This document shows positions 1 to 64,000 of a stretch of DNA of 64,000 nt, piece by piece. The DNA is from Rhodopseudomonas faecalis (lineage in GTDB: Bacteria > Pseudomonadota > Alphaproteobacteria > Rhizobiales > Xanthobacteraceae). A program made the position numbers and the translations under genes. Location: assembly GCF_003217325.1 (NCBI RefSeq), contig NZ_QJTI01000023.1:1-64000 (forward strand). Direction: 5' to 3'. The notes beneath the pieces were generated by a model. That model made no database searches. It was not told where the DNA came from and saw nothing but the letters and a program-made list of their open reading frames with translations. Every line of letters starts with the position of its first letter. Within the stretch, counting starts at the first letter, position 1.

Positions 1-44
1 ATGTAATTCCGTTCGATCGTCCGATCAAAGCTATTGTCACGCAT
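1..44 (-). CDS. 5' end of an unidentified gene running off the window
   Basis: On the minus strand an ATG at 44-42 opens a frame that stays open to the window edge and begins MRDNSFDRTIERNY. A strong Shine-Dalgarno (AGGGAGG, about 5 bases before the ATG) precedes it. Only 14 codons are visible, so no family can be named. It lies downstream of ilvC on the same strand, separated from it by the ilvC terminator, so it is probably its own transcription unit. The ribosome binding site is the main support. Confidence 0.45.
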   Translation of the reverse strand, partial: MRDNSFDRTIERNY

Positions 45-126
45 CGAAGCCTCCCTGAAGGGCGGATTCGATCACCGAATTGTTGAACATGCACAGCAAT
101 GACAGCGCGCGAAAAACAATGATCTC

Positions 127-165
127 AAATCAAAATCACAAAACGAGAAATCAAAATCACAAAAC
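127..165. repeat. Two tandem copies of an 18-bp A-rich repeat
   Basis: The sequence AAATCAAAATCACAAAAC occurs at 127-144 and exactly again at 148-165, a 21-base period. It is strikingly A-rich for this genome and lies just beyond the ilvC terminator. Function unknown; it may be slippage or part of the upstream region of the gene at 44. Confidence 0.7.
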
Positions 166-198
166 AAAAAAACGGGACCGCGTTGCCGCGATCCCGTT
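160..198 (-). terminator. Rho-independent terminator of the ilv operon
   Basis: Read on the minus strand after the ilvC stop, a stem AACGGGA(TC)GCG / CGC(GG)TCCCGTT is followed directly by a run of seven T's, then GTTTTG. This is a canonical intrinsic terminator about 85 bases after the ilvC stop, correctly oriented to end ilvB-ilvN-ilvC transcription. Confidence 0.85.
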
Positions 199-246
199 GG
201 CAGTTAGTATCAAACCAAGCGTTGCGGGCTCAAAGCGCGAGCCGCC

Positions 247-271
247 CTCTCCCCGCGCATCGCGGGGAGAG
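247..271. repeat. Palindromic element, family C
   Basis: A perfect 11-bp inverted repeat CTCTCCCCGCG / CGCGGGGAGAG around the loop CAT, 10 bases downstream of the ilvC stop. The same core recurs at 2284-2412, 23563-23694 and 58264-58391, with a variant at 7174-7343, so it is a dispersed REP-like family. There is no T-run, so it is not itself a classical terminator, although it could protect the ilv mRNA 3' end. Confidence 0.85.
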
Positions 272-280
272 TAACAACGC

Positions 281-1696
<1,416 letters not shown>

Positions 1697-2239
1697 TCAC
1701 ATGCCTTCGGGGCCGCGGCCGATCGCGGCGACGCCGGTGCGCACCACTTCGACCAGACCGAGCGGCCGCATCAGCTCGATGAACTGATTGATCTTGGCGG
1801 AATTGCCGGTGATCTCGAACACAAAGCTCTCGATGGTGGCGTCGATCACGCGGGCGCGGAACGCTTCCGCCAACCGCAGCGCCTCGACACGGTGCTCGCC
1901 GACGCCGCGCAGCTTGACCATCGCCAGTTCGCGCTCGATCGAACGGCCGGTCAGCGTCATGTCGACCACGCGATACACCGGCACCATGCGATCGAGCTGA
2001 TGCTTGATCTGCTGGATCACCATCGGCGTGCCGGTGGTGACGATGGTGACGCGCGACAAATGCTTTTGGCTTTCGGTCTCGGAGACCGTCAGGCTCTCGA
2101 TGTTGTAGCCGCGACCGGAGAACAGTCCGATCACCCGCGCCAACACGCCGGGCTCATTCTGCACCAGCACGGACAGGGTGTGGGTTTCGATCGGGTCTTT
2201 GCGGTCTTCAAGGAAATAGGCGGATGCGGGCTGATTCAT
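1697..2239 (-). CDS. ilvN: Acetolactate synthase small (regulatory) subunit
   Basis: Regulatory subunit of acetohydroxyacid synthase; it activates the large subunit and mediates valine feedback inhibition. The N-terminal ACT domain (THTLSVLVQNEPGVLARV onward, about residues 20-95) ends a typical 180-residue protein. I place the start at the ATG at 2239 (MNQPASAYFLEDRKDP), the usual family start. An in-frame GTG at 2275 would add 12 residues, and its only Shine-Dalgarno-like sequence (GAGAGGGAG) belongs to the family C palindrome. It follows ilvB on the same strand, with that palindromic element between them. Confidence 0.96.
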   Translation of the reverse strand: MNQPASAYFLEDRKDPIETHTLSVLVQNEPGVLARVIGLFSGRGYNIESLTVSETESQKHLSRVTIVTTGTPMVIQQIKHQLDRMVPVYRVVDMTLTGRSIERELAMVKLRGVGEHRVEALRLAEAFRARVIDATIESFVFEITGNSAKINQFIELMRPLGLVEVVRTGVAAIGRGPEGM

Positions 2240-2283
2240 GACGGCGTTCTCGTCTTCGAATGAATGATCGGGCACGGTGCGCT

Positions 2284-2412
2284 CCCTCTCCCCGCTTGCG
2301 GAGAGAGGGCTGGGCTGAGGGAGGTGCGGCCTCTCGGCGCGACGAAACGCCCCCTCACCCGGCTTACTCGCTTCGCTCGCCAGCCGACCTCTCCCCGCAT
2401 GCGGGGAGAGGT
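2284..2412. repeat. Composite palindromic element between ilvB and ilvN (family C pair)
   Basis: Two hairpins, 2284-2309 (CCCTCTCCCCGCTTGCGG...) and 2387-2412 (ACCTCTCCCCGCATGCGGGG...), flank a central part containing GCTGAGGGAGG and CCCCCTCACCC. The outer hairpins plus inner complementary arms form one large nested inverted repeat. The same architecture occurs inside uvrD (23563-23694). Being within the ilvB-ilvN mRNA, it could influence message stability or the subunit ratio; that is inference. Confidence 0.85.
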
Positions 2413-2431
2413 GACCAGCGCGTGTGGCTCA

Positions 2432-4210
2432 TCACACCAGCGCCTTGCCGCCGGCGAAGGCGGCTGCGGTCGCTTCGTCGGTGGCTTCCGCCGGCAGCAG
2501 CATTTCGTTATGCGCCTTGCCGGACGGGATCATCGGGAAGCAGTTTTCCAGCGCGGCGACGCGGCAGTCGAACAGCACCGGCTTCTTCACCTTGATCATT
2601 TCCATGATCGCGCCGTCGAGATCGCCGGGCTTGATCACCTGCATGCCAACCGCGCCATAGGCCTCGGCGAGCTTGACGAAGTCCGGCATCGCCTCGGTGT
2701 AGGAATGCGACAAGCGGTTGCCGTGCAGCAATTGCTGCCACTGGCGCACCATGCCCATGTAGTTGTTGTTCAGGATGAACACCTTGATCGGCAGTTCATA
2801 CTGCACCGCGGTCGCCAGTTCCTGCCCGGTCATCTGCACCGAGGCGTCGCCGGCGATATCAATCACCAGGCTGTTCGGATGGGCGACCTGCACGCCGACC
2901 GCCGCCGGCAGGCCGTAGCCCATGGTGCCGAGACCGCCCGAGGTCATCCAGCGCTTCGGCTCCTCAAAACCGTAGAACTGCGCCGCCCACATCTGATGCT
3001 GACCGACTTCGGTGGTGATGTAGGTGTCACGGCCACGGGTCGCCTCATACAGCCGCTGAATGGCGTATTGCGGCATGATCAGGTCGTGGTTCTGCTTGTA
3101 GGCCAGCGAATTGCGGCTGCGCCAGGTGCCGATCTGCTGCCACCAAGCTTTGGTGTCGGGCTTCTTGCCCTCGGCCTTGAACGCGGCGATCAGATCGCGC
3201 AGCACGTCAGCAACGTCGCCGATGATCGGCACATCGACCTTGATGTTCTTGTTGATCGACGACGGGTCGATATCGATGTGGATCTTCTTGGAGCCCGGCG
3301 AGAACGCATCGGTACGGCCGGTGATCCGGTCGTCGAAGCGCGCGCCGATGCACAGCATGACGTCGCAGCCATGCATGGTCATGTTGGACTCGTAGGTGCC
3401 GTGCATGCCGAGCATGCCGAGCCAGTTCTTGCCCGACGCCGGATAGGCACCGAGACCCATCAAAGTCGAGGTGATCGGGAAGTCGGTCAGCTCGACCAGC
3501 TCGCGCAGCAGCTTGCAGGCTTCATCGCCGGAATTGACCACGCCGCCGCCGGAATAGATCACCGGCTTCTTGGCGTGCGCCAGCAGCGACACCGCCTTGC
3601 GGATCTGCGCGGCGTCGCCCTTCAGCTTCGGCGCGTAGGAGACGTGCACGTCGGACTTGCGCGGCGGATGATAGGTGCCGGTGGCGAACTGCACGTCCTT
3701 CGGCACGTCGACCACCACCGGGCCGGGCCGGCCGCTGGTCGCGACATAAAACGCCTCATGCAGCACCTTGGGCAGGTCCTCGATGCGGCGCACCAGCCAG
3801 TTGTGCTTGGTGCACGGCCGGGTGATGCCAACCGTGTCGCATTCCTGGAAGGCGTCATTGCCGATCAGATGGGTCGGCACCTGGCCGGTGATGCACACCA
3901 GCGGGATCGAGTCCATCAGCGCGTCGGCGAGCGGGGTCACCATGTTGGTGGCGCCGGGACCGGAGGTCACCAGCACCACGCCCGGCTTGCCGGTCGAGCG
4001 GGCATAGCCCTCGGCGGCGTGGCCGGCGCCCTGTTCGTGCCGCACCAGAATGTGCTGGATGTCGGACTGCTGATAGAGCTCGTCATAGATTGGAAGTACC
4101 GAGCCGCCGGGATAGCCGAAAATGTGCTGGACGCCGTGGTCCTTCATGGCGCGCACGATCATGGCTGCGCCGGTCATCTGGTTGGCGTCGTGACTTTTGG
4201 TATCGCTCAT
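2432..4210 (-). CDS. ilvB: Acetolactate synthase large (catalytic) subunit
   Basis: Thiamine-diphosphate and FAD enzyme that condenses two pyruvates, or pyruvate with 2-ketobutyrate; first common step of branched-chain amino acid synthesis. The N-terminal domain has the catalytic-glutamate region LVRHEQGAGHAAEGYAR and SGPGATN. The C-terminal diphosphate-binding region reads GDASVQMTGQEL followed by LNNNYMGMVRQWQ. I use the ATG at 4210 (MSDTKSHD), which has GGAG nine bases upstream, giving 592 residues. The frame extends 14 codons further but lacks such a site. Expression is governed by the leader peptide and terminator just upstream. Confidence 0.97.
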   Translation of the reverse strand: MSDTKSHDANQMTGAAMIVRAMKDHGVQHIFGYPGGSVLPIYDELYQQSDIQHILVRHEQGAGHAAEGYARSTGKPGVVLVTSGPGATNMVTPLADALMDSIPLVCITGQVPTHLIGNDAFQECDTVGITRPCTKHNWLVRRIEDLPKVLHEAFYVATSGRPGPVVVDVPKDVQFATGTYHPPRKSDVHVSYAPKLKGDAAQIRKAVSLLAHAKKPVIYSGGGVVNSGDEACKLLRELVELTDFPITSTLMGLGAYPASGKNWLGMLGMHGTYESNMTMHGCDVMLCIGARFDDRITGRTDAFSPGSKKIHIDIDPSSINKNIKVDVPIIGDVADVLRDLIAAFKAEGKKPDTKAWWQQIGTWRSRNSLAYKQNHDLIMPQYAIQRLYEATRGRDTYITTEVGQHQMWAAQFYGFEEPKRWMTSGGLGTMGYGLPAAVGVQVAHPNSLVIDIAGDASVQMTGQELATAVQYELPIKVFILNNNYMGMVRQWQQLLHGNRLSHSYTEAMPDFVKLAEAYGAVGMQVIKPGDLDGAIMEMIKVKKPVLFDCRVAALENCFPMIPSGKAHNEMLLPAEATDEATAAAFAGGKALV

Positions 4211-4258
4211 GGCTGGCTCCGGGTGCGCCCTGCAGGCGCGGGTCTGTGACACTCAGCA

Positions 4259-4284
4259 ATAAAAAAAGGGCCCCCTGAGGCCCC
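4259..4284 (-). terminator. Attenuator terminator upstream of ilvB
   Basis: On the minus strand a G+C-rich hairpin (GGGGCC-TCAG-GGGGCCC; plus-strand 4268-4284) is followed immediately by TTTTTTTATT (4258-4267). It lies between the leader peptide and the ilvB start. A transcript that ends here never reaches ilvB. The preceding leader segment can form competing hairpins, so this is an attenuator rather than an operon-end terminator. Confidence 0.88.
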
Positions 4285-4290
4285 GCACGC

Positions 4291-4337
4291 ACCGCCTATC
4301 CTGGATGGCATCAGCTATCCAAGGCGGTGCGCCTGAC
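4291..4337 (-). promoter_or_regulatory. Leader pause hairpin (attenuator arms 1 and 2)
   Basis: Within the ilvB leader RNA, CGCACCGCC followed by TTGGAT (end of the leader peptide coding region) pairs with ATCCAGGATAGGCGGTGCG downstream. The nine-base arms CGCACCGCC / GGCGGTGCG are perfectly complementary and TTGGAT/ATCCA adds to the stem. Arm 2 adjoins the GC-rich terminator arm, as required for alternative pairing. Which pairings compete is inferred from sequence only. Confidence 0.7.
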
Positions 4338-4370
4338 TACGACGATAAGCTTGGTAACAAAATTGCGCAT
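4311..4370 (-). CDS. ilvB leader peptide (attenuation peptide)
   Basis: A 19-codon ORF encodes MRNFVTKLIVVVRRTALDS and stops with TGA at 4313-4311. Seven of nineteen codons specify Val, Leu or Ile, including the run Leu-Ile-Val-Val-Val. It lies about 27 bases after the predicted transcription start and just before a pause hairpin and a terminator. This is the classical arrangement in which ribosome stalling at scarce branched-chain aminoacyl-tRNAs prevents terminator formation. No strong Shine-Dalgarno is visible. Confidence 0.85.
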   Translation of the reverse strand: MRNFVTKLIVVVRRTALDS

Positions 4371-4403
4371 CGGGCAGCTCAGGCTTCTCAAAGGTTGCGC
4401 GGG

Positions 4404-4431
4404 ACCATACCGGCGCAAGCCGGAATGTCAA
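4404..4431 (-). promoter_or_regulatory. Sigma-70-type promoter of the ilv operon
   Basis: On the minus strand a perfect -35 TTGACA (4431-4426) and a -10 TATGGT (4409-4404) are 16 bases apart. The spacer contains the inverted repeat CCGGC-TTGC-GCCGG. Transcription would start near 4397, about 27 bases before the leader peptide ATG. Downstream logic (leader, terminator, ilvB) supports the assignment. Confidence 0.7.
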
Positions 4432-4596
4432 GGCGGGGAAGACACCTTCGTATCCAACCTTAGCTGGAATTGTTCACGCTTTCGAGCGCCAAAAAAGCGC
4501 AGGCGGCAATGGCCTCGCCCATCATTTCGGCAACGCTTGTTGGCTGTGGGACCGGCAGTTTGGGGCTATGACGGCGGACGTGCGGTTCCGCGCGTT

Positions 4597-5535
4597 TCAG
4601 GCGCCCCGCAGCGACGCGGCCAGCAGCTCCTCCGCCTCCTGCGGCGTAACCCAGGCAAATTCCGGCAATTGGTGCCGGAACCAGGTGAACTGCCGCTTGG
4701 CATAATGCCGGGTGTCGGCGCAGCCGATCGCGGCGGCTTCCGAAAGCGACAATTCGCCGTCGAGATGGCGAATCAACGCCGGCACGCCATGGGCTTTCAT
4801 GGCCGGTAGCAGCGGATCGAGCCGGCGGGCGCGCAGCGCCGCCACCTCATCGAGCGCGCCGGCCTCCAGCATCGCCGCAAAGCGCGCGTCGATTCGCGCA
4901 TACAGCGCGCTGCGCTCCGGCGCCAGAAACAGCGCGGCCCCGACCTCGTGCACCGGCAACAGCGGCGGCAACGCTTCGCCATGCCAGGCGGCAAGCGGTT
5001 TTCCAGTGCCTTCCAGCACTTCCAGCGCCCGTGCCACCCGCACCCGATCGGCGACATTGAGCCGCGCCGCGCCTTCCGGATCGCGGCGCGCCAGCTCGGC
5101 ATGGAGCGCGGCGACGCCGTCCTGCTCGAGCCGCTGCCGCACCGCCTCGCGGATTTCCGGCGCAATCGGCGGCACGGCGGCAAGACCGCGCGTCAACGCC
5201 TTAAAATATAGCCCCGTGCCACCGATGAAGATCGGCCGGCGGCGCTGCGCGCGCGCCTCGGCGAGCGCGGCGGCGGCCGCATCCAGCCAGGCGCCGGCGG
5301 AAAAATTCTGCGCGGCATCGACGGTGCCATAGAGCCGATGCGGCGCCCGCGCCTCCTCTTCCTTGCTCGGACGTGCAGTCAACACGCGCAAATCGCGGTA
5401 AACCTGCATCGAATCGGTGTTGATGATGACACCGCCCTCTGTCTCGGCCAGCCGCAAGGCCAAGGCCGACTTGCCGCTGGCGGTTGGCCCTGCGATAAGC
5501 ACGGCCTTCGCCTGCTCTAGACTGGCCCCGCTCAT
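4597..5535 (-). CDS. miaA: tRNA dimethylallyltransferase
   Basis: Transfers a dimethylallyl group to N6 of A37 in tRNAs that read codons starting with U. The P-loop GPTASGKS lies at residues 16-23, the substrate motif [11 protein letters not shown] near 36-46, and [12 protein letters not shown] follows. Length from the ATG at 5535 is 312, normal for the family. An alternative ATG at 5556 adds seven residues. The start codon overlaps that of the divergent serB (CATG at 5533-5536). The open frame continues about 490 bases upstream, but that part is antisense to serB and has no family similarity. Confidence 0.96.
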
Positions 5536-6427
5536 GTCGCTCGTCGCCACGCTCATCTGCAATCCGACCCAACCCGCTCTCGATAGCACCGTGCTGGATG
5601 CCGCCCGCACCGTGCTGCCCGAGCCGCACCACATCACCTGGCTCAATCCCGGCATTGCCGCGGATATCGCCTTCACCTCGACCGAGGACATCGCCCCGCT
5701 CGCCGAGCGGCTGCGCGGCGCGCTCGGCGGCCTGCCGATCGACGTGGTGGTGCAGCCGCAGACCGCGCGGCGCAAGAAGCTTTTTCTCGCCGACATGGAT
5801 TCCACCATGATCGGCCAGGAATGCATCGACGAACTCGCCGATCTGGTCGGCCTGAAATCCCATGTCGCGGCGATCACCGAACGGGCGATGCAGGGCGAGA
5901 TCGCCTTTGAACCGGCGCTGCGCGAACGGGTGGCGCTGCTCAAGGGGCTGTCGGCCAGCGTGATCGACGAGGTGCTGAAAAAGCGCATCACGCTGACGCC
6001 GGGCGGCCGCAAGCTGGTGCAGACCATGCGCGCCCACGGCGCCTATACCTGCCTGGTGTCAGGCGGCTTCACCCAGTTCACCCGCGCGATCGCCGCGCAG
6101 CTCGGTTTCGAAGAAAACCGCGCCAACGAACTCGGCGTCGAGAACGGCAAGCTCACCGGCACGGTCGAGGAGCCGATTCTGGGCCGCGACGCCAAGCTCG
6201 CGGCATTGCTCGAGCTGCGCGAAGCCTACGATCTCGACGGCATCGACACGCTGGCGATCGGCGACGGCGCCAATGATCTCGGCATGATTCAGGCCGCGGG
6301 TCTCGGCATCGCCTATCACGCCAAGCCGGCGGTGGCCGCCGCGGCCCATGCGCGCATCGACCATGGCGATCTGACCGCGCTGCTCTATGCCCAGGGTTAT
6401 AAGCGCTCGGAATTCGTGACCGAGTAA
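5534..6427 (+). CDS. serB: Phosphoserine phosphatase
   Basis: HAD-family enzyme that hydrolyses O-phosphoserine to serine, the last step of serine synthesis. The catalytic DxDST motif is [11 protein letters not shown] with nucleophile D87 and D89; the Mg-binding motif [12 protein letters not shown] lies near the C terminus. The N-terminal ~80 residues form the ACT-like extension common to long SerB proteins. I chose ATG 5534 ([11 protein letters not shown]), a start typical of related species, although upstream sequence has no clear Shine-Dalgarno. The 3' end overlaps the convergent gene at 6397 by 31 bases. Confidence 0.96.
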
Positions 6428-6978
6428 CCGGGCGCTTCCAACAGTTCACGCCGATAATGCTCGCGCAGTTCGGCGAGCTCGACCCCGGCTGCGGTCATCA
6501 CCGCGGTGACATGCAGCGCAAACGCCTCCGGCGCCGAAAACACCCCGGCCCGTGAGATCTGCGCGCGCAGCCGCGTCGCCAGTTCGCCCTCGCCGCGCAG
6601 TTCGGCGCCGGTCAGCATGGCGATGGTGGTGCGCAGCGGCGCGAGCGGCGCCACCACCGCCCCGAACGGCCGATTGCTGCGCCTCAGCGCGCTGCGCATC
6701 GTTTCCGGCAGCCGTTTTGGCAGATACCAGTTCTCCGCCTCCGACATCACCAGATCGCCCCATTGCAGCCGCACGCGGCGGCAGAACAGCACGTCGTCGG
6801 GCAACAGGTTCAGCGCGCCGTCATAATGGCGCGGGTCGGCGGGGCCATCCTGCAGCACGGTGGCCGACAAAGTCTCGGCCCGGCCGGGGTAGCGCACCCG
6901 GCACCAGCTCACCAGCGCCGCGGTCGCCGTGGCGTGTTGCTGCAGACAATTTTGAAATTCAACGACGCTCACCACCAC
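6397..6978 (-). CDS. Hypothetical protein, possible chorismate lyase/UbiC-like fold
   Basis: 193 codons starting with GTG (MVVSVVEFQNCLQQ). The central region (DDVLFCRRVRLQWGDLVMSEAENWYLPKRLPETM...PFGAVV) resembles chorismate pyruvate-lyase/UTRA-type proteins in which NWY-P-RL and PFG segments recur; I am not certain of the family. No signal peptide or membrane segment. Its C-terminal ten codons overlap the serB 3' end in antisense. Base composition matches the neighbours. If UbiC-like it could release 4-hydroxybenzoate from chorismate, but the catalytic residues have not been verified. Confidence 0.75.
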   Translation of the reverse strand: MVVSVVEFQNCLQQHATATAALVSWCRVRYPGRAETLSATVLQDGPADPRHYDGALNLLPDDVLFCRRVRLQWGDLVMSEAENWYLPKRLPETMRSALRRSNRPFGAVVAPLAPLRTTIAMLTGAELRGEGELATRLRAQISRAGVFSAPEAFALHVTAVMTAAGVELAELREHYRRELLEAPGYSVTNSERL

Positions 6979-7470
6979 TCACCCGTCTCGGCCCACCGCC
7001 AACCGGGCGCGGGCTGCTTTGCGGTGAAGCTATGGTCCCGTGCCGGCGATTTGGCCATAGATCGATATAGCAAGAACCACGGCCGACGGGCAGCTGCGGG
7101 CGCGCATGCGGGTCTGATGGTATCGGGAGCAGGTTTTAGGAGCTGGTTCAGGGGACGTCGGCACCAGCGATCTCCCTCCCCCTTGCGGGGAGGGTCGGCC
7201 GAGCGCAGCGGAGGCCGGGGTGGGGGCCAACGCGGTTGGCGTTGCTGTGGTTGAGAAGCCGCAGCAACGGGGGCGCGGCCTGCCCCACCCGGCCCGTCGT
7301 TCGCTGCGCTCACGACGCGCCACCCTCCCCGCAAGGGGGAGGGAAAGAGCCGCGCGGCAATGCCATGGCAAGAGTGACGGGTCGCGCCCAAAGCGGGTGC
7401 AGAACGAACTGCACCCTGCTCTGCTATTTGCGCACGTCCGGCGACAGCACCAGCCGGGCTGACGCCCGCC
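6979..7470. other. Gap with a palindromic element, no gene
   Basis: 492 bases between the UbiC-like gene and degP. The centre (7174-7343) is a composite palindrome described separately. Overlapping frames on both strands are composed of repeat-derived Pro/Arg/Gly-rich sequence and show no family signature. I see no promoter or RNA gene. Confidence 0.6.
7174..7343. repeat. Composite palindromic element, family C variant
   Basis: Outer hairpins CCCTCCCCCTTGCGGGGAGGG (7174-7194) and CCCTCCCCGCAAGGGGGAGGG (7323-7343) flank inner complementary segments (GGCCGGGGTGGGG and CCCCACCCGGCC). It has the same nested plan as the elements at 2284 and 23563 but a CCCTCCCC core instead of CTCTCCCC. Confidence 0.85.
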
Positions 7471-8952
7471 CTACTGCACGCTGACCGGGACGAAGCGCAG
7501 TTCGCCGGCGCCGTTCGAAACCAGCAGCAGCGCCGATTTCTTGCCGTCCTTCTTGATCTGCTCGATGCGCTTCTTGATGTCGGCGGCGCTGCCGACCGGC
7601 TCCTGCGCCACCTCGACCACCACGTCGCCAGCCGCAAGCCGCTTCTCGGCGGCGTCGGAATCGGCGTCGACGCCGGTGATCAGCACGCCCTTCACGGCCT
7701 CCTTGATCTTGTATTTGGCGCGCAGTTCCTTGCTGAGCGGCGCCAGATCCAGGCCAAGCACCTTTTGCGTCACCGGCTTGTCGGTTTCGGGCTGGGTCTT
7801 GGCCGAGGCCGGCTGCGGCTTGTCGGTGTCGTCGAGCTTGCCGAGCGTGACCTGCTTGGTCTCTTCCTTGCCCTTGCGGATGATCACCACATCGACCTGC
7901 TTGCCGACCGCGGTGTCGGCGACCACGCGCGACAGATCCTTCGGTTCCTTGATGTCCTTGCCGTCGAAGCGGATCACCACATCGCCCGGCTCGATGCCGG
8001 CCGGCTTGGCCGGACCCTTGTCCTCGACGCCCGCGACCAGCGCGCCGCGCGCCGGCTTGATGTTCAGGCTCTCGGCAATCTCGTCGGTGACCTGCTGGAT
8101 GCGCACGCCCAGCCAGCCGCGGCGCAGCTCACCGAACTGGCGCAACTGATCGACCACGCCGACCACGGTTTTGGACGGCACGGCAAAGCCGATGCCGATC
8201 GAACCGCCGGACGGCGAGATGATCAGCGTGTTGACGCCCACCACTTCGCCATTGAGGTTGAACAGCGGACCGCCGGAATTGCCGCGATTGATGGCGGCGT
8301 CGGTCTGGATGTAGCTGTCATAGGGGCCGGAATTGATGTCGCGGTTGCGCGCCGACACGATGCCGGCGGTGACGGTGCCGCCGAGCGAGAACGGGTTGCC
8401 GATCGCGACCACCCATTCGCCGAGCCGCAGCTTGTCGCTGTCGCCGAATTTCACCGACACCAATTGCTTGCTGGCCGGCGGTTTGAACTTCAGCACCGCC
8501 AGATCGGTCTTCTTGTCGACGCCGACCAGCTCCGCTTTGATCTTGGTGCCGTCGTTCATGATGATGTTGATCTCATCGGCGTCGGCAATGACGTGATTAT
8601 TGGTCACCGCGACGCCCGACGGATCGACGATGAAGCCGGAGCCGAGCGAATTGGTTTTGCGCGGGCCGGTGCCCTTGTCGCCACGCCGGTTCTTGAAGAA
8701 GTCCTCAAAAAACTCCTCGAACGGCGAGCCGGGCGGCAATTGCGGCGTGGCGCCTTTGTTGTCACCGCCGCTCTTGTCGACGGTTTGGGTGGTGGAGATG
8801 TTGACCACCGCGTCGATCACCTTTTCGGCGACGTCGGCGATCCCTTCCGGACCGCGCGCAGCAGCAGGTGCGGCGATGAGCGCGCAGGCCACGGCAAGGC
8901 AGGCCGTCAGCTTGAGGCGCGGGCGGCGGGAGGCTCGGATCGCGGCGGGCAT
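7471..8952 (-). CDS. degP: Periplasmic serine protease/chaperone DegP/HtrA type
   Basis: Do-type protease that degrades or refolds damaged envelope proteins. A signal peptide covers about residues 1-32 (cleavage near APAAARG). The trypsin-like domain shows the full triad: H120 (TNNHVIAD), D150 (KKTDLAVLKF) and S226 (GNSGGPLFN). Two PDZ domains follow (about 265-360 and 400-493; GWLGVRIQ and GVLITGVDADSDA). The ATG at 8952 is preceded by AGGAGACC. It lies downstream of hflK-hflC-DUF2065 on the same strand, a common alphaproteobacterial grouping of quality-control genes. Confidence 0.96.
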   Translation of the reverse strand: MPAAIRASRRPRLKLTACLAVACALIAAPAAARGPEGIADVAEKVIDAVVNISTTQTVDKSGGDNKGATPQLPPGSPFEEFFEDFFKNRRGDKGTGPRKTNSLGSGFIVDPSGVAVTNNHVIADADEINIIMNDGTKIKAELVGVDKKTDLAVLKFKPPASKQLVSVKFGDSDKLRLGEWVVAIGNPFSLGGTVTAGIVSARNRDINSGPYDSYIQTDAAINRGNSGGPLFNLNGEVVGVNTLIISPSGGSIGIGFAVPSKTVVGVVDQLRQFGELRRGWLGVRIQQVTDEIAESLNIKPARGALVAGVEDKGPAKPAGIEPGDVVIRFDGKDIKEPKDLSRVVADTAVGKQVDVVIIRKGKEETKQVTLGKLDDTDKPQPASAKTQPETDKPVTQKVLGLDLAPLSKELRAKYKIKEAVKGVLITGVDADSDAAEKRLAAGDVVVEVAQEPVGSAADIKKRIEQIKKDGKKSALLLVSNGAGELRFVPVSVQ

Positions 8953-9176
8953 GTGCAGGGGTCTCCTGGAATCGGGGCGAACAACACGTTAGCCTGCGGC
9001 CGCTCCGGCAGCCAAGCGCGGCCGCAACCTTATCCCATCCGGCGCGGCCCTGCCGGGCAAAAGCGTGCAATTTCGCTCACGATGACGTGGAGGGTCGGGA
9101 TTGGCATAGTTTTGCGATTGGCATGATGGCCGTCACGCCGACCGTATTCATGGCCGGACTCATGGCCGGCGCCTGA

Positions 9177-9377
9177 TCAATGGCGCACCATCCAGATCAG
9201 CATCAGCCCGCCAAGCGCCGAAATCACCCCGGCGATGCGCAGCAGACGGTCGGGCGCCGCCAGCGTGCTTTCCATGGCCCGGCGCATCCAGGACGGGCTG
9301 GCCAGGAACAACAAGCCTTCCAGAAAAAACGCCACCCCGACGCCGATCAGCAAGTCGGTGAACGCGAATGACGTCAT
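9177..9377 (-). CDS. DUF2065 small membrane protein
   Basis: 66 residues with two hydrophobic segments (about 7-25 and 45-64) separated by a basic loop (SWMRRAMESTLAAPDRLLR). Length, topology and the central P-W-R pattern match the DUF2065/YjeT family. Members often sit next to hflC, as here. The molecular role is unknown; the context suggests an accessory of the HflKC/FtsH membrane complex. Confidence 0.88.
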   Translation of the reverse strand: MTSFAFTDLLIGVGVAFFLEGLLFLASPSWMRRAMESTLAAPDRLLRIAGVISALGGLMLIWMVRH

Positions 9378-9439
9378 CCGCCCCTGGTCCTTAGCTGGAC
9401 GGCCTCGGGCCGATGTCGAGAGACCGCAATCACATTGAC

Positions 9440-9530
9440 AGCAAGAGGCCGGCGCGAACGCCGGCCCTGGTGTCGAGATATAGCAGGTCCGGACGGCGCT
9501 GCGTCAAGAACGCCGCCGTCCGGTTGTTGG
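9440..9530 (-). terminator. Hairpins downstream of hflC
   Basis: Two strong inverted repeats follow the hflC stop: CCGGACGGCG...CGCCGTCCGG (about 9491-9524) and GGCCGGCG-TTCG-CGCCGGCC (about 9447-9466). Neither has a long T-run, so termination is plausible but not certain; they may attenuate read-through into the DUF2065 gene and degP. Confidence 0.45.
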
Positions 9531-9531
9531 G

Positions 9532-10446
9532 TCACTGCCGCGCCGGAGCGGCGGCGGCAGCGGGGGCCTGCCCACGACCAGAAGCCCCGCCGGTGAAGTA
9601 TTTGAAGAACTCCGAGTCCGGCTTCAGCAGGAAGCGGGTGTCGCTGCTGCGCAGGCCCTGCTCATACGCACTCATCGAACGATAGAACGCGAAGAAGTCC
9701 GGGTCCTTGCCATAGGCTTCGGCGAACAGACGGTTGCGTTCGCCATCGCCTTCACCGCGGATCTGCTCGGCCTTGGAATTGGCCTCGGCGATGATCACGG
9801 TCGCTTCACGATCGGCCTTGGAGCGGATTTCCTGCGCCTTCTGACCGCCCTGCGCACGGAACTCGGCCGCTTCGCGCTGACGTTCGGTCTGCATGCGCTG
9901 ATAGACCGCCTGGCTGTTCTGGTCCGGCAGGTCGGCGCGCCGGATGCGAACATCCACCACCGAGATGCCATAGCCGTCCGCCTCGCGATCGAGAAGCTCA
10001 CGAATGCGGTTCATCAGGCTTTCGCGCTCGTCGCGCACCACCTCGATGAAGGTGACCTCGCCGAGCACGCGGCGCAACGCCGCGTTCAGCAGCGCGGTGA
10101 GCTGCACATTGGCGGCCTGCACGGTGCCGACGCTTTGATAGAAGCGCAGCGCATTCTTGATGCGATAGCGGGCGAACGCGTCGACCACCAAGCGCTTCTG
10201 GTCGGAGGCAATCACTTCCTGCGACGGATTTTCAAGATCGAGAATGCGCTTGTCGAGCGAGATCACCGCATCCACGAACGGCACCTTGAAGTGCAGACCA
10301 GGCTCGGTCACCACCCGCACCGGCTCACCGAGCCGGACCACCAGCACCTGTTCAGTCTGCCTGACGGTGAAGATCGACGCATAGCCGATCAGGACCGCGA
10401 CCAGCAGAACGATCAGCGCTACCACTCCGGAAATGCCGGCCTTCAT
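9532..10446 (-). CDS. hflC: HflC, SPFH-domain modulator of FtsH
   Basis: Inner-membrane protein that, with HflK, encloses the FtsH protease and modulates its activity. One N-terminal transmembrane helix (about 7-27: VVALIVLLVAVLIGYASIF), then a band-7/SPFH domain facing the periplasm, then a Glu/Arg/Ala-rich helical region (about 160-245). Length of 304 residues is normal. The C terminus is an Ala/Pro-rich tail ending PARQ. The start ATG overlaps the hflK stop (ATGA at 10443-10446), implying coupled translation. Confidence 0.97.
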   Translation of the reverse strand: MKAGISGVVALIVLLVAVLIGYASIFTVRQTEQVLVVRLGEPVRVVTEPGLHFKVPFVDAVISLDKRILDLENPSQEVIASDQKRLVVDAFARYRIKNALRFYQSVGTVQAANVQLTALLNAALRRVLGEVTFIEVVRDERESLMNRIRELLDREADGYGISVVDVRIRRADLPDQNSQAVYQRMQTERQREAAEFRAQGGQKAQEIRSKADREATVIIAEANSKAEQIRGEGDGERNRLFAEAYGKDPDFFAFYRSMSAYEQGLRSSDTRFLLKPDSEFFKYFTGGASGRGQAPAAAAAPARQ

Positions 10447-11585
10447 CGGTTGCCTCCGCTCTGCTGCTGACCCGCATTGGCGGCCGGACGGCGCGCCGTC
10501 AATTCATTGAGCGGCAGATACGGCACCACGCCCTGCGAACCGGCCGCGCCGCTATCGACGATCAGCTTGTCGGAGCCGCCCAAAATGCGCTCCATGGTTT
10601 CGAGATAGATGCGTTCCCGCGTCACGTCCGGAGCCTTCTTGTATTCGTCATACACTTTCAGGAAGCGCGCGCTCTGACCCTTGGCCTCGGCGACGGCCTG
10701 CTCCTTGTAGCCTTCCGCGCCTTGGATGATCTGCGCCGCACGGCCGCGCGCATCGGGGATGACGCGGTTCGAATAGGTCTGCGCTTCGTTCTGCAGACGC
10801 TCGAGGTCGGCACGGGCCGCCTGCACGTCGCGGAACGCATCGATCACCTGCGCCGGCGGGTCGACCTTCTGCAGCTGCACCTGCTGCACCAAAACGCCAG
10901 CGCCGTATTTGTCGAGCGTGCGCTGCATCAGGTCCTGCACGCCGTTTTCGATGGTGGAGCGGGCGCCGGTCAGGATCGGCTGAATGTTGGAGCGGCCGAT
11001 CACTTCGCGCATCGCGCTTTCGGCGACGGCCTTCACGGTGCCTTCCGGGTTCTGGATGTTGAACAGGAAGTCGCCGACGCCGTCCGGCTTGATACGCCAC
11101 AGCACGGTGAAATCGACATCGACGATGTTTTCGTCGCCAGTGAGCATCAAGCTCTCTTCCGGCACGTCACGCACCGTGCGGCCACGGCGGCCGGTGTCGT
11201 CAAAAGTGGTCATGCCGACATTGATGGTCGACACGCGCAGCGCCTTCGGCAGCAGCACGGTCTCGATCGGGTACGGCAGGTGATAGTTCAGACCCGGCTG
11301 CACGGTGCGAACATGCTTACCAAAGCGTAGCACCACGCCAAGTTCTTCGGACTGCACGCGGAAGAAGCCGGACAGGCCCCACACCGCCAGCGCACCGACC
11401 AGAATCAGGGCAATGCCCATGGCGCTGAAATGCCCCCCGGGGAGCAGCTGCTGCAAACGGTCCTGCCCGCGGCGCAACAGATCCTCGAGGTCCGGCGGCC
11501 TTGGTCCCGTCGGTTGCGGCCCCGTGCCCCAGGGCCCCTTCGGTCCCGGCCCCCAAGGGCCTCCGCCTTGATTCTTCCACGGCAT
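10443..11585 (-). CDS. hflK: HflK, SPFH-domain modulator of FtsH
   Basis: Partner of HflC. The N-terminal cytoplasmic region is Gly/Pro/Trp-rich (MPWKNQGGGPWGPGPKG..., about 1-60), as in HflK proteins. A single transmembrane segment (about 65-85) and a band-7 domain with helical C-terminal half follow. The ATG at 11585 has an ideal Shine-Dalgarno (GAAGGAGA), so I reject the 25-codon longer frame. Length 380. First gene of the hflK-hflC unit. Confidence 0.97.
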   Translation of the reverse strand: MPWKNQGGGPWGPGPKGPWGTGPQPTGPRPPDLEDLLRRGQDRLQQLLPGGHFSAMGIALILVGALAVWGLSGFFRVQSEELGVVLRFGKHVRTVQPGLNYHLPYPIETVLLPKALRVSTINVGMTTFDDTGRRGRTVRDVPEESLMLTGDENIVDVDFTVLWRIKPDGVGDFLFNIQNPEGTVKAVAESAMREVIGRSNIQPILTGARSTIENGVQDLMQRTLDKYGAGVLVQQVQLQKVDPPAQVIDAFRDVQAARADLERLQNEAQTYSNRVIPDARGRAAQIIQGAEGYKEQAVAEAKGQSARFLKVYDEYKKAPDVTRERIYLETMERILGGSDKLIVDSGAAGSQGVVPYLPLNELTARRPAANAGQQQSGGNR

Positions 11586-11739
11586 CGACAAATCTCCTTC
11601 GCGCCGGCCCAAAAAGACAATGTCCAGCGCAACATGCACGACTTTATAGGGGACGGGCACAGCCCATACAACGCAGCTTCACGTCGCCACGAGCTAAGAT
11701 CGAACCTGAAAAAGTCAATGCAAGCTATGTCGCTAGCGG

Positions 11740-12261
11740 TTAACGCGGCGTTCGGCGGCGATAGGTCACATAGGAAAAATCGGCGGTGTCGCCCTCGCCC
11801 GCCGCGTGCCGGACGCGCTCGGTTTCCTGCCAAAGCGCAGCATCGAGCGGCGCGAAAAACGTGTCGCCTTCGGGGCGTGCATGCACCTCGGTCAACTCGA
11901 TGCGATCGGCCTCCGCGAGGAACTGGGCGTAAATCTCCGCGCCGCCAATCACCGCAATCTCGGTGGCAAAACGCCGCAGCGCATCGCCGCGGGCAATGGC
12001 GCGCGCCTCATCGAGCGAGGTGGTCAGCGCCCCCGACAACTTCAGCGCGCGGTCGTGGGTGATGACGATATTGGTTCGCCCCGGCAACGGCCGCGGCAGT
12101 GACGCGAACGTTTTCCGCCCCATCAGCACCGGCTTGCCGATCGTCAGCGCTTTGAAGCGGCGCAGATCGGAGCGCAGCCGCCATGGCATGGCGCCCTGTA
12201 GACCGATGACGCCATTGTCCGCCACCGCGACCACCAGCACGATCTCGACCGGCGCGCTCAC
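11740..12261 (-). CDS. folA: Dihydrofolate reductase
   Basis: NADPH-dependent reduction of dihydrofolate to tetrahydrofolate. Typical N terminus [20 protein letters not shown], with the conserved P-W pair, then [11 protein letters not shown] and [11 protein letters not shown]. 173 residues is normal. The start is GTG and overlaps the thyA stop (GTGA at 12258-12261), so thyA and folA are translationally coupled. The pairing fits their biochemistry: ThyA produces the dihydrofolate that FolA recycles. Confidence 0.97.
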
Positions 12262-13052
12262 ACCGAAACCTCGGCCTTGATGTGAGGATGCGGATCATAA
12301 TTCTCGAGTTTGAAGTGACCGATCTTGAACGCGAAAATGTCCTTCACGTCGGGATCGAGGATCATGGTCGGCAGCTGGCGCGGCGTGCGCGTCAATTGCA
12401 GCCGGGCCTGTTCAAAATGGTTGGAATAGAGGTGAGCGTCGCCGAACGTATGGATGAACTCGCCCGGCTCCAGCCCGGTGACCTGCGCCATCATCATCGT
12501 CAACAGCGCATAGGACGCGATGTTGAATGGCACGCCGAGGAACACATCGGCTGAGCGCTGATAGAGCTGGCACGACAGCCGGCCGCGCGCGACATAGAAT
12601 TGAAACAGGCAGTGACACGGCGGCAGCGCCATGCGCTCGACATCGGCCGGGTTCCACGCCGTCACCATCAGCCGCCGCGAATCCGGCGTGCGCTTGATCA
12701 TGTCGACCACATTGGCGATCTGGTCGATGCTGCCGCCCTCGGCGGTCGGCCAGGACCGCCACTGCGCGCCATAGACCGGGCCGAGATCGCCATTGGCATC
12801 GGCCCACTCATCCCAGATCGAGACGCCGTTGTCCTTCAGGTACTTGATGTTGGTGTCGCCGGCCAAAAACCACAGCAATTCATGCACGATCGCTTTGATC
12901 GGCAACCGCTTGGTGGTCACCATCGGAAAGCCGGCTGTCAGATCAAACCGCATCTGATGGCCGAACACCGACCGCGTGCCGGTGCCGGTACGGTCGTCCT
13001 TCTCCGCACCCTCGTTCAGGATGCGAGCCAGCAGGTCGAGATATTGCTGCAT
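12258..13052 (-). CDS. thyA: Thymidylate synthase
   Basis: Methylates dUMP to dTMP with methylene-tetrahydrofolate. I start at ATG 13052 ([15 protein letters not shown]), which gives 264 residues, the standard length. The active-site Cys lies in [12 protein letters not shown], preceded by [21 protein letters not shown] near residue 23 binds phosphate. A frame extension to a TTG at 13073 adds seven residues without a better ribosome site. The gene overlaps folA by four bases. Confidence 0.97.
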
Positions 13053-13151
13053 GTCGTGTGAGCGCTCGTTCAAAGGGGCCAGGGCCTGGGCCGCTGCGGC
13101 ACCATGGCTGGCCAGATTACCTTGAACAAGCCTTGAATCCCATGAGCGGGA

Positions 13152-14174
13152 TCATTTCCAGGGACTGTCGATGTGAGCGGTTGAGTTGGCGGCCTGCCAC
13201 AACACCGGGCTCAGCCGGTCGATTTCGGCGTCGACCAGATCGGCCAGCGCGCCCGGCGTGCGCTGCTCGGGCGGCGGAATCACGGCGCCCAGCGCCTGCA
13301 AGGTGCTGCGAACATTGTCGTCATCGAGCGCGCGCGATGCGGCGGCGTTGAGCACCGCGATCAACGAGGGCGGCGTGCCCTTGGGCGCGAACATCGCGAC
13401 CCAGGCCCGCGCCTGGAAGCTGGGCATCCCGGCTTCGGCGGTGGTCGGAACGTCGGGCAGCGAAGGGCTGCGCTCGGGCATGGCGATCGCATAGGCCTTG
13501 ATGGCGCCGCTCTTGATGTGCGGCACGGCGTTGACGATCTGGTCGCACATATAGTCGACCTCGCCGGCGACCAGCGCCGCCATCGCCGGACCGGTGCCGC
13601 TGAACGGAACCCCGGTCGGCCGCGCCCCGAGCTGGCGATGCAGCACCAGGCACGACACATAAGACACCGAGCCGATGCCGGCATGGGCGACGTTGAGCCG
13701 CTCGGTGTTGGCCCGGATATAGACGGCGAATTCCTCAAGGTTTTTTGGCGGGAAATCCTTGCGCGCCAGGATCACAATCGGCGTGCCGGCCAGGAGCGAC
13801 ACCGGCTCGAAATCGCGCTTGGGATGATAATTGAGCGTCGGATACAGCGACACCACGGCGGCGTGGGTGCCCATATGACCAGCAATCAAGGTGTAACCGT
13901 CGGCGGCGGCGCGCGACGCTAAAGAAGTGGCCAAGGTACCGCCCGCGCCTGCCCTGTTATCAACCGCTACGTTCTGGCCGAGCGATTTCGACATCTGCGC
14001 CGTGACGATCCGCGCGACCGTGTCAGTTGGCCCGCCGGCCGCAAACGGCACAATCACCGTTACCTGTCGTGACGGATAGTCACTCGCGCGGGCCGGCACG
14101 GTCATTGCTGCGACGCTCGTCAGGCATGAAAGCGAAAGCGTGCCGACAGATAGCAATCGAGCAATAAAATTCAT
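13152..14174 (-). CDS. Tripartite tricarboxylate transporter substrate-binding protein (Bug/TctC family)
   Basis: Periplasmic receptor of a TTT transporter. Signal peptide of about 30 residues (MNFIARLLSVGTLSLSCL...PARAS), then the Bug-family opening YPSRQVTVIVPFAAGG and TDTVARIV. GAGGTLATSLASRAAADGYTL follows, normal for the family. Length 340 is slightly long. The substrate cannot be read from sequence. It lies 105 AT-richer bases after tctA, in the order tctB-tctA-tctC. Confidence 0.93.
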   Translation of the reverse strand: MNFIARLLSVGTLSLSCLTSVAAMTVPARASDYPSRQVTVIVPFAAGGPTDTVARIVTAQMSKSLGQNVAVDNRAGAGGTLATSLASRAAADGYTLIAGHMGTHAAVVSLYPTLNYHPKRDFEPVSLLAGTPIVILARKDFPPKNLEEFAVYIRANTERLNVAHAGIGSVSYVSCLVLHRQLGARPTGVPFSGTGPAMAALVAGEVDYMCDQIVNAVPHIKSGAIKAYAIAMPERSPSLPDVPTTAEAGMPSFQARAWVAMFAPKGTPPSLIAVLNAAASRALDDDNVRSTLQALGAVIPPPEQRTPGALADLVDAEIDRLSPVLWQAANSTAHIDSPWK

Positions 14175-14279
14175 AATGGTACCCGATTATTCCGAAAAAT
14201 TGTCACTAATCAAAATTACCGCCCATTGTCCGGCGATCGGCTCCAGCGTCAAGTTATTAGCTGTAAGCGCGGCGGCTGA

Positions 14280-15797
14280 TCAACCTTTAGGCTCAACAAA
14301 GACTTCGTCGCGCTTCCTGCGCAGTGAAGGCAAAATTGCCAGGATCAGCAACAACAGCGCTAACGACAGCAGCGCCGCCGATAGCGGCCGGGTGAGAAAC
14401 ACGGTGGCGTCGCCGCGCGAGATCATCAAGGTACGACGCAGGTTCTCTTCCATCAGCGGGCCGAGCACCAAGCCGAGCAGCAGCGGCGCCGGCTCGAAAT
14501 CATGCTTGATCAGCCAATAGCCGAACAGCCCGAAGCCTCCGGCCAGAATGACGTCGAACGCCGAGTTGTTGATCGAGTAGATGCCGATCGCGCAAAACAC
14601 CACGATCGCCGGAAACAGCAGCCGATACGGCACCCGCAAGAGCCGTACCCAGACCCCGACCAGCGGCAGATTGATGATCAGCAGCGTCAAATTGCCGATC
14701 CACATCGAGGCGATCAGCCCCCAGACCAGATCGGGCTGTTTCTGCATCACCAGCGGCCCTGGCACGATGCCATGAATGTTCATCGCGCCGACCATCAAAG
14801 CCATCACGGCATTGGGCGGGATGCCGAGCGTGAGCAGCGGAATGAATGAAGTCTGCGCCGCGGCATTATTGGCGGCTTCCGGCGCCGCCACGCCTTCGAT
14901 CGCGCCGCGACCAAAACGCGACGGCACGCGAGCGATCTTCTTTTCCAGCGTATAGGCGGCGAACGAGGCAATCACCGCACCGCCGCCGGGCAGCAAGCCG
15001 AGAATGGAACCGATAATTGTGCCGCGCCCGATCGCCGGCGCGGCGTCGGCGAGATCCTTGCGCGCCGGCATCAGGCCGGCGACGCGGCGCTGCACCAGAT
15101 GGCGATCGATGCCCATGCCGGGATCAAGGTTGCGAATGATCTCGGCGAAACCGAACACCCCCATGGCGACGATCGCAAAGCCAAGGCCGTCGGCCAGATC
15201 GAGCACGCCAAATGTCATGCGCGCGGCGCCGGTCTCGACGTCGGAGCCGACGGTGGCGAGCAACAGGCCGAGCACGATCATCGCGATCGCCTTCAGCACC
15301 GAGCCGCGCGCCAGCACCACCGCGAACAACAGGCCGAGCACCATCAGCGAAAAATACTCGGCGGGCCCGAAGATCAGCGCGAGCTTGGTCAACGGCCCGC
15401 CCAGAAGGGCGATCAGCACGGTGGCGACGCAGCCGGCAAAGAACGAGCCGATCGCGGCGATCGCGAGGGCCGGTCCGGCCCGCCCCTGCCGCGCCATCTG
15501 AAAGCCGTCGAGCGTGGTCACCACCGAGGTCGCTTCGCCGGGGATGTTGACCAGGATCGACGTGGTCGAACCGCCGTATTGCGCGCCATAATAAATGCCG
15601 GCCAGCATGATCAGCGCCCCGACCGGCGGCAGGCCGAAGGTGATCGGCAGCAGGATCGCGACCGTGGCCACCGTGCCGATGCCCGGCAGCACCCCGACAA
15701 GCGTGCCGACCAGCGCGCCGATCAAGCAGAACAGCAGGTTGACCGGCGTGAACGCCACGCCGAAACCGAGGGCGAGATTGGAAATCAGATCGGCCAT
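14280..15797 (-). CDS. tctA: Tripartite tricarboxylate transporter large permease (TctA family)
   Basis: Large integral membrane subunit. The start ATG at 15797 (MADLISNLALGFG) lies 5 bases after the tctB stop, so the longer frame is rejected; length 505. Multiple hydrophobic helices with the family signature GALVGTLVGVLPGIGTVA near residues 26-44 and its second-half counterpart TLGIPPNAVMALMVGAM. It works with the TctB small subunit and TctC-type binding proteins to import carboxylates using an ion gradient. Confidence 0.95.
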   Translation of the reverse strand: MADLISNLALGFGVAFTPVNLLFCLIGALVGTLVGVLPGIGTVATVAILLPITFGLPPVGALIMLAGIYYGAQYGGSTTSILVNIPGEATSVVTTLDGFQMARQGRAGPALAIAAIGSFFAGCVATVLIALLGGPLTKLALIFGPAEYFSLMVLGLLFAVVLARGSVLKAIAMIVLGLLLATVGSDVETGAARMTFGVLDLADGLGFAIVAMGVFGFAEIIRNLDPGMGIDRHLVQRRVAGLMPARKDLADAAPAIGRGTIIGSILGLLPGGGAVIASFAAYTLEKKIARVPSRFGRGAIEGVAAPEAANNAAAQTSFIPLLTLGIPPNAVMALMVGAMNIHGIVPGPLVMQKQPDLVWGLIASMWIGNLTLLIINLPLVGVWVRLLRVPYRLLFPAIVVFCAIGIYSINNSAFDVILAGGFGLFGYWLIKHDFEPAPLLLGLVLGPLMEENLRRTLMISRGDATVFLTRPLSAALLSLALLLLILAILPSLRRKRDEVFVEPKG

Positions 15798-15804
15798 CGC
15801 GTCC

Positions 15805-16305
15805 TCACGGCAAAAGGAAGCGAGGCAGCAGCGGCAAAGGCAGCCGCAGCACGAACGGAAACAGCACGGTGCACGCCCCGGCGAGGCCAAGACCCGCCAG
15901 CGTGGTTTCCCGCCAGCGGGTTTCCGCGGTCGCCAGCGCCGCGATCATGAAACTGAGGAACGCGGCCAATGGCAGCCCGAGCGGCTTGATCGCCACCGCA
16001 AAGGCCAGGATCGCCAGCCCGACGAACAATAGCCCGCGTCCGGCGAATCGCACCATGCGCGGCCCTTCGACAAAGACACCGACCGCGGTGACCAGGCCGC
16101 CGAGCACCAGCAGCATCCAGGCCAGCAGCCGCGGCACCGTGCCGGCGCCGGGCGCAAAGCCGCGCATACCGCCGAGATCATGGGCCGCCCACAGCGCCAA
16201 AGCGGCGACCGCCATCAAGGTCAGCCCGCCGGCAAACTCCTGCGGCCCACGAATCCAGCGCGGCCACAATGACTTGCCAGACGCCTCGCGCGGATCCTCC
16301 CCCAT
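15805..16305 (-). CDS. tctB: Tripartite tricarboxylate transporter small subunit (TctB family)
   Basis: 166 residues with four predicted transmembrane helices (about 25-42, 54-73, 83-105, 130-160). The G-x-GTVPRLLAW motif after the first helix is typical of TctB. It is first in the tctB-tctA-tctC transporter set. The promoter should lie in the short space between its start and the oppositely oriented ssrA gene. Confidence 0.9.
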   Translation of the reverse strand: MGEDPREASGKSLWPRWIRGPQEFAGGLTLMAVAALALWAAHDLGGMRGFAPGAGTVPRLLAWMLLVLGGLVTAVGVFVEGPRMVRFAGRGLLFVGLAILAFAVAIKPLGLPLAAFLSFMIAALATAETRWRETTLAGLGLAGACTVLFPFVLRLPLPLLPRFLLP

Positions 16306-16409
16306 TACCCAATCCCCCTGGCGTCTGCTCGCCTGGCGACTTTATGCAACTGATTCCAGGATCGCTACCAGGGATAGCGGCCGATTGCCTCTTCCCAGCA
16401 GCGTAGCGA

Positions 16410-16740
16410 TGCCTATATTTGCGGTGCCGGTTCGCCGGCTATGACAATAAACGGCCGTCGCAATAAACCATTCGGACCCGGGGGCGGTACCCGGCGCCTC
16501 CACCCAAGCCCGGCTCTGCCGGGTTTCGGCGGGGGCGAAATAGGATCGACGAGGGCGTAAAGGGCGAGCTTTTGTTCGGTATGGTTCCGCCGTCATCGGG
16601 CCAATGCAATAGTTGCCAACGACAACTATGCTCCGGTTGCTCAGGCTGCGTAACGCAGTTTGAAAGACCGACTTAAAGCCCTAACGGGTTAAGCTCCGTT
16701 AGGCGGGGTTCGGAGGCACCTGGCAACAGAAGCCTCCACT
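16410..16740 (+). ncRNA. ssrA: tmRNA, circularly permuted two-piece form (alphaproteobacterial)
   Basis: Rescues stalled ribosomes and tags the unfinished protein. The acceptor piece comes first: a T-arm-like hairpin CCGGG-loop-CCCGG (about 16478-16494), then the acceptor strand CGCCTCC (16495-16501) followed by ACCC. A ~25-base intervening hairpin (16506-16530) is processed out. The coding piece starts GGGGGCGAAATAGG (16531), whose first seven bases pair with the acceptor strand. The tag frame at 16615-16653 reads ANDNYAPVAQAA-stop. Later pseudoknot segments end with CCTGGCAACAGAAGCCTCC (about 16719-16737), a conserved 3' motif. Mature ends are approximate. The encoded tail reads CCC, so CCA must be completed enzymatically. 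Confidence 0.95.
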
Positions 16741-16910
16741 CATTTCTCGACTTCCGGCTTGGTCCGCCCGCAACAGACGCACAGAATCGTCGTCGCGGGC
16801 GCAGCAATGGCTGACCTGCCATCGCAGCCGGGCTACGATGACGCCAAACCGCGACTCAGGGGCCAGCCGTGTTGGCCGATCGCGAATCATGCAGAACGAC
16901 TGGACCGACC

Positions 16911-17408
16911 ATGGCGACCGACCACATCCGTTATGATGTTCTTGCCCGCGATGCGTTGCGCAGCGTGCTGCGGCGCGTGCTTGCCGACGCTGCCGAGCAC
17001 GGCCTGCCCGGCGAACATCACTTCTTCATCACCTTTTTCTCCAAGGCGGAAGGCGTGAAGTTGTCGCCCCGGCTGCAGGCGCAATATCCCAATGAAATGA
17101 CGATCGTGCTGCAGCACCAGTTCTGGGACCTGGTGGTGACCGACGATCATTTCGAGGTCGGGCTGGCGTTTGGCGGCATTCCGGAACGCTTGGTGGTGCC
17201 GTTCAGCGCCATCAAGAGCTTCCTTGACCCCTCGGTCGAATTCGGCCTGCAGTTCGAGCCCGATGCGCCGGCCGAAACCGCGGTCGCCAATGCCGACGCC
17301 GAACTGTCCGCCACCGAGCCGGAACTCGACACCCTGCCGCCCGAGCGCCCGTCCTCGCCAACCGAAGGCGCCGAAGTGGTGCGGCTCGACCGGTTCCGCA
17401 AAAAGTAA
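16911..17408 (+). CDS. sspB: SspB-family ClpXP adaptor (alpha type)
   Basis: Delivers ssrA-tagged proteins to the ClpXP protease. The N-terminal ~115 residues form the SspB fold (IRYDVLARDALRSVLRRV; HHFFITFFS; VVPFSAIKSFLDPSVEFGLQF). An acidic, Glu/Pro-rich linker follows, and the tail ends EVVRLDRFRKK, resembling the ClpX-binding (XB) tail. I start at ATG 16911 (MATDHIRYD), giving 165 residues; the frame upstream is unsupported. It follows the tmRNA gene by about 170 bases, so tag source and tag reader are neighbours. Confidence 0.95.
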   Translation: MATDHIRYDVLARDALRSVLRRVLADAAEHGLPGEHHFFITFFSKAEGVKLSPRLQAQYPNEMTIVLQHQFWDLVVTDDHFEVGLAFGGIPERLVVPFSAIKSFLDPSVEFGLQFEPDAPAETAVANADAELSATEPELDTLPPERPSSPTEGAEVVRLDRFRKK

Positions 17409-17474
17409 CCCGCCGGGGTCCTGGCTGGCGGGTTCGGGAGCAACAGCTCGCGTCATCGCCTTGAATGAGGACCC

Positions 17475-18902
17475 ATGACGACATCGTCCCGCCACCCCCG
17501 TAACGCCAGCAAGCCGCCGACCCGCACCGAGACCGACTCGTTCGGCGCGATCGAGGTGCCGGCCGATCGCTATTGGGGCGCGCAGACCGAGCGATCGCGG
17601 CAAAATTTCCAGATCGGCCATGACCGGATGCCGATCGCGATCATTCGCGCGCTGGCATTGGTGAAACTGGCCGCCGCGGAAACCAATCGCGAGCTCGGCC
17701 TGCTCGACCGCCGCCGCTGCCAAGCGATCGTCAAAGCGGCGCGCGAGGTGATCGACGGCAAGCTCGACCAGCATTTTCCGCTGCCGGTCTGGCAGACCGG
17801 CTCCGGCACCCAGACCAACATGAACCTCAATGAGGTGATCGCCAACCGCGGCAACGAACTGCTCGGCGCGCCGCTCGGCGGTAAGCAACCACTGCATCCC
17901 AACGATCACGTCAATCTGGGGCAGTCGTCGAACGACTCATTCCCGACCGCGATGCATATCGCCGCGACCGAGCAGATCGTCACCGATCTGGAACCGGCGC
18001 TGGCAGGCCTCGCCACAGCGCTGCGCGCCAAGGAACGCGCATTCGCCAACATCGTCAAAATCGGCCGCACCCATACCCAGGACGCCACCCCGCTGACGCT
18101 CGGCCAGGAGTTTTCCGGCTATGCCGCCCAGATCGACAGTGGGCTTATGCGGCTGCGGGACGCACGCCCAGCGCTCTATCCGCTGGCGCAGGGCGGCACC
18201 GCGGTCGGCACCGGGCTCAACACCCATCCGCAATTTGCAACGCTGTTCGCCAAACGGGTCGCGGAGCTGACCAAGCTGCCGTTCACCAGCGCGCCCAACA
18301 AGTTTGAAGCGCTGGCCAGCAACGACGCCTATGTCTATGTGCACGGCGCCATCAATGCGGTCGCGACCGCGCTGTTCAAGATCGCCAACGACATCCGCCT
18401 GCTCGGCTCAGGCCCGCGCTCCGGCCTTGGCGAATTGCTGCTGCCGGCCAACGAGCCCGGCTCCTCGATCATGCCCGGCAAGGTCAACCCGACGCAGAGC
18501 GAAGCGATCACCATGGTGTGCTGCCAGGTGTTCGGCCATCACACCACTATCACCGTGGCCGGCAGCCAGGGCCATTTTGAGCTGAACGTCTATAAGCCGG
18601 TGATGGCGCACTGCATGTTGGAATCGATCCAACTACTCGCCAGCGCCACGCGGTCGTTCACTAAGCACTGCGTCGCCGGGATACGCGCTCATGAGACGCG
18701 CATTCATGAGCTGCTGGAACAGTCGTTGATGCTGGTAACCGCGCTGGTGCCGACCATTGGTTACGACAATGCCGCTAAAATCGCCAGAGCTGCCCACGAA
18801 CGCGGCACGACTCTGCGTCAGGAAGCATTGCGTATGGGACTGGTTTCCGCCGCGGAATTCGATCGTCTGGTGCAGGTAGACAAAATGACGCGCCCGAAAT
18901 GA
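17475..18902 (+). CDS. fumC: Fumarate hydratase, class II
   Basis: Iron-free fumarase of the TCA cycle, a homotetramer interconverting fumarate and malate. The family signature [13 protein letters not shown] is intact (about residues 330-342). [18 protein letters not shown] near 111-128 and the [19 protein letters not shown] segment are also present. 475 residues is normal. Same strand as sspB, 66 bases downstream of it. Confidence 0.97.
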
Positions 18903-18951
18903 CCGCGTGGGCGTATCCCCCCACCGCTAGCCCCGTACTCGCACGAAGAAT

Positions 18952-18965
18952 TGATGTAAATCATA
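18952..18965. promoter_or_regulatory. FNR/FixK-like box
   Basis: TTGATGTAAATCAT matches the dyad TTGAT-N4-ATCAA at nine of ten defined positions. It lies 50 bases after fumC and about 210 bases before the DUF4169 gene, so it could control the DUF4169/RHH pair in low oxygen. A single chance match is possible. Confidence 0.35.
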
Positions 18966-19173
18966 TCGCGCAACCACGGGGATCGATCAACTGCCGTTGC
19001 AGCGTTTGCGCAGGGTAGCAAATTCCCGGATACGCGCGGGAGGATGCCTGGCTCAATTGCAGCGATGAGGAAATTGTCGTGATGGTGATCGAGCCGACCG
19101 AGGCCCCGCTAAGCACTGCGAACCGGACCGTAAGCGCCTCCCGTCGTCACGCCTTTGCTGATGGGGGCGTCTG

Positions 19174-19359
19174 TTGGGGGACGTAGTCAATTTGAACCGA
19201 GTGAAGAAGCGAGCTGCGCGGGAAGATTCTGCAAAGCAAGCTGAAGCTAATCGGATGCGGTTCGGCCGGACTAAATCTGAGCGCGCGCGGGACGAACATC
19301 GGACCAAGCGTACAACAGAGCTACTGGATCAACATCGCATAACCGGGGACGTGTCATGA
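19174..19359 (+). CDS. DUF4169 family small basic protein
   Basis: 61 residues, very basic and charged, beginning MGDVVNLNRVKKRAAR and containing NRMRFGRTKSERARDE, the recognisable DUF4169 pattern. The start is TTG with GGGGG upstream; no ATG or GTG is available in frame. The stop overlaps the next gene's ATG (ATGA at 19356-19359), so the two are coupled. Function unknown. The composition suggests nucleic acid binding or a helical partner of the RHH protein. Confidence 0.85.
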   Translation: MGDVVNLNRVKKRAAREDSAKQAEANRMRFGRTKSERARDEHRTKRTTELLDQHRITGDVS

Positions 19360-19619
19360 AATCGCCGGTCGTCAAACGGTCGATCGTGGTCGCAGGCCAC
19401 AAAACCAGCGTTAGCCTCGAAGAGGCGTTCTGGAACGGTATGAAGGAAATTTCTGGTCTGCGCGACATGACATTGTCGGAGCTCGTCGGTGAAATCGACA
19501 GCAACCGCCAACAGGGCAACCTGTCGTCGGCGATCCGGCTGTTCGTGCTGGACTACTTCCGGTCGCGCGCTGTGCAGCCGGTGCCAGAAGTGAAGACGGA
19601 AAGCTTGGCCGCGCACTAA
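19356..19619 (+). CDS. Ribbon-helix-helix domain protein
   Basis: 87 residues. After a short strand (VKRSIVVAGHKTSVSLEEAFWNGMKEIS) come two predicted helices ending in SSAIRLFVLDYFRS, the pattern of the RHH_4 family often found beside DUF4169 genes. RHH proteins bind DNA as dimers through the N-terminal strand. Overlaps the DUF4169 stop. The target is unknown. The stop codon sits in the loop of a terminator hairpin. Confidence 0.88.
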   Translation: MKSPVVKRSIVVAGHKTSVSLEEAFWNGMKEISGLRDMTLSELVGEIDSNRQQGNLSSAIRLFVLDYFRSRAVQPVPEVKTESLAAH

Positions 19620-19632
19620 GCGCGGCCTTTCC
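19607..19632 (+). terminator. Terminator overlapping the RHH gene stop codon
   Basis: An 8-bp perfect stem GGCCGCGC / GCGCGGCC closes the loop ACTAA, which contains the TAA stop, followed by TTTCCC. Suitable as an intrinsic terminator for the plus-strand DUF4169/RHH unit, although the T-run is short. Confidence 0.6.
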
Positions 19633-19649
19633 CGTCAGCTGCTATCTTC

Positions 19650-19682
19650 AAACAATCGCACCGTTCAGGTGCGATTGTTTTG
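19650..19682. terminator. Bidirectional terminator hairpin
   Basis: A 12-bp perfect stem AACAATCGCACC / GGTGCGATTGTT around GTTCA is flanked by A's on the left and TTT on the right. It would stop transcription from the left (RHH unit) and possibly from the right. Confidence 0.75.
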
Positions 19683-20056
19683 TGGACCTGGCGTTGTGGG
19701 TAGCGCCGGGAGCGATTGGCTGTGCTCACGAGTCCAGCCGACCGCCGCGCTGACATGCGCTGAACCGTCACCAGATCTGGGTACGCACGCGGCAATCGCC
19801 GCGGGCGAGAATGGGCGTTGTTTCTGCAACGCGCGGTACGCCAACATCCGTGGTCGCCCATTGTCGTAGCTGGTAGCAGCCGCGCAGAGAATTTTGGCTG
19901 CGCGCACCACAAGCGCACGCGCCCTGCCCCGCCGCTATCGTTGCAGGCGCAAAATGAGCCCGCGCGAACATCGAGCGTCATCCAGCGCTCAGCCCCCTTG
20001 AGCTTCGCGCATCGCGGCTGATGTCAAGAGGCGCCGCCATCGGTTATGGATGGACC
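19683..20056. other. Gene-free stretch left of the CRISPR array
   Basis: About 370 bases between the terminator and the first CRISPR repeat. Overlapping frames exist on both strands but none has a ribosome site or a recognisable family; a minus-strand frame of 121 codons runs through the terminator and is not credible. If the array has a leader it should lie at the right edge of this stretch, but no AT-rich leader is evident. Confidence 0.5.
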
Positions 20057-20221
20057 GTCGCTCCCCGTGCGGGAGCGTGGATCGAAACAGCGAGCCTTAC
20101 AGGCTCACGGGCGGGGCAGGCCGTCGCTCCCCGCGCGGGAGCGTGGATCGAAACGTGCCCTCGACAGTGCGGCTATCAATCTGCCGATGGTCGCTCCCCG
20201 TGCGGGAGCGTGGATCGAAAC
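20057..20221 (+). CRISPR. Orphan three-repeat CRISPR array, type I-C-like repeat
   Basis: Three 32-base repeats at 20057-20088, 20123-20154 and 20190-20221, each beginning GTCGCTCCCCG and ending GCGTGGATCGAAAC. Repeats 1 and 3 are identical; repeat 2 has one change (CCCCGC for CCCCGT). The internal palindrome CTCCCCG...CGGGAG, the GAAAC end and the 32-base length fit type I-C. Two unrelated spacers of 34 and 35 bases separate them. No cas gene lies in the window. The array ends 25 bases before the 3' end of the neighbouring flavoprotein gene. Confidence 0.9.
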
Positions 20222-20246
20222 CACCACGCCCCGCGCCCACTTGCCC

Positions 20247-21665
20247 TCACAGCGGCGGGATGATCTTGCCGGGGTTGAAGATGTTGTCCGGATCGAGCGC
20301 CTTCTTCACCGCGCGCATCGCCTCGATCGCCTCGGGGCCGAGTTCGGCCACCATGTATTTCTGCTTGCCCTGGCCGATGCCGTGCTCGCCGGTGCAGGTG
20401 CCATCCATCGCCTGGGCGCGCTCGACCAGCCGGTGCATGAACTCCTCGCCGCGCGCCATCTCTTCCGGATCGTTGACGTCGCACAAAAGCGAGCAATGAA
20501 AATTGCCGTCGCCGACATGGCCGACGATCGGCGCGGTCAGATTGAGGCGCTGCAGATCGGCTTCGGTCTCGACCACGCAGTCGGCGAGCCGCGAGATCGG
20601 CACGCACACGTCGGTCGCGACCACGCCGGCGCCCGGGCGCAGCGCGCGCACCGACCAATAGGCATCGTGCCGCGCCTGCCACAGCTTGCTGCGGTCTTCC
20701 GGGCGCGTGGTCCAGGAGAATTCGCCGCCGCCGCACTCCTTGGCGATCGCCGCGAAATTCTTGGACTGCTCGGCGACTTCCGCGGCGCTGCCGTGGAACT
20801 CGAGCAGCAATAGCGGCGTCTCCGGCAAAGTGAGTTTGGAGTAAGCGTTGCAGCAGCGCACCTGCGTGGCGTTGAGTAGTTCGATGCGAGCTACAGGGAT
20901 CGCGGTCTGCATCGCCAGGATCACCGCGTTGCAGGCGCCCTCCACCGTCTCGAACGAGCACGCCGCCGCCGCGATGGTGTCGGGAATGCCGCGCAGCTTG
21001 ATGGTCAGTTCGGAGATGATGCCGAGCGTGCCCTCGGCGCCCAAAAACAAATGCGTGAGGTCGTAGCCGGCCGCCGATTTTTTCGCGCGGGTGCCGGTGG
21101 TGATGATCTCGCCATCGCCGCGCACTACTTTCAGCGCCAGCACATTGTCGCGCATGGTGCCATAGCGCACCGCATTGGTGCCGGAAGCGCGGGTCGAGGC
21201 CATGCCGCCGATCGAGGCATCGGCGCCGGGATCAATCGGAAAGAACACGCCGCGGTCGCGCAGATGCTCATTGAGCGCCTTGCGGGTGACGCCAGGCTCG
21301 ATCACGCAATCGAGATCTTCGACATGCACGTCGAGAATCCGATTCATCTCGCGCAGATCGATGCACACGCCGCCGGCCGGCGCGTTGATATGGCCTTCCA
21401 GCGAGGTGCCGGTGCCGAATGCGATCACCGGCACGCGCAGCGGCGCGCAGATCCGCACCACGTCCTGAATGTCCTTGGTTTCGCGCGCCAGCACCACGGC
21501 ATCCGGCGGCTGCGCCGGCAACCAGGTGGTGCTGTGGGCGTGCTGCTCGCGCACCGAAGCTGAGGTGATCAAGCGGTTGCCGAAGCGCGCTGCAAGCGCT
21601 TCAATGGCGGCCGCGATCGCCTTCGGTGCGACACGCTGAAGTTGATTGTCGATCATAACACCCAC
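20247..21665 (-). CDS. FAD-binding 2-hydroxyacid dehydrogenase, D-lactate dehydrogenase (cytochrome) type
   Basis: Flavoprotein of the vanillyl-alcohol-oxidase fold (FAD_binding_4 plus FAD-oxidase C domain). FAD-binding segments GTGTSLEGHINAPAGG (about 86-101) and DPGADASIGGMASTRASGTNAVRYG lie in the N-terminal half; the C terminus has GEHGIGQGKQKYM and LDPDNIFNPGKI. It probably oxidises D-lactate or a related D-2-hydroxy acid and passes electrons to cytochrome c or quinone. I start at GTG 21665, which has CAGGAGG eight bases upstream, giving 472 residues; an ATG three codons later lacks that spacing. Confidence 0.93.
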   Translation of the reverse strand: MGVMIDNQLQRVAPKAIAAAIEALAARFGNRLITSASVREQHAHSTTWLPAQPPDAVVLARETKDIQDVVRICAPLRVPVIAFGTGTSLEGHINAPAGGVCIDLREMNRILDVHVEDLDCVIEPGVTRKALNEHLRDRGVFFPIDPGADASIGGMASTRASGTNAVRYGTMRDNVLALKVVRGDGEIITTGTRAKKSAAGYDLTHLFLGAEGTLGIISELTIKLRGIPDTIAAAACSFETVEGACNAVILAMQTAIPVARIELLNATQVRCCNAYSKLTLPETPLLLLEFHGSAAEVAEQSKNFAAIAKECGGGEFSWTTRPEDRSKLWQARHDAYWSVRALRPGAGVVATDVCVPISRLADCVVETEADLQRLNLTAPIVGHVGDGNFHCSLLCDVNDPEEMARGEEFMHRLVERAQAMDGTCTGEHGIGQGKQKYMVAELGPEAIEAMRAVKKALDPDNIFNPGKIIPPL

Positions 21666-21752
21666 TGCATCGTCCTCCTGACACGGCGCCGAACCTGTCA
21701 AAGGACGCATGAGGGGTCAATGGGGGCCAACCCCAAAGCAACGAGGAACGCC

Positions 21753-22280
21753 ATGTCTATCAGCAGCGCTGCTGCGCCCGCATTGCATACACTGCCGGTT
21801 CCGTTTCTGTCGTCGGTGATGGCGATCGAGCCGCACTGGATCGACTATAACGGCCATCTCAACATGGCTTACTACAACGTGTTGTTCGACCGCGCGCTCG
21901 ATCAGCTCTGGCTCTCGCTCGGCATCGGCCCCGATTATGTGCAATCGCGCGGCGGCTCGACCTTCACCGCCGAATGCCATGTGCGCTACCTGCGCGAATT
22001 GCATCTCGGTGATCCGGCACAGGTTGCGGTCTGGGTGATCGCCGCCGACGACAAAAGGCTGCATACGTTTGAGGAACTGCGCCACGCCGAGGAAGGCTGG
22101 CTGTCGGCTTCGTCGGAAAACATGAATCTGCACGTCGATATGGCGAGCCGCAAGACCGCGCCGTTTCCGCCCGACATCAAGGACCGCATTCACGCCTTTG
22201 CGGAGGCGCATCGCGCAGCCCCCCGCCCCGACGGCATCGGCCGACAAGTGGCGATGCCGTCAAAGGCCGCAGCGCGCTAG
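21753..22280 (+). CDS. Thioesterase family protein (4HBT-like hot-dog fold)
   Basis: About 175 residues. Hot-dog signature [18 protein letters not shown] near residues 30-47 with the D-x-x-G-H-L-N-M-A motif of acyl-CoA thioesterases, then [18 protein letters not shown]. It probably hydrolyses an acyl-CoA, substrate unknown. ATG 21753 is preceded by GAGGAA; an upstream in-frame ATG at 21720 has no such site. It diverges from the D-lactate dehydrogenase gene. Its stop shares the palindrome CTAG with the convergent DUF1328 gene. Confidence 0.9.
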
Positions 22281-22450
22281 ACCCGTGTGCGTCCGCGCAC
22301 CAGGCCCACCACCGCGGACACCAAAAACAGCACCACGGCGATGAAGAAGATGATCTTGGCGATCTCGATCGAAGCACCGGCGATGCCGCCGAAGCCGAGA
22401 ATGCCTGCGATCAACGCAACGATCAGGAATGTGACAACCCAACCCAACAT
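22277..22450 (-). CDS. DUF1328 small membrane protein (YtjA family)
   Basis: 57 residues: [20 protein letters not shown], a short loop, then a second hydrophobic helix and a basic end (GLVRGRTRV). This is the DUF1328 two-helix membrane protein. The ATG at 22450 has an excellent TAAGGAGG site. Its TAG stop overlaps the thioesterase stop in the palindrome CTAG (22277-22280). Function unknown; these proteins are often stress-induced. Confidence 0.92.
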
Positions 22451-22742
22451 TGGCGAACCTCCTTATTGGCCCTCTGTTGCGGGCGGACGCGGCCTCTGGT
22501 CGCCGCGTCGCATCTAGACAGACAATCCAGCATCGGATCGGAAGTTCCGGGCGTAAGTCGAGCGGCGCCGCAACCAAAGATTGCGCATCAACACCCCTCG
22601 CGGCGCGATCGGCCGCGCATGGCCGCGCGGGGCACCGCCTGGCTGTCATTGCGGCGGCCGAGGCCCTATATGCCCACAATCCTGCCCCACAAGGCTCCTC
22701 ATTGCTGGCTCGCGGTGGCATCGTGAGGAGATGACGATTCGC

Positions 22743-25310
22743 ATGACCAATCCCGACCAGTTCAGCGGCAACGACCTGCCGGACTATCGCCCCGCCGCCG
22801 GCGGCATTGCCGCAAGGGCGCGCGCCGCGACGCTGCCGGCCTATCTGACCGGCCTCAATCCCGAGCAGAGCGACGCGGTGCAGACGCTGGATGGCCCGGT
22901 GCTGGTGCTGGCCGGCGCCGGCACCGGCAAGACCCGGGTTTTGACCACGCGCATCGCCCATATTCTGGCCTCCGGCCGCGCCCGCCCAGGCGAGGTGCTG
23001 GCGGTGACCTTCACCAACAAGGCGGCGCGCGAGATGAAGATGCGCCTTGGCCAGATGCTCGGCCAGGCGATCGAAGGCATGCCGTGGCTCGGCACCTTCC
23101 ATTCGATCGGCGGCCGGATTCTGCGCGTCCATGCCGAGTTGGTGCAGCTCAAGTCGAATTACACGGTGCTCGACACCGACGATCAGATCCGGCTGCTGAA
23201 GCAATTGCTGGCGGCCGACAATATCGACGACAAGCGCTGGCCGGCGCGCATGCTGGCCGGCTTGATCGACGGCTGGAAGAATCGCGGGCTGACGCCGTCG
23301 CAGGTGCCGGCCGGCGAAGCGGCGATGTTCGGCAATGGCCGTGGCGGTAAGCTGTACGCCGCCTATCAGGAACGGCTGAAAATTCTCAATGCCGCCGATT
23401 TCGGCGACCTTTTGCTGGAAAACATCCGGCTGTTCCGCGAGCACCCCGACGTGCTGCGGCAATATCAGCAGCGCTTCAAATACATCCTGGTCGATGAGTA
23501 TCAGGACACGAACGTCGCGCAATATTTGTGGCTGCGGCTGCTCGCCCAGGCGCCAAGCCAAACCTCTCCCCGCGCGCGGGGAGAGGTCGGATCGCACAGC
23601 GATCCGGGTGAGGGGGCGCCTCCGCAGATCGCGGACTCTCAGCTGGCGGAGACGCCCCCTCACCCCACCCCTCTCCCCGCTCGCGGGGAGAGGGAGCAGG
23701 CGGTCGCCTTGGGTGAGAACGCCGCCCCGCCAAAGAACATCTGCTGCGTCGGTGATGACGATCAGTCGATCTATGGCTGGCGCGGCGCCGAGGTCGATAA
23801 CATCCTGCGCTTCGAGCACGATTTCCCCGGCGCCAAGGTGATCCGGCTGGAACGTAACTATCGCTCGACCGGCCACATCCTGGCCGCGGCGTCCTATCTG
23901 ATCGCCCATAACGAAGGCCGGCTCGGCAAGACGCTGCGCACCGAGGATGTCGATGGCGAGATGGTCACCGTCACCGGCGCCTGGGATTCCGAGGAAGAAG
24001 CGCGCGCGATCGGCGAAGAGATCGAACAATTGCAGCGCCAGGGCCACGCGCTCAACGAGATCGCGATTTTGGTGCGCGCCTCGTTCCAGATGCGCGAATT
24101 TGAAGATCGCTTTGTCACGCTCGGCCTGCCCTACCGGGTGATCGGCGGCCCGCGCTTCTATGAGCGCGCGGAAATCCGCGACGCGCTCGCCTATTTGCGG
24201 GTGATCAACTCGCCGGCCGACGACCTCGCCTTTGAGCGCATCGTCAATGTGCCCAAGCGCAGCATTGGCGATGCCACCGTGCAATTGCTGCACGACCACG
24301 GCCGGCGCCGGCGCATTCCGCTTTATGAAGCGGCACGCGCGATCATCGAGACCGATGAGCTGAAGCCGAAAACGCGCGGCAGCCTGCGCGACCTGATGAT
24401 GTCGTTCGAGCGCTGGCGCGCGCAGCGCGAGCTGCTGCCGCACACCGAGCTGGCGCAGATCGTGCTCGATGAGAGCGGCTATACCGAGATGTGGCAGAAG
24501 GACCGTTCGGCCGACGCCGCGGGCCGGCTGGAAAACCTGAAAGAACTGATCCGCTCGATGGAGGATTTCGAGAACCTGCAAGGTTTCCTCGAACATATCT
24601 CGCTGGTGATGGACCGCGACGGCGGCAGCGACGAAGACGCGGTGTCGGTGATGACGCTGCATTCCGCCAAGGGGCTGGAATTCGACACCGTGTTCCTGCC
24701 CGGCTGGGAGGAAGGGCTGTTTCCGCATCAGCGCGCGCTCGACGAACAGGGCCGCGCCGGGCTCGAGGAGGAACGCCGCCTCGCCCATGTCGGCATCACC
24801 CGCGCGCGCAAGCGCGCCAAATTGTATTTTGCCACCAACCGCCGCATTCACGGCTCCTGGACCACCACGATTCCGTCGCGCTTCCTCGATGAACTGCCCG
24901 GCGATCATGTCGAGATCACCGAATCCAAGGGCGGCTCGGGCTGGGGCGGCGCCGGCGGCTATGGCGCGTCGCGGTTCGACGATGTCGGCGCGTTCGGATC
25001 GAGCTACTCGACGCCCGGCTGGCAGCGCGCCCAGGCCAATCGTGGCCGCGGCACCGGAAGCGGTTTTAGCGAAAGCCCCTCCTCATTCTCGCGCGGCGAC
25101 TTTGCCCGCAAGCGCGCGCCGCTCACCATCGAGGGCGAGCTGGTGGCGAAATCAACCGGCACGCAGTCCGAGTTCTCGCTGCAACAGCGGGTGTTTCACC
25201 AAAAATTCGGCTATGGCGAAGTGGTGCGGATCGACGGCAACAAGCTCACCATCGCTTTTGACAAGGCCGGCGAGAAGAAGGTGGTCGATAGTTTCGTGGA
25301 GCGGGTGTAG
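22743..25310 (+). CDS. uvrD: UvrD/PcrA-type superfamily 1 DNA helicase with in-frame palindromic insertion
   Basis: 3'-5' helicase for nucleotide excision and mismatch repair. Walker A GAGTGKT lies at 58-64 after LNPEQSDAV. Motif Ia is AVTFTNKAAREMK, motif II VDEYQDTN (~250), motif III GDDDQSIYGWRGAE (~337), motif IV RLERNYRS, motif V VMTLHSAKGLEFD, motif VI VGITRARKRAK. Between motifs II and III about 44 residues (~274-317; QTSPRARGE...PLPARGERE) are encoded by a family C palindromic element. The C-terminal region is Gly/Ser-rich and ends with a PcrA-like Tudor segment (KFGYGEVVRIDG). ATG 22743 or 22731 is the start; GAGGAG immediately precedes the latter. Confidence 0.95.
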   Translation: MTNPDQFSGNDLPDYRPAAGGIAARARAATLPAYLTGLNPEQSDAVQTLDGPVLVLAGAGTGKTRVLTTRIAHILASGRARPGEVLAVTFTNKAAREMKMRLGQMLGQAIEGMPWLGTFHSIGGRILRVHAELVQLKSNYTVLDTDDQIRLLKQLLAADNIDDKRWPARMLAGLIDGWKNRGLTPSQVPAGEAAMFGNGRGGKLYAAYQERLKILNAADFGDLLLENIRLFREHPDVLRQYQQRFKYILVDEYQDTNVAQYLWLRLLAQAPSQTSPRARGEVGSHSDPGEGAPPQIADSQLAETPPHPTPLPARGEREQAVALGENAAPPKNICCVGDDDQSIYGWRGAEVDNILRFEHDFPGAKVIRLERNYRSTGHILAAASYLIAHNEGRLGKTLRTEDVDGEMVTVTGAWDSEEEARAIGEEIEQLQRQGHALNEIAILVRASFQMREFEDRFVTLGLPYRVIGGPRFYERAEIRDALAYLRVINSPADDLAFERIVNVPKRSIGDATVQLLHDHGRRRRIPLYEAARAIIETDELKPKTRGSLRDLMMSFERWRAQRELLPHTELAQIVLDESGYTEMWQKDRSADAAGRLENLKELIRSMEDFENLQGFLEHISLVMDRDGGSDEDAVSVMTLHSAKGLEFDTVFLPGWEEGLFPHQRALDEQGRAGLEEERRLAHVGITRARKRAKLYFATNRRIHGSWTTTIPSRFLDELPGDHVEITESKGGSGWGGAGGYGASRFDDVGAFGSSYSTPGWQRAQANRGRGTGSGFSESPSSFSRGDFARKRAPLTIEGELVAKSTGTQSEFSLQQRVFHQKFGYGEVVRIDGNKLTIAFDKAGEKKVVDSFVERV
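23563..23694. repeat. Family C palindromic element inside the uvrD coding sequence
   Basis: Hairpin CCTCTCCCCGCG/CGCGGGGAGAGG at the left end and CCCTCTCCCCGC/GCGGGGAGAGGG at the right end flank inner complementary arms (GGTGAGGGGGC and GCCCCCTCACC). Same composite plan as 2284-2412. The span is 132 bases, a multiple of three, and contains no stop in the uvrD frame, so the helicase reading frame is preserved. Confidence 0.88.
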
Positions 25311-25351
25311 GAACGCGCCCGACCAATCAACCACGAGCTGCGGATTCCTCC

Positions 25352-25636
25352 ATGCCCCTCTACATCGCCGTGATCCGTGAAGACGCGGGCCATTTCAACG
25401 TGTCGTTCCCCGACGTGCCCGGGCTGGTCACCGCCGGTGACAACCTTGATGACGCCATTGAGGAAGCGATCGAGGCGCTGGAAGCCGCGGGCGAGGACTG
25501 GACCAATCCCGACGGTTCGACCGGGCTAAAACCGCCGCGCAGTTTCGACGAATTGCAGCGCGACCCGGCCTTTGTCGCGGCCGCCGATGGCGCTACCTTG
25601 GTCGAGATCGAATGGCCGGTCGCCGATAACGACTGA
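25352..25636 (+). CDS. HicB-family antitoxin-like protein, no HicA partner
   Basis: 94 residues starting MPLYIAVIREDAGHFNVSFPD, the partial RNase H fold of HicB, with GLVTAGDNLDDAIEEAIEAL following. There is no HicA-type mRNA interferase next to it: the 41 bases upstream (after uvrD) and 120 bases downstream have no ORF. So it is an orphan or a stand-alone regulator. The C-terminal part lacks an obvious helix-turn-helix. Confidence 0.88.
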   Translation: MPLYIAVIREDAGHFNVSFPDVPGLVTAGDNLDDAIEEAIEALEAAGEDWTNPDGSTGLKPPRSFDELQRDPAFVAAADGATLVEIEWPVADND

Positions 25637-25759
25637 ACTGACGCCGATTGAACGGCCGACTGAACCGCGCGGATTGCGCGGCGCCGTCCCCGCTCCTATC
25701 TGTAGCCTTCCGCAAACCAGCGAGCCTGGCCGCCGCCTCGCCGGGTCGCTTGCCGTGAA

Positions 25760-26692
25760 ATGACCCGCCGCATGCCGCCGATCATCTCCGTCTCGCATCT
25801 ATCAAAAACGTACGGTTCCGGGCTCAAGGCGCTGAACGATGTCAATCTCGACATCGAGCGCGGCGAGATCTTTGCGCTGCTCGGCCCGAACGGCGCCGGC
25901 AAGACCACCTTGATCAGCATCATTTGCGGCATCGCCAATCCGTCGGCTGGAACCGTCAGCGTCGATGGCCATGACAACATCAAGGATTATCGCGCCGCGC
26001 GTTCGATGATCGGGCTGGTGCCGCAGGAACTGCACACCGATGCGTTCGAGTCGGTATGGGCCACGGTCAGCTACAGCCGCGGCCTGTTCGGCAAGCCGGC
26101 CAACCCGGCCTATATCGAAAAGATCCTGCGCGACCTATCGCTGTGGGACCGGCGCGACAGCCGGATCATGACGCTGTCGGGCGGCATGAAGCGCCGGGTG
26201 ATGATCGCCAAGGCGCTGTCGCACGAACCGCAGATCCTGTTTTTGGACGAGCCGACCGCCGGCGTCGATGTCGAGCTGCGCAAGGGCATGTGGGACGTGG
26301 TGCGCACGCTGCGCGATGCCGGCGTCACCATCATCCTCACCACCCATTACATCGAAGAAGCAGAGGAGATGGCCGACCGGATCGGCGTCATCAACAAAGG
26401 CGAGATCATTTTGGTGGAGCGCAAGGCCGAGCTGATCCAGAAACTCGGCAAGAAACGCATGACGCTGCATCTGGTCGAACCGATCGACGCGGTCCCGGCC
26501 TCGCTTGCCGAATATCGGCTCGAGCTTGGCGAGAACCGCGACGAGCTGATCTACAACTATGACAGCAAGGCCAATCACACCGGCATCACCGGCCTGCTCG
26601 CCGCGCTGCGCGACGCCGGCATCCGCTTCCACGATCTCGACACCACGCAGAGCTCGCTGGAAGAAATCTTTGTCAGCCTGGTGAGGGGTTGA
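25760..26692 (+). CDS. ABC-2 type exporter, ATP-binding protein (YadG-like)
   Basis: 310 residues. Walker [10 protein letters not shown] (42-50), Q-loop GLVPQEL, signature LSGGMKRR, Walker [11 protein letters not shown] and the switch His in [13 protein letters not shown] are all present. A ~90-residue C-terminal extension follows the nucleotide domain, as in YadG/NodI-type exporters. One base separates it from the permease gene. Substrate not predictable. Confidence 0.93.
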
Positions 26693-26693
26693 G

Positions 26694-27455
26694 ATGAACT
26701 GGCGCGCGGTGCGAGCAATCTACAAGTTTGAAATGGCGCGGACCTGGCGCACCCTGCTGCAAAGCGTGGTGTCGCCGGTGCTGTCGACCTCGCTGTATTT
26801 CGTGGTGTTCGGCGCCGCGATCGGATCGCGGATCAGCGAGATCAACGGCGTCAGCTACGGCACCTTCATCGTGCCGGGGCTGATCATGCTGTCGGTGCTG
26901 ACGCAGAGCATCTCCAACGCCTCATTCGGCATCTATTTTCCCAAATTCTCCGGCACCATCTATGAGCTGTTGTCGGCGCCGGTGTCGTTCTTCGAAGCCG
27001 TGCTTGGCTATGTCGGCGCCGCGGCCTCGAAATCGATCATCCTCGGCCTGATCATCCTGGCCACCGCGGGTCTGTTCGTGCCGCTGCACATCCTGCACCC
27101 GGTCTGGATGATCACCTTTTTGGTGCTGACCGCGGTCACTTTCAGCCTGTTCGGCTTCATCATCGGCGTATGGGCCGATAATTTTGAAAAGCTGCAGGTG
27201 ATCCCGCTATTGGTGGTGACGCCGCTGACCTTCCTCGGCGGCAGCTTCTATTCGATCGACATGCTGCCGCCCGGCTGGCAGACCATCGCGCTGTTCAATC
27301 CGGTGGTCTATCTGATCAGCGGTTTCCGCTGGAGTTTTTACGAAATCTCCGATGTCAGCCTCGGCGTCAGCCTGGCGCTGACCCTGACCTTCCTGGTGCT
27401 GTGCATGATCACGATCTGGCTGATCTTCCGCACCGGCTATCGGCTGAAGAACTGA
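26694..27455 (+). CDS. ABC-2 type exporter, permease (YadH-like)
   Basis: 253 residues, six predicted membrane helices, with typical ABC-2 segments [26 protein letters not shown] and [16 protein letters not shown]. Adjacent to its ATPase. Together they form an exporter of unknown substrate resembling the YadGH/NodIJ group. Confidence 0.93.
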
Positions 27456-27456
27456 G

Positions 27457-27492
27457 CCAAAAAAGAACGCGGCCCCTTGCGGGGCCGCGCGC
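27457..27492 (-). terminator. Terminator of the glycine-zipper gene
   Basis: On the minus strand, a hairpin CGCGGCCCC-GCA-GGGGCCGCG is followed by TTCTTTTTTGG. It lies 30 bases after the stop of the minus-strand gene at 27522 and could also slow plus-strand transcripts ending at the ABC permease. Confidence 0.8.
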
Positions 27493-27521
27493 GATGGCGA
27501 TGGATTGCTTCCCTTGTTGGC

Positions 27522-27869
27522 TCAACGATAGCAGCGGAAGCGGCCGCTCCGCGTATAGTAGCCGCGGCAGCCATAGCGGCGGCTATAATAGCCGTGGCTG
27601 CGATAGCCACGTGGCGCGCCGATCACCCCACGCACGCCGCCGACCACGCCGCCGACGCCGGCGCCGATCGCACCGCCCACCACGCCGCCGATCGGTCCGG
27701 CTGCGCGATGACCCTCACGGCTGCCGCGCTCGGCGCCGCCGATGATGCCCTGGGCATGTCCGATCGCAGGCAGCGCCACCAGCGCCAAAGCCAGTGCCGC
27801 AGCGGCCCACAGCGCCTTCCAGCGCGTATTGTCCTGGCGCAGCGCCAGAGCCTTAACCGAGGTGGTCAT
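27522..27869 (-). CDS. Small exported glycine-zipper protein with Tyr/Arg-rich tail
   Basis: 115 residues from ATG 27869 (site AAAGGGGA). A signal peptide spans about 20-40 (ALWAAAALALALVALPAIGHAQ). The middle is a glycine-zipper stretch (GGVVGGAIGAGVGGVVGGV), followed by a tail rich in Tyr, Arg, Gly and two Cys (GYYSRRYGCRGYYTRSGRFR). Probably an envelope-associated protein; function unknown. It is divergent from the L,D-transpeptidase gene. Confidence 0.8.
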   Translation of the reverse strand: MTTSVKALALRQDNTRWKALWAAAALALALVALPAIGHAQGIIGGAERGSREGHRAAGPIGGVVGGAIGAGVGGVVGGVRGVIGAPRGYRSHGYYSRRYGCRGYYTRSGRFRCYR

Positions 27870-28122
27870 GAGGTGTCCCCTTTGCTTGGTTGGTTTTTGA
27901 CGTTTGGTTTTTTGACGATGTCGTACTGATAACACCGCAGTGCAATGCTGGTTCCCGACCATGGCTGTTTTCAGGCCATGGTGTGCAGTTCTACGCCACG
28001 CTGGCGCCACGAGTGTTCGTTAACGATGCGGTCATGGTGCCTCTGGAAAGCCGGTATTCTCGTGTGCATATTGCGCGCAGGGGCGGCACACAAACGGCGA
28101 TCCGGCCGGGAGCTGACAAGCG

Positions 28123-28893
28123 ATGCGCGCGTACCTGTTGTCTCTGACCACGCTGCTGCTGGTGACCACCGCGACCATCGCGGATGCCAAGGTCGACATC
28201 ACGGTGGACAAGAACAACCAGCAGATGACCGTCGCGGTCGACGGCGTTGAGCGTTATCGCTGGCCGGTGTCGACCGGCATTCCGACCTATGAGACGCCCA
28301 ATGGCACCCATCGCGCATTCCGTATGGAGCAGGACCACTACTCCAAGGAATTCGACGAGGCGCCGATGCCGCATTCGATCTTCTTCACCAAAGCCGGCCA
28401 CGCGATTCACGGCACCGACTCGGTGAGCCGGCTCGGCACGCCGGCCTCGCATGGCTGCGTGCGGCTGTCGCGCGGCAATGCCGCGACGCTCTATTCGCTG
28501 GTGCAGAGCGAGGGTGTGCTCAACACCACCGTCACCCTGACCGGCTCCTCGCAAGTGGCGCTGGCGCGCAATCCAAAATCGAAATCGACGCTGGCCTCGC
28601 GCCGCGCCCCCACCGCCGGCGACGACGAGGTCGGCACCGGCCAGCCGGTTGAACTCGCGCCGCCGCAGCCGCGCCGGGTGGCGCCGCGGGTCGATACCGA
28701 CGGCTACATCTATCCGGCCGACGGCTCCTCAAGCGATCAGCGTTACCCGGCGCCGCGCGGCTATCGCCGCTATGACGATGCCAACGCGCAAGCGCCTTAT
28801 GTCTATGACGGCGGCTATGGCTATGCGCCGCGGGTATACGCGCCGCGCGGCTATTATTATCAGCAGCGCGGCTATTACGCCTATCCGGATTGA
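28123..28893 (+). CDS. L,D-transpeptidase (YkuD domain), exported
   Basis: Periplasmic cross-linker or lipoprotein anchorer of peptidoglycan. Signal peptide 1-22 (ends ATIADA). YkuD motif HGTDSVSRLGTPASHGCVRL with catalytic C112, H96 and R114. After residue ~150 the sequence becomes a low-complexity Pro/Arg/Tyr/Gly tail (GYRRYDDANAQAPYVYDGGYGY...) ending in RGYYAYPD. Length 256. The tail resembles the C terminus of the divergent neighbour. Confidence 0.93.
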   Translation: MRAYLLSLTTLLLVTTATIADAKVDITVDKNNQQMTVAVDGVERYRWPVSTGIPTYETPNGTHRAFRMEQDHYSKEFDEAPMPHSIFFTKAGHAIHGTDSVSRLGTPASHGCVRLSRGNAATLYSLVQSEGVLNTTVTLTGSSQVALARNPKSKSTLASRRAPTAGDDEVGTGQPVELAPPQPRRVAPRVDTDGYIYPADGSSSDQRYPAPRGYRRYDDANAQAPYVYDGGYGYAPRVYAPRGYYYQQRGYYAYPD

Positions 28894-28925
28894 GCGGCCG
28901 AGCGCCGCTCAATCATCGCCGCCGC

Positions 28926-31205
28926 TCAACCGTCGCTGTCGTGCAGCCGGCGCCACACTGCGCCAAGGATGTTGGAATAATCGTCGGTCCAGACCCGCTG
29001 CGCGCGATCGGCCTTGGTCAGCGTCCATATGTCGGAGCTGGCGATGCCGCCGACATCGGCGGCCTGCCGCGCCGAGATCACCACCGTGGTCGAGAAGATG
29101 TAATCGGCATCGCGGCCGCTATCCTCGCTGAACACCCAGCTGGTCAGGCCATTGGCGTCGGCAATGCCGACCACCACGCTGGTCAGTTCGAGATGGCGGT
29201 TGGAGACATGCATCAGCACCGCGCCCTGCGGCGCGAGCTTGGCCTTGTAGATCGCCATCGCCTCCTGCGTCGCGAGGTGGATCGGGATCGCGTCCGATGA
29301 ATAGGCATCGACGATCACGAGGTCATAGACCCCGTCCGGCTCCTTGGCGAAGGTCAGGCGGGCATCGCCGATCACCGGGCGCAGCTTGGGCATGCACTGC
29401 TGCACATAGCTGAAATATTTCGGGTCGCGCGCGGTATCGACCATACTCTGGTCGATCTCGAAAAAGGTCCAGTCCTCGCCGGGCGCGGCGGCGCAGGTCA
29501 GTGAGCCCGAGCCGAGCCCGATCACCGCCACTTTCAGCGGCCCGTTCTTGCGGGCGCGCAGCGCGGCGATGCCGCGGCCCATGCCGCCATCGGCGTGATA
29601 ATAGGTGATCGGCTCTGGCCGCCCGGTCACCGGGCTACCGTCGCTGTTCAGGATTTTCTGGGCACCGTGGATGGTCGTGCCGTGCATCAGCACGCGGAAC
29701 TGGCCGTCGGCGGTGGTCAGGATCTTGTGCACGCCAAAGAAGCTGCGAACCGTCTCGAGCCGGCCCTGCTCGGCCGGATAGGCGCGCACCAACACAAGCG
29801 CCAGCGCCATCGTCGCCGCCAGCTTCCAGCGGCTGGCGCGTAGCAGTACCGCGACGATCACGCCGAGCAGCGCCACGTCGGCGACGATCAGCACCCGATT
29901 GCTGTCGATCACCTGGAACGGCCGGCCGCCGACAAATAGCGGCACGATCAGCGCGGCGGCGAGCGCCGCCAGCATCAGCCAGTACCAGCGGGCCAGCGCC
30001 GGATAGGCTTCCGTGGTCGCCGGCCGGCACAGCGCCGCCAGCGCCAGCAGGATCGGATATTCGGCGATCCAGGAGAAACTGTAAGGCGCGATCAGGCCGG
30101 CAAACAGCCCGCCGACCATGCCGCCGAACGACAGCGCCACATAGAAGCTGGTGAGATGGACGGCGGCCGGCCGGGTGCGCGCCAACTCGCCGTGGCAGGC
30201 CATCGCGATGATGAAGAAGCACAGCTGATGGCCGCCGAGCGTCAGCAGCAGATTCTGTTCGCCGCCATAGGCGAGCAGCACGATCACCCCGGCGATCGCG
30301 AGCGGCTGCAGCGCCAGCATCCATTTGTGCGGCAGCAGCGGCCGCGACTGAAACACCAGCACCCAGGTCAAGAGATACAGCGACAGCGGCAGCACCCACA
30401 GCAAGGGCGCGGCGGCAACGTCGGTGGAAATATGCGCGGTCACCGAGATCAACAGTCCCGACGGCACCGCGGCCAGAAACACCCAGCGCGCCCAGATCGC
30501 CCAGCTCGGCGACGGGCTGCGCTCATCGGCCGCGTCTTGCGCGGCCGCACTCGCCGGTGCGCTCAGCATCAATCGGCCGCAGCCGATGATCAGCACGATC
30601 AGCAGCGCATAGCCACCGCACCACACCAGATTCTGCAGCCGCAGCGTCAACGTCGGCTCAAGCAGCACCGGATAGGACAGCAGCGCCAGAAAGCTGCCGA
30701 TATTGGAAGCGGCATAGAGGAAGTACGGATCGCGGCCATCGGGATGGCCGGTGCGCACGAACCAAGCCTGCAACAGCGGGTTGTTGGCGGCGAGCGCAAA
30801 GAACGGCAGCCCGATCGACGTCGCAAACAGCCCGAGCAGCCAGAATTCGTAGCCGCGCTCCGGCGGCGTTCCGAAGCCCGCGGCAATCGATAGCGGCAGC
30901 GTCAGAAACGCCAGCAATAGCAGCAGCAGATGCACCACCACCGGAATGGTGCGGCTGCGCAGCCGCATCAAAACATGCGCATAGGCGTAGCCGCCAAGCA
31001 GCAGCGACTGGAAGAACACCATCGCCACCGACCACACCGCCGGCGAGCCGCCAAGCCGCGGCAGCACCATTTTGGTGAATAGGGGCTGCACCGAAAACAG
31101 CAGCAGCGCGCTGGTGAAGATCGCGGCGACATAGACCATCAAAGTCAGCCGGTGGCGCGGCAGCGAGGCCGTGCTGAGATCGGCGTGCGACGTCGGTGAG
31201 GACAT
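28926..31205 (-). CDS. Membrane protein with spermidine synthase-like domain
   Basis: 759 residues. The N-terminal two-thirds is polytopic membrane sequence (TLMVYVAAIFTSALLLFSVQP, then about twelve further hydrophobic segments). The C-terminal ~230 residues are a SAM/aminopropyl-transferase-type Rossmann domain (VAVIGLGSGSLTCAA; WTFFEIDQSMVDTA; YDLVIVDAYSSDAIP). This architecture is the fused spermidine synthase-like family; true polyamine activity is doubtful because these fusions often lack it. I start at ATG 31205, which has CTGGAG upstream, giving up the unsupported 73-codon extension. Confidence 0.9.
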   Translation of the reverse strand: MSSPTSHADLSTASLPRHRLTLMVYVAAIFTSALLLFSVQPLFTKMVLPRLGGSPAVWSVAMVFFQSLLLGGYAYAHVLMRLRSRTIPVVVHLLLLLLAFLTLPLSIAAGFGTPPERGYEFWLLGLFATSIGLPFFALAANNPLLQAWFVRTGHPDGRDPYFLYAASNIGSFLALLSYPVLLEPTLTLRLQNLVWCGGYALLIVLIIGCGRLMLSAPASAAAQDAADERSPSPSWAIWARWVFLAAVPSGLLISVTAHISTDVAAAPLLWVLPLSLYLLTWVLVFQSRPLLPHKWMLALQPLAIAGVIVLLAYGGEQNLLLTLGGHQLCFFIIAMACHGELARTRPAAVHLTSFYVALSFGGMVGGLFAGLIAPYSFSWIAEYPILLALAALCRPATTEAYPALARWYWLMLAALAAALIVPLFVGGRPFQVIDSNRVLIVADVALLGVIVAVLLRASRWKLAATMALALVLVRAYPAEQGRLETVRSFFGVHKILTTADGQFRVLMHGTTIHGAQKILNSDGSPVTGRPEPITYYHADGGMGRGIAALRARKNGPLKVAVIGLGSGSLTCAAAPGEDWTFFEIDQSMVDTARDPKYFSYVQQCMPKLRPVIGDARLTFAKEPDGVYDLVIVDAYSSDAIPIHLATQEAMAIYKAKLAPQGAVLMHVSNRHLELTSVVVGIADANGLTSWVFSEDSGRDADYIFSTTVVISARQAADVGGIASSDIWTLTKADRAQRVWTDDYSNILGAVWRRLHDSDG

Positions 31206-31376
31206 GAAAACTCCAGCAGGGCGGCGCGCGCCGGGGATGCGCGGGCGTGTGCGGGGATCTCCGCATGTGACAAAGCAGCGGGCGTAATCTATCACAGCTA
31301 TGCAAAGCCGGTCACCCAACTCAGCCCGCGCCCCAGGCGCCGCAACGCGCCGGGACCGCGCGGTCCATCCTTGCGA

Positions 31377-32984
31377 ATGACTGCGATGTCCGATCCTGAG
31401 GTTCTGATCATCGGCGCCGGCCATAATGGCCTGACCTGCGCGGCTTATCTCGCGATGGCCGGATTGCGCGTCAAAGTGCTGGAACGCCGCAACGTGGTCG
31501 GCGGTGCCGCGGTCACCGAGGAGTTTTGCCCAGGCTTCCGCAATTCGGTGGCGGCCTACACCGTCAGCCTGCTCAACCCAAAAATCATCGCCGATCTACA
31601 GCTTCATGCGCATGGGCTGAAAATCGTCGAGCGACGCGCGCAGAACTTTTTGCCAGATGAGCGCGGCCGCTATCTGCTGACCGGCGAAGGCCGCACGCTC
31701 GACGCGGTGCGCCAGCTCAATGCCCGCGATGGCGATCAGGTCGGCCCGTTCATGCAGGAGCTGGAACGGATCGCCGACGTGCTGCGGCAATTCGTGCTGC
31801 GCGCGCCGCCCAATCTGGTCGAGGGCTTTGGCCTGCCCGCGCTACGCGAGACCATCAACGCGCTCGGCACCGCCAATATCCTGCGGCAATTGACGCTGCC
31901 CGAGCAGCGGCTGCTGTTTGATCTGTTCACCTGCTCGGCCGGCGATCTGCTCGACCAGCGTTTTGAGGATGATCTGGTCAAGGCGCTGTTCGGCTTCGAT
32001 GCCATTGTCGGCAACTACGCCAGCCCCTACGCCGCAGGTTCCGCCTATGTGATGCTGCATCACGCCTTTGGCGAAGTGAACGGCAAGAAGGGCCTGTGGG
32101 GCCACGCGATCGGCGGCATGGGCGCGATCACCCAGGCGATGGCGGCGGCGGCGCGCAGCCATGGCGCCGAGATCGAAACCGGCGCCGCGGTGCGCGAAGT
32201 ACTGGTCGAGCGCGGCCGCGCGATCGGTGTCTCGCTCGAGGACGGCCGCAGCCTGCGCGCCGGCGTCGTGATCTCCAACCTCAATCCCAAACTGCTGTAC
32301 ACCGGCCTGATCCCGGCCGCCGCGCTGCCAAGCGAGTTCCGGCAGCGCATGCAGAACTGGCGCTGCGGCTCCGGCACGTTTCGCATCAATGTCGCGTTGA
32401 GTGCGCTGCCGTCATTCAGCGTGCTGCCCGGCGACGGCGATCATCTCAGTTCCGGCATCATCATCGCACCGAGCCTCGATTATATGGATCGCGCCTGGCT
32501 CGACGCGCGCGCCGATGGCTGGAGCCGCGCGCCGGTGGTCGAGATGCTGATCCCCTCGACGCTCGACGACACGCTGGCTCCGCCCGGCCAGCACGTCGCC
32601 AGCCTGTTCTGCCAGCACGTCGCGCCGCAATTGCCGGACGGCCGCTCGTGGGACCAGCACCGCGACGAGGTCGCCGACCTGATGATCGCCACCGTGGACC
32701 GCCACGCGCCGGGCTTTGCCGCCAGCGTGGTCGGCCGCAAAGTGCTGTCACCGCTCGATCTCGAGCGCGATTTCGGGCTCTTGGGCGGCGACATCTTTCA
32801 CGGCGCGCTGTCGCTGAACCAGCTGTTCTCGGCGCGGCCGATGCTCGGCTATGCCGATTATCGCGGGCCGCTCAAGGGGCTGTATCACTGCGGCTCCGGC
32901 GCCCATCCCGGCGGCGGCGTCACCGGCGCCCCAGGCCACAACGCCGCGCAGGCCGTGCTCGCCGACCACCGCCGCAAGCGGTGA
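31377..32984 (+). CDS. FAD-dependent oxidoreductase, phytoene desaturase/PYROXD2-like
   Basis: About 535 residues. The N-terminal dinucleotide motif GAGHNGLTCAAYLA (13-26) and the C-terminal FAD segment YHCGSGAHPGGGVTGAPGHNAA define the amine oxidase/phytoene desaturase-like superfamily. Without a carotenoid gene next to it, a PYROXD2-like protein is likelier than a carotenoid desaturase. Candidate starts are ATG 31377 and 31386; neither has a good ribosome site. It diverges from the membrane protein gene to its left. Confidence 0.9.
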   Translation: MTAMSDPEVLIIGAGHNGLTCAAYLAMAGLRVKVLERRNVVGGAAVTEEFCPGFRNSVAAYTVSLLNPKIIADLQLHAHGLKIVERRAQNFLPDERGRYLLTGEGRTLDAVRQLNARDGDQVGPFMQELERIADVLRQFVLRAPPNLVEGFGLPALRETINALGTANILRQLTLPEQRLLFDLFTCSAGDLLDQRFEDDLVKALFGFDAIVGNYASPYAAGSAYVMLHHAFGEVNGKKGLWGHAIGGMGAITQAMAAAARSHGAEIETGAAVREVLVERGRAIGVSLEDGRSLRAGVVISNLNPKLLYTGLIPAAALPSEFRQRMQNWRCGSGTFRINVALSALPSFSVLPGDGDHLSSGIIIAPSLDYMDRAWLDARADGWSRAPVVEMLIPSTLDDTLAPPGQHVASLFCQHVAPQLPDGRSWDQHRDEVADLMIATVDRHAPGFAASVVGRKVLSPLDLERDFGLLGGDIFHGALSLNQLFSARPMLGYADYRGPLKGLYHCGSGAHPGGGVTGAPGHNAAQAVLADHRRKR

Positions 32985-33012
32985 ACAAATCCGCCAAAAC
33001 CCTGTGCACGGC

Positions 33013-33080
33013 TTGTGGATCAGCCTGTGGTTTTGGCCTGGATAAGCCTGTGGATAAGCTGTGGACGGGATGTGGAGAGG
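33013..33080. promoter_or_regulatory. DnaA-box-like motif cluster
   Basis: Within 70 bases: TGTGGATCA (33014-33022), CCTGGATAA (33037-33045), a perfect TGTGGATAA (33049-33057), TGTGGACGG (33060-33068) and TGTGGAGAG (33071-33079), plus CTGTGGTTT (33025-33033). All point the same way. The perfect copy equals the DnaA box consensus. No dnaA or origin-linked gene is present, so a DnaA-titrating or regulatory cluster is as likely as an origin. Confidence 0.4.
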
Positions 33081-33140
33081 CTTGGGATGGCAGCTGATCG
33101 GCTCGACCCGAGCCCCGAAAAGAGAGCCGTAGGAGAGAGA

Positions 33141-33349
33141 ATGCGAAGTACAGAGAGGTCGCCGACTGGGTCAAAGAGAACTATCGGTTCACGCCAAAGA
33201 CCTGCTGGATTGCTCACATGAAATCGGAATGCGGGTTGCCAGTCAGGACGGCGCCTAACCGAGCCGATCCCAACGCCCGACAACATCCGTGCCCAGAACA
33301 CCGTCGAGATGCCATTGTCGACGCACTCAAACACTACAAGATGATCTAG
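33141..33349 (+). pseudogene. Small conserved-looking ORF with disrupted start
   Basis: A frame from 33143 to the TAG at 33347-33349 reads AKYREVADWVKENYRFTPK, then TCWIAHMKSEC, and ends VDALKHYKMI. It looks like real protein: balanced composition, no low-complexity, plausible helices. An ATG at 33141 with the site TAGGAGAGAG is one base out of frame (ATGCGAAG where ATGGCGAAG would be needed), so a single-base deletion at the start codon would explain it. No in-frame start is available downstream before MKSE. Family not recognised. Confidence 0.5.
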
Positions 33350-33530
33350 GGATTCCAGCTGAAATGCTGCGACAGTAGATAACCGCCGCCCAAGCCTCCC
33401 GGTGCACCACACTCTGGAAAAACCCGGGATGAAGCGGTGCGTAAATCCTGTATAAGCCGGTGCACAACGCGGAGCGTTCCGCGCCCGCTGTGAGCCCGCC
33501 CTGCCCCTCCTTCAGTCCCGAGCCGTTCCG

Positions 33531-34418
33531 ATGACCGACACCCCGACCACGCACCGCGCCAGTTTTGCGATCGGCGCCGAAGCCGCCGCACGCCAGGCGG
33601 TGGACCGGCTCGCCGAATGCCTTGATGAGAGCGAGGTCGCGGTCACCGCCTATGAGCGCGGCGAAAACGCCTGGGACATCGCGCTGAATTTCGCCGAAGC
33701 CCCCGACCAGGCCGCGATCCGTTCGCTGGTGGCGCTGGTGGCCGGCGAGGCCGCCGCCGCGACCATCGCGTTCGAGACCGTCGCCGCCAAGGATTGGGTC
33801 AAGGCCAGCCTGGAAGGGCTGGTGCCGGTGCCGGCCGGGCGGTTCGTGGTCCACGGCGCCCATGACCGCAACAAGGTGCCGGCCAACAAGATCGCCATCG
33901 AGATCGAGGCGGCGCTGGCGTTCGGCACCGGCCATCACGGCACCACCCGCGGCTGCCTGCTGCTGCTCGATGAGGTGCTCAAGCGCCGCGAGCTGCGCTG
34001 CGTGCTCGATCTCGGCACCGGCACCGGCGTGCTCGGCATCGCCGCCGCCAAGGCGACGCAGCGCCGGGTGCTGGCCAGCGACATCGACCCGGTATCGACC
34101 GCGGTGGCGCGCGACAATGCCCGCCTCAACGGCGTCGGCCCGCTGTTCGAGTCGATCTGCGCGCCGGGCTTTGAACACGATCGGTTCCGCGCCGCCGGGC
34201 CGTTCGATCTGGTGCTGGCCAACATTCTGGCCAATCCGCTGCGCGCGCTGGCGACGCCGCTGTCGCGCCATCTCGCCCCGGGCGCCGAGGTGATCTTGTC
34301 CGGGCTGCTGCCCTCGCAGGCGCGCGCCGTGATCGCCGCCTATCGCGCCCGCGACCTGCTGCTGCAAAAGGCCATCATCGTCGGTGGCTGGAGCAGCCTG
34401 CTGCTGCGCCAGACCTAA
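33531..34418 (+). CDS. prmA: Ribosomal protein L11 methyltransferase
   Basis: SAM-dependent trimethylation of L11. The C-terminal Rossmann domain starts VLDLGTGTGVLGIAAAKA (about 160-177) and includes FDLVLANILANPLRALA, the NxxxPL catalytic-type motif. The N-terminal substrate-binding domain contains AFGTGHHGTTRGCL. Length 295 is typical. ATG at 33531. Confidence 0.96.
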   Translation: MTDTPTTHRASFAIGAEAAARQAVDRLAECLDESEVAVTAYERGENAWDIALNFAEAPDQAAIRSLVALVAGEAAAATIAFETVAAKDWVKASLEGLVPVPAGRFVVHGAHDRNKVPANKIAIEIEAALAFGTGHHGTTRGCLLLLDEVLKRRELRCVLDLGTGTGVLGIAAAKATQRRVLASDIDPVSTAVARDNARLNGVGPLFESICAPGFEHDRFRAAGPFDLVLANILANPLRALATPLSRHLAPGAEVILSGLLPSQARAVIAAYRARDLLLQKAIIVGGWSSLLLRQT

Positions 34419-34442
34419 CGCGGCCGGCGAGTGGCGGCGTCG

Positions 34443-34637
34443 TCAATCGCGCCGTACATCCTCCGTGCGCGTCACCACCGCCGGCGGCACCAGGCCTCTC
34501 ATCCTGGTCTCGACAAAGCGATCGAGCACGCGGTTCAGCATCCCCATACGCCGCGTGTCATCCTTCGGCGCCTCCCCACTTGGTTCGGCGCCGAGCGGAG
34601 GCGGCGGCGCGATCTTCTCAAAGCTAAATGCAGGCAT
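34443..34637 (-). CDS. Small hypothetical protein
   Basis: 64 residues: MPAFSFEKIAPPPPLGAEP then a basic helix (MGMLNRVLDRFVETRMRG) and TRTEDVRRD. The ATG at 34637 has GAGGGGA six bases upstream, so the longer frame to 34769 is not needed. It lies between prmA (convergent) and the aminopeptidase gene (divergent). The proline-rich start followed by an amphipathic helix resembles small conserved proteins of this group; no function known. Confidence 0.65.
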   Translation of the reverse strand: MPAFSFEKIAPPPPLGAEPSGEAPKDDTRRMGMLNRVLDRFVETRMRGLVPPAVVTRTEDVRRD

Positions 34638-34825
34638 GTGTTTCCCCTCAGCATCTTGAGTTGAGACACCCCGGGTGATCCTCTCCCGGACACGCGAACG
34701 CTCCGCCGCGGAAAGCCCGTCCTTGCCTCTTGCGACGAGGCAAAATATTTCAAGCATGCAGCGTGCCAATTCGGAATGATTGGCTGGTGGCGCTGCATTC
34801 AGTCGCAGCGGCAGGGATGGCCCGG

Positions 34826-36655
34826 ATGTTTGAAGCGCAGTTCCAATCGTTCGAGGACCCGGAAAGCGGCGGGGCGCTGTCGGGGCGGCTCCTCGCCTGC
34901 CGTGCCGAGCTGAGCCGGCGCGGGCTCACCGGCTTTGTGGTGCCGCGCGCTGATCAGCAGCAAAACGAGTATGTTGCGCCCTCCGAGGAGCGCTTGGCGT
35001 GGCTGACCGGTTTTACCGGATCGGCCGGGCTCGCGGTGGTGCTCACCGAGATCGCGGCGTTGTTTGTCGATGGCCGCTACACGCTGCAGGCCGGCCAGCA
35101 GGTCGATCAGCAGGCCTGGCAGATCGCGCCGCTGATCGAGCCGCCGCCGGAAAGCTGGTTGGCACAGCATCTGAAACCGGGTGACCGCCTCGGATTTGAT
35201 CCCTGGTTGCACACGTCTGCGGCAGCCGATCGGCTCGCTGCCGCCTGCACCAAGGCCGGTGCCGAACTGGTCCCGGTCGATAGCAACCCGATCGACGCGA
35301 TCTGGCCGGAGCGGCCGCAGCCGCCGCTCGGCCCGGTCGCGGTCCATGACCTCTGCTTTGCCGGCGAAGCCGAGCAGGACAAGCTCGCGCGGATTCGCGC
35401 CGAGCTGGTCAAGCTCAAGGCCGACGCGCTGGTGCTGTCCGACTCCCATGCGGTGGCCTGGACCTTCAACATCCGCGGCGCCGATGTGCCCCATACGCCG
35501 CTGCCGCTGTCTTACGCGCTGGTGCCGCAGCACGGCCGGCCGACCGTGTTCATCGACGATCGCAAGCTGTCGAACAGCGCGCGCGATCATCTGGAGCGCA
35601 GCGCCGCCGTGGCCGCGCCCGAGACGCTGGCCGAGGCGCTGCGCGCGCTGGCGCAAAGCGGCGCCGCGGTCGCACTCGATGCCGCCACCGCCGCCGATGC
35701 CCTGACCCGGCTGATCGCCGCGGCTGGCGGCCGGCCGCTGCGCGGCGCTGATCCGACCACGCTGCTGAAAGCGATCAAGAACAACACCGAGATCGCCGGC
35801 AGCCGCGCCGCCCATCGCCGCGACGCGGTGGCGCTGGCGCGCTTCCTGGCATTCATCGACCGCGAAGCGGCAAGCGGCCAGCTGACCGAGATCGACGCGG
35901 TCGAGGCGCTGGAGAGTTTTCGCCGCGACACCGGCGCGCTGAAAGACATCTCGTTTCCGACGATCTCCGGCACCGGACCGAATGGCGCGATCGTGCATTA
36001 TCGCGTCACTCGCAAGAGCAACCGCCGCATCGCCCGCGGCGACCTCTTGCTGATCGATTCCGGCGCGCAGTATCAGGACGGCACCACCGACGTCACCCGC
36101 ACGATCGCGATCGGCGAGCCGACCGAGGAGATGCGCGATCGTTTCACCCGGGTGCTGCGCGGCCACATCGCGATCGCGCGCGCGGTGTTTCCCGACGGCG
36201 CCACCGGCGCGCAGCTCGATCCGCTGGCGCGGCAATTTCTGTGGCAGGCCGGGCTCGATTTCGACCACGGCACCGGCCATGGCGTCGGCAGCTATCTGTC
36301 GGTGCATGAAGGGCCGGCGCGGATCTCCAAGCTCGGCACCACGCCGCTGCAACGCGGCATGATCCTGTCCAACGAGCCCGGCTACTACAAGACCGGCGCT
36401 TACGGCATCCGCATCGAGAATCTCGAACTGGTGGTGGCGGCGAAGGTCGACGGCGCCGAAAAGCCGATGAACGGTTTTGAGACGCTGACGCTGGCGCCGA
36501 TCGATCGGCGGCTGATTGATGTGAGTGCGCTCAGCGAACCGGAACTGAACTGGCTCAACGATTATCACGCCACTGTGTGCGCTGAAGTGCGCCCGCATCT
36601 CGACGCGGCGACCCAGGCTTGGCTCGATGCGGCGACCGCACCGCTGGAACACTGA
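34826..36655 (+). CDS. pepP: Xaa-Pro aminopeptidase (M24B, aminopeptidase P)
   Basis: Removes N-terminal residues before proline. Three-domain type, 609 residues from ATG 34826 (MFEAQFQSFEDP). Pita-bread metal ligands are intact in the last 200 residues: D/D in DSGAQYQDGTTDVTRT, H in DHGTGHGVGSYLSVHE, E in SNEPGYYKTGAYGIRIEN, and E in NGFETLTLAPID. Start uncertain: an ATG at 34817 also exists. Confidence 0.95.
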   Translation: MFEAQFQSFEDPESGGALSGRLLACRAELSRRGLTGFVVPRADQQQNEYVAPSEERLAWLTGFTGSAGLAVVLTEIAALFVDGRYTLQAGQQVDQQAWQIAPLIEPPPESWLAQHLKPGDRLGFDPWLHTSAAADRLAAACTKAGAELVPVDSNPIDAIWPERPQPPLGPVAVHDLCFAGEAEQDKLARIRAELVKLKADALVLSDSHAVAWTFNIRGADVPHTPLPLSYALVPQHGRPTVFIDDRKLSNSARDHLERSAAVAAPETLAEALRALAQSGAAVALDAATAADALTRLIAAAGGRPLRGADPTTLLKAIKNNTEIAGSRAAHRRDAVALARFLAFIDREAASGQLTEIDAVEALESFRRDTGALKDISFPTISGTGPNGAIVHYRVTRKSNRRIARGDLLLIDSGAQYQDGTTDVTRTIAIGEPTEEMRDRFTRVLRGHIAIARAVFPDGATGAQLDPLARQFLWQAGLDFDHGTGHGVGSYLSVHEGPARISKLGTTPLQRGMILSNEPGYYKTGAYGIRIENLELVVAAKVDGAEKPMNGFETLTLAPIDRRLIDVSALSEPELNWLNDYHATVCAEVRPHLDAATQAWLDAATAPLEH

Positions 36656-36909
36656 ATCACCAGCCCATCATTCCGCGGCGTGAGTGCGAGCGCGCCGATT
36701 ATTCCGCCACGCGAGTATTAGTTCGCGCTCGCGCATCAAGCTTGCGGTTGCGGATCGTTCATTTGCTAGAGTGTCCCGGACTGCAGGATCGAGGCAGTGT
36801 CCGGCGCATAGCCTCATGCTGAAAAACCGTCTGTTAGCATTGCTGCGGCACGCTACAGTCGACGTATAGCTCACACCGTTCAGGAAACGCCGTCAGGAAA
36901 CGCCCCCGC

Positions 36910-38199
36910 ATGCACGGATTGGTCGGCCGATACGCAGCGCTCGACGCTCCTCAGCGTGACCTGCCGCCATCAAAACTGTTGCTGCTGCTGCTCGTGCTGA
37001 TGACCGGGGTGGCGCCGATCTCGCTCTATGTGCTGGTGCCGGCGCTGCCGGTGCTCGCCAGCGATTTCGGCAGCAATATCTCGATCGTGCAGATGACGGT
37101 GTCGCTGTTCATGGTCGGCATCGCCTGCTCGCAACTGATCATGGGGCCGTTGTCCGATCGCTTTGGCCGGCGCCCGGTGCTGATTGGCGGCGTCACCTTG
37201 GCGATGATCGCCTCGATCGGCTGCATCTTCGCCGAAACGCTGCCGCAACTGATCGCCGCGCGCTTTCTGCAGGCGCTGGGCGGCGCCTCCGGCATGGTGA
37301 TCAGCCGCGCCATCATCCGCGATCTTTATAGCCGCGACCGCATCAGCAGCATGATTAGCCTGGTGATCGCGGTGATGATGGTGGCGCAGATGCTGAGCCC
37401 GCTGATCGGCGGCCTGATCGAAACCACCTTCGGTTGGCGCGCGATCTTTTATCTGATGGCATTCGCCTCGCTGATGGTCACGATCGCGATTGCGGTGGCG
37501 CTGCCGGAAACGCGGCGCCGCGTGCCGCGCGCGCCGGGCGGCGGCTTTGTCGCCGATGCCAAAAGCCTGATCAGCACCCGCGCCTTTGTCGGCTATGTGC
37601 TGTGCCAGGTGCTGGCCTCCTCGATCATCTTCACTTTTGCGGGCGGCGGGCCCTATGTGGTGGTCACGCAGATGGGCCGCAGCTCCGCCGAATATGGCGC
37701 CTGGTTCGCGACCTCGGGCCTCGCCTATCTGCTCGGCAATCTGTGCTGCGTGCGCTTTGCGCCGCGCCATTCGCTGGAACGGCTGATGTGGTTTGGCCTG
37801 GTGCTGCAATTCAGCGGCGCGTTGCTGAATCTGACCTGGGGCCTGCTCGGCTATAATCAGCAGCCGAGCTGGCTGTTCGGCACCCATATGCTGGTGACCT
37901 TCGCCAATGCCTTTGTGATGTCGAACGCCACCGCTGGTGCGATCTCGATCCGCCCGCAGGCGGCCGGCACTGCCTCCGGGCTGATGGGCTTCACCCAAAT
38001 GGGATTTGGCGCGCTGTGCTCGCAATTCGGCGCTTGGCTCGGCGGCCATTTTGCGACGCCGGTGCCGCTCAACATCGCGATCCTGGTGCTGTCGCTGGCC
38101 TGCGCGGCCTCGATGATCTTCCTCGTGCCGCGCGACGGCGCGATGGTGACCGAAGAACTGATCGAGAAAGCCGAAGAGGAAGAGTCGGCGCTGTTGTAG
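36910..38199 (+). CDS. MFS multidrug efflux transporter (Bcr/CflA family)
   Basis: 429 residues, twelve predicted helices. MFS motif A GPLSDRFGRRPVL follows helix 2; helix 4 has GASGMVISRAIIRDLYSR, characteristic of Bcr/CflA drug exporters. Probably exports hydrophobic compounds by proton antiport. The upstream region has two copies of GTCAGGAAACGC-like sequence, one acting as ribosome site. Confidence 0.93.
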   Translation: MHGLVGRYAALDAPQRDLPPSKLLLLLLVLMTGVAPISLYVLVPALPVLASDFGSNISIVQMTVSLFMVGIACSQLIMGPLSDRFGRRPVLIGGVTLAMIASIGCIFAETLPQLIAARFLQALGGASGMVISRAIIRDLYSRDRISSMISLVIAVMMVAQMLSPLIGGLIETTFGWRAIFYLMAFASLMVTIAIAVALPETRRRVPRAPGGGFVADAKSLISTRAFVGYVLCQVLASSIIFTFAGGGPYVVVTQMGRSSAEYGAWFATSGLAYLLGNLCCVRFAPRHSLERLMWFGLVLQFSGALLNLTWGLLGYNQQPSWLFGTHMLVTFANAFVMSNATAGAISIRPQAAGTASGLMGFTQMGFGALCSQFGAWLGGHFATPVPLNIAILVLSLACAASMIFLVPRDGAMVTEELIEKAEEEESALL

Positions 38200-38212
38200 C
38201 CGGCACTCACCT

Positions 38213-38255
38213 CGTCATTCCGGGGCGCTCACAACGTGAGCGAACCCGGAATCGG
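38213..38255. repeat. Palindromic element, family A
   Basis: CGTCATTCCGGGGCGCTCAC...GTGAGCGAACCCGGAATCGG, an imperfect inverted repeat with arms ATTCCGGGGCGC / GCGAACCCGGAAT. The same family appears near 38429, 40648-40791 and 41104-41225. Confidence 0.85.
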
Positions 38256-38295
38256 ACATTATCAGCGGCTTGATACCAGTATCTCCTCCGAACAC

Positions 38296-38390
38296 CACGT
38301 CATGCCCGCGCTTGTCGCGGGCATCCACGTCTTGCAGACTTTGCAGGATGAAAGACGTGGATGGCCGGGACGAGCCCGGCCATGACGCCC
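38296..38390. repeat. Inverted pair of family B palindromes (miniature element)
   Basis: Left unit CACGTCATGCCCGCGCTTG... (38296-38337) and right unit ...GACGTGGATGGCCGGGACGAG... (38353-38387) are inverted relative to each other with a short spacer. This equals the two borders of the GIY-YIG 2 locus without the gene. Confidence 0.85.
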
Positions 38391-38428
38391 ATCATTGATA
38401 TCAATCGTTGTTGGTGTGAAATGCGCCC

Positions 38429-38466
38429 CGTCATTCCGGGTTCGCGCTGCGCGCGCCCCGGAATGA

Positions 38467-38467
<1 letters not shown>
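38429..38467. repeat. Palindromic element, family A, abutting ligA stop
   Basis: CGTCATTCCGGGTTCGCG then GCGCGCCCCGGAATGAC; its last base is the first base of the ligA stop triplet on the minus strand. With 38213-38255 it brackets the family B pair, giving an A-B-B-A order. Confidence 0.85.
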
Positions 38468-40791
<2,324 letters not shown>

Positions 40792-40812
40792 GTAAGCGAA
40801 AGCGAGCGACCG

Positions 40813-41100
40813 ATGGCTTATTATGTCTATCTCCTCGCAAGCAGGAAAGACGGCGCCCTCTACGTTGGCGTAACCAACGATCTGGTGCGACGCATCTACC
40901 AGCACCGGACCAAAACGATCCCCGGTTTCACCTCACGCTACAACATCACCAGACTGGTCTGGTTCGAGGTCTATGCCGACCCGATCTCCGCCATTACGCG
41001 GGAGAAAGAGCTCAAGAGATGGCGCCGAGCCTGGAAGATCGCGCTGATCGAGCGGGACAATCCGGGTTGGAACGACCTGTACGACAGCATTGCGCAATAA
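40813..41100 (+). CDS. GIY-YIG nuclease domain protein 1 (UPF0213/YhbQ-like)
   Basis: 95 residues: MAYYVYLLASRKDGALYVGVT, i.e. the Y-V-Y...LYVGVT variant of the GIY-YIG core. R27 or R28 follows in NDLVRRIYQH, then FTSRYNITRLVWFE and the candidate metal-binding Glu in ITREKELKRWRRAWK. Single-domain endonuclease-like protein. It stands alone between ligA and recN, opposite in strand, and is flanked on both sides by family A palindromic doublets. A longer frame to 40504 has no support. Confidence 0.93.
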   Translation: MAYYVYLLASRKDGALYVGVTNDLVRRIYQHRTKTIPGFTSRYNITRLVWFEVYADPISAITREKELKRWRRAWKIALIERDNPGWNDLYDSIAQ

Positions 41101-41103
41101 CTG

Positions 41104-41225
41104 CGAGATTCCGGGTTCGCTCGCAAGAGCGAGCGCCCCGGAATGACGGTGTGGAGTGGCTCGGGCATCACCCCGAGTCATTCCGGGGCGATCGCCGCGA
41201 CAGCGGCGGGCGAACCCGGAATCTC
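41104..41225. repeat. Family A doublet downstream of GIY-YIG gene 1
   Basis: Unit 1 (41104-41147): GAGATTCCGGGTTCGCTCGC...GAGCGCCCCGGAATGACG. Unit 2 (41176-41225): AGTCATTCCGGGGCGATCG...GCGAACCCGGAATCTC. Same order and orientation as the doublet upstream of the gene, which it follows by only 4 bases. Confidence 0.88.
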
Positions 41226-41259
41226 AGCCCCGAGCCAAGGCGTACTCTTGTAAAAACCT

Positions 41260-42945
41260 CTACCCCGCCGCCTTGATCAGCCGGTCGGCGGCGGCGCGGG
41301 CTTCGGCGGTGATCTCGGCGCCGGCCAGCATCCGCGCGATTTCCTCGCGGCGATGGTCGGCGGCGAGCAGATCGACGCGGGTCGCCACCCGCTTGCCGCG
41401 GTCGAGCGCGTCCTTGGAGATCAAAAGATGCTGGTCGGCGCGCGCCGCGACCTGCGGGGCATGGGTCACCGCCATCACCTGCACCTTGCTGGCGAGCCGC
41501 GCCAGCCTTGCGCCGATCGCGTCCGCCACCGCGCCGCCGACGCCGGTGTCGATTTCGTCGAACACCAAGGTCGGCGCCGAGCCCTTGTCGGACAGCACCA
41601 CTTTCAGCGCCAGCAGGAAGCGCGACAGCTCGCCGCCCGACGCCACTTTCATCATCGGCCCGGGCTTGGTGCCGGGATTGGTCTGCACCCAGAACTCGAC
41701 GCGGTCGAAACCTTGCGGCCCTGGCGACGCGGCGTCGCTGACAATCTCGGTCATGAACTTGGCGCGCTCCAGCTTGAGCGGCGCCAGTTCGCCATTGACC
41801 GCCTTGTTGAGCTTGTCGGCCGCCTTGGCGCGCGCCGCCGACAATTTGCCGGCCGCGGCGCGGTAGCGCGCATCGGCCTCGGCCGCGCTCTGTTCCAGCG
41901 CCTTGAGCCGGTCGGCGCCGGCATCGATCAGCGCCACCTCATTGGCGTAGCGCTCGGCGAGCGCGGCGAGATCATCGACCGGGGTCGCGTATTTGCGCGC
42001 CGCGGCGCGCAGCGCAAACAGCCGCTCCTCGATCCGCTCCAGTTCCAGCGGATCGAAATCTGTGGCGGATAAAGCGGCTGACAGATGCTGGTCGGCCTCT
42101 TCCAGCGCGTTGATCGCCGTGTCTATTGCCTTGACCGCCGGCTCGATCAGCTGCGGCGCGTTGCCGGCGCGGCGCTCCAGCCGGCGCACCGCGGCGGCGA
42201 GCGAAGCGACCGGCGAATGATGGCCGCCGACCACCTCCTGCGCTTCACGCAGATCGCCGGCGATCTTCTCGCCCTGCATCATGGCGGTGCGCCGCTCGGC
42301 GAGCGCGGTCTCCTCGCCAGCCTGCGGCGCCAGCTTTCGCAGCTCGTCAGAGGCATGGCGCAAAAAGTCGGCCTCGCGGGCCGCGCGTTCCATGCCTTCG
42401 CGATGGGCGTCGAGCGCGCCGCGCGCGGTGCGGCAGGCGTCCCACAGCTTTTCCAGCGCGCCAACCTCCTTGTCGAGCCCGGCAAAGGCGTCGAGCAGCC
42501 GGCGATGGGTGGCGGCATCGACCAGCGCGCGCTCGTCATGCTGACCGTGGATTTCGACCAAGGTGGCGCCGACCGCTTTGAGGGTCTGCACGCTGGCGGG
42601 CTGATCATTGATGAAAGCGCGGGTGCGGCCGTCCGCCAATTGCACGCGGCGCAGGATCAATTCGCCGGTTTCGGCGATGTCGCGATCATCGAGGCCGTTG
42701 GCGGCGAGCAGCGCGAAGGCCGGATGGCCCTTGGGCACATCGAACGCCGCGGTGACCTGGCCGTGCTCGGCGCCATGGCGCACCAGGCCGGCGTCGCCGC
42801 GGCCGCCCAGCGCCAGCGCAAAAGCATCAAGCAGGATCGACTTGCCGGCTCCAGTCTCGCCGGTCAGCACCGCGAGTCCGCTGGAGAATTCGATGTCCAG
42901 CCGTTCGATCAGGACGATGTCGCGGATCGACAGGCGCGCCAGCAT
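41260..42945 (-). CDS. recN: DNA repair protein RecN
   Basis: SMC-like ATPase for double-strand break repair, 561 residues. Walker A GETGAGKSILLDAF (29-42), long coiled coil through the middle, signature SGGELSRFLLALK and Walker B APTLVFDEIDTGVGG. ATG at 42945. It is 12 bases after the bamD stop, so cotranscribed with it. Confidence 0.97.
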   Translation of the reverse strand: MLARLSIRDIVLIERLDIEFSSGLAVLTGETGAGKSILLDAFALALGGRGDAGLVRHGAEHGQVTAAFDVPKGHPAFALLAANGLDDRDIAETGELILRRVQLADGRTRAFINDQPASVQTLKAVGATLVEIHGQHDERALVDAATHRRLLDAFAGLDKEVGALEKLWDACRTARGALDAHREGMERAAREADFLRHASDELRKLAPQAGEETALAERRTAMMQGEKIAGDLREAQEVVGGHHSPVASLAAAVRRLERRAGNAPQLIEPAVKAIDTAINALEEADQHLSAALSATDFDPLELERIEERLFALRAAARKYATPVDDLAALAERYANEVALIDAGADRLKALEQSAAEADARYRAAAGKLSAARAKAADKLNKAVNGELAPLKLERAKFMTEIVSDAASPGPQGFDRVEFWVQTNPGTKPGPMMKVASGGELSRFLLALKVVLSDKGSAPTLVFDEIDTGVGGAVADAIGARLARLASKVQVMAVTHAPQVAARADQHLLISKDALDRGKRVATRVDLLAADHRREEIARMLAGAEITAEARAAADRLIKAAG

Positions 42946-42957
42946 GCAAGATCAGTC

Positions 42958-43866
42958 CTATCCGAGGCCAAACTTCCGGAAGGCTTTACTGATGTAGGAG
43001 CCTTGATTCTCGCTCGGTTCGAGTCCGCCCGATTTAACAAGGTTGTAGGCGTCTTTGTACCAGCGGCTGTCAGGAAAGTTGTGGCCAAGCACGGCGGCGG
43101 CGGTCTGGGCCTCGCCGACAATGCCGATCGCCATATAGGCCTCGGTCAGCCGGGCCAGCGCTTCTTCGACATGCCGGGTGGTCTGATAACGGGTCACCAC
43201 GGTTTTGAAGCGGTTGATGGCCGCGGTGTAATCGCGCTTCTCGAGATAATAGCGGCCGACGCTCATCTCCTTGCCGGCGAGCTGGTCGCGCGCGCCTTCC
43301 AGCTTCTTCTTGGCGCTGGTGGCATATTCCGAGGTCGGATACTTGCGGCTGACTTCTTCGAGCGCGGCCATCGCCTTTTCGGTGCGGCCCTGGTCGCGCG
43401 AAACGTCCGGAATCTGGTCGTAATGCGAGGCGGCGATCAGATATTGCGCATAGGCGGCGTCCGGGCTGCCGGGATGCAGCGTCACATAGCGGGTCGCCGA
43501 GCCGATGCAGCTGTCATAGTCGCCGGCCTCATAATAGGCATAGGCCGACATCAGCAGCGCCTTGCGCGCCCAGTCCGAATAAGGATGCTGACGATCGACT
43601 TCCTCGAACTTCTTGGAGGCGGCCTTGGGGTCCTTGCTCTGGTTCAGCAGGTACAGACCCTCATTGTAGAGCTTGTCGGCCGGCTCGTCCTTATAGGTCT
43701 CGTCCTTGGCCAAAAACTTGTCCCACAGCGCGCCGGTGCCGCAGCCAGCTAGCGGCAGCGCCAGCACGGTGACGCTCGCGACCAGTCGCAAGGCCCGCCA
43801 CGCGCGCCCTCCCCTCGCTTCAACCGTCGATCCCCGTTGAGCGGACGTCACATGCTGTGCCGACAT
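42958..43866 (-). CDS. bamD: Outer membrane assembly lipoprotein BamD
   Basis: Essential BAM-complex subunit inserting beta-barrel proteins. Start at ATG 43866 (site CAGGAAGC), 302 residues. Signal peptide with lipobox LALPLAGC, lipidated C42. TPR-like repeats follow (YNEGLYLLNQSKDPKAASKK; HPYSDWARKALLMSAYAYYE; YPTSEYATSAKKKLEG). The long C-terminal end RKFGLG is normal. The upstream extension to 43923 precedes the ribosome site and is rejected. Confidence 0.96.
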   Translation of the reverse strand: MSAQHVTSAQRGSTVEARGGRAWRALRLVASVTVLALPLAGCGTGALWDKFLAKDETYKDEPADKLYNEGLYLLNQSKDPKAASKKFEEVDRQHPYSDWARKALLMSAYAYYEAGDYDSCIGSATRYVTLHPGSPDAAYAQYLIAASHYDQIPDVSRDQGRTEKAMAALEEVSRKYPTSEYATSAKKKLEGARDQLAGKEMSVGRYYLEKRDYTAAINRFKTVVTRYQTTRHVEEALARLTEAYMAIGIVGEAQTAAAVLGHNFPDSRWYKDAYNLVKSGGLEPSENQGSYISKAFRKFGLG

Positions 43867-44098
43867 TTGCTTCCTGATGCCTGAAATGCAGGGTCCGCTG
43901 CGCCGGTCCATGAACACGGTCATGGACGAACCATTGACACGCTCAAGATGGCCGCGCGACCGCAGGCTATGTAGCCCAAAAAGGCCGATCCACCAACCCG
44001 ACTAGGGAGCCATTCCGCCGGGAATATGGCGAAGGCCGGCGCGCAGCGACAGCAACGCCGGCGCATCAAGGTTTTGGAACGGAAAGTTGCGGTAAGGC

Positions 44099-45058
44099 TC
44101 AGGACACGTCCGGGCCATAGGCCGGGGCGATCATGCCGCCGACCATGCCGCCAGCCGCTTCGCCCTGGGCGCGCGGACGGCGCGCGGGCTCGGCTTCCAC
44201 CACCCGCCAGGCCTTGTGGTCGTCCAGCAGGGCGGTGAGCACGGCGTGATTGAGCTTGTGGCCGCCGCGCACCGAACGGTAGGTCCCGAGCAGCGGCAGC
44301 CCGGCCAGCGCCAGATCGCCGATCGCGTCCAGCACCTTATGGCGCACGCATTCGTCGGTGTAGCGCAGCCCCTCGGTGTTCAGCATCCGGGTTTCGTCGA
44401 ACACGATCGAATTCTCGAACGAAGCACCGAGCGCGTAGCCGAGGCTCCACAGCCGGGTGACGTCGGTCATTGAGCCAAAGGTGCGGGCCCGGCAGACGTC
44501 GCGGCGGAAGGTTTCCGGATCGAGATCGCAGCAGAACCGCTGCCGGCCGATCATCGGATTGGCGAAATCGATCTCGATTTCGGTGCGGAAGCCACGCGAA
44601 TTGGGGCGCAGTTCGCCGAACGAGTCGCCGATCGCGACCTGCACCGGCTTGAGCACCTGAATGTAGCGGCGCGGCGCCGATTGTTCGCGGATTCCGGCCT
44701 GCTCGATGGCGGCGACGAACGGAGCGGCGCTGCCGTCCATGATCGGCACTTCGGGGCCGTCGGCCTCGATGATGGCGTTGTCGACACCCATACCGCGCAG
44801 CGCGGCCAGAACGTGCTCGGCGGTGGAGACCAATGCGCCATCCCCATCGCCCAACACGGTCGCCAGCTCAGTGGCGATCACCGACTTGGCATTGGCCCGT
44901 ACCTCGCGGTCGGCGCCATCCAGGCCGGTGCGTACAAAAATAAAACCCGCATTGATGTCCGCGGGCCCGATCGTCAACGAAGCTGGGCGGCCGGAATGAA
45001 CACCGACGCCCGTCACCGTGGCCTGCGAACGCAGCGTGGTCTGACGGCTGAATTTCAT
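44099..45058 (-). CDS. lpxC: UDP-3-O-acyl-N-acetylglucosamine deacetylase
   Basis: Zinc amidase for the first committed step of lipid A synthesis. Zinc ligands appear as H in TAEHVLAALRGMGVDNA and H plus D in VRHKVLDAIGDLALAG. Start at ATG 45058 (MKFSRQTTLRSQ), 319 residues. It ends with an unusual Ala/Gly/Met-rich tail. Next gene after ftsZ in the cluster. Confidence 0.96.
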   Translation of the reverse strand: MKFSRQTTLRSQATVTGVGVHSGRPASLTIGPADINAGFIFVRTGLDGADREVRANAKSVIATELATVLGDGDGALVSTAEHVLAALRGMGVDNAIIEADGPEVPIMDGSAAPFVAAIEQAGIREQSAPRRYIQVLKPVQVAIGDSFGELRPNSRGFRTEIEIDFANPMIGRQRFCCDLDPETFRRDVCRARTFGSMTDVTRLWSLGYALGASFENSIVFDETRMLNTEGLRYTDECVRHKVLDAIGDLALAGLPLLGTYRSVRGGHKLNHAVLTALLDDHKAWRVVEAEPARRPRAQGEAAGGMVGGMIAPAYGPDVS

Positions 45059-45403
45059 CTTAAGTCTGCCCACCAATGAACTGATGAAGACCGAAACCGA
45101 TCAAATCCGCGACGACTCGTCTTCAACGTCCCCAAAGTCAGGAAACCATACCCACTGCCTCAAACACCGCCAACTCACGCTTTTTTACGGTTTGTTACCC
45201 CAAACCCGCCGCAAAGGCGCCGCCAACCGTTCTCATTTGCCTCAAATTGGGCCGTGGCAGCAGCGCTGACCGGAGCGCGAACAAGCAGCAAAACACTTTT
45301 ACTTCAACAACTTACATAACACGGCGACAGGCCGCGCCAAAAGTGAAAGAGGCCCCGGCGGATCACGCCGGAGCCCCTTGAACGTGGCATTTGTTACAGA
45401 CCG
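45059..45403. other. Gap between ftsZ and lpxC
   Basis: 345 bases. Holds the ftsZ terminator hairpin (45345-45378). The rest, to the lpxC start, is AT-richer (about 45165-45320) and probably carries the lpxC promoter; no ORF or RNA gene is evident. Confidence 0.6.
45345..45380 (-). terminator. Terminator of ftsZ
   Basis: Minus strand: GGGGCTCCGGCG-TGATC-CGCCGGGGCCTC followed by TTTCACTTTTGG, 25 bases after the ftsZ stop. The stem has one G-T pair. Suitable as an intrinsic terminator. Confidence 0.75.
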
Positions 45404-47179
45404 TCACTTGGCCTGCCGACGCAGGAAAGCGGGGATATCTAGGTGATCATCCCCCTGCGGCGCCGGCGCGAGCGGCGCCGGACGGCCGTGCTGGTCCAAA
45501 CCCTGCGGGCTTGAACGCCGCGCATACTCCGACACCGGCTCGTTGCCGGACATCTTGCGATCCGGAAGCGGCGGCATCTGCGGCATCATCGGCCCCGCCG
45601 GACGGGTCGCTACCGGCGATTCGGTTTCTTCGTCCCGACGGCCAAGACCTACACTGGCAAGGCGCTGCAGCAGCGACATGCGGGTCTTGTGCGGGTGGTC
45701 GGCGTCGGCATCGCCCTGCGCCTGCCGAATCTCGTTCTGTGCCGGAACCGGCAGCTCGTCGAAATTCGGCATCCGCGGCGAGCGAATCGCACCGCGATCG
45801 GGCTGCTGCGGAATGAACGCTTCCGGCGGCGGCTCGTCGGCGGCCACCTGCGGCGCTTCCGGCTCAGGGAACAGCGACGGCTTCTGCGCGATCGGGCGCA
45901 CCGTGATGTCGCCATAGGCGGCCGGCTGCGGCGCCGGGGCCTGCGGCATCTTCTCGGTGCTGACCGCAGCGGCGATCGCCGCCAGCGCCGCCCGGTCGAC
46001 CGGGGTGGCGGTGGCACGCGGCGCGCCGACCGGCGACGAGGTCAAAGCCGGAGCCGACATGGCGGTCGCGGCATTGGCAGCGTTGTCAGCGGCAGCGCGC
46101 TGGGTATCGGCACGCAGCCGCGCGCTCAGATCGGCAAGACGGGTGTCCGTCGCAGTCGCATTCCCGGCCGACGCCGAAGCACCGGCCGGCGCGGCCAAGT
46201 TCCGCGCGAGCGCCGCCTGTTCGATGCCGGTGGCAACCACCGACACGCGGATGATGCCGTCCAGGCTCTCGTCGAAGGTGGCGCCGACGATGATGTTGGC
46301 GTCCTGATCGACTTCCTCGCGGATACGGGTCGCGGCTTCGTCGACCTCGAACAGGGTCAGGTCCTTGCCGCCGGTGATCGAGATCAGCAGGCCACGGGCG
46401 CCCTTCATCGAGGAATCGTCGATCAGCGGATTGGCGATCGCGGCTTCCGCGGCGGTCAGCGCGCGCTTCTCGCCGGAGGCCTCGCCAGTGCCCATCATCG
46501 CCTTGCCCATTTCGCGCATCACGGCGCGCACGTCGGCGAAGTCGAGGTTGATCAGGCCTTCCTTGACCATCAGGTCGGTGATGCAGGCCACGCCCGAATA
46601 CAGCACCTGGTCGGCCATCGCGAACGCGTCGGCGAAGGTGGTCTTCTCGTTGGCCACCCGGAACAGGTTCTGGTTCGGGATGATCAGCAGGGTATCGACG
46701 ACCTTGTGCAGGTCGGTGATGCCAGTCTCGGCGGTGCGCATGCGCCGCGCGCCTTCGAAGTGGAACGGCTTGGTGACCACACCCACGGTCAGTATACCGA
46801 GGTCGCGCGCCGCCTTCGCGATCACAGGAGCCGCGCCAGTGCCGGTGCCACCGCCCATGCCGCAGGTGACGAACACCATATTCGCGCCCGAGAGGTGATC
46901 GCGAATCTCGTCAATGACTTCCTCAGCCGCGGCCGCGCCGACGTCCGGTTGCGAACCGGCGCCCAGCCCCTGGGTCACCTGGGTGCCCATCTGAATCAAG
47001 CGCTGCGCCTTCGACATGGTCAGCGCCTGGGCATCGGTGTTCGCCACCACGAAATCCACGCCCTGCAGACCAGCAGAGATCATGTTGTTGACGGCGTTGC
47101 CGCCGGCACCGCCGACGCCGAATACGGTAATCCGGGGCCTCAGCTCGCGAATGTCCGGGACGTTGATGTTGATCGTCAT
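45404..47179 (-). CDS. ftsZ: Cell division protein FtsZ
   Basis: Tubulin-like GTPase of the Z-ring. The N-terminal ~320 residues include [14 protein letters not shown] (20-33) and the tubulin signature [13 protein letters not shown] very long Ala/Pro-rich linker (about 330-575) follows, typical of rhizobial FtsZ. The conserved C-terminal peptide [14 protein letters not shown] binds FtsA/ZipA-type partners. 591 residues in total. Precedes lpxC and follows ftsA in the cluster. Confidence 0.97.
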
Positions 47180-47268
47180 AAGTGCCTCTCGATTACGCGC
47201 GCATGGTTCGATCGCCCGGAACCACCGGGGACTGGGATGGACAAGAAAAGGATGAAGACAACGTCATG

Positions 47269-48588
47269 TTAGAAACCCTCCCGCAGCCACTGCCCCACTT
47301 TGCCGAAATAGCCGTGCGTGCCAGTGCGTTGCGGCCGCACATGGCGCGGCTCGACATGCTCGAGATGGGCGTATTGCGGGTAGACCAAGAGACCGGTCGG
47401 CACCGCGAAGGATGCACTCTTAGCCTCATGGGGAAGTCGGCCGAAACCGAGCGGCCGCCCGACCCGCACCGGGCGTCCAAGAATCCGGGTTCCGAGCTCC
47501 GGCAAGCCGGTGAGCTGCGAAGCGCCACCGCTCAGCACCACACGCGCGCGCGGCTCAGCCGCGAACGGTGACTGCGCGAGCCGGTCCCTGACCATTTCAA
47601 AAATCTCCTCGGCCCGATGCCGGATAATATTCGCGATCGTGGCGCGAGAAATGACCTGCGGAGAATCCCGATCGTTATCTCCGGCGCTCGGCACAGTCAG
47701 CAGCTCGCGGCTATCGGATCCGCCGGTCAGTACGGTGCCATATAACGTCTTGATTCGCTCGGCATCCGCAATGCAGGCACCCAGTCCACGGGCCAGATCC
47801 ATCGTGATGTGTTGCCCGCCTACCGCAAATCCGCTGGCGTGCACGAACCGCCCCGCCGAATAAATGGCGATCGTGGTGGTTCCCGCGCCCATTTCGATCA
47901 CGGCCGCGCCGATATCGGCTTCGTCGTCGGTCAGAACCGACAGGCCTGCGACATAAGGACTCGCGGCCATCGCCTCGATGTTGAGATGGCAGCGCTCGAC
48001 CACCAGCATCAGGTTTTTCGCCACCGCCGCGTCGAGCGTAACAATGTTCATGTCGACGCCGAACTGCCGGGCCACCATGCCGCGCGGATCGCGGATGCCC
48101 TTGACACCGTCGAGCGTGTAGCTGACCGGCAGCGCGTGCGTGACCGAGCGCCCCGGCCCGGTCGCATGGCGCATGCCGACGCTGGTGACGCGCGACACGT
48201 CGGCCTGGGTCACCGCCCCGCCATGGACATTGGCGGACGCTTCAACCAGTTGCCCCATCAGGCGGCCGCCGGACACCGACAGCAGCACCGACTCGACGCG
48301 AACCTTGGCCATGTCTTCGGCCATTGCCACCGCTTGGCGGACCGCACGTTCGCACTCGCCGGGATCGATCACCGAGCCGGCTTTGACGCCGCGCGACTGG
48401 ATCTGGCTGTAGCCGATCAGCTCGACGGCGTGGGTGCGGCCGCGCAGCGCGCTGTTGGGCGGACAGGGGGTGAGCCGCGCGATCATGCAGGCGATCTTGC
48501 TGGTGCCGATGTCGAGCGACGCCACCAGTGCCGAGCGCTTATGCGACATCGGGCGGATTTTCGGGGTCTGATAATGAGGGCCGCTCAT
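47269..48588 (-). CDS. ftsA: Cell division protein FtsA
   Basis: Actin-like membrane tether of the Z-ring. ATPase motifs ASLDIGTSKIACMI (23-36), the GAGTTTIAIYSAG phosphate loop and LSGGASQLTGLPEL. The C-terminal amphipathic helix is VGQWLREGF. 439 residues; ATG at 48588 overlaps the ftsQ stop (ATGA, 48585-48588). Confidence 0.97.
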   Translation of the reverse strand: MSGPHYQTPKIRPMSHKRSALVASLDIGTSKIACMIARLTPCPPNSALRGRTHAVELIGYSQIQSRGVKAGSVIDPGECERAVRQAVAMAEDMAKVRVESVLLSVSGGRLMGQLVEASANVHGGAVTQADVSRVTSVGMRHATGPGRSVTHALPVSYTLDGVKGIRDPRGMVARQFGVDMNIVTLDAAVAKNLMLVVERCHLNIEAMAASPYVAGLSVLTDDEADIGAAVIEMGAGTTTIAIYSAGRFVHASGFAVGGQHITMDLARGLGACIADAERIKTLYGTVLTGGSDSRELLTVPSAGDNDRDSPQVISRATIANIIRHRAEEIFEMVRDRLAQSPFAAEPRARVVLSGGASQLTGLPELGTRILGRPVRVGRPLGFGRLPHEAKSASFAVPTGLLVYPQYAHLEHVEPRHVRPQRTGTHGYFGKVGQWLREGF

Positions 48589-49541
48589 GCGTCACCGGCC
48601 TTCTTTTTGGTCTTCTTGTCTTTGAACAGTTCTTCACGGGCTTTGGCAGCGTCCTCCGACAGCCGCACCGTCAGCCGATCGGGCAAGCGCATATCGACCG
48701 CGACGATGTCGCGGGACAGAAGCCGTTCCTCCGTGTCGAGCTTGGTCAGCGTCGCCAAAGCCTTGCCGACGTCATGCTCGGGCAGCCGGATATCGAGCCC
48801 GCTCTTGAGCCGCAGGTTCCAGCGCCGCTCGCCGACATAGACCGCCGCCAGCGTCGCCGAACGGATTTCCGGATAGCGCGCCAGCAGCGCGAGAAAATCC
48901 TTGGCCTGGGTCTCGGCGCCCTTGCCGACCACCAGCGGCAATGCCGCGAAATGGCGGGCCACATAGGGTTCCAGCACCGCGCCGTCATCGGCGATCACCG
49001 ACAGCCGGCCCTGATACTGCCAGCGGGCAAAGGCGGTGCGCTCGGTGATCTCGATGGTGAGGTGCCCCGGATAGAGTTTCAGAACAGTGGCGTCGGCGAT
49101 CCACGGATTGGCGATCAGCCGATCGCGCACCGTGGTGGCATCCAGGAACAGCAGCGACGACCGGCCGGTGACACCGCCCAGCGCCAGCACCTCATCCTGG
49201 GTCAATTGCTTGCGGCCCGGCATCGACACCGAGGTGATGCGGAACCCGGCGAGATTGGCGACCGCGTTGCGGGCATCGTTGAAGCCGGTGATGGCCTCCT
49301 CGAGATGGCCACCCTTGACCACGCCGAGCGCGACGCTGCCGAGCAGCACCAAGGTGGTGACTACCACCCCGAGCCGCGCCGGCAGGTACTTTTCAAGCCA
49401 GGCGATGACGCGGTGATTGCTATACCGTTCCAGCTTGCGGGCGCGGCGGGCACGACGGCTCCGCTCCCACCGCTCGCGCAGCAGAATCCCCGCCCCACGG
49501 GCGGCGGCTCTCAGGTCAGATAGCAGCCCCTGCCGTCTCAT
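48585..49541 (-). CDS. ftsQ: Cell division protein FtsQ
   Basis: Bitopic divisome protein. Basic N-terminal cytoplasmic part, one membrane helix (VVVTTLVLLGSVALGVV, about 56-72), POTRA domain (ITSVSMPGRKQLTQDEVLAL) and beta domain. I start at ATG 49541 (MRRQGLLSD), overlapping the ddl stop (ATGA at 49538-49541), which beats a start ten codons earlier. 318 residues. Confidence 0.95.
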   Translation of the reverse strand: MRRQGLLSDLRAAARGAGILLRERWERSRRARRARKLERYSNHRVIAWLEKYLPARLGVVVTTLVLLGSVALGVVKGGHLEEAITGFNDARNAVANLAGFRITSVSMPGRKQLTQDEVLALGGVTGRSSLLFLDATTVRDRLIANPWIADATVLKLYPGHLTIEITERTAFARWQYQGRLSVIADDGAVLEPYVARHFAALPLVVGKGAETQAKDFLALLARYPEIRSATLAAVYVGERRWNLRLKSGLDIRLPEHDVGKALATLTKLDTEERLLSRDIVAVDMRLPDRLTVRLSEDAAKAREELFKDKKTKKKAGDA

Positions 49542-50464
49542 CGACCGAGCGAGGCGTCCTCCACCATCCATTGCACGAGCTCGTCAAAGGTTATGCCCGC
49601 ATACGCTGCGAGCTCTGGCACGAGTGACGTCTCGGTCATTCCGGGTTGGGTATTGACCTCGAGGCAGACGAGGCCGCTTGCCCCCTCGATGCGATCGTCG
49701 AAGCGGAAATCCGCCCGGCTCACGCCCCGGCAGCCGAGCGCAACATGCGCCGCCAACGTTAACCTTCGGACCTCCTGGTAAACAAAAGGTAAAAGAGATG
49801 CAGGCAGGATGTGTTTTGACGCGCCCGGAGAATACTTTGCCTCATAGTCGTAGAATCGTACCGTCGGCACAATCTCGATAACGTCGGTCGGCTCGCCCTT
49901 CACGACCGCGCAAGTCAGTTCCTTGCCCGGAACATATTTCTCGACCAGCAGCCGCTCGCCATAGGCCCAGTCATCGCGGAACAGTTCCTGCGGCGGATGG
50001 GTATGGTCCTTGGTGATGATGAACACCCCGACGCTGGAACCATCCGCCACCGGCTTGATGACATAAGGCGGCTCCATGACATGGCCCTTGGCGATCTCGG
50101 CGCGGGTCGCGGTCAGCCCTTCGGGCACCGGAACGCCAGCCGCCTTCATCACCGTCTTGGCGATGTCCTTGTTCATCGCCAAGGCCGACGCCAGCACCCC
50201 AGAATGCGAATAGGGAATCGCCAGCGTCTCGAGCACGCCCTGAATGGTGCCGTCCTCGCCCGGATGGCCGTGCAGCATCACCAGCGCCGCATCGGGGCGC
50301 AGCTCGGCAAGCCTGGTAGCGATGGCGCGATCGACGTCGATCCGGGTCACCTGATAGCCACAGCGCTCCAGCGCATCGGCGCAGGCTTTGCCGGAGCGCA
50401 GCGAGACCTCCCGTTCGGATGACCAGCCTCCGAACAGTACGGCGACGTGCTTGCGTTTTGTCAC
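49538..50464 (-). CDS. ddl: D-alanine--D-alanine ligase
   Basis: ATP-grasp enzyme making D-Ala-D-Ala. Signatures VLFGGWSSEREVSLRSG near the N terminus and LEVNTQPGMTETSLVPE near the C terminus; HGHPGEDGTIQGVLE also present. 308 residues. GTG start (GTG ACA AAA CGC). Coupled to ftsQ. The neighbour to its right, a glycosyltransferase, is divergent. Confidence 0.96.
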   Translation of the reverse strand: MTKRKHVAVLFGGWSSEREVSLRSGKACADALERCGYQVTRIDVDRAIATRLAELRPDAALVMLHGHPGEDGTIQGVLETLAIPYSHSGVLASALAMNKDIAKTVMKAAGVPVPEGLTATRAEIAKGHVMEPPYVIKPVADGSSVGVFIITKDHTHPPQELFRDDWAYGERLLVEKYVPGKELTCAVVKGEPTDVIEIVPTVRFYDYEAKYSPGASKHILPASLLPFVYQEVRRLTLAAHVALGCRGVSRADFRFDDRIEGASGLVCLEVNTQPGMTETSLVPELAAYAGITFDELVQWMVEDASLGR

Positions 50465-50588
50465 TTGATGTCCTCAAACTACTGGCGACGCGACGACTTC
50501 GCTGCGAAGCCCGTTGGAATCTGGGATTTTCGATGATTCCGTCGATTCGGAGAAGCGGTCTTCGTACCCTCTGATCCTCCTTCCTTGC

Positions 50589-51764
50589 ATGACCCTCGAT
50601 TCCGCAGCCCCTACTCCCAAGCCTTCGCCGGCCCCTGGCCGTCGCCTTCGCGTCGCCCTGATGATCTCCGGCACCGGCGTCAACGGCGTCGCGGTCCATT
50701 GTCTGCTGCTGACGCAATATTTGCTCAGCCGCGGCCACCGCGTGCTGCTGCTGCACCGCCCCGACGCCTGGATCGGCGACCGGCCCGGCCTGGAGGGCGC
50801 CGAGAAATTCGTCACGACCTTCGGCCGCAGTCCCAAGGAACTGATCCGGGTGACGCGCCGGCTCAACCAGTTCGAGCCCGACGTGCTGCACACCCATATG
50901 AGCAGCGCCCATACCTACGGCATGCTGGCGCGGATTCTGAGCCGGCGTCCGGTGGTTGCCACCGCGCATTCCAGCTCGTTGCAGCTGCATTGGTGGTTCA
51001 ACAATTTCGTCATCGCCACCTCGCCCGACGCCGAACGGCATCACGTCACGGTCAATCGGGTGCGGCGCTCCGCGATGCGGATGATTCCGAGCTTCATCGA
51101 CACCTCGCGCTTTCCGGTGATCGCGCCAGAGGAACGCGCTGCGGCGCGCCTCACGCTCGGCATCGACCAGGGCGCCTTCGTGATCGGCTGCGTCGGCGAT
51201 ATCTGCGAACGCAAGCGCCAGATCGACATGGTGCGCGCGCTCGCGGTGGTGCTGCAGCGCGAGCCGTCGGCGCGGCTGCTGCTGGTCGGTGGCCACTTCA
51301 AGGACTACTACGCCGAATTGCAGCAGGTCGCCGCCGACCTTGGCGTCACCGACCGGATAATCGCGCCGGGCAGCCGCAATGACGTGGCCGCGCTATTGGC
51401 GGCGCTCGACGTGTTCGCGCTGGTGTCGCGCAAGGAATCGAGCCCGCTCGCCGTGCTCGAGGCGATGTCGCGCGGCCTGCCGGTGATCGCCACCGATGTC
51501 GGCATGCTGGCCGATTTCGTCGCCGAGGGCACGACCGGCCACATCGTCAAGGTCAGCGATGTCGCGGCGATCAGCAACCATCTACTGGCGTTCGCCGCCG
51601 ATCCGGAGCGCCGGCAGCGCATGGGTGATGCCGCCCAGCTCGCGGCCCGCACCCGCTATGACGTCGCGGTGCTCGGCCCGCAGACCGAGCAGGTGCTGAC
51701 CGAGGCCGCCGCGATCCGCAACCGACCGCCATTCGGCTTTGTGGCCGGGCTATGCGGCAGCTAA
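50589..51764 (+). CDS. Glycosyltransferase family 4 protein
   Basis: 391 residues from ATG 50589. N-terminal half LMISGTGVNGVAVHCLLLTQ and DVLHTHMSSAH; C-terminal GT-B half IGCVGDICERKRQIDMVRA and VSRKESSPLAVLEAMSRG, the EX7E motif of GT4 enzymes. Donor and acceptor unknown. It lies on the plus strand inside the dcw cluster, divergent from ddl, so it has its own promoter in 50465-50588. Next gene 15 bases downstream. Confidence 0.92.
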   Translation: MTLDSAAPTPKPSPAPGRRLRVALMISGTGVNGVAVHCLLLTQYLLSRGHRVLLLHRPDAWIGDRPGLEGAEKFVTTFGRSPKELIRVTRRLNQFEPDVLHTHMSSAHTYGMLARILSRRPVVATAHSSSLQLHWWFNNFVIATSPDAERHHVTVNRVRRSAMRMIPSFIDTSRFPVIAPEERAAARLTLGIDQGAFVIGCVGDICERKRQIDMVRALAVVLQREPSARLLLVGGHFKDYYAELQQVAADLGVTDRIIAPGSRNDVAALLAALDVFALVSRKESSPLAVLEAMSRGLPVIATDVGMLADFVAEGTTGHIVKVSDVAAISNHLLAFAADPERRQRMGDAAQLAARTRYDVAVLGPQTEQVLTEAAAIRNRPPFGFVAGLCGS

Positions 51765-51779
51765 GCGCATGAGGCCGCG

Positions 51780-52616
51780 ATGATCAGAGCCTGGCTCAAT
51801 TTCGATAGCATTGGCATCTTCGCGACCCTGGCCGCGCTGTATTTCGGCGTCGCGGTCACGCTGGTGCTGCTGGTGTTCTCGTCGCCGCTGAAGACCACCA
51901 TCAAGACCTTCACCGGGGTGGTCGCACCGTTCTTCTCGTCGGTGGCGATCCTGTTCGCGCTGCTCACCAGCTTTCTCAGCTACGATATTCTCGAGCGCAA
52001 TCGCCAAGCCTCCAAAGCGGTGCAAAGCGAGGCCGGCGAATTGCAGAACGTCTATTCGCTGAGCGTCGCCTCGGTCACCGACATGAGCGAGATCCGCAAA
52101 TCGCTGCAAACCTATGTGGCCTCGGTGCTCAAGCACGAATGGCCGCCGGCGGCCGGCCATAGCGCGCCCGACACCGACGCCGCCTATGACGAATTCCTGC
52201 GCCGGCTCAGCGATCCATCGATCAGCCGCGACGCCAGCGCCGCGGTGCATGCCGCGATGCTGTCGGCGGCGGTGCACGCCGGCACCGCGCGCAACAATCG
52301 CATCACACTGTCCACCGATCGCACCGCCGAATTGAAATGGATTTCTGTACTGCTGCTCGGCGTGATCACCCAGGTCGCGATCGCGGTGGTGCATCTTGAG
52401 CGGCGGCGCGCAATGGTGGCGGCGCTCACCGTGTTCTCGACCGGCGCCATTGTCGCGCTCGGCCTGGTCGCGCTGCAGGAAGACCCGTTCGGCGGCGTAT
52501 TCAAAGTGTCGCCGGTGCCGCTGGAACGGCTGCTTACGCTGCCGACGACGCTGACACAGGCTCCGGATGCGCAGGTGCAAGTCGCACCAGTGCAGGTCGC
52601 GCCAGCGACCAAGTAG
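51780..52616 (+). CDS. DUF4239 membrane protein (bestrophin-like)
   Basis: 278 residues with hydrophobic segments near 12-35, 45-65, 185-205 and 215-235. The central region AVQSEAGELQNVYSL and the TM pattern match DUF4239, a bestrophin-like family of unknown function. Follows the glycosyltransferase by 15 bases, so the two are likely one unit. Low-complexity tail APDAQVQVAPVQVAPATK. Confidence 0.85.
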   Translation: MIRAWLNFDSIGIFATLAALYFGVAVTLVLLVFSSPLKTTIKTFTGVVAPFFSSVAILFALLTSFLSYDILERNRQASKAVQSEAGELQNVYSLSVASVTDMSEIRKSLQTYVASVLKHEWPPAAGHSAPDTDAAYDEFLRRLSDPSISRDASAAVHAAMLSAAVHAGTARNNRITLSTDRTAELKWISVLLLGVITQVAIAVVHLERRRAMVAALTVFSTGAIVALGLVALQEDPFGGVFKVSPVPLERLLTLPTTLTQAPDAQVQVAPVQVAPATK

Positions 52617-52649
52617 CGGACCAGGTCAGCGCACCACGCTGCGGCGTTG

Positions 52650-53573
52650 CTACGCCGCGGCGTTGCCGATGCGTTTGATTTCCCATTGCAGCTCGACGCC
52701 GGAATGGGCCTTGACCCGGCTGCGCACCGTCTCGCCCAGCGTCTCGATATCGGCAGCGGTGGCGTCGCCATTGTTGATCAGGAAATTGCAGTGCATTTCC
52801 GAGACTTGCGCACCGCCCAGCCGCAGGCCGCGGCAGCCGGCGGCGTCGATCAGCTTCCAGGCGCTCATGCCCGGCGGATTCTTGAAGGTCGAGCCCCCGG
52901 TCTTTTCGCGCACCGGCTGCGCCAGTTCGCGATGGGCCTGCACTTCATTCATCTTGGCGCGGATCAGATCGGGCGCTTTCGGCGCACCGCGCAGCCGCGC
53001 CGAGGTGAAGATCAGCGACGGATCGGCGCCGCTGTGCCGGTAGCTGAACTGCATCGCCGCGGCATCGAGCTTCAACAGGCGGCCATCGCGCGTCACCGCG
53101 GTGGCGTCGATCAGCACGTCCTTGGTTTCGCGGCCATTGGCGCCGGCATTCATGCGCAGCGCGCCGCCGATCGTGCCGGGAATGCCGTAGTAAAACTCCA
53201 GCCCGCCGAGTCCGGCGGCAGCCGCCTGCTCCGCGACGCGCTTGTCGAGCGCGGCCGCGCCGGCATGCACGATTTGATCAATCACCTCGGTCTGGCCAAA
53301 ACCGCGCGGCGTCAACCGGATGGTGACGCCCGGCAACCCGCCGTCGCGCACGATCAGATTGGAGCCGACGCCGACCACGGTGACGTCGAGACCGGCCGGC
53401 AGATGCGCCAGGAAGTAAGCGAGATCGGCCTCATCGGCCGGCGTGAACAGGCATTGTGCCGGACCGCCAACCCGAAACCAGGTCAGCGGCGCCAGCGATT
53501 CATTGGCGAGCATCCGGCCGCGCAGCTCCGGCATCGCGGCGTGCAATTCGGGGGTGATGTCGGGAAAGGTCAT
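52650..53573 (-). CDS. murB: UDP-N-acetylenolpyruvoylglucosamine reductase
   Basis: FAD enzyme forming UDP-MurNAc. FAD motif [15 protein letters not shown]; catalytic region [13 protein letters not shown]-terminal [17 protein letters not shown] with the active Ser. Start ATG 53573 ([10 protein letters not shown]), 307 residues. The frame upstream reads through a family B repeat ([10 protein letters not shown]...), so the longer form is rejected. It is the next minus-strand dcw gene after murC. Confidence 0.96.
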
Positions 53574-53587
53574 ACGCTTACGGCCGA

Positions 53588-53734
53588 TGACGGGGATGGC
53601 CGGGACAAGCCCGGCCATGACGGAACGAGTGGAAGCGTGCTAATGTCACTACCCCCGATTGCCCAGTTGTTTGTGATGGATTGAACTCTCAGCACGTCAT
53701 GGCCGGGCTTGTCCCGGCCATCCACGTCTTGCGG
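53588..53734. repeat. Family B palindromes upstream of GIY-YIG gene 2
   Basis: Unit 1 (53588-53622) contains GATGGCCGGGACAAGCCCGG. Unit 2 (53692-53734) is inverted: CACGTCATGGCCGGGCTTG...CCATCCACGTCTTGC. The gene starts 10 bases after unit 2. Confidence 0.88.
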
Positions 53735-53743
53735 AGGAGCAGC

Positions 53744-54034
53744 ATGGCTGGCGGCTATGTCTATGTTCTGACTAACCGGCCGAACGGCATCTTGTATGTC
53801 GGCGTCACCAGCGATCTGGTCCGCCGCGTGTATCAGCACCGCGAAGGTTTCGTGGACGGCTTCACCAAGCGATACGGGCTGAAGCGGCTGGTGTACTTCG
53901 AACATTTCGAGGATATCCGAACCGCTATCCAACGCGAGCACAACATCAAGCACTGGCCGCGAGCTTGGAAGGTCCGGATGATCCTGGCGACCAACCCCAG
54001 TTGGGATGACCTGTTTCCGACCATCGCGCAGTGA
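53744..54034 (+). CDS. GIY-YIG nuclease domain protein 2 (UPF0213/YhbQ-like)
   Basis: 96 residues: MAGGYVYVLTNRPNGILYVGV, R in SDLVRRVYQH, FTKRYGLKRLVYFE, and Glu in IQREHNIKHWPRAWK. Paralogue of the gene at 40813 by length and motif order. Ribosome site GGAGGAGC. Located between murC and murB on the opposite strand. Family B palindromes lie directly on both sides, mutually inverted. Confidence 0.93.
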   Translation: MAGGYVYVLTNRPNGILYVGVTSDLVRRVYQHREGFVDGFTKRYGLKRLVYFEHFEDIRTAIQREHNIKHWPRAWKVRMILATNPSWDDLFPTIAQ

Positions 54035-54070
54035 AGACGTGGATGGCCGGGACAAGCCCGGCCATGACGA
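54034..54070. repeat. Family B palindrome downstream of GIY-YIG gene 2
   Basis: GACGTGGATGGCCGGGACAAG, then CCCGGCCATGACG, beginning at the gene's stop codon. It is the reverse complement of 53692-53730, giving the gene terminal inverted repeats of about 36 bases. Confidence 0.88.
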
Positions 54071-54168
54071 AGCGCGAAGCATGGCAGCAGTCTGGTGCAT
54101 CATCAGCCCTGCCGGCTGATTAGCACCATCACGGCTCCATTTCAGTGCGGCAGCCATCAGCTGCGCCA

Positions 54169-55572
54169 TCAGCCGAGCGCCTTCAATTCGCCCGGCAGCG
54201 CATAGGCCCATTGCGTGATGTTGCCGGCGCCGAGACAAACCACATAGTCGCCGGGCTTGGCGATCTCATGCACGACGCGCGCCAAGGACGCGGCGTCGGG
54301 CAGCGCCACCGCCTCGCGATGGCCGTGGGCGCGCAGCCCGAGCACGAAGTTGTCGCGGTCGATGCCGGCGATCGGCGTCTCGCCGGCCGGATAGACCTCG
54401 GCGACAACGACGGTGTCGGCGTCGTTGAAGCAGGTGCAAAATTCTTCGAACAGCGTTTGCAGGCGGGTGTAGCGATGCGGCTGCACCACGGCGATCACCC
54501 GGTTGCCGGTCGACTCGCGCGCCGCCTTCAGCACCGCGGCGATCTCCACCGGATGATGACCGTAATCGTCGATCACGGTGATGCCGTTGTGTTCGCCGGT
54601 CTTGGTAAAGCGGCGGCGCACGCCGCCAAAGCCGGCCAGCGCCTTGCGGATCACGTCATCGGGCAGACCGAGTTCATGTGCGACCGCGATCGCGGCGGTG
54701 GCATTGAGCGCGTTGTGGCGGCCGGGCATAGGCAGCATCAGATCATCGATCTCATGCGCGGTCTCAGCCTTGCGGTCGCGGAACGCGACCTTGAAGCGCG
54801 ACGCACCGCCATTTGGCGTCAGATCCAGCAGCCGGACATCGGCCTGCGGATTCTCGCCATAGGTGATGATGCGGCGGTCTTCGATCTTGCCGACCAGCGC
54901 CTGCACCACCGGATGGTCGATGCACATCACCGCAAAACCGTAGAACGGCACGTTCTCGACGAAATTGCGGAACGCCTCCTGCACGGCCTCAAAGGTCTTG
55001 AAGTGATCGAGATGCTCTGGATCGACATTGGTGACGATCGCGACGTCGGCCGGCAGTTTGAGGAACGTGCCGTCGCTCTCATCGGCTTCCACCACCATCC
55101 ACTCGCCATCGCCGAGCCGGGCGTTGGTGCCATAGGCGTTGATGATGCCACCATTGATCACGGTCGGATCGAATTCGCCGGCGTCGAGCAACGAAGCGAC
55201 CAGCGAGGTGGTGGTGGTTTTGCCATGGGTGCCGGCAATGGCGACGCAGCTTTTCAGCCGCATCAGTTCGGCCAGCATTTCGGCGCGCCGCACCACCGGG
55301 ATGCGCTGCGCCCGCGCCGCCAGCAGTTCTGGATTGTCGCGCTTGATCGCGGTCGAGACCACCACCACGTCGGCGCCGGCCACGTTCTCGGCCTTGTGCC
55401 CGACATTGATGGCGATGCCCTTGGCGCGCAGCCGCTGGACGTTGGCGCCTTCCGAGGCGTCGGAACCCTGCACCGTGTAGCCGAGATTGCACAGCACCTC
55501 GGCAATGCCGCTCATGCCGATGCCGCCGATCCCGACGAAGTGAATGGGTCCGATCTCGCGCGGCAGTCTCAT
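54169..55572 (-). CDS. murC: UDP-N-acetylmuramate--L-alanine ligase
   Basis: Adds L-Ala to UDP-MurNAc. Opening [21 protein letters not shown] loop [17 protein letters not shown]-terminal QPHRYTRLQ. Start ATG 55572 (MRLPREIGP) with GGAAGAG; 467 residues. Follows murG. Confidence 0.97.
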
Positions 55573-55735
55573 GGTAGGTCTCTTCCAGTTCAGCACCGGA
55601 CGCTCGCACCCGGCAACGAATCGGCGCCGCCTCGTGCGACGCCGGAAGCCGCCTTGGGTATACCCGGCGCGGCGCGATGAAAAGCGTCAAGTCGTTCGCC
55701 CTCGCCCGCTCGCACGGGCGGATCGGCGGGCTATC

Positions 55736-56860
55736 TCATTGAAAGGTCGTGGATTTAACCGAAATCCCCGCCGTCTTGATCACCAGATCGGCAAGCCGGT
55801 CGGCGGCATCGAGCCGGCCGACGCCGCGCGCACCCTCGGCCATGGCGGTAAGCCGCTCCGGCGCGCCAGCCAGCGCGGTGATCTCCTGCGCCAGCCGTGC
55901 CGGGGTAAAATCGCCCTGCACGATCCGGATCGCGCCGCCGGCCTGCGCCAGCACGCCGGCATTGGCATACTGGTCCTGATCGATGGCGCCGGGCAGCGGC
56001 ACCAGGATCGACGGCCGGCCGATCGCGGCCAGCTCCGCCACGGTGCCCGCGCCGGAGCGCGACACCACTAGATGGCTGGAGGCGAGCCGCGCCGGCAGAT
56101 CGCTGAAAAACGGTTCCAACTCGAAATTGAGCTTCAGCCGATCATAGACCGCGCGCACCCGCGCCATATCCTCGTCGCGCACCTGCTGCACCAGCACCAG
56201 CCGCCGCCACAGCTCCGGGGGCAACTGCTCGATGGCATATGGCACCACATCGGCCATCACCCGCGCGCCCTGGCTGCCGCCGGTGACCAGCAGCCGCAGC
56301 GCGCCATCGGGTTCGGGCGCAACATAGGGCACCGCCGCCGCAGCGAGAATCGCCGGGCGCATCGGCGTGCCGGTGGTGGTGGTCTTGCCGGACAGCACCG
56401 GATCGCGGTCAAGCACGCCGGGCAGCGAGGTGGCGATCGCGCTCACCTTGCCGGACAGAAAACGGTTGGCGCGGCCCATCACCGCGTTGGCTTCATGGAC
56501 CAGGGTCGGAATGCCCAGCAGCCGCGCCGCCAGCAGCGGCGGCAGCGTCGGATAGCCGCCAAAGCCGATCACCGCGGCCGGTTTCAGCCGGCGCATCAGG
56601 CTCAGCGCCATCAGGCCGCCCGCGCCGAGCTTGAGCATGGTGCGCGCCAGCGCGATCGGCGAGCGGCCGCGCACGGTCTCACTCGGCACCACGTCGATCA
56701 TGTCGCGGGAGAACAGCCCGCTATAGCGCAGCGCGCGGTCGTCGGTGACCAGCCGCACGCGCAGGCCGCGCCGCATCAGCACGACGCCGAGCGCCTCGGC
56801 CGGAAACAGGTGGCCGCCGGTTCCTCCGGCAGCGAGCAGAATGAGCGGAGCTGGGTTCAT
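55736..56860 (-). CDS. murG: Lipid II synthase MurG (GlcNAc transferase)
   Basis: Adds GlcNAc to lipid I at the inner membrane. N-terminal LLAAGGTGGHLFPAEAL (8-24) and the donor-site segment VSRSGAGTVAELAAIGRPS; PLPGAIDQDQYANA follows. 374 residues, ATG 56860. Between ftsW and murC. Confidence 0.97.
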   Translation of the reverse strand: MNPAPLILLAAGGTGGHLFPAEALGVVLMRRGLRVRLVTDDRALRYSGLFSRDMIDVVPSETVRGRSPIALARTMLKLGAGGLMALSLMRRLKPAAVIGFGGYPTLPPLLAARLLGIPTLVHEANAVMGRANRFLSGKVSAIATSLPGVLDRDPVLSGKTTTTGTPMRPAILAAAAVPYVAPEPDGALRLLVTGGSQGARVMADVVPYAIEQLPPELWRRLVLVQQVRDEDMARVRAVYDRLKLNFELEPFFSDLPARLASSHLVVSRSGAGTVAELAAIGRPSILVPLPGAIDQDQYANAGVLAQAGGAIRIVQGDFTPARLAQEITALAGAPERLTAMAEGARGVGRLDAADRLADLVIKTAGISVKSTTFQ

Positions 56861-56929
56861 GATTGGCTTGCCTGATAAATCACAGCCCGCGCGATCTCAA
56901 GACGGGCGAACGGCGCTCAAGCATGCCGG

Positions 56930-58081
56930 TCAGGCGTAGCCTGGCGTTGCGGACGCGCGGCTGGCCGACTCCACCTCGATCTGCGGGCGGTGCCGGGTTA
57001 GCGCGAGCATCATGCCGACGCCATAGGCCAGCGACACCATCGACGAGCCGCCATAGGAGATGAACGGCAGCGTCATACCTTTGGCGGGTAGCAATTGCAG
57101 GTTCACCGCCATGTTGATCGCGGCCTGCACGCCGAACAGGATCGCAAGGCCCGCAGCGGCAAAGCGCGCGAACAGATCCTCGGAGGCATAGGCGCGCGAC
57201 AGCGTGCGCAGCACGATGAAGGCGTACAGCGCCAAAATGCCCAGGCACAGCACAATGCCGAATTCCTCGGCGCCGACCGCGAACACGAAGTCGGTATGGC
57301 TATCCGGCAGCGTGCGTTTGGCAATGCCCTCGCCCGGCCCAAGGCCGAGCCAGCCGCCATTGCTGAACGCTTCCATCGCGGTATCGACCTGGAAGGTGTC
57401 GCCCGACGCCGGGTTCATGAACCGTTTGATACGGCCGGCGACGTGCGGAACGAACAGATAGGCCGCGAACAGCCCGGCGGCGGCGACGCCCGCCAGCCCC
57501 AGCACCCAGACGATGCGCATACCGGCGATGAAGAACAGCGCGCCCCACGACATCAGGATCAGCATGGTCTGGCCGAAATCCGGCTCCATCACCAGCAAGG
57601 TCACCAGCAGCAGCAAAATGCCGACCGCCATCGAGGTCGCCGGCATTTCCGGCCGGCGCGCCGATTCCGAGAACAGCCAGGCCGCCAGTACCACGAAGGC
57701 CGGCTTGGCCGATTCCGAGGCCTGGATATTGATGCCCAGGATGGTGATCCAGCGCCGCGAGCCCTTCACTTCCGGCCCGAACAGCAGCGTCGCCATGATC
57801 AGCGCCACCGAGACCGCAAACACCACCAGCGCGCTGCGCCTGATCTGGCGCGGCGACAGGAACGACACGCCGATCAGCACGATGAACGACGGCAGCAGGA
57901 ACATGACGTGGCGGTTGAAGAAGTGGAACGAGTCGAGCCCGATCCGTGTCGCCACCGGCGGCGACGCCGCCAGCGACAGGATCACCCCGCCAAGCATCAA
58001 CACCACGATCGCGGCGAGCAGCAGCCGGTCGACGGTCCACCACCATTCGCTGAACGGGGTGCGCTGTTCACGGGAGATCAT
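56930..58081 (-). CDS. ftsW: Cell division protein FtsW
   Basis: SEDS-family septal peptidoglycan polymerase, ten predicted helices. Signature region WLGLGPGEGIAKRTLPDSHTD and LPFISYGGSSMVSLAYGVG. 383 residues; ATG 58081. Located between murD and murG. Confidence 0.97.
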   Translation of the reverse strand: MISREQRTPFSEWWWTVDRLLLAAIVVLMLGGVILSLAASPPVATRIGLDSFHFFNRHVMFLLPSFIVLIGVSFLSPRQIRRSALVVFAVSVALIMATLLFGPEVKGSRRWITILGINIQASESAKPAFVVLAAWLFSESARRPEMPATSMAVGILLLLVTLLVMEPDFGQTMLILMSWGALFFIAGMRIVWVLGLAGVAAAGLFAAYLFVPHVAGRIKRFMNPASGDTFQVDTAMEAFSNGGWLGLGPGEGIAKRTLPDSHTDFVFAVGAEEFGIVLCLGILALYAFIVLRTLSRAYASEDLFARFAAAGLAILFGVQAAINMAVNLQLLPAKGMTLPFISYGGSSMVSLAYGVGMMLALTRHRPQIEVESASRASATPGYA

Positions 58082-58421
58082 CGACGCTCCTCGGCGATCC
58101 TGGGAATGATTGCAGCCGGCGAGCCGCGGCCACCGATTGGCCGTCGGCCGGCAGATGGCGCCGGGCTCACCTCATTGGTGCGCCATCGTGGTTGCCAAGG
58201 GGTTAATGGAATCGAAATGATTGCAGGGAGCTGGCCGAGCGTCCGTCACGGCCGGGGCCGGCGCCCTCTCCCCGCTCCCCGCTGCGCGGGGAGAGGTAAA
58301 GAGCGGCCTATCGCCCGGTGGTGAATCCCGATTTATCCGCACGGTCTGACACGGTGGCGGCCGGCTCCCTCTCCCCGCTTGCGGGGAGAGGTAAAGAGCG
58401 GCCAGGCGGCGGGGCAAATCC
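58082..58421. other. Gap between ftsW and murD
   Basis: 340 bases with two family C palindromes (listed separately) and no gene. It interrupts an otherwise tight series. Confidence 0.6.
58264..58391. repeat. Two family C palindromes in direct order
   Basis: Copies at 58264-58296 and 58367-58391, each followed by GTAAAGAGCGGCC, so they are direct repeats. The first has an internal duplication (CCCCGCTCCCCGCTGCG), so its arms are uneven. Confidence 0.85.
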
Positions 58422-59819
58422 TCAGACCGGCGTGACGCCGGGCAGCGCGGTGACCAGTTCGCGGAACCGGGCGCCGCGGATCTCGAAATTGCGGAACTGA
58501 TCGAACGACGCACAGGCCGGCGACAGCAGCACCACCGGCTCGGACAAGCCGGACGCCGCAGCGTCGCGCGCCGCGCTCGGCACGGCCTGATCGAGCGTGC
58601 CGCTGATCTCATAAGCCACCCGCCCCTCCAGGGTCGCGGCGAATTCCTGCGCGGCGTCACCGATCAGATAGGCCTTGCGAATGCGCGGAAAGAACTCGGC
58701 CAGGCTGACAATGCCGCCGGTCTTCGGCTTGCCACCGGCGATCCAAAAAATGTCGCCGAACGACGACAGCGCCTTGGCGGCGGCATCGGCGTTGGTGCCC
58801 TTGGAGTCGTTGACGAACAGCGTGCCGCCTTGGCGGCCAACCTGCTCCATGCGATGCGCCAGCCCCGGAAAGCTGCGCAGCCCCTTCTGCACCGCCTCGC
58901 GGCTGACGCCGAGCGCCAGCGCCGCAGCGGCCGCACAGGCGGCGTTCTGGGCATTGTGCAGCCCGCGCAGCGAGCCGATGCCGCCGATCCGCGCGATCTC
59001 GTGGCGCGCGCCGCCGCTGACCTCGATCAGCGTTTCGTGCTCGACGATGATGCCATCGGCGAGCGGACCCTGCACCGACACCCGCTGCACCGGCTGGCCG
59101 GCGCGTTGCAGCCGGTCGGCCATGTCGCGCCCAAAGCCGTCATCGACGCCGATGATGGCGCGGCCGTGCGGCGCGACCCCGGCCACCAGCCGCTCCTTGA
59201 CCGCGGCGTACAGCTCGATGGTGCCGTGGCGGTCGATATGATCCTCAGTGACGTTCAGCATGATGCCGACCGTGGGATCGAGCGACGGCGTCAGGTCGAT
59301 CTGATAGGACGACATCTCGATGACGTGCACCCGGCCCTTGGCCGGCGGCTCGAGCGACAGGATCGCGGTGCCGATATTGCCGCCGAGCTGGGTGTCGTAG
59401 CCCGCCTCGCGCATCAGATGCGCGATCAGCGCGGTGGTGGTCGATTTGCCATTGGTGCCGGTGATGGCGACGAACGGCGCATCGGGCGCGTGGCGGTGGC
59501 GCTCGCGGCAGAACAATTCGACATCGCCGATCACCTCGACGCCGGCTTCCCGCGCCTTCAGCACCGACCAATGCGGCGCCGGATGGGTGAGCGGCACGCC
59601 GGGGGTCAGGATCAGCGCCGCAAAGGGGCGCCAGTCCATGGTGCGCAGATCGGCGGTGATGAAGCCGGCTTGGCTGGCTTCAACCATGCGGTCGAGATTG
59701 TCGTCGCAGGCGATCACTTCGGCGCCGCCAGCGCGCAGCGCCTGGCAGCTCGCCAGCCCGGAGCCGCCAAGGCCAAACACCGCCACCGTCTTGCCGGCCA
59801 ATGAGGTCACCGGGATCAT
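58422..59819 (-). CDS. murD: UDP-N-acetylmuramoylalanine--D-glutamate ligase
   Basis: Adds D-Glu. N-terminal [20 protein letters not shown] loop [37 protein letters not shown]. 465 residues; ATG 59819. Confidence 0.97.
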
Positions 59820-59856
59820 GGCGTCACCGCCTTTTCAAAGATGACCTCTCTTTTGT

Positions 59857-59949
59857 CGTCATGCCCGGGCTTGACCCGGGCATCCACGAAGCCAAGCGAG
59901 GCCTTGCCTGTTGTCGTGGATGGCCGGGACAAGCCCGGCCATGACGGGG
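59857..59949. repeat. Inverted pair of family B palindromes
   Basis: CGTCATGCCCGGGCTTGACC... (59857-59891) and ...GTCGTGGATGGCCGGGACAAG... (59912-59949), mutually inverted with a ~20-base spacer. Matches the pair at 38296-38390. Confidence 0.88.
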
Positions 59950-59991
59950 AGTGCATGATGCGATGTTCCGAGCGAAGGCAGAACACGCCAC

Positions 59992-61074
59992 TCACCGCAG
60001 CTTCAGCGTCGACAGGCCGGCCAGCGCCAGCATCACCGCGATGATCCAGAACCGGATCACGATCTGCGGTTCGGTCCAGCCCTTCTGTTCAAAATGGTGA
60101 TGAATCGGCGCCATCTTGAACACGCGCTTGCCAAACAGTTTGAACGAAGCGACCTGCACGATCACCGACACCGCTTCCAGCACGAACAGCCCGCCGATCA
60201 CCGCCAGCACGATCTCGTGCTTCACCGCCACCGCGATGGTGCCGAGCATGCCGCCGAGCGCCAGCGAGCCGGTATCGCCCATGAAGATCGAGGCCGGCGG
60301 CGCGTTGAACCATAAAAAGCCGAGCCCGGCGCCAAGCAGCGCGCCGCATAGCACCGCGAGTTCGCCGGTGCCGGCGACGTAATTGATCTGCAGATAATCG
60401 GCGAACACCGCGTTGCCGGCGAGATAGGAGATCAGCCCAAAACTCGCCGCGGCAATCATCACCGGCACGATCGCAAGGCCGTCGAGACCGTCGGTCAGGT
60501 TCACGGCATTGCCGGCGCCGACCACGATGAAGCCGCCGAAGAACACGAAGAACCAGCCGAGATTGAGCGCCACATCTTTCAGGAACGGCACCACCAGTGA
60601 GCTCGACAGCGGATCACGGCCAAGCCGCATCAAGGCATAGCAGGCCGCGGCGGCGATGATGGTTTCGATCGCGAGCCGGGTGCGGCCGGAAAAGCCCTTG
60701 TGGCTCTGCTTGGTGACTTTCAGATAGTCGTCATAGAAGCCGACGAAGCCGAAGCCGAGCGTGACCGCGAGCACGATCCAGACATAGGGATTGACCGGAT
60801 TGGCCCACAGCAGCGTGCCGACCACCAGGCCCGACAGGATCATCAGGCCGCCCATGGTGGGCGTGCCCTTCTTGGTCAGGTGCGACTGCGGCCCGTCGGT
60901 GCGGATCGGCTGGCCCTTGCCCTGGCGCAATCTGAGATTGTCGATGATCCAAGGCCCGAACAAAAACACGAACAGCGCGCCGGTCACCATCGCGCCGCCG
61001 GTGCGGAACGTGATGTAGCGGAACACATTGAGGGCCGGGATCGTGCTGGAAAAATCGACCAACCAATAAAGCAT
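59992..61074 (-). CDS. mraY: Phospho-N-acetylmuramoyl-pentapeptide transferase
   Basis: Makes lipid I in the inner membrane. Ten helices with [36 protein letters not shown] and [13 protein letters not shown]. 360 residues; ATG 61074. Confidence 0.98.
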
Positions 61075-61084
61075 TCAAGCCGCC

Positions 61085-62527
61085 TTATACCGCGACATCG
61101 CTGGACGCGGCGCTGCTGGGATAATGTTTCTCGAGCGCCGCGACGATCGTCTTCATGCGCGAGCCGAGCGAACCTTTGACCATGATCACGTCGCCGGCGC
61201 GGATCGCTGCAACCACCTGGGACTCAAGCGCCGCCGAACTGTCTGCATAGCCGGCCTGCCTCCCCGGGGAAAGGGCATCCCAGAGGTGGCGCATCATCGG
61301 CCCACAGCAGAACACCATATCCACCGCATTGGCGGCCACCGACGCCGCCAGCCCGCTGTGCAATTCCGGGCTGCTCGGCCCGAGTTCCAGCATGTCGCCG
61401 AGCACGGCGATCCGCCGGCCGTGCGCGCCAGGGGTTGCAGCGCCGAGCACGCTCAACGCCGCCGCCATTGAGGCCGGATTGGCGTTGTAGCTCTCGTCGA
61501 TCAAGGTCGCCTCGCCGCTGCTGCCGATCTCGAGGGTCTTGCGCACGCCGCGCCCGCTCGCCGGCGCCACCTGCGACAGCGTCAGCGCCGCCAGCGCCAG
61601 ATCGGCTCCGGCGAGTTCAGCAGCCGCCAGCACCGCCAGCGAGTTCATGGCCTGGTGCCGTCCGGGGATCGCCAGCTTGTAGGTCACCGGCAGGCCGTTG
61701 ATCTCGGCCCGCACCGCCGAGCAATCGGGGTGCAGCGCGACGTCGATCAAGCGGGCATCGGCGGCAACATCGCTGCCGAAGGTGACGATGCGCTCAATGC
61801 CGCGTTCGCGGGCGCGCCGGCACAGCCGCTCGAAATGGGGATTGTCGCGGTTCAGCACCGCGGCGCCGCCCGGCTCCATGGCACAGAAGATTTCCGCCTT
61901 GGCATCGGCGATGCCTTCGACGCTGTCGAAGAATTCCAGATGCACCGGCTCGACCGTGGTGATGATCGCCACATGCGGCCGCACCATCTCCACCAGCTTC
62001 TCGATTTCGCCGGCGTGGTTCATGCCGATCTCGAACACCGCATAGCGCGCGCTCGCCGGGCAGCGCGCCAGCGTCAGCGGCACGCCCCAATGATTGTTGA
62101 ACGACGCCACCGATGCATGGGTCTCGCCCTGCGCCGCGAACACCGCGCGCAGCGCTTCCTTGGTCGAGGTCTTGCCGACCGAGCCGGTGACCGCGATCAC
62201 CCGCCCGGCGAGCCGCGCCCGCGCCGCGCGCGCCAGATCGCGCAAACCATCCAGCACATCGTCGACAATCAGCAAGGGCGCATCGGCGGCGAACTGATCG
62301 CGCTGGTCGCACGCCACCACCGCCAGCGCGGCGCCGGCCGCGAGCGCGGCGCCGACAAAGGCGTGGCCGTCATGCACGTCGCCCTTGATGGCGAAGTACG
62401 CTTCGCCGGGCTGCACGGTGCGGCTATCGATCGAAATGCCGGTGATACAGTCGGGCAGCGCCCCGCTGGTGGCGGCGCCCATCGCGGTCGCCATCGCATC
62501 CGAGGTCCAGAGGCAGGGTGTGGTCAT
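61085..62527 (-). CDS. murF: UDP-MurNAc-tripeptide--D-alanyl-D-alanine ligase
   Basis: Adds D-Ala-D-Ala made by Ddl. ATP loop VTGSVGKTSTKEAL; INGLPVTYKLAIPGRHQAMN; LIDESYNANPASM. 480 residues. Start overlaps the murE stop (ATGA, 62524-62527). Confidence 0.97.
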   Translation of the reverse strand: MTTPCLWTSDAMATAMGAATSGALPDCITGISIDSRTVQPGEAYFAIKGDVHDGHAFVGAALAAGAALAVVACDQRDQFAADAPLLIVDDVLDGLRDLARAARARLAGRVIAVTGSVGKTSTKEALRAVFAAQGETHASVASFNNHWGVPLTLARCPASARYAVFEIGMNHAGEIEKLVEMVRPHVAIITTVEPVHLEFFDSVEGIADAKAEIFCAMEPGGAAVLNRDNPHFERLCRRARERGIERIVTFGSDVAADARLIDVALHPDCSAVRAEINGLPVTYKLAIPGRHQAMNSLAVLAAAELAGADLALAALTLSQVAPASGRGVRKTLEIGSSGEATLIDESYNANPASMAAALSVLGAATPGAHGRRIAVLGDMLELGPSSPELHSGLAASVAANAVDMVFCCGPMMRHLWDALSPGRQAGYADSSAALESQVVAAIRAGDVIMVKGSLGSRMKTIVAALEKHYPSSAASSDVAV

Positions 62528-63981
62528 GCAACACTCGAGGTCAGGGCCGCGGCGACGGCCTCGTGATCACTGAACGGAACGAGCCGGTCGCCGATGATCT
62601 GTCCGGTCTCATGGCCTTTGCCCGCGATCAGCAAGGCATCGCCGGGCTGCAATGCCGCAATGGCGGCGCGAATAGCTTTTTCACGGTCGCCGATCTCGGC
62701 GGCGCCCGGCGCAGCAGCGAGAATGGCGGCGCGGATCGCCGCGGGATCCTCGCTGCGCGGATTGTCATCGGTGACGATCACGCGATCAGCATGTTCGGCC
62801 GCGATCGCGCCCATCAGCGGCCGCTTGCCGGCATCGCGATCACCGCCGGCGCCGATCACCACCACCAGCCGGCCCTTGGCATAGGGCCGCAGCGCCTGCA
62901 GTGCCTTGGCGAGTGCGTCGGGCTTATGGGCGTAGTCGACGAAGATTGGCGCGCCGCTGCGCTGCCCGACCAGTTCGAGCCGGCCCTTGGCGCCTTCGAG
63001 CTGCGGCAACGCATCAAACACCGTGAGCGGATCGCTGCCGGTGCCGATCGCCAGCCCTGCGGCGACCAAAGCGTTCTCGATCTGAAACTGACCGACCAGC
63101 GGCAGCAGAATGTCGTGGCTGCGGCCCTGATGGGTGATGGTGAGCCGCTGCGCAAAACCGTCGATCGCGGTTGACTGCAAGCGGATGCCGTCATGGGGAT
63201 CGCCATTGCGGCCGATGCTGATCACGCGCAGGCCGCGCGAGCGCGCCGCGTCAATCGCTTCGGCCGAGCAGTCATGATCGGCGGAAATCACCGCCGCGCC
63301 GCCCGGCATCACCAGATCGCGGAACAGCCGCAGCTTGGCGGCCAGATAGTGCGCGACGTCGGGGTGATAATCCATGTGGTCGCGCGACAGATTGGTAAAA
63401 CCGCCGGCGCTGATCCGCAGTCCGTCGAGCCGGTGCTGATCAAGGCCATGCGAGGATGCTTCCAGCACCAGATGGCTAATACCCTCGCCGGTGATTTCAT
63501 CGATGGAACGATGCAGCGCGATCGGATCGGGCGTGGTCAGCGAGCCATAGACGGTGCGCTGCGGCGTCACCAAACCGATGGTGCCGATGCTAGCCGATGC
63601 CAGCCCCTGGCGCTCCCAGATCTGCCGCGTGAACGCCGCAACCGAGGTCTTGCCGGAGGTGCCGGTGACCGCGGCAATGGTGGCCGGCTGGCGCGGATAG
63701 AAGCGCGCCGCAGCGAGTGCCAACGCGCGGCGCGGATTGGCGACGCGCAGCAGCGGCACCCGGGTTTCATCGGACGGCACATGATCGCCAGCCACCGCGA
63801 CCGCCCCCGCTTCGATCGCCTGGGCGATGAACTTCGCCCCGTCGGTTTTGACGCCAGCCAGCGCGAAAAACAGATCGCCGGGCCGCACAGTGCGGCTATC
63901 AACCGCCAGCCCGCTGACTTCCAGCGCGGCGGCCGCAGGCGGCACCACGGTATCTTCGCTGAACAGCTCCGAGAGCTTCAT
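62524..63981 (-). CDS. murE: UDP-MurNAc-dipeptide--meso-diaminopimelate ligase
   Basis: Adds meso-diaminopimelate, giving DAP-type peptidoglycan. ATP loop AVTGTSGKTSVAAF; DAP-specific DDNPRSEDP motif near the C terminus. 485 residues; ATG 63981, near the window edge. The next dcw genes, expected ftsI and ftsL, should lie just beyond. Confidence 0.97.
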   Translation of the reverse strand: MKLSELFSEDTVVPPAAAALEVSGLAVDSRTVRPGDLFFALAGVKTDGAKFIAQAIEAGAVAVAGDHVPSDETRVPLLRVANPRRALALAAARFYPRQPATIAAVTGTSGKTSVAAFTRQIWERQGLASASIGTIGLVTPQRTVYGSLTTPDPIALHRSIDEITGEGISHLVLEASSHGLDQHRLDGLRISAGGFTNLSRDHMDYHPDVAHYLAAKLRLFRDLVMPGGAAVISADHDCSAEAIDAARSRGLRVISIGRNGDPHDGIRLQSTAIDGFAQRLTITHQGRSHDILLPLVGQFQIENALVAAGLAIGTGSDPLTVFDALPQLEGAKGRLELVGQRSGAPIFVDYAHKPDALAKALQALRPYAKGRLVVVIGAGGDRDAGKRPLMGAIAAEHADRVIVTDDNPRSEDPAAIRAAILAAAPGAAEIGDREKAIRAAIAALQPGDALLIAGKGHETGQIIGDRLVPFSDHEAVAAALTSSVA

Positions 63982-64000
63982 GATATTTGCCTTGTCGGCT

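Follow-up and report, generated by a model that had tools for sequence, protein, structure and literature searches.

A probable REPtron-like element with a GIY-YIG nuclease gene between inverted CGTC palindromes in Rhodopseudomonas faecalis

Palindromic repeats and their partner nucleases

In Neisseria, the GIY-YIG nuclease Ssn reportedly cuts single strands at a repeat (NTS) and modulates transformation, so the pairing of a nuclease with a repeat is as such already known. GIY-YIG homing endonucleases share the same domain and spread by cutting an empty site. In REPIN/RAYT systems (REPtrons), as set out in excerpts of PMC3116915, short tagged palindromes occur with inverted doublets that behave as miniature elements and with a nuclease gene flanked by the palindromes, and different paralogues have different repeat families. 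The CGTC REPs, described in the consulted sections of PMC3733652 (Di Nocera 2013), combine a CGTC tag, an AT-first 9-bp stem, a 5-nt loop and a CCA tail; they form dimers and occur in alpha-proteobacterial hosts including R. palustris, which carries CGTC-3, and neisserial CGTC-1 is equated there with dRS3. The same sections present these repeats as lacking a dedicated transposase and leave as a question what mobilises them.

We analyzed a 64,000-nt stretch of DNA from Rhodopseudomonas faecalis (contig NZ_QJTI01000023.1, positions 1 to 64,000; hereafter the window), in which a small GIY-YIG gene lies between CGTC palindromes at the murB–murC junction. Each of the REPIN/RAYT features listed above recurs here, and a partner gene is found between cognate palindromes as in a REPtron. 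However, the gene encodes a GIY-YIG protein and not a Y1 HUH tyrosine transposase, and the tag is CGTC, not GTAG; moreover, a covalent intermediate is not expected for a GIY-YIG enzyme, unlike a RAYT. The element thus works like a REPtron, yet has no RAYT. It likewise shares the tag, stem, loop, tail, dimers and host group of the CGTC REPs, with the difference that the GIY-YIG gene provides a candidate partner enzyme. The likeness to Ssn/NTS, one of description and not of sequence or activity, is that in both a small GIY-YIG protein goes with a repeat found throughout the genome. Spread by cutting of an empty site would work as for the homing endonucleases, but the targets would be a repeat family and not one unique site.

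Anatomy of the element and its nuclease

The GIY-YIG gene (53744–54034, plus strand, from the list of open reading frames) encodes 96 amino acids from ATG to TGA, and a profile search matched its product to PF01541 at E 3e-14. It occupies the gap between murB and murC, which were named from their own sequence and from a preliminary description of this DNA; a murB search gave one match per genome in 16 congeneric genomes. Inverted repeats of 36 nt (53695–53730 and 54034–54069), 100% complementary and 303 nt apart, enclose the gene, which bears out the terminal inverted repeats of about 36 bp that the preliminary description had reported. The left end that it had placed at 53588, however, proved to be that of a third palindrome (P<, 53593–53622, minus strand), a direct copy of the right palindrome that lies outside the element and is separated from it by a 72-nt spacer (53623–53694, no strand). 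The left palindrome unit (P>, 53695–53724, plus strand; terminal repeat extending to 53730) and the right unit (P<, 54040–54069, minus strand) each consist of a CGTC tag, an AT-first 9-bp stem, a 5-nt loop and a CCA tail. By sequence reading, 13 nt with a ribosome-binding-like GGAGGA run (53731–53743, plus strand) separate the left repeat from the ATG, and the right terminal repeat starts on the final base of the stop codon. The reading frame of the gene extends open through the left palindrome (53681–53743), and automatic annotation may start the protein too early.

Both element palindromes folded as single-stranded DNA far better than their shuffles (z of −5.5 and −5.6; 0 of 200 shuffles as good). 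Such folding (z about −5.5), together with the position of the palindromes directly at the gene ends, would also suit common terminators of transcription or mRNA-stabilising structures beside a gene that is inherited vertically. We regard this explanation as most improbable: the gene is missing from the murB–murC gap in 13 of 16 congeners, the palindromes exceed 100 copies in the genome with 51 of the 56 examined in pairs, and such repeats are found at murB in 0 of 16 genomes.

In an alignment of 29 homologues, Y7, Y18, G20, R28, H32 and N84 were invariant (29/29) and E65 was present in at least 90%; from knowledge of the GIY-YIG family, we take these residues to be catalytic. The window protein therefore has both the domain match and the active-site residues of a GIY-YIG nuclease. 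A group I intron endonuclease model matched it weakly (E 0.001, 19 bits versus a cut-off of 56), a further difference from the homing enzymes, and NCBIfam gave no name above its cut-off. The nearest solved structure was 1zg2 (BH0048, a UPF0213 GIY-YIG protein; E 4e-6). The UPF0213-like paralogue in the R. faecalis genome (C18) differs from the window gene in having no flanking inverted repeat (score 20 in the flank test below). The window nuclease probably belongs to the single-strand-specific Ssn family of GIY-YIG enzymes.

A second paralogue, GIY-YIG 1 (40813–41100, plus strand), lies between an upstream palindrome (40740–40789, plus strand) and a downstream palindrome (41103–41147, minus strand). 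Both resemble Br-REP2 as given in excerpts of PMC5082802, and the palindrome family round GIY-YIG 1 is indeed another one, as had been proposed.

Copies, edges and occurrence among relatives

Homologues were fetched for 40 of 51 matches from 16 genus genomes and for 80 of 98 non-genus matches (61 family genomes sampled, 45 with a match), mostly the weakest being left out of each set. At every locus, the 200 nt upstream were compared with the reverse complement of the 200 nt downstream at a threshold score of 30. Inverted flanks reached this score in 108 of the 120 homologue loci, compared with 6 of 476 intervals shifted within those loci; the window gene scored 72. For a second set drawn from named genomes, in which 42 of 44 loci were new, the result was 34/42 versus 0/162 for the control. 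The flank test thus found no such repeats at 12/120 and 8/42 loci. When flanks were given mismatched partners, 780 of 4,000 reached 30, such partners often sharing a palindrome family, and direct-orientation scores of at least 30 were found in 65/120 loci, as palindromes would give. murB, taken as a control gene, had no inverted flanking repeats in any of the 16 genomes, and 3 of 52 non-overlapping window ORFs reached 30, with a maximum of 34. A cluster of eight GIY-YIG loci (L096, L098, L175, L180, L188, L190–L192) has GC-rich GTCCCGG...CCGGGAC flanks without the CGTC tag.

The palindrome is abundant in the R. faecalis genome, with 106 copies at up to 3 mismatches to a 32-nt pattern and 111 stem-pattern copies at up to 2 mismatches; the reversed control gave 0 in both searches. 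A tag, a short AT-first stem, a loop of 4–5 nt, a CCA tail and many copies are what defines a CGTC-tagged REP in the text of PMC3733652, the basis of this comparison rather than the consensus in its figure, and all were found. Across 28 loci of this genome, seeded on near-exact palindrome copies plus the window, 51 of 56 palindromes were paired. Among 26 pairs, 25 were arranged tails-in with the CGTC tags outward, one was heads-in and none was direct; the spacer of the CGTC-outward pairs was 30–33 nt in 24 cases and 315 nt in one, the GIY-YIG gene unit. The palindromes thus occur mostly as inverted pairs with a short spacer, the hallmark of a REPIN. By a count of the listed dimers, those with short spacers start with CGTCTT in 18/24 and end with AAGACG in 16/24, the same inner ends as the gene unit. 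The stems are unlike each other within all 24 gene-less dimers and in the gene copies of genome G070, and identical in the window gene unit. One such 90-bp dimer in the window (38298–38387) has the inner ends CGTCTT...AAGACG in the orientation of the gene unit and is proposed as a non-autonomous form; a second (59857–59946, also 90 bp) has different inner ends. By analogy, the 90-bp dimers would stand to the gene unit as a REPIN stands to its autonomous element. Another palindromic family without the CGTC tag, CCTCTCCCCGC...GCGGGGAGAGG, occurs in the window at 247–271, 2387–2412, 23562–23587, 23669–23694 and 58368–58391.

The edges of the unit were examined at 37 loci with an A-type left palindrome, 566 of whose 666 pairs were non-syntenic. 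Beyond the left CGTC edge, agreement over 55 positions was 0.26 (566 non-syntenic pairs), and beyond the right edge it was 0.27 (405 pairs); identity inside the edges was near 1.0 by selection, and the result is the chance-level identity outside. An inverted downstream palindrome was found in 52 of 64 loci with such an upstream palindrome, 8 of the 52 having an extra one further upstream, and in 25 the left palindrome begins exactly 49 nt before the matched start. One within-genome copy pair is clear: G070 carries two copies on different contigs whose genes are 88% identical, and their alignment spans 376 columns; it begins 4 nt before the left palindrome and stops 1 nt past the right one. Both outer edges were reached in this one of four aligned gene pairs (three within one genome each, one on one contig); the alignments of L132/L150, L092/L094 and L205/L212, the last on one contig, were partial.

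These copies bear on a possible Ssn-type role in the regulation of DNA uptake and genome dynamics, in which the protein would use its palindromes as cutting sites on single strands that are incoming or exposed, the flanks would autoregulate or protect the gene, and nothing would move. Ssn of Neisseria is reportedly a GIY-YIG single-strand cutter that modulates transformation, the active site is kept in the window protein, and the flanks of one homologue, in the beta-proteobacterium Duganella levis (L233), match the dRS3 pattern ATTCCC(N8)GGGAAT. That pattern, taken from a table note in PMC3898611, would link the window family indirectly to the neisserial Ssn system. Regulation alone nevertheless leaves unexplained both the gene-less dimers with the same ends and the presence of the same unit at unrelated loci with its edges at the palindromes, and we consider it unlikely as the full account. 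Ssn-type regulation and spread of an element are compatible, and both can hold.

At murB–murC, a by-eye reading found the gene in 3 of 16 congeneric genomes: G000, G008 and the closest congener, R. palustris JSC-3b (G002), where the right palindrome is lost in Ns. Among the 13 genomes that lack it, G003, G005 and G015 have a single palindrome at the place of the third palindrome, partly decayed in G015; G001, G009, G012 and G013 have a short gap with no palindrome; and G004, G006, G007, G010, G011 and G014 have other sequence. The comparison of sister genomes that the preliminary description had called for therefore found a gene that is not fixed in this gap, with one palindrome in three of the genomes without it. 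The left flank in G015 resembles that of the left palindrome in G008, and its right flank that of the G008 right palindrome, which either recombination between direct copies or a pre-insertion state would give. On a tree built from murB and downstream DNA, the three carriers need two changes, so that the pattern would suit an old insertion followed by losses, transfer or several gains alike.

A second locus, compared in 14 genomes, showed the same kind of variation: the gene is present in G010, G004 and G013, and one palindrome is found in G009 and G007 and, decayed, in G012; G010 has an additional decayed copy with the 3' end of the gene. At this second locus, L299 (in G011) and L309 (in G005) carry a distant GIY-YIG gene beside a CTCATCCTTCGAGACG...CCTCAGGATGAG repeat, perhaps a further nuclease–palindrome pair outside the CGTC type. 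One G070 copy (L148) is absent in G042, where both neighbouring genes are present and there is no palindrome; in G074 and G075 the neighbourhood of L148 differs. Against R. palustris JSC-3b, none of the seven R. faecalis sites alignable on both sides was a clean empty site. JSC-3b holds the same dimer at L008, L010, L011 and L014 (Ns touch two of them, and at L010 its right palindrome has decayed), another dimer in the same position at the intergenic loci L005 and L019, indicating turnover in place, and Br-REP2-like repeats instead of the dimer at its counterpart of 38298. The differing dimers at one spot would fit conversion between copies. The description of the gene as carried between palindromes hence holds in that the same sharp-edged unit recurs at unrelated loci and relatives lack it; no insertion or excision was resolved to the base at the compared loci, whose flanks were too diverged or held one palindrome.

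Copy number was a weak marker of gene presence (p 0.12 for the window type and p 0.034 for another type; a third pattern, which cross-matches the first pattern at two mismatches, was left out) and was set aside as such. G007 has 119 palindrome copies though it has no close homologue; there the gene may have been lost, another paralogue may serve, or the nuclease may not drive copy number.

Clade-wise pairing and a proposed mechanism

Palindrome type follows the nuclease. Palindrome similarity correlated with protein identity across 108 loci (Mantel r 0.49; none of 2,000 permutations as high, the best reaching 0.11), using 5,606 of 5,778 pairs after 172 syntenic pairs were dropped. The palindrome was shared in 1% of the pairs with 40–50% protein identity and in 55% (11/20) of those with at least 80%. 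On a protein tree of 93 tips, five stem types can be placed with 6 changes, the minimum being 4 and the shuffled mean 47 (0 of 200); the tree took 93 of 162 loci, leaving out 49 in which none of the seven stems searched for occurred, 19 with mixed or rare stems and one short protein. A well-supported branch sets apart the ATTCCGGGGCG type and another the ATTGCGAG type, while many other forks are unresolved. The type ATGGCCGGG belongs to clade A, which includes the window gene; ATTGCCGGG accompanies WVYILASAPGG proteins, ATCGCCCGG YVYILASRIGG proteins, GTCATTCCGGGGCG the GIY-YIG 1 clade and CATTGCGAGC VANRRNG proteins. These results support the proposal of a separate cognate palindrome for every nuclease paralogue, on the model of RAYT/REP lineages, and random families round one clade were not found when the phylogeny was set against flank type. 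The stems also covary (0.413 versus 0.099 in shuffles, 0 of 500), with 7 of 9 stem pairs compensated among 40 distinct palindromes, a set pre-picked for at least 7/9 pairs and so biased towards structure.

The gene might instead be a passenger, caught between two palindromes whose mover is some other enzyme, for instance a RAYT. The 111 copies in the R. faecalis genome and a Y1_Tnp match in 6 of 16 congeners (none in the other 10) would accommodate such capture, which is nonetheless very unlikely, since chance capture would not match palindromes to nuclease clades and the R. faecalis genome itself has no Y1_Tnp match (0 at E up to 0.001, 2 candidates scored). On the latter ground a RAYT was rejected as the mover. 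In addition, the consulted sections of PMC3733652 report no tyrosine transposase flanked by CGTC repeats. Given the lack of a Y1_Tnp match in this genome and the retained active-site residues, we took the GIY-YIG nuclease to be the enzyme that acts on the palindromes.

We therefore favor the view that 53695–54069 is a small REPtron-like element, made up of a palindrome, a GIY-YIG gene and an inverted palindrome, whose predicted nuclease acts on its own palindromes while repair spreads the units; we consider this likely. Weighing against it are the loose link between copy number and gene presence, the homologue loci at which the flank test found no repeats, the partial alignment of three of the four gene pairs, the unlike stems of the gene-less dimers and the failure to find a clean empty site among the seven compared with JSC-3b. 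The nuclease would recognise the hairpins that its own palindrome family forms, most probably in single-stranded DNA, and would cut at the CGTC tag or close to it. In repairing the cut, the host might then use another copy as template or join a released single strand elsewhere, and gene-bearing units and gene-less 90-bp dimers would be spread alike. A GIY-YIG enzyme is hydrolytic and would not be expected to join strands again as a Y1 (HUH) transposase does; spread would thus proceed through repair of cuts, with homing-like repair the likeliest form. A broader reading, which we put forward tentatively and with rather less confidence, is that these are transposase-free mobile elements: clade-specific GIY-YIG single-strand nucleases would cut CGTC hairpins and repair would copy the ends elsewhere. 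The CGTC REPs would then have had a dedicated, co-evolving enzyme from the start, gene-bearing units would be the autonomous form and dimers the non-autonomous one, and solo palindromes would be scars left by deletion.

As far as we have seen, the gene unit, the gene-less dimers, the sharp edges, the solo palindromes and the clade-wise pairing are new in alpha-proteobacteria. None of the papers surveyed was seen to join GIY-YIG to REP palindromes, and the words nuclease, transposase and RAYT are absent from a 2025 REP survey (PMC12306157). GIY-YIG nucleases become candidate enzymes for the CGTC REPs, one for each of several palindrome families, which makes the question of their mover directly testable. 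Many matched nuclease–hairpin pairs are now available for work on single-strand recognition. If the proposed mechanism is true, a REPIN-like lifestyle also evolved around a nuclease that has no relation to RAYTs.
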